DNA from: a virus
Direction: 5' to 3' (one strand)
Virus record (IMG/VR): IMGVR_UViG_3300021959_000361
Coordinates: 1-25,060 of that record
Length of the DNA: 25,060 bases
The notes below the pieces were generated by a model. It worked only from the letters and a program-made list of their open reading frames with translations, was not told the DNA's origin and did not search any database. Of the stretch, positions 1 to 25,060 are shown piece after piece. Made by a program: the position numbers and the translations under genes. How positions within the stretch are numbered: the stretch's first letter is position 1; each line of letters starts with the position of its first letter.

Positions 1-66
1 ATGCCACGCCTCGATATAGAGACAATCCCCACACAATTTTTGCGAAAACCCAAACCTTTACATTAA
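1..66 (+). other. Short open frame at window edge (possible gene remnant or end of an upstream gene)
   Basis: Frame 1 is open from the first base and stops at TAA 64-66, giving 21 residues if the ATG at base 1 is the start. The residues include D-I-E-T-I-P, which resembles the Exo I motif near the N-terminus of DnaQ-like 3'-5' exonucleases, but nothing else of such a domain follows. It could be the last codons of a gene left of the window, a broken exonuclease start, or chance. No ribosome binding site can be judged because the upstream DNA is missing. Confidence 0.15.
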
Positions 67-138
67 AACCCCAATAAATATAAAGTTATTTAATATAATC
101 AATACATATAAATTTATACCCCCTACAATAGGTATACC

Positions 139-184
139 TTTAGTCCACCGTCCCCCTATAAGGGGGGGACGTTGGAGGACTAAA
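139..184. repeat. Long interrupted palindrome (hairpin 1)
   Basis: TTTAGTCC at 139-146 is matched by GGACTAAA at 177-184. Inside, GTCCCCCT at 150-157 pairs with AGGGGGGGAC at 161-170 around an ATA loop, with two surplus G bases. The outer and inner stems are separated by a 3 x 6 base internal loop. No T-run follows, so this does not look like a simple intrinsic terminator. Confidence 0.75.
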
Positions 185-189
185 TAGGC

Positions 190-233
190 TTTAGTCGTCC
201 ACCCCTTTGGACTAAGTGGACTGGGGGACTAAA
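190..233. repeat. Second interrupted palindrome (hairpin 2)
   Basis: TTTAGTC at 190-196 pairs with GACTAAA at 227-233. The adjoining GTCCAC at 197-202 pairs with GTGGAC at 216-221, leaving TGGGG (222-226) bulged. The loop at 203-215 contains another GGACTAA. The outer arms are the same word as in hairpin 1, so the two elements are probably related by duplication or bound by the same protein. Confidence 0.7.
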
Positions 234-271
234 CTTAAAAAAAAGGCAATAAATAAAGGCGAGGTGGCAAT

Positions 272-1369
272 ATGTTAAAAAAAGAACAACTGGACTTAAT
301 ATTAGAATCCAGACGTAGTCAGGAGGACTTTAGTCCACTTAATGTGAAAACTGGACTAGAAGTAACACAGATAAAACCCCCTGATTGGTTATTACAAGAT
401 TTCATAATGGAAGGCGGATTCACCGTTCTTCACTCTGATGCTGGCGTAGGTAAAACGTTCCTGGCACTTGACTGGGCAAACACAATAGCTAATGGCTGGC
501 AATGGTTTAGCAAGGAAAGCGTAAAATCCCCTGTTTTGTACGTACTTGCTGAAGGAGTGGGATTTCTCGGTGCTCGTGTTACCGCATGGAAGAATAAAAG
601 GAACGCCACCTCGTATCCTCCCGTGCATTATTACACGAGTGCCGTCCCACTGTTTGCACCAGTAGGTAAGTTTCCTATGAGAGATCAAGTTGATTTCTTA
701 GAACTTGTGGATAGGCTTGAACCTAAACTTGTGGTATTTGATACTTTACAGAGATGTACGGTAGGTGCTAACGAAAATTTACAACAAGATATGTCACAAG
801 TCATTTCAATGATTGACACTATACGTCAAAACTATGGTGCTGCAATTTTGGCAGTTCATCATGATACAAAATCAGGTGAAGCTATGCGTGGTTCCAGCGT
901 GCTAAAAGCTAGTGCTGATACCACCATACAGTTGACCAAAAAAGATGAGATTATTGAGATGACTTGTACTAAACAAAAAGATGCAGAGCCATTTAAAGAT
1001 TGGAACTTAACATTATCCACAGAACCTAAATCAGGTTCAGCATTTTTCACTGCTTATCAGCAGGGAGTAAAAGTTAGAGATTATTCTCTCCTACGTGCAC
1101 TTGCAGATGTTATTACAGTTAGAGGTGAACAGATTACAAATAAAACATGGCGTGATGCTGCAAACCTTGACGGTGGTAGGTTTGAGAGACCTAAAGCATC
1201 TCTTGTTAGAGAAGGACTTGTGGACCAAGCTGGTGAAGGTAGAGCTAAAACTTATACCATATCAAAAGAAGGTTGGGATATCTTAGAACAACAAAATATG
1301 TTGAACTCTAGTTTTAGACCTTTACCTGATAACATTAGAGAACAACAACAGTTAATGGAGGACGAGTAA
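272..1369 (+). CDS. RepA-like hexameric replicative helicase / AAA ATPase with C-terminal winged helix
   Basis: Predicted ATPase of the RecA/DnaB superfamily, closest in style to the RepA-type (AAA_25) helicases of plasmids and phages, so a likely DNA-replication helicase in the host cytoplasm. Visible motifs are Walker A SDAGVGKT (about residues 55-62), Walker B LVVFDT (153-158), and a HHDTK motif (196-200) followed by RGSS (206-209), the pattern seen after Walker B in this family. Residues about 270-335 look like a winged helix and could bind DNA. The 365-residue length fits. The ATG is preceded by GAGGTGG. The first codons carry more of the GGACT repeats that crowd the upstream region, including GGACTTTAGTCC at 325-336, so an origin or operator may extend into the gene. 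Its stop overlaps the next start (TAATG). It could instead be a recombination ATPase of the same superfamily. Confidence 0.8.
   Translation: MLKKEQLDLILESRRSQEDFSPLNVKTGLEVTQIKPPDWLLQDFIMEGGFTVLHSDAGVGKTFLALDWANTIANGWQWFSKESVKSPVLYVLAEGVGFLGARVTAWKNKRNATSYPPVHYYTSAVPLFAPVGKFPMRDQVDFLELVDRLEPKLVVFDTLQRCTVGANENLQQDMSQVISMIDTIRQNYGAAILAVHHDTKSGEAMRGSSVLKASADTTIQLTKKDEIIEMTCTKQKDAEPFKDWNLTLSTEPKSGSAFFTAYQQGVKVRDYSLLRALADVITVRGEQITNKTWRDAANLDGGRFERPKASLVREGLVDQAGEGRAKTYTISKEGWDILEQQNMLNSSFRPLPDNIREQQQLMEDE
325..336. repeat. Palindromic copy of the GGACT motif inside the helicase gene
   Basis: GGACT-TT-AGTCC is a perfect 5-base inverted repeat with a 2-base centre. The sequence from 329 (TTTAGTCCAC) repeats ten bases seen at 139-148 in the upstream region, which links the coding repeat to the non-coding cluster. 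Confidence 0.6.
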
Positions 1370-1542
1370 TGATTAAAAATATACTATTCTATATAAAAAA
1401 TTTTTTGTTTCGTTACCACGAAACTCCTAAAGAGATACGTCCTTTCACTTGCTTTATGTGTCATAAGGATTTTGTATTTCCATTTACCAGTCAGGACTAC
1501 ATGGCTTGTAATGATTGCTGGAAAGAGTTAGGCGAAGATTAA
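1369..1542 (+). CDS. Small zinc-ribbon protein (57 aa)
   Basis: A 57-residue reading frame starts at the ATG that overlaps the helicase stop (TAATG), so it is probably translated by coupling. It has two CxxC pairs, C28/C31 and C47/C50, separated by 15 residues. This is a standard four-cysteine zinc ribbon spacing. The first 16 residues are hydrophobic and basic, and could be an amphipathic helix. Zinc ribbons of this size in phages often bind nucleic acid or modify a host protein such as RNA polymerase, but no specific function can be assigned. Its place between helicase and terminase suggests it belongs to the early or regulatory group, not the virion. Regular cysteine spacing and the tight overlap make a real gene likely. 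Confidence 0.7.
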   Translation: MIKNILFYIKNFLFRYHETPKEIRPFTCFMCHKDFVFPFTSQDYMACNDCWKELGED

Positions 1543-1550
1543 TAATCTGC

Positions 1551-1556
1551 TATAGT
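1551..1556 (+). promoter_or_regulatory. Possible -10 box giving a leaderless terminase transcript
   Basis: TATAGT ends 7 bases before the terminase ATG at 1564, so transcription from it would begin at or next to the start codon. No Shine-Dalgarno sequence is visible between the zinc-ribbon stop (1542) and the ATG. No clear -35 element is found at 16-18 bases, so this is only a suggestion. Confidence 0.3.
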
Positions 1557-1563
1557 TTTTGAT

Positions 1564-3459
1564 ATGACAGCAGGTCGACCAAAAAGATCAGAAGCTGAAT
1601 TATTACAAGACAGAGCTAAAGTCCAGGCACAGATATTTGGTGCTAACAATTCAGTATTTCAGTTTGAACAAGAAGAAATATATTTGCCACCACCTCCTGC
1701 AAAAAAAGGTACTTCCCTTTGGAAAGCATGGGCTATGGAGTGTTTCTTAGAGTGCATTAGATATGGATTAAATTATTCAGATGCTTGTAAGAAAATTGGT
1801 GTAACTAGGAAATGGTGGGAAGAAAACTCTCAACGCCACCCTGAATGGGCAGAAGAAGCTAAATCAATTCGTTCAGGTGAACATGTTAAAGATAGTTCTC
1901 CTGATTTATCTAATGTTTCTTTTCCAGAGTTTTGTGAATTATATTTTGGAGTTAAGTTTGCAGAGCATCAACATAGGATTGCTGATTCATTAGAAGACCC
2001 TATGGGTAGATTAGTTTTAGTTTTAGGTCACCCTGAGTCTGGTAAGTCCACATTATCATCATTGTGGTACCCAATATATCGTATGTGTAAGAATCCTGAT
2101 ATACGAATAGCTTTAGTTACTAAATCAGGTGATAAAGCACAAGATTTGTTAAATCGTATCAAAAGATACTTAACTGACCCTCATTTGTACAATGATTGTC
2201 CTAGAAACTTAATTAGAGACTTTAATGGGTTCAAACCTCAGCGACAAGACGGATTTGGCTGGTCTAGAGACCAGATAACTATACGTCAAAGAGAGTCTGG
2301 TGAGAGAGACCCTACCATACAAGCACTATCTGTAGGTAAACAGATATACGGTGCTAGATTAGATTTGCTTATTTTAGACGACGCATTGACATTAGAGAAC
2401 CAACAAACAGATATTCGTAGGTCTAGGATTGATGAATGGTTTACCCAGGAGGCTCGTTCTAGGGCACAAAGAGGTCAAACACTGGTAAATGGTACTAGAG
2501 TTCACCCACTTGATAACTATGGACAATGGAAAGATAGCTGGGCAGACCATAAAATATTTAGATATGTAAAGATACCTGCGATATTAGATGAACATACAGA
2601 GAAAGAAAGACCTAGTTGGCATGAATATTGGTCCCTTGACGGTAAAGAGGAGTATGACCAAGCTACTGGTTCAGATGTATTTAGACCTGGACTCCGTGAT
2701 ATACGTTCTGAAATAGTAGCTAGAGACCCTATGAGGTGGAAACTTGTGTATCAACAAGAAGATGTACAACAAGTTGAATCAATATTTAGACAAGAGATGC
2801 TGGATAAAGCATTTGAATTAGGTGGATCAAGAAGTTTAGGACAGGTTTTCCCTGATGAAATATTAATACTAGGTGTTGACCCTGCTACTACAGGTAGAGC
2901 TGCGTCTGTATTATTAGCGTACAATCCAGAAACAGAGGTTAGGACAGTTGTGGATTTGTATGTAGGTCACCGATTAGGTGCGACTGGTATACGAAATAAA
3001 CTGATGTATGAGTTCTGGGAGAAATACAATGACCATAGAATTGCTTTTACTGTTATAGAAACTAACTTTGCACCAACAATCTTAGGTGATGATACTCTAA
3101 AGAATCACGCTGAGTGGAGTGGAACTAGACTTGTGGACCATAGAACTACTGGACAAGGTAAAAGACGTGGTAACAAATGGGATAAAGATTTTGGTATAGG
3201 TTCTATGGCTACATTGTTCCATAGTGGACTAGTTTGCTTCCCTTCTGCTACTGTAGAAGATAAGGCAAAACTCGCACCATTGGTAGATGATATGCTAGTA
3301 TTTCCATGGTCAAAAGTTCAAGACGCTTTAATTGCTTTTTGGGTAGCTAATGGCGAGTGTAACGGAAAAGGATTATTTCAGGTAGATATGGATAAAGTCG
3401 TAGCACGACGAAATATTCCTCCTATAATACAGGAGAGAATGTTTTTGAGGAATAGGTAA
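1564..3459 (+). CDS. Terminase, large subunit, with N-terminal helix-turn-helix segment
   Basis: Motor and nuclease that cuts concatemeric phage DNA and pumps it through the portal. The ATPase half has Walker A GHPESGKS (about residues 155-162) and Walker B LDLLILDD (266-273). The RNase H-fold nuclease half shows its acidic residues in GVDPATTG (D439), VIETN (E499) and QDALIAFW (D587). Residues about 52-100, including NYSDACKKIGVTRKWWE, look like the helix-turn-helix of small terminase subunits. I see no separate small-subunit gene in this window, so DNA recognition may be built into this protein. The full length of 631 residues is on the long side for the family. The ATG at 1564 lacks a visible ribosome binding site. 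The stop overlaps the portal start. Confidence 0.95.
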   Translation: MTAGRPKRSEAELLQDRAKVQAQIFGANNSVFQFEQEEIYLPPPPAKKGTSLWKAWAMECFLECIRYGLNYSDACKKIGVTRKWWEENSQRHPEWAEEAKSIRSGEHVKDSSPDLSNVSFPEFCELYFGVKFAEHQHRIADSLEDPMGRLVLVLGHPESGKSTLSSLWYPIYRMCKNPDIRIALVTKSGDKAQDLLNRIKRYLTDPHLYNDCPRNLIRDFNGFKPQRQDGFGWSRDQITIRQRESGERDPTIQALSVGKQIYGARLDLLILDDALTLENQQTDIRRSRIDEWFTQEARSRAQRGQTLVNGTRVHPLDNYGQWKDSWADHKIFRYVKIPAILDEHTEKERPSWHEYWSLDGKEEYDQATGSDVFRPGLRDIRSEIVARDPMRWKLVYQQEDVQQVESIFRQEMLDKAFELGGSRSLGQVFPDEILILGVDPATTGRAASVLLAYNPETEVRTVVDLYVGHRLGATGIRNKLMYEFWEKYNDHRIAFTVIETNFAPTILGDDTLKNHAEWSGTRLVDHRTTGQGKRRGNKWDKDFGIGSMATLFHSGLVCFPSATVEDKAKLAPLVDDMLVFPWSKVQDALIAFWVANGECNGKGLFQVDMDKVVARRNIPPIIQERMFLRNR

Positions 3460-5243
3460 TGTCAGATTATTACAATCTAGGTTCTAGTGTTGAATATACA
3501 AATATGGGTAAGGTCTATCGACCTAATAAATCTTTGTACGATAGACGTGATTTACTACTTGAAACCCACTCTGACTGGAAAGAAAGAATAGAAGAAATTA
3601 CAGCAATCGTTAATGGCGATTGGCACATGATTTGGAGTAACTTAACTGCTACTGCTGAGGCACCTTCTGTAGCAAACATTATTGAACTAGGTATTCATCA
3701 CTGGGCTTCATTAGGCGGAGCTGTGTTACCAGGAGTTAGAGTTCCTGTTCCTGTTAATCAAAATTTAAAAGGCGGAGAAAGGGCTGCTAGAAAAAGAGAA
3801 AGACGAGTTAAAGAACTCTGGAACAAATCAAACATCAATGAGTTAATGGCTCAATGGTGGGGTGACTATGCTGGAACTGGTTGTGCTTATGCTGGTATCT
3901 GGGCAGATTTCGATAAAGAAGAAAAAGATAGACACCCATACTTTCATAGAATTGATCCTCGATATGTTTACCCATTAAAGGATACAAAAGGAAATGTGGT
4001 CGAAGCACTAGTTGCACGTAGAGTATCTAAGGAAATACTTATAAAACAATACCCTGTTGCAAAAGGTGTTCTCGACCCAACTACAGATACCGTTGAAGAA
4101 TGGTTCTGGTATTTCCCTGACAAGATTATGCACGTAGTTGCTGATATCTCTCCAAGAGGTAGAAAAAATAATCATGCAGTTGTGTTGACAGAAGAACCAA
4201 ACCTGCTAGGAAAAGTTCCTATTGTTGAAATAGGAGTTCCTACATTTGACGGTGAGCGTAGAGGTATCTTTGACCAAACACGTCACATACTTAGAACAAT
4301 GCACCGACTTATGACACTCACTATCACTTCATCTGAAGAAGAAGTATATCCTCCTGTTTTTGAATATGATGTTATGAACCCAGATGACTTTGGACCTGGT
4401 GCTGTTATTCACGGTAGAAGTCCTGAAGCTCGTATGGAACGTATGTCATCAAGAACACATTTTGATGCTAAAGATTTAATTTCAAGATTAGCTAGCGAAG
4501 CTAGAACACAGGCTTCATTTCCTGGACAACTTTCAGGTAATCCTGGTGCAAGTATTGTATCTGCAAAAGGTATTGAAGCATCTATGGGACAGATTGATGC
4601 ACGACTTGCATTAGCTCATAAACAGTTTGAAAAATTCTTAGAGAAAGCTAGTCACATACTACTTGCTTTTGATGAGAACTATTGCGACGGTGAAAAGACA
4701 TTACACGGCGATAGTCATGATCAAAAGAAAGCAGAAATATTTGTTCCTTCAAGAGACATTGCTGGACAGTATGATGTGAACGTACGATATGGTATCGGTG
4801 CTGGTACTGACCCTTCTAATAGAGAGATGAGACTTTCTATGAACTTGCAACAAGGTATGATTTCTAGAGAAACAGCTAGAGATGAAATGGATTTCTTAGA
4901 TGACCCTGCAAGAGAAGAATTAAGAATTGTTAAACAAAAAGCTATTGATTCATTTATGAACGGTATTTATCAAAAAGCACAACAAGGCGATATTGCTGCA
5001 GCTGCTACTTTGATTGATGCTATGAAAAAAGAAGACACAGATATTAATGAACTTGTGTCTAAGGTAATTGAATCTATGCAGCAACCTGCTACACCTGAAA
5101 TGCCTGGTATGCCTGGTATGCCTGGTCCTGGAGGTTTAGGAGGAGCACCTGATTTAGGAGCTTTACTAGGTGGCGGACAACCACCACCTCGTCCTGATTT
5201 ACCTTCTTTAGGTGCATTAGGAGTAAATCTAGGAGGAGCATAA
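3459..5243 (+). CDS. Portal protein
   Basis: Predicted portal, the ring at one capsid vertex through which DNA enters and leaves and on which the tail is built. The call rests on position directly after the terminase (TAATG overlap), length (594 residues), and overall make-up: an alpha/beta N-terminal half with a conserved-looking RIDPRYVYPL segment near residue 170, followed by a long helical part (about residues 330-530). The C-terminal 50 residues are low-complexity, rich in Pro, Gly, Met and Leu, with an MPG triplet repeated, and are probably disordered. AGGAGGAG just before the stop serves the next gene. No other portal candidate exists in the window. Confidence 0.85.
   Translation: MSDYYNLGSSVEYTNMGKVYRPNKSLYDRRDLLLETHSDWKERIEEITAIVNGDWHMIWSNLTATAEAPSVANIIELGIHHWASLGGAVLPGVRVPVPVNQNLKGGERAARKRERRVKELWNKSNINELMAQWWGDYAGTGCAYAGIWADFDKEEKDRHPYFHRIDPRYVYPLKDTKGNVVEALVARRVSKEILIKQYPVAKGVLDPTTDTVEEWFWYFPDKIMHVVADISPRGRKNNHAVVLTEEPNLLGKVPIVEIGVPTFDGERRGIFDQTRHILRTMHRLMTLTITSSEEEVYPPVFEYDVMNPDDFGPGAVIHGRSPEARMERMSSRTHFDAKDLISRLASEARTQASFPGQLSGNPGASIVSAKGIEASMGQIDARLALAHKQFEKFLEKASHILLAFDENYCDGEKTLHGDSHDQKKAEIFVPSRDIAGQYDVNVRYGIGAGTDPSNREMRLSMNLQQGMISRETARDEMDFLDDPAREELRIVKQKAIDSFMNGIYQKAQQGDIAAAATLIDAMKKEDTDINELVSKVIESMQQPATPEMPGMPGMPGPGGLGGAPDLGALLGGGQPPPRPDLPSLGALGVNLGGA
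5100..5126 (+). repeat. Three tandem 9-base repeats in the portal gene
   Basis: ATGCCTGGT occurs three times in direct succession at 5100, 5109 and 5118, encoding Met-Pro-Gly three times. Copy number could vary between relatives through slippage. Confidence 0.85.
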
Positions 5244-5452
5244 TGGACGACACAATGAAAGAGTTTATTGGTATCGTCACCGAATCTTTAAGAGATGTTC
5301 ATATTGCTACAAATAAATTAATAAGAGAAAACAGTACAGAAGTATTAGAAGCAGAATTAGATCCTTTGATTACTCCCTATGGAATTATTATTACAACAAT
5401 GAAATTTATTATTGACGACGGAGAGGAGTTTTTTAATGGCACAGATAACTGA
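5243..5452 (+). CDS. Small acidic helical protein of unknown function (69 aa)
   Basis: The ATG overlaps the portal stop (TAATG) and has a strong ribosome binding site, AGGAGGAG, ending a few bases upstream. The protein is acidic and looks mostly helical, with no cysteines, no membrane segment and no motif I recognise. Between portal and the next virion gene, it may be a small structural or assembly protein. It overlaps the following gene by 17 bases. Confidence 0.65.
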   Translation: MDDTMKEFIGIVTESLRDVHIATNKLIRENSTEVLEAELDPLITPYGIIITTMKFIIDDGEEFFNGTDN

Positions 5453-5852
5453 TATGGGCGGTCTTCCTTATGGAGAAAAGACAGCAACAGAAAATATGGC
5501 TAAACAAGGAGGTGTTAGTTTAGGTTTAGCTGAAGGTAATGAACCTGGAACACCTACTCCTGTTCCTACACCTCAAAGAAGTCTTCCTACTACTAGAACA
5601 CCTAAACCATTAAAGATAGGTAGAGGTTCTGATTTCATACTTAATGGACCACCAAAAGGAAATAATCCTTTAACTGGTCTAGGACAAACTGCTCGTTTGC
5701 TTTCAGAAGATGCACAAGCATATAAAGATTCAGTTACCAAAGCCAGAGACTTAATGGAAAATAGTACTATTCCTATGGTTAGACAACAGGCAGCTGAATA
5801 TATTAAAAACGCTGCATACTTAAGGAGCATTCAGCGTGTCGAAATCGAATAA
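5436..5852 (+). CDS. Hypothetical proline-rich protein, probably virion-associated (138 aa)
   Basis: The ATG at 5436 is chosen over an in-frame TTG 24 bases earlier because GGAGAGGAG lies at the correct distance before the ATG. The first 75 residues are low in predicted structure and rich in Pro, Thr and Gly (for example PGTPTPVPTPQ near residue 42). The last 60 residues look helical, with alternating charged and hydrophobic positions. No catalytic motif is visible. It sits between portal and the giant protein, and its end overlaps the giant's GTG start by 17 bases, so it is probably made in step with it. A role as an internal or portal-attached virion protein is an inference from position. 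Confidence 0.65.
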   Translation: MAQITDMGGLPYGEKTATENMAKQGGVSLGLAEGNEPGTPTPVPTPQRSLPTTRTPKPLKIGRGSDFILNGPPKGNNPLTGLGQTARLLSEDAQAYKDSVTKARDLMENSTIPMVRQQAAEYIKNAAYLRSIQRVEIE

Positions 5853-8800
5853 CGAAGAAAACAAAATACCTAAAGAAGAAATAGAACAAGGGATTTATAT
5901 TCCTAGTGCATATTATCCTGAACAAGAAAAAGAACATAAATATAGTCCTGAAAGTCAAATCTATGACATGAAAATGTTAGGTGTCTTAGATAAAGCAAAA
6001 GACTTACCTAACTATTATCCACCTCAAGAAAATAATTTTGATTTGTCATTATCTGGATATTATAAGTCTGTTGAACAGGCATTAACTTCTGATTTAGACC
6101 AAGCTAACTTTACTTGGACAATGGGTTTAAATAAACAACAACTTGATGAGTGGGCTAATTTAGATTCTAATTTTAAACAACAAGTTATAGATTTTGCTCA
6201 TTCAAGAAAAGCAACTATAGAATTTGAAAACACTCAGAAAGATGCAGCAAAAAGAACAATACAAGGCGATATTGCAAAATTAATATTTGAAACATCAGTT
6301 ACTGGATTTGGTTATGTACCACCTGAAGAAGTAACTCAAGAAAATAAAGATAGATTAGCTTATTTACAAAATGAAGATAATTTTAGAAAAGAAGTAGAAA
6401 TTTTAACTCAGAAAAATATAGAAAATTATAATTTAGAAAATTACAATTTGTTTTCTCAATCAACAGAAAATCTTAATGTAACAAAACTAGCAGAATATAA
6501 AGAACAAGAATTAGGTTATGCAAAACACATACTTCCTATAGCAGCTGAAGTTGGTGATGTGATTTTAAGTGCTATAGGACCCAATAAAAAATTTGGTGAC
6601 GTTAAAGATACTATTAAAAACTTACCTAACAAATATGGTTACGCAGAAAATACAGCTCAGGCAATCACTAATGGAATAGGAGCAGCTGGATTAACAGCTG
6701 TGTATACAGGATTTGGCGTAGTTTCTAGAACATTAACTGCAGCAGTTAACGCCATATCACCAGGAACAATAGCTGGTTGGGTTCATAATTTAGAAGAAAA
6801 AGAAGTTAGAGATTATAAACAAGCTGCTGGAGACCCTACTTCTGAAGCGTATGCAAGATTATCTTTGTATAGCTGGGAAGAAGTAAAACAAAATGCACCA
6901 GAGTTAGCACAAACTTATTTAGAGTTTGCTGACGGTGATGAGTTTAGAGCTGCTTCAATGTACATGGCAGCACACATGAATGCTGAACCACAACAGGCTT
7001 CATTTGTGAACAGTTACATTAACACTTTAAATCAAGAAAGATTAGATAACATACAAAGAATTTTGGATAGTAAAGATACTTTAGGCGAATTGTTAGTATC
7101 TGGATTTGGTGCATACTCAAAATATGCTGTAGGTACTTTAACAACTGGTGCTACATTATTAGCTTTTGATGAAGATGCAAAAGAGTTAGCTCTTAATGGT
7201 GACTGGTCAGGTTTAAAACAAGAAATTAAAAAAGCAGACTACAGACCTTCTTATGTTTTAGGTCTTGAAAATACTCTTGCTGGTAATGCTATGGACTTAA
7301 CATTAAGTATTCTTGGTGATCCTTTGACTTGGTTATTAACTCCTGCAGTTACAAGCAGTACTTCAAAAGTATTAGGACAATTTGCAACTAAAGGTAGAGT
7401 TAATGCTTTTGTTAATCAAACTTGGTTAGGTAAACAAATTACAAAAGAAATGTTTGAAGTTGGAATTAAGTTTGAAAAAGGTGAAATAGGTATTCGTCAA
7501 TACAATGCTTTGTTTAACGGATTTGATATTGAAACGCAATTTAAATTTAGAAACATAATAAAAGAATCTGTGAAAAATGGAGATAAGACTCCACCACAAA
7601 TGTTTAAAGCTGTTCTTAATGAAGCCATGTTATCTGGTCAAGAACCATTGAAAGCATATAACACATTAGGAAGTTTGTTAATGGGTAGAACATTTAGAAA
7701 TGTTACTACTTCGCTATTTGGTAAATCAATGGGCTTACCAAAGAAACTAGATAAGTTTAAACAATTTAATACTGCATATAGTAACTTAAAACAATTATCA
7801 ACTACAAGTCCTTCTTTCTTGCAAGATGCTTCAGATTTAGTAGCAAGAATTATTGGTGCAACTGTAGATGATTTTGATGAACAATTAAAATTATACGATA
7901 ATTGGTTTCAAGCAACTTATGATGATTTTTCAAATGTTTCAACTAAAGGTACTGCAGCAAACTTAGATGAAATAAATAAAGTACAAAAACAAATTGCTGT
8001 TACTTCAGATTACATAGCTTATTTAGAAGGATTATCTGGATACAAAGTTAGAAACGTAGTTCGTGGTAATAATGTTACTGCAACTAAAACTTCTATTAAC
8101 AGAGTAGAAGCATTAGATGAAGCACAGAAAATAACTTCTCAACAGAAAACATATCAAAGTGTTATTAAAACTTTAGACAATAAAATTGATGAAACTAATA
8201 AAAGTATTAAAAGAGCTAAAGAAGTTCAAAAAGAATTAAAAAGCAGAGGAGATAAATTATCTAAATCTGAGCAAAGAACATTAGATGCTCAAGCTGATAT
8301 TATTGCTAAACAATCTGAAAAACTTGGAAAACTTAATAAACAAAAAGCTGCACAGCAAACTAAGATTGATGACTTGTCAAAAGAAATACCAGCAGGTGCT
8401 GAAATTGTCGAACAAGAAGCTGTTCTTTTTGAAGGTGTATTTAACTCAAAATCTTTATCTAATAAATTAAAAGCACTTAACGAACAAATAAAAACTGTTA
8501 AAGCAAGTGCAGCTAAAACTAAAAAAAGATTAGGTGGAGATGTTGCAAGTGCTGAAAAATATTTAGCTAAGTTACGAAATGAGTTATCAGAAATAGAATT
8601 AAAATTTAACGCTCAGAAAAAAGTTGGCAATGTTAATAAAGAATTAAAAAATGCTTTAGAAATGAAAACTAAGCAAGTTGATGCTGCAGCTAAAAAAGTA
8701 GATGAAGCTAGAGATATTGCTAGAAGTAATTCTGAAGCTGTTGAAACAGAAAGATTATTAATAAAATATCAAGATGAAATAGATCGTATTAAAGCAATTC

Positions 8801-11800
8801 AAAAAAGAAAAACAACTCCTGTGGAAACTACACCAGAAGGTCAACAAATTGTTAGATTAGACCCTGACTTAAGCACTACTGGTTTACAAGAAATATTTAA
8901 TCCAGAGACTGGAAGAATATTTAAAGAAATGTTAGACGAGGGTAAAAACCTTAGTGATGATGTGTTAAATAAATCTTATGAAAAATTATTAGAAAGAGTT
9001 AAAAAAATAGATGACAAAACTGCTGAATTGTATAGCGGTTTAATGACATCTAAAAAAAATGTTACTAAAGAGTTATTTAAGACAATTAGAAAAGAACATA
9101 AGTTAGCTAGACGAATAGCACAAATGCAAATTAGAAAATTGCAATCTTTACAAAAAGCATCACCTCAAAATGCAATTATGAATATGGTTCATGACTTATA
9201 TGCTGATTTAGCAGTTAGAGCAGGTTGGGCAAAAAATCCAAAATGGCAAGCAACTTATATTGTTAGAAATGACAAAGGTAAATTTGTTACCGCTACTCAA
9301 GCACAAATTAATGCTGGTAAAGCAATAGAAATACCAGCAGTTGTAGAGTTAGTTGGAAAAAATAAATACAAAGTTAATTGGGACATACTTAGATTTCATA
9401 TGAGATATGACTCAGATATTACTGATGTAGGTGAAGCATTACTTAAAGCAGGAAGAATAGGAGTTATAGAAACTAAACCATTAAAAGCTGAAATTGTTGG
9501 TGGAAAATTAAAGTATGGAAAAAGAACTTATCTTGGAGATCAATTTAATGAAATAAAAGAGTTTCAAGACTTTCATAATGTTTTAGATACTGCATCAAGA
9601 ATACTTAAATCACATAATCAAGTTGTTACAGCAGAACTTCCTATCAGTCCTATAGAGTTTGTGTTAGCTAATCAAGCTGCTAACGGTGGTAAAGTATCTC
9701 AATATTTAAGAGTTATAGAAGCTAATAATATATATAGAAAAGCTCAGTGGTTTAATAACTTGTGGGTGTTAGATAAAATTGCAAAACCTTCTACTGCAGT
9801 AGTTTCCAACGCAGATGAACTAATGTTTTTTAATTCATTTGGAAATTGGAAAAATTATTTTAAACAATCATATCAAAGCAAAATAGACAACATAACTTTA
9901 AGAAGATTTAACAAAGTTGTAGAAAATGGAAAATTAGCTAAAGGTAAAGTATCGCCAGAACTAATTAAAAAATATGAAGGTTATGTTCAAAAACAATTAG
10001 ACAATATACAAAAACTTCCTGGACTTCTTCAACAAAGAGGTTTATGGGCAGAATCTAAATTTAATGATTCTTATACAATTTTAACTAATGGTGATAAAGG
10101 TTATTACGATTACATGATTAGTTATGTTAATGGTTTGTTAAACGATTATGGTTTTCAATTATATTCAACTGGAAATAAAAAAGCATTTGCAAATTGGTTT
10201 GCTACTGCTGATGCAAATTATATTAGAGGTAACGCAATTCTTGATACGTTAGGAAATAATCAATTTTATTCATACACCAATATGACTGCTGATAAAGCAT
10301 GGGAAATGTATGACGGTTTAAAACATTTATATACTCTTAATTTAAAAGGTTCTTCTGCTGATGAAGTTTGGGACGCATTAAAAACTGCAGCTTCAACTAG
10401 AGGTTCTGGTGGAAATCCTAACGCTTTACCAAAAGTATCTACTATGACAAAATTACAAGTTCCTGGAATTAAAGGGAGAAGCGGTAGTGCTGTGGGTAAA
10501 AAGTTATTTGGTAAAGATCAACCAATGTTAGAAAGTTTATTTGCTGACCCTGCAAGATTTAGAACAGGATTAATTTCTAGTTCAGCACAACAAAAGAAAG
10601 AAGCACAGCTTATAAGTTTATTTGAAAGTCAAGGTAAAAAAATTATTAACAGAGCTGAGTTAGACAAAGTAAAATCACAAGCATCTGCAATAGACCCTAT
10701 TTATCAAACTGATATGTATGGTGCATCTTATTTTGATTATGATTTATTTAGACAAGGATACGTTACTGAAGATTACATAAAAGCTATAGCTAATAGAGCA
10801 GGCATAAAAGATGTAGATAATTATATGCTTAACTATCATTTAACAAGTCCATTAGGTAGAACAGCTAGACAAGTATTTCCATTTGGTAAACCTTGGTTAG
10901 ATTTCACTAAACGATATATAACTGATTTAGCAAAAAGAGCTCAAATAAGAGGATTGTATGTATCTGAAGAAAGTAATGTATTTACTCGTGGTTTATATAA
11001 CATGGCAAGTTTGTCTCCTAACTTAAGAAGGGGTGCATATATTTCTCGTGTTGCTAATGCAGATTTAAGTACTAGTGAAGTAGATTTTGAACCATTTGTT
11101 TTCTTACCTAATGGTGATAACTTTTTCTGGGTTTCTGTACCAGGATTTGGACTTATACCAGCATTAGCGTTAGGTGCAATTATGGAAACAACTGATAATG
11201 AAAATTATAAAAAAATAATAGACACTGTTTTTCCTTATACTGTGTTTGCACCAACTGATTATGATTGGAAGAAAAATCCAATAAATACATTAACTCAATT
11301 TGGAGTTGGTGGTGGAATGTTAAATTATATAGGAAAAAATGTAAGAATTGGTTCTGGTCTAACCTATAACAATTATTCAGGAAATGAAAGCAGACCATTT
11401 AGTGACTCAATAGGATTGTCTGCAATACAAAAAGACCAAAGATCAACTTTTTATCAAAACTTAGATTTAGTGTTAGCTCAAATTGGAAACGTTGATACTA
11501 GTGCAGATGCTTTAGATATGATTATTAGCTACGCTGCAAATGCTGAAATTGAGTCATTACTTAAAGAGTTTAGTGAAAGTGCTGTGCGTTATGTCATACC
11601 TGCTCGTGTAAACATTGGTGCTAATTATTTAGACACTGCTGATGACTGGATAGATTATTTTAAAGGTGCAGGTTTATTAGAAGACATACTTGACCCAGAT
11701 GTGTATGAAGCACTAGAGAAAAACCCTAATGCTGATGAACCTAAAGAACAAGCAATACAAGAATTACGAAATTATTGGTATACAAAATCTAGTGACGCTG

Positions 11801-13389
11801 AAAAAATATTATTAGGATTACAAGACCCTAGAGTATATATTTTGACACAAGCTGGTTATGAAGTAACTAGAGAAGGTGTGCAAGAATTATCTAAAGCTGA
11901 AGGTGGTAAATACACTGTAGGTCAAGTATTCAGACCATACTTAGCTAGTGACCCAGATACATTAGAACGCTACGAAGAATATGTTAGAAAAGGTTGGATT
12001 GCACCTAGAAGTGGTGAAGACATCTTAGGATATACTTTATACAAATCTTTTGATGTACGATTGCAAGCAGTTAAATTAATTAAAGAAGAAGCTGCTAATT
12101 TACTTAACGAAGGTAGATTATCACAGATACCTGGTGCTCTTGATGTCTTTGGACCATTTCAAGAACAATACACTGAAGATTACACTGAGTATTGGTCATC
12201 AAGTGCTAAACAAGGTTTTGCTTTAGTAAGCACTGATTTAACAGTTACTTCTGATACTTCAGATGAGTTTTTAAAATCTTATTACTTATTAGCAGATTTT
12301 TCTGAACCAACTCAAGAAATTATAAAATTATTAGGATTAGATACATTGTTTAAAAATGGACAAGTACAAGGAAACGCATTAAACAATGCTTTAATTCAAG
12401 AAAAACTAAATATTGTAAATAACAAATCTTATATTTTTACTGCACCTTATCAAGAAACTTATACCAACAATCCAAACATAAGTTTCACAATATGGAGACA
12501 AAATCAAAATGCCTGGATTAATGGTGGCGGTATGGACGATTATGATATGGTTGATAAATCAAGATATCAATCAATTTTAGATCAATTAGATATTTTATAT
12601 TCTATGTCTAATGATGAAGACTTTGGAGTGCAACACCCTAAATTCTTAGAATTAAGAGAAGATACTGCAAGAGCATTTATGGACTTTGCTTTTGAGTGGG
12701 GTAGCTACTATAACCCAAACGACACAAACTTACAGTCCTGGAATAATCAATGGAAAGATAACATTGAATCTTGGGCAGGACCATTAGAGTGGAGAGCACC
12801 ATTACCTCCAACTGCTAAAGATTTTGATGAACCAGATATATTTTCTTTTGATGTTAAAGGTCCAGACGGAAATATGATTGACTTTCAATTTAACGTGTTA
12901 AGTGCTGATTTACCTAGAAATGCTAGAACAATGAACGTATCACCACTAGACGTTGTTGACGGTGACACTATCACTATTGACAAATTTAAACCTGTACCTT
13001 TGAGATTAAGAGTTATTGGAATTATGGCTAATGAGTTGAATCACCCTAACGAAGATATTGCATCAGAAGCATTGAGACAACAAATATTTTTAGAAGAACT
13101 TGTAGATATTTCAAGCGATAGACTTTACTATGTTCCAGATGTTAGATTTGGAAATGATGCAGGTAAAGATAGTTATGGTAGAGAGTTAGGCTGGTTATTT
13201 GTGGAAGGTGGAATAGACGGCAATATGCCAGCAGGTACAGGACAATATATTTATTTTGAAGAACACTTTCAACCTACAGATAGATATTATCGTAGAGGTG
13301 ATGAGCTAGGACCTTTTAGTGATATAATAGTCCCAGATTACAATGAATGGGACTCAAAAACTGAAAGATATATTTTAAACGAGGATTAA
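5836..13389 (+). CDS. Giant putative DNA-ejection (internal virion) protein with C-terminal SNase-like domain
   Basis: At 2517 residues this gene takes up almost a third of the window. It starts with GTG at 5836, supported by AGGAG at 5823-5827. Regions seen: Gly/Ala-rich weakly hydrophobic stretches near residues 270-310, 415-445 and 1760-1785 that might touch membranes; a Lys/Glu-rich coiled coil at about 750-1000; a RQVFPFGKPWLDF segment near 1680, a motif style recurrent in very large phage virion proteins; and a C-terminal staphylococcal-nuclease-like domain at about 2370-2465. That domain keeps VVDGDTI (D2375, D2377), R2392, E2400 and SYGRELGW (R2449), matching SNase D19, D21, R35, E43 and R87. 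The SNase D40 position is Met (M2397). Together with the wall-cutting protein next door, this suggests a T7 gp16- or N4-type protein released into the host with the DNA. Virion location and nuclease activity are inferred. Confidence 0.75.
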   Translation: MSKSNNEENKIPKEEIEQGIYIPSAYYPEQEKEHKYSPESQIYDMKMLGVLDKAKDLPNYYPPQENNFDLSLSGYYKSVEQALTSDLDQANFTWTMGLNKQQLDEWANLDSNFKQQVIDFAHSRKATIEFENTQKDAAKRTIQGDIAKLIFETSVTGFGYVPPEEVTQENKDRLAYLQNEDNFRKEVEILTQKNIENYNLENYNLFSQSTENLNVTKLAEYKEQELGYAKHILPIAAEVGDVILSAIGPNKKFGDVKDTIKNLPNKYGYAENTAQAITNGIGAAGLTAVYTGFGVVSRTLTAAVNAISPGTIAGWVHNLEEKEVRDYKQAAGDPTSEAYARLSLYSWEEVKQNAPELAQTYLEFADGDEFRAASMYMAAHMNAEPQQASFVNSYINTLNQERLDNIQRILDSKDTLGELLVSGFGAYSKYAVGTLTTGATLLAFDEDAKELALNGDWSGLKQEIKKADYRPSYVLGLENTLAGNAMDLTLSILGDPLTWLLTPAVTSSTSKVLGQFATKGRVNAFVNQTWLGKQITKEMFEVGIKFEKGEIGIRQYNALFNGFDIETQFKFRNIIKESVKNGDKTPPQMFKAVLNEAMLSGQEPLKAYNTLGSLLMGRTFRNVTTSLFGKSMGLPKKLDKFKQFNTAYSNLKQLSTTSPSFLQDASDLVARIIGATVDDFDEQLKLYDNWFQATYDDFSNVSTKGTAANLDEINKVQKQIAVTSDYIAYLEGLSGYKVRNVVRGNNVTATKTSINRVEALDEAQKITSQQKTYQSVIKTLDNKIDETNKSIKRAKEVQKELKSRGDKLSKSEQRTLDAQADIIAKQSEKLGKLNKQKAAQQTKIDDLSKEIPAGAEIVEQEAVLFEGVFNSKSLSNKLKALNEQIKTVKASAAKTKKRLGGDVASAEKYLAKLRNELSEIELKFNAQKKVGNVNKELKNALEMKTKQVDAAAKKVDEARDIARSNSEAVETERLLIKYQDEIDRIKAIQKRKTTPVETTPEGQQIVRLDPDLSTTGLQEIFNPETGRIFKEMLDEGKNLSDDVLNKSYEKLLERVKKIDDKTAELYSGLMTSKKNVTKELFKTIRKEHKLARRIAQMQIRKLQSLQKASPQNAIMNMVHDLYADLAVRAGWAKNPKWQATYIVRNDKGKFVTATQAQINAGKAIEIPAVVELVGKNKYKVNWDILRFHMRYDSDITDVGEALLKAGRIGVIETKPLKAEIVGGKLKYGKRTYLGDQFNEIKEFQDFHNVLDTASRILKSHNQVVTAELPISPIEFVLANQAANGGKVSQYLRVIEANNIYRKAQWFNNLWVLDKIAKPSTAVVSNADELMFFNSFGNWKNYFKQSYQSKIDNITLRRFNKVVENGKLAKGKVSPELIKKYEGYVQKQLDNIQKLPGLLQQRGLWAESKFNDSYTILTNGDKGYYDYMISYVNGLLNDYGFQLYSTGNKKAFANWFATADANYIRGNAILDTLGNNQFYSYTNMTADKAWEMYDGLKHLYTLNLKGSSADEVWDALKTAASTRGSGGNPNALPKVSTMTKLQVPGIKGRSGSAVGKKLFGKDQPMLESLFADPARFRTGLISSSAQQKKEAQLISLFESQGKKIINRAELDKVKSQASAIDPIYQTDMYGASYFDYDLFRQGYVTEDYIKAIANRAGIKDVDNYMLNYHLTSPLGRTARQVFPFGKPWLDFTKRYITDLAKRAQIRGLYVSEESNVFTRGLYNMASLSPNLRRGAYISRVANADLSTSEVDFEPFVFLPNGDNFFWVSVPGFGLIPALALGAIMETTDNENYKKIIDTVFPYTVFAPTDYDWKKNPINTLTQFGVGGGMLNYIGKNVRIGSGLTYNNYSGNESRPFSDSIGLSAIQKDQRSTFYQNLDLVLAQIGNVDTSADALDMIISYAANAEIESLLKEFSESAVRYVIPARVNIGANYLDTADDWIDYFKGAGLLEDILDPDVYEALEKNPNADEPKEQAIQELRNYWYTKSSDAEKILLGLQDPRVYILTQAGYEVTREGVQELSKAEGGKYTVGQVFRPYLASDPDTLERYEEYVRKGWIAPRSGEDILGYTLYKSFDVRLQAVKLIKEEAANLLNEGRLSQIPGALDVFGPFQEQYTEDYTEYWSSSAKQGFALVSTDLTVTSDTSDEFLKSYYLLADFSEPTQEIIKLLGLDTLFKNGQVQGNALNNALIQEKLNIVNNKSYIFTAPYQETYTNNPNISFTIWRQNQNAWINGGGMDDYDMVDKSRYQSILDQLDILYSMSNDEDFGVQHPKFLELREDTARAFMDFAFEWGSYYNPNDTNLQSWNNQWKDNIESWAGPLEWRAPLPPTAKDFDEPDIFSFDVKGPDGNMIDFQFNVLSADLPRNARTMNVSPLDVVDGDTITIDKFKPVPLRLRVIGIMANELNHPNEDIASEALRQQIFLEELVDISSDRLYYVPDVRFGNDAGKDSYGRELGWLFVEGGIDGNMPAGTGQYIYFEEHFQPTDRYYRRGDELGPFSDIIVPDYNEWDSKTERYILNED

Positions 13390-15081
13390 ATGGTAGATTT
13401 AAATTACGACGTTTACGACGGACAGAGTCAAGTAGTTCCAGATGACGTACTTGTTGCGTATGCTGAACAATATTTTGCTGATTATATTGGAACTAAAGTT
13501 AACGTTGAAGGACAAGAGTATGACTTTTTGCCATATTTGTTGTCAATATTAGATACAGAATCAAATAAAAATTTATATGTTGCTTCTAATGTAGATAGCA
13601 ATAATGACGGAATATTTGAAGCATCTTTTGGTTTGTTTCAAATTAATTGGGAAAATGAAAGCGGAACCTTAGCACACGCTAACACAATCATTGACAAAAT
13701 GATTAGAGACGGTGTCATTAGTCAAGGTGAAAAAGGAAGTTATTTAAATAACATATCTCAACTTTCATCTGAACAAGTAAACACAGTAGTTCAATATATG
13801 TCAAATATTGAAGTACAGTTTGAAATTGCTTCTCAAATTTATAAAAATAGAAAAAGTAGAACAACAAATAATGGTGACTTTGAAGATTGGGGTGCAAGAT
13901 TATCTTCTAATACTGCTGCACAATACGATAAAAATTTAAATTCAGTTACAACAATTTTGTCTCAATCACCTGCAGACCGACAACAATCTCGTGCTAACTT
14001 TACAGCAAAACCTTTAACATTTAAAGAATCTTTAGCAACTAGCACATTTGATGATCCAAATGCAGTTCAAGCACCTACAGCTGGAACAGACGGCGGTGCA
14101 CTTCCTATTGATGAACAAATACAATGGATATATAATAATACTGTTGCACCGTTATTTAATCCTGCTAATGGTGTTGATGATTTCCAATTACAACAATTTA
14201 ATGACACTTATTATCAAGGTTCACTAGGTGATAAAGAATTAACTGATTTAATTAACACTGGTATTCCACCAGCTACAGGCTTAAACACTAACGCTGTGTT
14301 AGGGCAGTATGGTAGATTAGCTGGTAATTCTTCATATAGAAATCCATTTTTATTAAGTAGTCAATTAAGTGCACCTACAATAGCAAATGCAATACTTGGT
14401 GAAATATATTCTTTGTATAAAAAATCTGCAAATGCAAATGGTATTTTAGATGCAGATTATTTAGCTACAGCATTTTTAACTCCATTAATACCAAATATGT
14501 TGAGAGGTATTCAAAGTTATCTAGACCCTAATGGAAACATACAACCTGGATACACTGTTAGAGATATTGTTTTAGATGTTTCTAACTTAGCAGCAAGAGA
14601 TTGGCAGTTCGGTGTTTTACCAGATTATGCTAATCCAGACCAACAATACGATAGAAATCAACTTAAAAATACTGCAACAGGTATGGTTACACAACTATTG
14701 ATAGATGATAATCCACAGTTTGTGAATAAAGTAACAGCAGATTATGTTGATTATATGATTGCTAATCCTGGTTCAAAAACAGATTTTAATTCTTATGTAT
14801 ATAATTCAATTAAGAATACTGCAAGATATAAAATGCTTTATAAAAATAAACCTTTAGCTATGACTGAACAACAATACCTTGGTGTTTATACTAATGCTAC
14901 ACAAATGGCAAGTCCTGCTGAACAAGGAAAACTCATTACCGCACAAGCAGCAGCAGGTGGTACAGCAGAAACAGCAGGTATTGCAGCACAGTTTAGTGAA
15001 AGTGGAAGCAGAACTAATAAATTTATAAACTCAATAGAGCAATCAGCAGAAGCATTGAATAAACTGTTTAGGAAAGGTTAG
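13390..15081 (+). CDS. Putative virion-associated lysozyme / lytic transglycosylase
   Basis: The N-terminal 185 residues look like a lysozyme-fold domain that cuts peptidoglycan. Visible signs are a catalytic-type Glu in DTES (E57), an Asp/Asn-rich segment VDSNNDG (about 68-74) and SFGLFQIN (79-86), the Ser-x-Gly-x-x-Gln pattern of transglycosylases and C-type lysozymes, then FEDWGARLS (about 164-172). The remaining 380 residues have no recognised domain and end in an Ala/Gly-rich stretch. There is no signal peptide or holin nearby, and the gene abuts the giant gene (stop and ATG adjacent). A particle-borne enzyme that opens the cell wall during entry is therefore more likely than a lysis endolysin. 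Catalytic activity is predicted only from the motifs. Confidence 0.75.
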   Translation: MVDLNYDVYDGQSQVVPDDVLVAYAEQYFADYIGTKVNVEGQEYDFLPYLLSILDTESNKNLYVASNVDSNNDGIFEASFGLFQINWENESGTLAHANTIIDKMIRDGVISQGEKGSYLNNISQLSSEQVNTVVQYMSNIEVQFEIASQIYKNRKSRTTNNGDFEDWGARLSSNTAAQYDKNLNSVTTILSQSPADRQQSRANFTAKPLTFKESLATSTFDDPNAVQAPTAGTDGGALPIDEQIQWIYNNTVAPLFNPANGVDDFQLQQFNDTYYQGSLGDKELTDLINTGIPPATGLNTNAVLGQYGRLAGNSSYRNPFLLSSQLSAPTIANAILGEIYSLYKKSANANGILDADYLATAFLTPLIPNMLRGIQSYLDPNGNIQPGYTVRDIVLDVSNLAARDWQFGVLPDYANPDQQYDRNQLKNTATGMVTQLLIDDNPQFVNKVTADYVDYMIANPGSKTDFNSYVYNSIKNTARYKMLYKNKPLAMTEQQYLGVYTNATQMASPAEQGKLITAQAAAGGTAETAGIAAQFSESGSRTNKFINSIEQSAEALNKLFRKG

Positions 15082-15083
15082 TA

Positions 15084-16997
15084 ATGGTATTTAAACCTCG
15101 GTTTGATGATATAGGTTTTGGTGAAGACCCTGAAGTAGAAAAACAAATACAAGAGCAAGTTGCTAGAAAACGAGCACAAGCTGCTGGTGTAGATGATAGA
15201 CCAGCACCTGATGCTGAAGAACAAGAATATTTAGATGCTCAAGAAAAAGCTAAAAAAGAGGCTGAAGCAGCTGCTAAAAAAGCTGCTGAAGATGAAAAAA
15301 TTAGAAAAGCGTATGAAGCTAGGATAGCTGCTGAAGAAAAAGCTAGAAAAGAAGCTGAACAATATCCTAAAACTTTATATAACGATAGAGGTGAAGATGT
15401 AATTGTTAATAATAAAGACGAAGAAAGTTCTGCTAGACGTAGAGGTTTTAATTTAGATTCTAAACCTGATGCTCCACCAGCAGGTGGTGCTGGAGGAGCT
15501 GAACAACCACCTGGTGGTCCTACTTCTCAACCTAATATACCTCCACCAACATATCCTGGTTATCCAAAAGTTAAATACGATAAAGACGGACGTACCGTTA
15601 TTGTTAACAATCCTAACGAGGAAGCACAAGCTGTAGCAAAAGGTTACACTTATGATCAAGTTCCTGCACCTGCTCCTCCTACTCCTACTCCTGTAACATT
15701 AACTAAAACATTATTTAAAAGAGACCCAGACGGAACTTTACAATTTTTTGATGTAACTTATTTACAAGGTCAAGATGACACTTGGAAAGCATACTTAAAT
15801 CAGGGTTGGTTTGAACAAGACCCTGGTGTAGCAGAAGCACCATTTGAACCTGTTGAATATAATCAAGGTGGAACTTGGTATAAGATATCTGGATATCCTG
15901 GTGTCACTGGTGACACTTATGCAATAGAATATGAATTAGCTTCTGGTAGAAAGATATATTATTTAGCATCTAAATCAGAGTTAGATTCTATATTTGGTGA
16001 CGGTGCTAAACCTTCTCAAGTTACAAATGTTAACTGGGCTGATTTTAAATCTAATAATGAAAGATTTTTTGGTGGTGCAGCTGCTGAAATTATTGGAACT
16101 AATGATAACTTTGCAACAAGAGTAACTAGAGTTATTGAATCTGGTGGAACCAATGAACTACCTTTACCTGACTTTGTGAAAAATAATCAAGATTTATTAG
16201 ATATATTCTTTTTAGCTGTAGCTGAAGGTAAGTCTCAAACTTGGCTACTCAAAGAAATGAGTAAAGTACAAGCATTTAAAGATGAGTTTCCTGGCATAGA
16301 TACCATATATGCACAAACTCAAAACTGGGAAGAAGCTGTTAATACTTGGAATCAATTTAGTTCAGAAGTAGTTAAATTAAATACTAGATATGGAGAAACT
16401 GTAGATGTATCTGACTTAGTTTCAGCAGCAGTTACAAAAGGTTACACCATACAAGATATACAAAAGACTTATGAAATATTCGAGAATGCAGAAAGAAACT
16501 CTGATTTCTTAACTGCGTTTCAAGAAATTATAAATGCAGATAGTGATGTTCAGTTTGATGTAACTACACCACAAGGTATTGTTGATTTCTTTGAAGGTAA
16601 AGCACCTACAGAAATTTATGATCTCTATGAAGCAAGTTCAATACAACAACAAGCAACACGATTTGATTTAGGTGTTGATGCTGAAGGTGCAATTCAATTA
16701 GCATTGCAAACTCCTGGACAAATTACAACACAAAATATTGCACAAAGTTTACAACAAGCAGCAATTCAAATTGCAAGATTTAGAGAAGATATAGATATGG
16801 GAAGATATGGTTTAAGTGAACAAGTATTGATTAATTCAGCACTAGGAGTCAAAACACCAGGAGTTTCTGAAATACAAATACAAGATATTTTTTCAAGGAT
16901 ATATCAAGAGAACCAAGCACTACAAAATAAACAAGAACTGATATTGAATGAACAAGCATCACCATTTAGAGGAAGACGAGACATTAGGTCCGTATAA
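15084..16997 (+). CDS. Probable internal virion protein with coiled coil and three repeated small domains
   Basis: This 637-residue protein starts 2 bases after the previous stop. Residues about 40-92 are a Lys/Glu/Ala-rich coiled coil. Two related segments of about 30 residues follow at 94-123 and 160-189. Both run Y-P-K, then a D-x-G turn, then V-I-V-N-N, an acidic helix start and a final aromatic (for example YDKDGRTVIVNNPNEE). A third, more diverged copy spans about 206-243 and ends in NQGWFEQDP. Proline-rich linkers separate them. The same type of YPK...VxN...G-W module recurs in other phage structural proteins, as far as I recall. The C-terminal half is mixed alpha/beta without a known motif. 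Position as third gene of the putative ejection block suggests an internal or tail-proximal virion role. Confidence 0.65.
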   Translation: MVFKPRFDDIGFGEDPEVEKQIQEQVARKRAQAAGVDDRPAPDAEEQEYLDAQEKAKKEAEAAAKKAAEDEKIRKAYEARIAAEEKARKEAEQYPKTLYNDRGEDVIVNNKDEESSARRRGFNLDSKPDAPPAGGAGGAEQPPGGPTSQPNIPPPTYPGYPKVKYDKDGRTVIVNNPNEEAQAVAKGYTYDQVPAPAPPTPTPVTLTKTLFKRDPDGTLQFFDVTYLQGQDDTWKAYLNQGWFEQDPGVAEAPFEPVEYNQGGTWYKISGYPGVTGDTYAIEYELASGRKIYYLASKSELDSIFGDGAKPSQVTNVNWADFKSNNERFFGGAAAEIIGTNDNFATRVTRVIESGGTNELPLPDFVKNNQDLLDIFFLAVAEGKSQTWLLKEMSKVQAFKDEFPGIDTIYAQTQNWEEAVNTWNQFSSEVVKLNTRYGETVDVSDLVSAAVTKGYTIQDIQKTYEIFENAERNSDFLTAFQEIINADSDVQFDVTTPQGIVDFFEGKAPTEIYDLYEASSIQQQATRFDLGVDAEGAIQLALQTPGQITTQNIAQSLQQAAIQIARFREDIDMGRYGLSEQVLINSALGVKTPGVSEIQIQDIFSRIYQENQALQNKQELILNEQASPFRGRRDIRSV

Positions 16998-17058
16998 GAT
17001 AACTTTATATTTCTTGAAATTAATTCTTGAATACCTACATCTTTTGATATTTCCTGTA

Positions 17059-17064
17059 TATAAT
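17059..17064 (+). promoter_or_regulatory. Possible -10 box for the capsid operon
   Basis: This is a perfect TATAAT with TG at 17055-17056, near but not exactly at the extended -10 position. TTGATA at 17044-17049 is too close (9 bases) to be a -35 element. Transcription would start at about 17071, the first base of the adjacent inverted repeat. Confidence 0.35.
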
Positions 17065-17070
17065 AGGATT

Positions 17071-17097
17071 GTTAAGTTAGTACTCGAACAACTTAAC
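17071..17097 (+). repeat. Perfect 8-base inverted repeat in the capsid leader
   Basis: GTTAAGTT (17071-17078) and AACTTAAC (17090-17097) flank an 11-base loop that contains ACTCGAA. In RNA this would be a hairpin at or near the 5' end of the predicted transcript. In DNA it could be an operator. Confidence 0.65.
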
Positions 17098-17186
17098 CTT
17101 AGAAATCAGCTTCGAGTTATTAGAAAAAACAAGTAAATAAACCACTCGAACCCTCTAAGAGTGCGTAGGTCATAAGAGGAGTATTA

Positions 17187-17684
17187 ATGACATATAATAA
17201 CGAAGGAAGTGAGGCTGATTTGTCAGAAGAATCAATCCCAAATTTAAGAGAAGCTTTAAAAGCATCTCAAGAAAAGACAAAAGAACTAGAAAATCAATTT
17301 GCTGAAGTAAGTGCTCAATTAAAGCAATTCCAAGCAAAAGATGCTTTTAGGTCTAATGGCTTTGCAGAAACTCATGCTGATCTTTTTGTGAAAGCTAATC
17401 CTGATGCAGAAATAACTCCTGAAGCAATTCAAGAGTTTGTTACTGCTTATGATTTGAAACCACAACCAAAGACTCAGGCTAGTAATCAAGGTATGAAAGA
17501 ATTGTCTGGTGTAGCACAGAAACCGTCTGACAGTATAGGTCAAATGGGGACTGCTGAAACAGCACAAATGACAAAGACAGAATACAAAAAATTACTTGCT
17601 AGTGACCCTACGGCTGCTCATGAAGCTCTGGTACAAGGTCGTGTTCAACTAAGGGAAGATAACATTCTTGGCAACAGTCGATAA
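17187..17684 (+). CDS. Scaffolding protein
   Basis: Predicted internal scaffold that guides capsid assembly and then leaves. At 165 residues it is helical, very rich in Glu, Gln, Lys and Ala, with a coiled coil at about residues 18-50 and no cysteine. A Gln/Thr/Ser-rich flexible stretch follows, then a charged C-terminal helix (about 128-158) of the kind that contacts the capsid protein. It lies immediately before the major capsid gene, the standard place. The ATG at 17187 has AAGAGGAG upstream. No protease motif is seen. Sequence alone is weak for scaffolds, so the call depends on composition and position. Confidence 0.8.
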   Translation: MTYNNEGSEADLSEESIPNLREALKASQEKTKELENQFAEVSAQLKQFQAKDAFRSNGFAETHADLFVKANPDAEITPEAIQEFVTAYDLKPQPKTQASNQGMKELSGVAQKPSDSIGQMGTAETAQMTKTEYKKLLASDPTAAHEALVQGRVQLREDNILGNSR

Positions 17685-17718
17685 GTAATAGAAAATGATA
17701 TTAAAAGGAGAGTGAGCA

Positions 17719-18597
17719 ATGGCAGACTTTACAAGTAATCCAACGAATACCACGTCCTATAATGATACAGTTTATGCTGCAATCATTAACGACGATATTC
17801 TTGATGCTTTACAAGCAGCAGTTGTGACTCCACCACTTTTAAGTCAATTCGACCTTAGTGGACAGCCTTCCAAAGCTGTCGACATACCAATAGCTGACGC
17901 TGCTTCAGCAGCCGCTGTATCTGAAGGAAGTGAATTGAGCAACACTCAATTAACAACTTCTAAAGTTACATTGACTGCATCTGAAGTTGGTATCATGGCA
18001 ACTATCACAGACGTGTTAGATGTATCATCTATCGCCACATCAAGAGGAGCTCAAATGAGACAACTCGGAAATGCTATGGCACAAAAATTAGATGTTGACA
18101 TCTGTGCATTGTTCTCAGGTTTTTCCAACAGTGTTGGATCAACTGGAGCAGACTTAAGTCTTGCAAACGTCTTTGATGCAATCTACGGATTAGAGAGCAA
18201 CAATGCTCCAGGTCCATACGTTGCTGTGTTACACCCACGTCAAATAGCAGACCTTAGAACAGCTATTAACGCCGCTTCAGGTGCTGTATTCACTGGACAA
18301 GGAGTTAGAGCAGGCTCTAACGAACTTGGAACAGTTGAAGATGCAGGATATTTTGGAACATTTATGAACATTGATTTCTATCAATCCACAAATGTACCTA
18401 CTGCAAATACAGGAGCTGACAGAGCAGGTGCAGTATTCTCTAAAGATTACGCACTCGGTATGGTTAAAAAATGGTCCTCCAAAACAGAAATCATGCGTTG
18501 GGCTCCAATTCGTGGTTTTGTTGTCGTAGTTTCATCTATGTACGGTGTTGGAGAGATAATTGACGGTGCTGGACAAGCAGTTGTAACAGACGCTTAA
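17719..18597 (+). CDS. Major capsid protein (HK97 fold)
   Basis: Main shell protein, 292 residues, a usual size for HK97-fold capsid proteins. Supporting segments: an N-terminal arm, then ITDVLDVSSIATSRGAQMRQ (about 97-116) leading into the long spine-helix-like part, AVLHPRQIADLR (about 169-180), typical of A-domain sequences in these proteins, and a C-terminal strand with MRWAPIRGFVVVVSSMYG (about 257-274). AAAGGAGAGTG gives a strong ribosome binding site before ATG 17719. Codons ending in C (GAC, AAC, ATC, TCC) are clearly more frequent than in neighbouring genes, as expected for the most highly made virion protein. The gene follows the scaffold after 34 bases and precedes a stem-loop region. 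Confidence 0.93.
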   Translation: MADFTSNPTNTTSYNDTVYAAIINDDILDALQAAVVTPPLLSQFDLSGQPSKAVDIPIADAASAAAVSEGSELSNTQLTTSKVTLTASEVGIMATITDVLDVSSIATSRGAQMRQLGNAMAQKLDVDICALFSGFSNSVGSTGADLSLANVFDAIYGLESNNAPGPYVAVLHPRQIADLRTAINAASGAVFTGQGVRAGSNELGTVEDAGYFGTFMNIDFYQSTNVPTANTGADRAGAVFSKDYALGMVKKWSSKTEIMRWAPIRGFVVVVSSMYGVGEIIDGAGQAVVTDA

Positions 18598-18602
18598 TAG
18601 AA

Positions 18603-18655
18603 GCCTGGGTAGGCAGGGTAATTTTTTGTGGTGTGTTCCTACCAACACACACCAC
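18603..18655 (+). terminator. Weak terminator-like element plus stem-loop after the capsid gene
   Basis: A 4-bp stem (CCTG 18604-18607 with CAGG 18614-18617) is followed closely by six Ts (18622-18627). Directly after, GTGGTGTGTT (18628-18637) pairs with AACACACACCAC (18644-18655) around a 6-base loop, with a 2-base bulge. This larger hairpin has no T-run after it. The pair could reduce read-through from the capsid gene, stabilise capsid mRNA, or be an RNA-processing site. The next ribosome binding site, GAGGAG, begins right behind it. Confidence 0.45.
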
Positions 18656-18665
18656 GAGGAGAGTT

Positions 18666-19121
18666 ATGGCTACAAAAAAAGAAGTTGAACCTAAAGCTGA
18701 AGTAACAGCAGAAAAAAAAGATAAGCCTTATTTATTTCAAGGCGTAGAGCTTAAGTTTAATGAACAAGGTAAATACGACACTGGTCGTAAAGTACCTTTT
18801 AAAAACATGAAGACAATTAAAGCATTACAAGTTGATGCTGACGGTCAGTTGACTGGTAACGTCGTTCAACTACCTTGGGAACTCACTGTGAATAATGGCG
18901 TAGCAGGTGATGAAAGTGATCAAATCGGTTTAAAGAAATATGAAAGAAAAGGTTTTGTTTTATTAATTGATGAAGCAGGTGAACCAATTTATTCTACTCT
19001 ATGGGACGAATGGTCAAAGTATGATGCTGCTTACGATAAGAAAATTAGAAACAGATTCAGAGGAGAACCAGGTAAATTTGGTATGAACGCTACAACAAGT
19101 GCTTCATTTACAAATGTCTAA
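18666..19121 (+). CDS. Virion protein of unknown function (151 aa)
   Basis: The ATG at 18666 is preferred over an in-frame GTG at 18633. GAGGAGAG precedes the ATG closely, and the GTG extension would be read from within the capsid hairpin. The first 20 residues are Lys/Glu-rich and probably disordered. The remainder looks mainly beta, with segments such as LLIDEAGEPIYSTLWDEW (about 110-127). I do not recognise the family. Directly after the capsid protein in tailed phages one often finds head decoration, head-completion or connector proteins, and this is a reasonable guess. The stop overlaps the next ATG by 8 bases. Confidence 0.7.
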   Translation: MATKKEVEPKAEVTAEKKDKPYLFQGVELKFNEQGKYDTGRKVPFKNMKTIKALQVDADGQLTGNVVQLPWELTVNNGVAGDESDQIGLKKYERKGFVLLIDEAGEPIYSTLWDEWSKYDAAYDKKIRNRFRGEPGKFGMNATTSASFTNV

Positions 19122-19665
19122 GAAAAAAAAATCACAAGAACCTAAAGATGCTTCTAAATTAATGGAAGACTCTTTTGGTTTAGATAAACATATCAAACCA
19201 AAAGCAAGTGATCTAGGAGATGAAGATTTAGGTAACGGAACTTTTGCTAAAAAAGTAAGAATTGAAAGAAATGCTAAGGGTGACATAGTCAACTTAAAAG
19301 ACTTTGATTCACCCTTAACTGCTTTTGAAGAAAAAGTTGCACAAGATGTTTATAAGAAAATAGTCGAACAACCACCAGTTGTAAAGAAACCTAAAACAGA
19401 AAGAGGTATGGTTATTCACATGCTGGCTAAAAGATTGTTTGATGATTATGTCAGTAACATTAAAAATCAAAGCAGACCTAATCCACTAAGAGACGGAATA
19501 CCTGGTTGTGGTTGTGGGAAAAGTAATATTGGTTGTGTTAATATATGTCCAGATGACAAAATAAAAGGTAGAATATATGACGGGTCACCACAAACGGTCT
19601 ATGATTGGCTAGTAGCAATGGTGAAAAACAGAGCAAATATTTATGATAGTAGGAATAAACGATAA
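19114..19665 (+). CDS. Unknown protein with a four-cysteine cluster (183 aa)
   Basis: The ATG at 19114 overlaps the previous stop by 8 bases (ATGTCTAA), fitting coupled translation. An upstream in-frame GTG (19099) has no better ribosome site. The N-terminal 90 residues are very charged, with a basic start (MSKKKKS). Residues 97-180 include a helix and a compact cysteine cluster, C132, C134, C141 and C145, in the stretch GCGCGKSNIGCVNICP. Such spacing could bind zinc or an iron-sulphur cluster, or form disulphides. Cysteines are otherwise rare in the structural proteins of this window. The position, capsid side of the connector, suggests a virion or assembly protein, but the function is unknown. 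Confidence 0.7.
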   Translation: MSKKKKSQEPKDASKLMEDSFGLDKHIKPKASDLGDEDLGNGTFAKKVRIERNAKGDIVNLKDFDSPLTAFEEKVAQDVYKKIVEQPPVVKKPKTERGMVIHMLAKRLFDDYVSNIKNQSRPNPLRDGIPGCGCGKSNIGCVNICPDDKIKGRIYDGSPQTVYDWLVAMVKNRANIYDSRNKR

Positions 19666-20559
19666 ATGGCAACGCAAGCAGTAGTTAGACAGAGGGTTAA
19701 AGATTATCTTTACGGAAGTAATTATAATAATAGACCATATGAGGATTTACTCGATAACAGTGGGAACGTTGGTGCTGGGGACGGTACTATCACTGTGGCT
19801 AATATGGCTAACTGGGGAGTCGGAGATATACTTGAGTTCAATACAACTGGTGAGCAATGTCTTATTACTTCTAAACAAAGCCATTTACACATTAGTAGAG
19901 GATATAACGGCACTACTGCTGCAAGTGTTACAGACGCAACCTTAGTCACTAAAAACCCTAAATTTACAATTTCTAAAATAGATAATGGTATATCAGCTAT
20001 TGTTGATGAACTTTATCCAGAAGTCTATGTTTTTGCTACTGGTTCTGGAACTATCAGTAATACAAATTGGTATTATGCTTTATCTGATACTGGACTTAAA
20101 GAAGTATTGTCTGTGTATTATCCACGCACAGCTTCTATGGGAAACAATGAACCAGCAACTATTAATACTTGGAAGATGAACAATCATATGAACACTACAC
20201 CATTTTCTCAAGGTATAGGTTTAACAATGTGGGATTATGGTGAATTAAAAAATGGCGATACTTTTTATTACACATTCAAAAAAGAAATAGCAGACGTAAC
20301 AGATTTGTATGACAGACAAGTTGAGTTAGTTGTTTTAGGTGCAGTATTCAAACTTATGGGATCAACTGTTCCACCAAGTACTACAGATACTAAAGACACA
20401 AGACAAGTAACTCAACCTGGACAAGAGAGTTCTGATTCAAGGTGGTTCTTGAGTGAATATATGCGTTCTCGTAAAGAAGAAAACATGAGACTCAAAGAAG
20501 AAGAAAGGTTTACAGTCACAAGTCGACAAACTAGGCGACAAAGGACTTATCGTGATTGA
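19666..20559 (+). CDS. Putative head-tail connector / adaptor protein
   Basis: This 297-residue protein has an ATG immediately after the previous stop. The N-terminal third has a beta-rich domain with GDGTITVANMANWGVGDIL (about 37-55), reminiscent of small beta domains in tail and connector proteins. The middle contains tryptophans and short strands, and the C-terminal 80 residues are helical and highly charged, ending in many Arg (SRQTRRQRTYRD). Order after the capsid gene and before the large beta-rich tail protein parallels T7 gp11 (adaptor) before gp12 (nozzle). This parallel is positional, as I cannot show sequence relationship. It could also be another virion structural protein. It overlaps the following GTG start by 8 bases. 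Confidence 0.55.
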   Translation: MATQAVVRQRVKDYLYGSNYNNRPYEDLLDNSGNVGAGDGTITVANMANWGVGDILEFNTTGEQCLITSKQSHLHISRGYNGTTAASVTDATLVTKNPKFTISKIDNGISAIVDELYPEVYVFATGSGTISNTNWYYALSDTGLKEVLSVYYPRTASMGNNEPATINTWKMNNHMNTTPFSQGIGLTMWDYGELKNGDTFYYTFKKEIADVTDLYDRQVELVVLGAVFKLMGSTVPPSTTDTKDTRQVTQPGQESSDSRWFLSEYMRSRKEENMRLKEEERFTVTSRQTRRQRTYRD

Positions 20560-22435
20560 CGGTTATTTCCATGTACAAATTGGAGATTACAAGTACAGAC
20601 TAGCTAATAATGCTACAGACGCACATTACACTGCTAAGCTAGTTGCACTTAATGCTAGTAACGCACAAGTTACACAATCCTCTGACCAACAGCTAGATTT
20701 AAATCCTGATTCATTAATTTGGGAAAGTACTGATTGGTCTGGTGGTGAAGGTTTAAAAAAATGGAGTCAGCAAAAAGGAACTATGTATGACCTTAGTTAT
20801 AAGATAGATGCTTTACATACTCCAGGAAGTATTAGATTAGCTAAAGATGTTGAAGCTAGTGGTATTACTCAAAAAGGAACATTAGTTAAAGCTAATGACA
20901 AACTAGTATTTTTTTCTCATGAGGACGATACCTATTCTGTGTATTCAGGAAACTTAGCTAATACTACTTGGACATCAAACGATACAACTGCTTTATTAGA
21001 TACAGACTATTTTGCAGTTAGAGGTGACGGTGACGGAAAGTATGCTTATGTACCTCAAGGAAATGCAAATGACATTTATAGATTTGCTATTGATGATGAC
21101 TACACTGTAGCTGCTACAGAGACATTATGGCAAGATGAAGACCAATCAGCAGTATTTGATAGACCATTAGTAAAAGTAGGGAACAAATTAATTACTGTTC
21201 ATTTAGAAACAGATACCTTAACAGTAATTGAATACAATGTTGCATCTGGTGCTTTAGCTGGTAAAACTACAATTTTTCAAACCAATGTATCTACATTAGA
21301 TTCATTTAGCAATCAAGGAATAATTACTAAAGGTGATGACGAAGCATTTGTTTGTGTAAGAACTAAACAAGGTGAAAGTGTTTTATTTAGAATAAGACCT
21401 ACTTCTGCATTAGGTACAGGTTATGGTGTTGAAGTTGGAAGACTTTCTGGTTTTAGTGTTGACTGTATTTGGTATGCTGCTGGTGTTTTATTTATGGGTG
21501 GAACTTCTACTACAACTGGTGTAGGTGAAAGAGTAATTTATTATGCTAAAGGTACAGAATTAGGTTCATTTGGTTTATTAAGACAAGATGAAGATTTTAC
21601 AGACGGTAAATTAGTTTTATCTACAGATGCTACTCGTATGGATAGAACTTTCTTTTTAGCACCTACTGGTTCTGCTGCTGATACCTGGACATTGTTTACT
21701 ATAGACTTGTTAACAGGAGCTGTGTTTGGTGGTCCAGAGTTTACTTCTGTAGATGAACCAAACAGCGTTGTAGACTTTTTAGGCAGAGTATTTATAACAC
21801 AAGATAGAACTGCTAGCTCAAGTGGTTCTTATAGAGTTGCAGACACTTATGCTTCTACTGGAGAATTAATTACTGCTGTACATGATTTTCAAGTAGCTGA
21901 TGAGAAAACATTATTATCTATTAGATTATCTACTGAACCATTACCAGCTAATACTTCTGTAGAAGTATTGTATCAAAAAGATCAAAATGGTACATGGACT
22001 TCTGCTGGTACTGCTTACTCTACAACTGGTGGTACTAATCAAACTTATGAAATATCTACTAATGCTTCTTCTATAAAATTTAATAACCTTCAGTTAAAAA
22101 TTAAATTAAATACTACAGATAGTTCTGTAACTCCTGTTGTTAGAGCAGTATCTGTAAGAGCTACTCCTTCTGAATATGTTAAAGAGTGGGATTTAGTTTT
22201 AGATGTAACTGATGAAGATGCTAACGCACAAGGTCAATCTTATAGTGGTGCTACTTTAATTGACAACATACAGTCTGAAGCTGATTCAGAAAATGTTATT
22301 CAGTTTCTTAATGGTTATGAAAGTAGTGATGCTGGTTCTTTTGACACCTATCAAGCAATTATTAAACAATATGGTATTCAATTAACTTCTCCAGGAGAAG
22401 GAACAATTATAGTAAGATTAAGACAGGTACATTAA
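20552..22435 (+). CDS. Large beta-rich tail protein, probably tail nozzle/tubular type
   Basis: This 627-residue protein starts with GTG at 20552. AAGGA (20541-20545) lies six bases before it, and no ATG occurs nearby in frame. The sequence is almost wholly beta-like. From about residue 90 to 440 it has repeating blade-like units such as LVKANDKLVFFSHEDDTYSV and KVGNKLITVHLETDTLTVIE, suggesting a beta-propeller. A C-terminal beta-sandwich part (about 450-560) is followed by a tail ending in IIVRLRQVH. T7-type nozzle proteins (gp12) combine a propeller with beta domains and have a similar size. Place after the connector supports a tail-tip or tubular role. A tail fibre or host-binding propeller is the main alternative. 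Confidence 0.6.
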   Translation: MIDGYFHVQIGDYKYRLANNATDAHYTAKLVALNASNAQVTQSSDQQLDLNPDSLIWESTDWSGGEGLKKWSQQKGTMYDLSYKIDALHTPGSIRLAKDVEASGITQKGTLVKANDKLVFFSHEDDTYSVYSGNLANTTWTSNDTTALLDTDYFAVRGDGDGKYAYVPQGNANDIYRFAIDDDYTVAATETLWQDEDQSAVFDRPLVKVGNKLITVHLETDTLTVIEYNVASGALAGKTTIFQTNVSTLDSFSNQGIITKGDDEAFVCVRTKQGESVLFRIRPTSALGTGYGVEVGRLSGFSVDCIWYAAGVLFMGGTSTTTGVGERVIYYAKGTELGSFGLLRQDEDFTDGKLVLSTDATRMDRTFFLAPTGSAADTWTLFTIDLLTGAVFGGPEFTSVDEPNSVVDFLGRVFITQDRTASSSGSYRVADTYASTGELITAVHDFQVADEKTLLSIRLSTEPLPANTSVEVLYQKDQNGTWTSAGTAYSTTGGTNQTYEISTNASSIKFNNLQLKIKLNTTDSSVTPVVRAVSVRATPSEYVKEWDLVLDVTDEDANAQGQSYSGATLIDNIQSEADSENVIQFLNGYESSDAGSFDTYQAIIKQYGIQLTSPGEGTIIVRLRQVH

Positions 22436-22437
22436 TT

Positions 22438-22569
22438 ATGGTATGGTATACAAAGACTGGTAGAAGATATAAAGGACCTACTCACAAGATGAATGGTGAG
22501 ACACATAGTGGTGCTAAACATTCTGCTAGATCACAAAAATTATATAAAACAAGAAGGACAAGTAGATAA
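22438..22569 (+). CDS. Very small basic protein (43 aa)
   Basis: The ATG lies 2 bases after the preceding stop. The 43 residues contain 12 Lys/Arg and 3 His against one acidic residue. The phrase YKGPTHKMNG recalls other tiny phage proteins with a K-Y-x-G-x-T-H-K-M pattern, as far as I recall. Strong positive charge suggests DNA or RNA binding, or a role inside the head. No enzyme motif is present. The tight overlaps with both neighbours (ATG of the next gene shares its stop) and the matching character of the next two genes make it likely to be real despite its size. Confidence 0.65.
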   Translation: MVWYTKTGRRYKGPTHKMNGETHSGAKHSARSQKLYKTRRTSR

Positions 22570-22706
22570 TGGCAGGTAGACGAGTATCTTGGGAATGGGG
22601 TGGCAAAACTCATTACGGAACTCTTATTCCTAGTAGAGAAACTAAGACAGCAAGATTTGCTAGAACAGCAAATGGTAAGATTAAAAGATTACCTAAAAGG
22701 AAATAA
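22569..22706 (+). CDS. Very small basic protein (45 aa)
   Basis: Begins in TAATG overlap with the previous gene. The 45 residues include 13 Lys/Arg and only 2 Glu, with a Trp/Gly-rich segment (VSWEWGGKTHYG, 6-17) and a basic C-terminus (KIKRLPKRK). No recognised family. It is the second of three adjacent short basic proteins and probably shares their expression and perhaps their role. Unlikely to be a degraded remnant, since all three frames are intact and tightly joined. Confidence 0.65.
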   Translation: MAGRRVSWEWGGKTHYGTLIPSRETKTARFARTANGKIKRLPKRK

Positions 22707-22708
22707 CT

Positions 22709-22999
22709 ATGTCACACGCAGCTAGAAAAAAATCTTTAATTAAAAAACATAATCTTAGTGGTGTGAATAAACCAAAAAGAACTCCTAGTCACCCTAAGAA
22801 ATCTCATATGGTTTTAGCAGAAGAAGGACACAATTTAAAGTTAATTAGATTTGGACAACAAGGTGTATCTGGTGCAGGTAAAAATCCTAAGTCAGATAAA
22901 GAGAAAGCTAGAAGAAAAAGTTTTAAAGCTAGACATGCAAAAAATATTAGAAAAGGAAAGATGTCAGCAGCTTATTGGGCAGATAAGGTTAAGTGGTAA
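22709..22999 (+). CDS. Small basic phage protein of a recurrent type (96 aa)
   Basis: Starts 2 bases after the previous stop. It is very rich in Lys and Arg. Segments KRTPSHPKKSHMVLAEEG (about 23-40), IRFGQQGVSG (46-55), KARRKSFKARH (66-76) and KGKMSAAYWADKVKW (82-96) match, from memory, a small protein found in many otherwise different marine phages, where its function is unknown. I cannot give a family number with certainty. Strong charge suggests nucleic-acid binding or packing with DNA in the head. The stop overlaps the next ATG. Confidence 0.75.
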   Translation: MSHAARKKSLIKKHNLSGVNKPKRTPSHPKKSHMVLAEEGHNLKLIRFGQQGVSGAGKNPKSDKEKARRKSFKARHAKNIRKGKMSAAYWADKVKW

Positions 23000-23199
23000 T
23001 GGCTTATCAACAAATATCTGATTTCTTTGATCTAAGACCAGCTAAAGATGTAACCTTTGACGTTACTAGAAGTTTAAGTTTTTTTAAAGAATCTGGTGCA
23101 GCAAATCCAATACCTTTGATAGCTTTAGATAATCAGACTATACTTCCATTTATAATTGAAAATGGAGATTCAAGTAATATTAAAACAAGGGCAGGATAA
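22999..23199 (+). CDS. Small hypothetical protein (66 aa)
   Basis: The ATG at 22999 overlaps the previous stop (TAATG) and is preferred to the in-frame GTG 6 bases before it. The 66 residues look beta-rich, with FFDLRPAKDVTFDVTRSLSF near the start and a hydrophobic core segment (PIPLIALDNQTILPFII). No motif is recognised. Placed at the head of the tail/adhesin block, it may be a small tail component. Confidence 0.6.
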   Translation: MAYQQISDFFDLRPAKDVTFDVTRSLSFFKESGAANPIPLIALDNQTILPFIIENGDSSNIKTRAG

Positions 23200-23201
23200 T
23201 T

Positions 23202-23630
23202 ATGGCAGATAAAGTACCAGTAAAAGCAACGTTTGATGCAAATGGTGATGCAGACGGTTTAGCAGAATTTCAGGCATCTGAAACTGTGGGTTATAGCCAC
23301 GGTGGAACAGGTCTTTCTTCATTAGGAACTGCTGGACAAGTAATTAAAGTTAATGCTGGTGCAGACGGACTAGAGTGGGGAACCATTGCTGGTGACATTG
23401 AAGAAATAGTTACATCAGCTACTTCTGGTTTATCTGGTGGTGCAGCTTCTGGAACTGTGACAATTATAATTGAACCTTCAAATGCTACCACTGCTACAGT
23501 TAACGGATCAGATATAGTTTTGATTGGTGACGCAGATGATAGTAACAATTTAAAAAGAACTACAGCACAAGATATTGCTAATTTAGCACCTGCTGGAGCT
23601 ACAGTTGGACTAATATTGGCATTAGGATAA
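23202..23630 (+). CDS. Tail fibre/adhesin-like protein (142 aa)
   Basis: Residues 34-60 carry GGTGLSSLGTAGQVIKVN and then LEWG. This pattern is very common in phage tail fibres and tail spikes, where it forms short beta repeats. The rest is beta-rich, Gly/Ala/Thr-rich and low in charge, also as in fibres. It is much shorter than a full fibre, so it may be a tail-tip accessory or a fibre segment that assembles with the neighbours. The ATG follows the previous stop after 2 bases, with AGG upstream. Confidence 0.65.
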   Translation: MADKVPVKATFDANGDADGLAEFQASETVGYSHGGTGLSSLGTAGQVIKVNAGADGLEWGTIAGDIEEIVTSATSGLSGGAASGTVTIIIEPSNATTATVNGSDIVLIGDADDSNNLKRTTAQDIANLAPAGATVGLILALG

Positions 23631-23639
23631 AGGAAATAA

Positions 23640-23969
23640 ATGGCTGAAACATATAAAAACGCATACTTAGATGTAACTTCATCTGCACAAACCATATACA
23701 CTAATTCAAGTGGTGGAACAGGTATTGTTGTAACTTTAAGAATTACAAATGTGGACGGAGCTACTGACGATACAATTACTGCTGATGTTATTGACGGAAC
23801 TTCTGGTAATGCAAGAATTGCATATACAATTTCTGTTCCAGCAGATAGCACGATTGAGTTAGCAGGAACTTCTAAAATATTTTTAGAAAATGGCGATAAG
23901 ATTGATTTGACTGGTGGTAATGCGTCAGGCGATTTGGAAGCATTTGCAAGTATTTTAGAAATAACCTAA
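23640..23969 (+). CDS. Small beta-rich virion protein (109 aa)
   Basis: AAAGGAAA precedes the ATG. The 109 residues appear to make a single beta-sandwich: alternating hydrophobic strands (GIVVTLRITNV, SIFLENGDKID-like turns), no cysteine, few charges, and an ending in FASILEIT. Small proteins beginning with Y-K-N-A-Y-x-D-V-T-S recur in marine phage structural regions, as far as I recall, without a fixed role. Decoration, tail-tip or host-contact functions are possible. Confidence 0.6.
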   Translation: MAETYKNAYLDVTSSAQTIYTNSSGGTGIVVTLRITNVDGATDDTITADVIDGTSGNARIAYTISVPADSTIELAGTSKIFLENGDKIDLTGGNASGDLEAFASILEIT

Positions 23970-23979
23970 AGGAGTTCAA

Positions 23980-24594
23980 ATGCCTTATGGTTATCTAGGA
24001 CAAAATCAACCTAATCAAACTGTATCTAATAGTGGTGTCTTTTCTATTACTGATGTAGCTGAACTTCAATCACAAGGAAAACTTGGTGGAAGTTTAGAAC
24101 TTATTGAGGAACAAACTGCAAGTACAAGTGCAACTTTAGATTTTACAAATTTAGGAAATTATGATGTTCATTTTATGACTTTCAATAATTTTCAAGCTGA
24201 TACAACAACTAGTGCAGGTGTTTATGGTAGATTATCAAACAATGGTGGTAGTTCATATATTTCAACATCAAATTATCAAAGGGCATTTTTTAGAATTAGC
24301 ACAGCTGGTGCAACAGGGGAAATAAGAAGTACAACTGAAACAGAATTTGATAGTTTCTTTTCTATTGATAGTGATTATCCAAGTAGTCAAGGATATGCTT
24401 ACTTTTACAATTTATTGAACAGTTCAAAATATTCTTTTGTTACTTTTCAAAGCTGGAATAGTGTTACACCTTGGACTTATTTTGGTGGTTTTGTTTTACC
24501 AGTTGCTGAAACACATAATGCATTAAGAATTTTTCCAAGTGTAAATAATTTTTTAACAGGAACTGCAAAACTCTATGGAGTAAAACAGATATGA
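23980..24594 (+). CDS. Putative tail/host-recognition protein (204 aa), first of two paralogues
   Basis: AAAGGAG lies six bases before the ATG. After a flexible N-terminus (1-36) the protein has SLELIEEQTAS (38-48), a strand pair and NYDVHFMTFNN (60-70), followed by many Ser/Thr/Asn/Tyr-rich strands to a hydrophobic end (GTAKLYGVKQI). This L-x-L-I-x-x-x-T-A-S start with a following Y-D-V strand is typical of beta-sandwich tail proteins in many environmental phages. The next gene begins with a diverged version of the same pattern. The high Ser/Asn/Tyr content suits surface binding. The stop overlaps the next start (ATGA). Confidence 0.6.
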   Translation: MPYGYLGQNQPNQTVSNSGVFSITDVAELQSQGKLGGSLELIEEQTASTSATLDFTNLGNYDVHFMTFNNFQADTTTSAGVYGRLSNNGGSSYISTSNYQRAFFRISTAGATGEIRSTTETEFDSFFSIDSDYPSSQGYAYFYNLLNSSKYSFVTFQSWNSVTPWTYFGGFVLPVAETHNALRIFPSVNNFLTGTAKLYGVKQI

Positions 24595-25060
24595 GTGCTT
24601 TAAGATTAATTAATGAAACTAAAGCAACTTCTGTTTCATCTTTAACAATTAATAATATTTTTTCAGCAGATTTTGATATATACCAATTAACTATAGGTAA
24701 TGACAATACAACAAATAATGTTATGAAATTAAGATTAGTTAATTCAAGTGGTAGTGCTATTAGTTCATCTAGTTATGATTATGCAAACTTAGAATTAAAT
24801 GCAAGTACTACTTTTGGGGAAGATAAAAATACAAATGTTACAGAATTTAGAGGATTGTATGAAGCACTAGAGGGCAACTATGCAACTGTATGGTTATTTA
24901 ATCCTTATTCAAGTTCTAGTTATAGTTTTATGTTGCAACAATCACAATCATTTTACACAACTGCATATCCAAGAGGTGGTAAAGGGATTGGTGTTTTAAA
25001 AACAACTGCTAGTACAACAGGAATAAATATATTTCAAACAGGAAGTGCATTTTCTTATCT
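24591..25060 (+). CDS. Putative tail/host-recognition protein, second paralogue (partial, 3' end outside window)
   Basis: The ATG overlaps the previous stop (ATGA), and the frame stays open to the last base, giving 156 complete codons. Residues 3-13 (ALRLINETKAT) and 27-37 (DFDIYQLTIGN) match the corresponding segments of the preceding protein in pattern and order. The rest is equally rich in Ser, Thr, Asn and Tyr. It is therefore a diverged tandem copy, probably a receptor-contact or tail-tip protein. Its full length cannot be judged here. Confidence 0.6.
   Translation, partial: MSALRLINETKATSVSSLTINNIFSADFDIYQLTIGNDNTTNNVMKLRLVNSSGSAISSSSYDYANLELNASTTFGEDKNTNVTEFRGLYEALEGNYATVWLFNPYSSSSYSFMLQQSQSFYTTAYPRGGKGIGVLKTTASTTGINIFQTGSAFSY

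Follow-up and report, generated by a model that had tools for sequence, protein, structure and literature searches.

Organization of the head gene block

The window, a virus record of 25,060 bases, carries a head gene block on the plus strand. Genes for an AAA/helicase-like protein, the terminase large subunit (TerL), the portal, a 146-residue open reading frame, a giant protein of 2517 residues, two proteins of 563 and 637 residues, a scaffold-like protein and the major capsid protein (MCP) follow one another in this order ahead of the tail genes (Table 1). Neither a tail-tube nor a tape-measure gene could be recognised in the window; this and the order of the genes suggest that the phage is short-tailed. 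TerL and the portal have their nearest annotated relatives in the Beephvirinae podophages of Streptomyces, whereas the MCP is closest to those of Pelagibacter podophages and of phage DSL-LC06 (30–38%), so that by its sequence relationships the head module appears to be a mosaic. A longer, near-identical record (the contig of locus L001) adds genes for an amidase endolysin as well as primase-like, single-strand-annealing and exonuclease proteins.

Table 1 Features of the window discussed in the text (position 1 is the first base of the window)
Feature	Position	Strand	Basis or remark
TerL	1564..3459	+	phrog_38, E 2e-53
Portal protein	3459..5243	+	phrog_104, E 1e-8; query for finding relatives
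Giant protein, 2517 aa, putative internal virion/ejection protein	5836..13389	+	GTG start; SNase-like domain C-terminal
SNase-like (OB-fold) domain, residues ~2361–2475	12916..13260	+	AlphaFold2 model of 2338–2517, Foldseek/VIA, profile match over 2373–2460
D2375-G-D2377-T = SNase D19/D21 (metal site)	12958..12969	+	both Asp invariant, 15/15
R2392 = SNase R35 (catalytic)	13009..13011	+	invariant, 15/15
I2396-M2397-A-N-E2400	13021..13035	+	Met for D40, Ala for T41, Asn for P42; E43 kept
D2445-S-Y2447-G-R2449 = SNase D83, Y85, R87 (catalytic Arg)	13168..13182	+	D and R invariant
C-terminal tail, residues 2478–2517	13267..13386	+	pLDDT 39–51 for most; stands in place of SNase C-terminal helices
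563-aa protein, lysozyme/SLT-like motif	13390..15081	+	directly after the giant's stop codon
637-aa protein, third gene of putative internal-protein block	15084..16997	+	position only
165-aa scaffold-like protein	17187..17684	+	position before capsid gene; phrog_7813 (unknown function)
MCP	17719..18597	+	phrog_544, E 1e-13; Pelagibacter podophage MCPs 30–36%

In the SLT-like 563-residue protein the pattern E-S...S-G-L-x-Q-I-N-W is invariant among relatives, and the SLT profile PF01464 matches two of seven of these, weakly (best E 0.0039). The stop codon of the giant abuts the ATG of this gene and a GAGGA Shine-Dalgarno-like sequence lies within the last codons of the giant (13381–13392), making translational coupling of the two genes likely.

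A divergent staphylococcal nuclease fold ends the giant protein

An earlier note on this DNA had placed a staphylococcal nuclease (SNase)-like domain at the end of the giant, at 12940–13389. Profile, PHROG and phmmer matches as well as the predicted fold confirm the domain, although its SNase-like part starts slightly before 12940 and already stops near 13260. Against a reference profile built from bacterial SNases found with PF00565, plus S. aureus nuclease, the window's domain scored 27.9 bits, while 3000 shuffled copies did not exceed 8.0 bits, ruling out a chance motif match. All 15 phage domains scored between 20.9 and 31.3 bits with the same profile. A phmmer search of the PDB sequences returned SNase chains only (E ~8e-4), and PHROG 452, labelled "endonuclease", matched the window's domain with an E value of 4e-8 and 14 of the 15 phage domains. 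The Pfam family PF00565 itself (curated cut-off 21 bits), however, gave no match at E <= 1, neither in the 15 domains nor in the whole records of seven relatives. Pfam found no domain in the giant protein or its C-terminus, and a profile of the phage domains yielded nothing at E <= 0.01 among the PDB sequences. Because none of the 15 domains reaches the PF00565 cut-off, we place the domain in the SNase superfamily as a divergent member rather than a canonical SNase.

The AlphaFold2 model, computed with the alignment of the 15 phage domains, reached a mean pLDDT of 75.8, with values mostly of 80–92 in the core. Foldseek retrieved 27 SNase chains from the PDB (E from 3.4e-4, probability ~1.00) ahead of the next unrelated structure at E 0.8, and VIA-align matched 108 residues to SNase with a Z score of 8.2 and an rmsd of 3.8 Å. 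The comparison thus led to the SNase OB-fold and to no other fold. The model also matches viral thermonuclease-like proteins, including a 1342-residue uncultured phage protein in BFVD. The C-terminal helices of SNase were not recognisable in the phage domain, and the predicted fold is settled for residues ~2361–2475 and not for the last ~40 residues. Taken together, residues ~2361–2475 are almost certainly homologous to SNase and share its fold.

One metal ligand is lost while the remaining active site is kept

In SNase, D21, D40 and T41 hold calcium, and R35, E43 and R87 act in catalysis. The motifs read from the window in the earlier note (DGDT, the Arg, the Glu and YGR) are all in place and align with the corresponding SNase residues. 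D19, G20, D21, R35, E43, D83 and R87 are invariant across the 15 phage domains, which are 38–98% identical, and relatives devoid of the Arg/Glu/Arg positions were not found among them. All six catalytic or metal positions fall among the 29 invariant of 88 core columns, which has a chance probability of ~9e-4.

The replacement of the ligand Asp by Met in the IMANE segment, likewise noted before, is real and extends over the whole family: residue 40 is Met in 14 of the 15 domains and Gln in the remaining one (L044). A second, partial record (L068) also carries Gln at this position. The description of a single replaced metal ligand holds for residue 40 and has to be extended by the neighbouring positions, as residue 41 is Ala in all phage domains and residue 42 is Tyr, Asn or Gln. 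We compared these positions with 54 reference SNases (S. aureus nuclease and 53 from the genomes and records searched, in which one pair of loci represents a single place retrieved twice). Residue 40 is Asp in 32 of them, Asn in 18, Ser in two, Glu in one and Trp in one; no other metal position varies as much among bacterial SNases. Ala is common at residue 41 among cellular SNases, and residue 42 is Pro in 51 of the 54. The references with Ser or Trp at residue 40 also lack other active-site residues, and in three bacterial SNases (L119, L123, L124) several active-site residues are lost together, in contrast to the phage set. Across the aligned domains, the residue-40 replacement is thus a fixed family signature, and the loss of one ligand with all other active-site residues kept is unlike decay.

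In S. aureus nuclease, mutating D40 costs far less activity than mutating E43 or R87. A full-text literature search returned no direct paper on SNase D40 mutants or on SNase in ejection proteins. Outside the active site, W2453, Q2415 and the RLYYV-D-RFG segment are invariant and specific to the family. E2406, in the loop after E43, and D2435 were considered as compensating acidic residues near the metal site; the profile and MAFFT alignments disagree here and we claim neither.

The domain is conserved and acidic

A search of IMG/VR with the domain yielded seven records and a search with the portal protein 36 loci. Among the latter, the domain ends every complete giant (2384–2535 residues), with the same gene order. 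The 2293-residue giant reading frame of locus L025 does not contain the domain and stops about ten bases before the contig end, and we take its absence to be an artefact of the contig end. No further lineages came from searching with the domain profile or the giant core, and none of 50,697 phage records was matched by the entire giant in tblastn. Between the two subclades the domain is 38–42% identical compared to 27–28% for the giants, of which about a dozen distinct ones were available, placing the domain among the best-conserved parts. Between close relatives, dN/dS in the domain is 0.10–0.26; the value for the preceding region was left out, as its ungapped alignment is possibly out of register.

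Two observations concern the records themselves. IMGVR_UViG_3300029448_000050 (55,746 bases; L026/L058 and L032/L061) holds two head gene blocks, one per subclade, with portals 88% and 69% identical to that of the window; the probable source is a pair of phage genomes, lying in tandem or fused by the assembly. Three contigs of the phage group (L072, L073, L074) are binned in metagenome-assembled genomes of Gammaproteobacteria, Pelagibacter and Flavobacteriaceae, and we do not claim a host from bins of three unrelated bacterial groups.

The net charge of the aligned stretch ranges from −5 to −10 in every phage copy and that of the ~120-residue domain from −5 to −12 in all 15, compared to −5 to +15 for the reference SNases (median ~+3 per 100 residues). 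The other proteins of the window are acidic too, less so per residue. This predicted acidity argues against a general nucleic-acid binder; it would fit a nuclease that spares the packaged genome, without proving it.

The giant as a putative internal virion protein

The giant, its SLT-like neighbour and the 637-residue protein form a block between portal and scaffold, and a comparable block is present in Beephvirinae podophages. Profile comparison of the giants with Beephvirinae gp9 (Immanuel3, WRightOn, Manuel, FlowerPower) and the large protein of phage ct2KA10 revealed no homology, and the giant core has no detectable homology to ejection proteins in the PDB. AlphaFold2 modelling of residues 1230–2000 gave a pLDDT of 43 and was uninterpretable, and the SNase-like domain is the only one recognised in the giant. 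From this absence of detected homology and the uninterpretable core model it follows that ejection is deduced from context: gene order and the transglycosylase-like neighbour suggest that the giant is probably virion-internal and delivered to the host.

A proposed nuclease with a relaxed metal site and its alternatives

The best explanation as a whole, which we give about an even chance of being correct in its main lines, is a nuclease with a relaxed metal site that is delivered with the genome. The pattern of aligned residues makes it fairly likely that the domain is catalytically competent. R35, E43 and R87 would act on phosphate and water, and D19/D21, together with the nearby D83, would bind a divalent ion in the absence of the ligand normally supplied by residue 40, giving a metal site that may be weaker or differently tuned, for example needing high calcium or magnesium. 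Tudor-SN domains with only one Ca-binding Asp are active Ca-dependent RNases (PMC5900569), and Mycoplasma MAG_5040 is an SNase preferring Mg2+ over Ca2+ (PMC3585158). The giant would sit in the virion with the product of the next gene as peptidoglycan-cutting partner and enter the host ahead of or together with the DNA, where, at an early stage of infection, the domain could cleave DNA or RNA that belongs to the host or competes with the phage. The packaged phage genome might be protected from the domain in part by the weakened metal site and by the acidity of the surface. Several points count against this explanation: Met cannot replace a carboxylate ligand well, strong negative charge generally disfavours nucleic-acid binding, the 15 domains escape PF00565 and their profile had no PDB match, C-terminal helices as in SNase were not recognised, and the giant core shows neither homology to known ejection proteins nor an interpretable model.

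The absence of the residue-40 ligand in 15 of 15 domains might instead mark the loss of metal-dependent cleavage, in which case an SNase/OB-fold module, catalytically dead, would have a structural or protein-binding role in the virion core or ejection channel. The strongly acidic surface, unlike that of nucleases, favours such a module, as do the invariant family-specific residues outside the active site, which suggest a partner surface, and the existence of degenerate SN domains in Tudor-SN (PMC5900569). A purely structural role, however, needs none of D19, D21, R35, E43, D83 and R87, which stay invariant at 38% identity beyond what chance would give, and we consider a dead module rather unlikely. 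The invariant catalytic residues together with the strong negative charge in all 15 copies also speak against the possibility, raised in the earlier note, of a domain that binds nucleic acid and does not cut it. Such a domain could clamp the entering genome; it would share the C-terminal position with the T7 gp16 C-terminal part, which binds DNA in the host cytoplasm (PMC8954989), and we regard it as very improbable. An active nuclease might also work late, in assembly, packaging or release, for instance by trimming DNA/RNA or clearing host nucleic acid, and not after ejection. The position of the gene in a structural operon near portal and terminase, with a virion location that is itself putative, speaks for such a role; fusion to a ~2,400-residue protein in the portal–scaffold interval, however, is more in keeping with an internal protein than with a late enzyme acting on its own, and known phage SNases (SPbeta YokF, S-RIM2 endonuclease) are separate small genes. 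We therefore hold a late function to be improbable.

Extending the delivered nuclease with its relaxed metal site, we propose as a speculative and doubtful possibility that a marine podophage lineage packs a nuclease into the virion, where it forms the C-terminal arm of the giant and is delivered by ejection. Residue-40 loss and the acidic surface would make it genome-safe, and it would be active under host conditions only, a built-in and metal-gated enzyme serving takeover or exclusion as soon as infection begins.

Comparison with known systems

With S. aureus Nuc (thermonuclease, PF00565) the phage domain shares the OB-fold, D19, D21, R35, E43, D83 and R87, whereas it carries Met/Gln for D40, Ala for T41 and Tyr/Asn/Gln for P42, has the extra RLYYV-D-RFG segment, shows no recognisable C-terminal helices and stays below Pfam detection. 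The phage domains are acidic and fused to a giant protein, while cellular SNases are mostly basic. Tudor-SN (SND1), too, is a large protein with built-in SNase domains that keep only part of the Ca ligands, and two SND1 domains are still active RNases (PMC5900569). Unlike the phage protein, it is eukaryotic, with tandem SN repeats and a Tudor domain, and most of its catalytic residues are degenerate, whereas in the phage domains residue 40 alone has changed among the active-site residues tested.

Podovirus ejection proteins (T7 gp14/15/16; the Beephvirinae gp9 region) resemble the giant as large proteins in the head gene block beside a peptidoglycan-hydrolase-like gene, yet have no detectable sequence homology to it; a review of ejection proteins does not mention nucleases (PMC8954989). 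Phage polyvalent proteins (Iyer et al. 2017, PMC5512222) are giant injected proteins with enzymatic domains, nucleases included, whereas the giant has one recognisable domain and others may be too divergent; the authors of that work do not use the term "staphylococcal nuclease". PHROG 8809, a phage family of 2317 positions and unknown function, is a large protein with an SNase region at ~1095–1250, placed mid-protein and not C-terminal, and similarity to the giant was not found elsewhere in it. After this region, PHROG 8809 has a second one (~1265–1411) matching parts of larger cellular proteins.

Phage SNases, including one in at least one other large phage protein family, are thus known; new is the combination of the fusion ending a putative internal virion protein with the fixed residue-40 loss. 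This group of uncultured marine phages may bring their own unusual DNA- or RNA-cutting domain into the host. Enzymes delivered with phage DNA, and how the packaged genome escapes cutting, are poorly known beyond a few model phages. The fixed loss of one SNase metal ligand with the other active-site residues kept is a natural experiment on the ligands that a metallonuclease needs, and the family is easy to test, as a domain of ~180 residues can be expressed alone.

Small separate SNase genes are common in phages. PHROG 452 endonucleases (e.g. of Synechococcus phage S-RIM2) and SPbeta YokF belong to the same phage-encoded SNase family, and are small stand-alone proteins, unlike the giant structural fusion described here. 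Phage ct2KA10 (OX376640.1), whose TerL and portal are related to those of the window, encodes a separate small SNase gene (L108; bases 8–280, minus strand) outside its large protein, with Asn at residue 40 (QINTPE).
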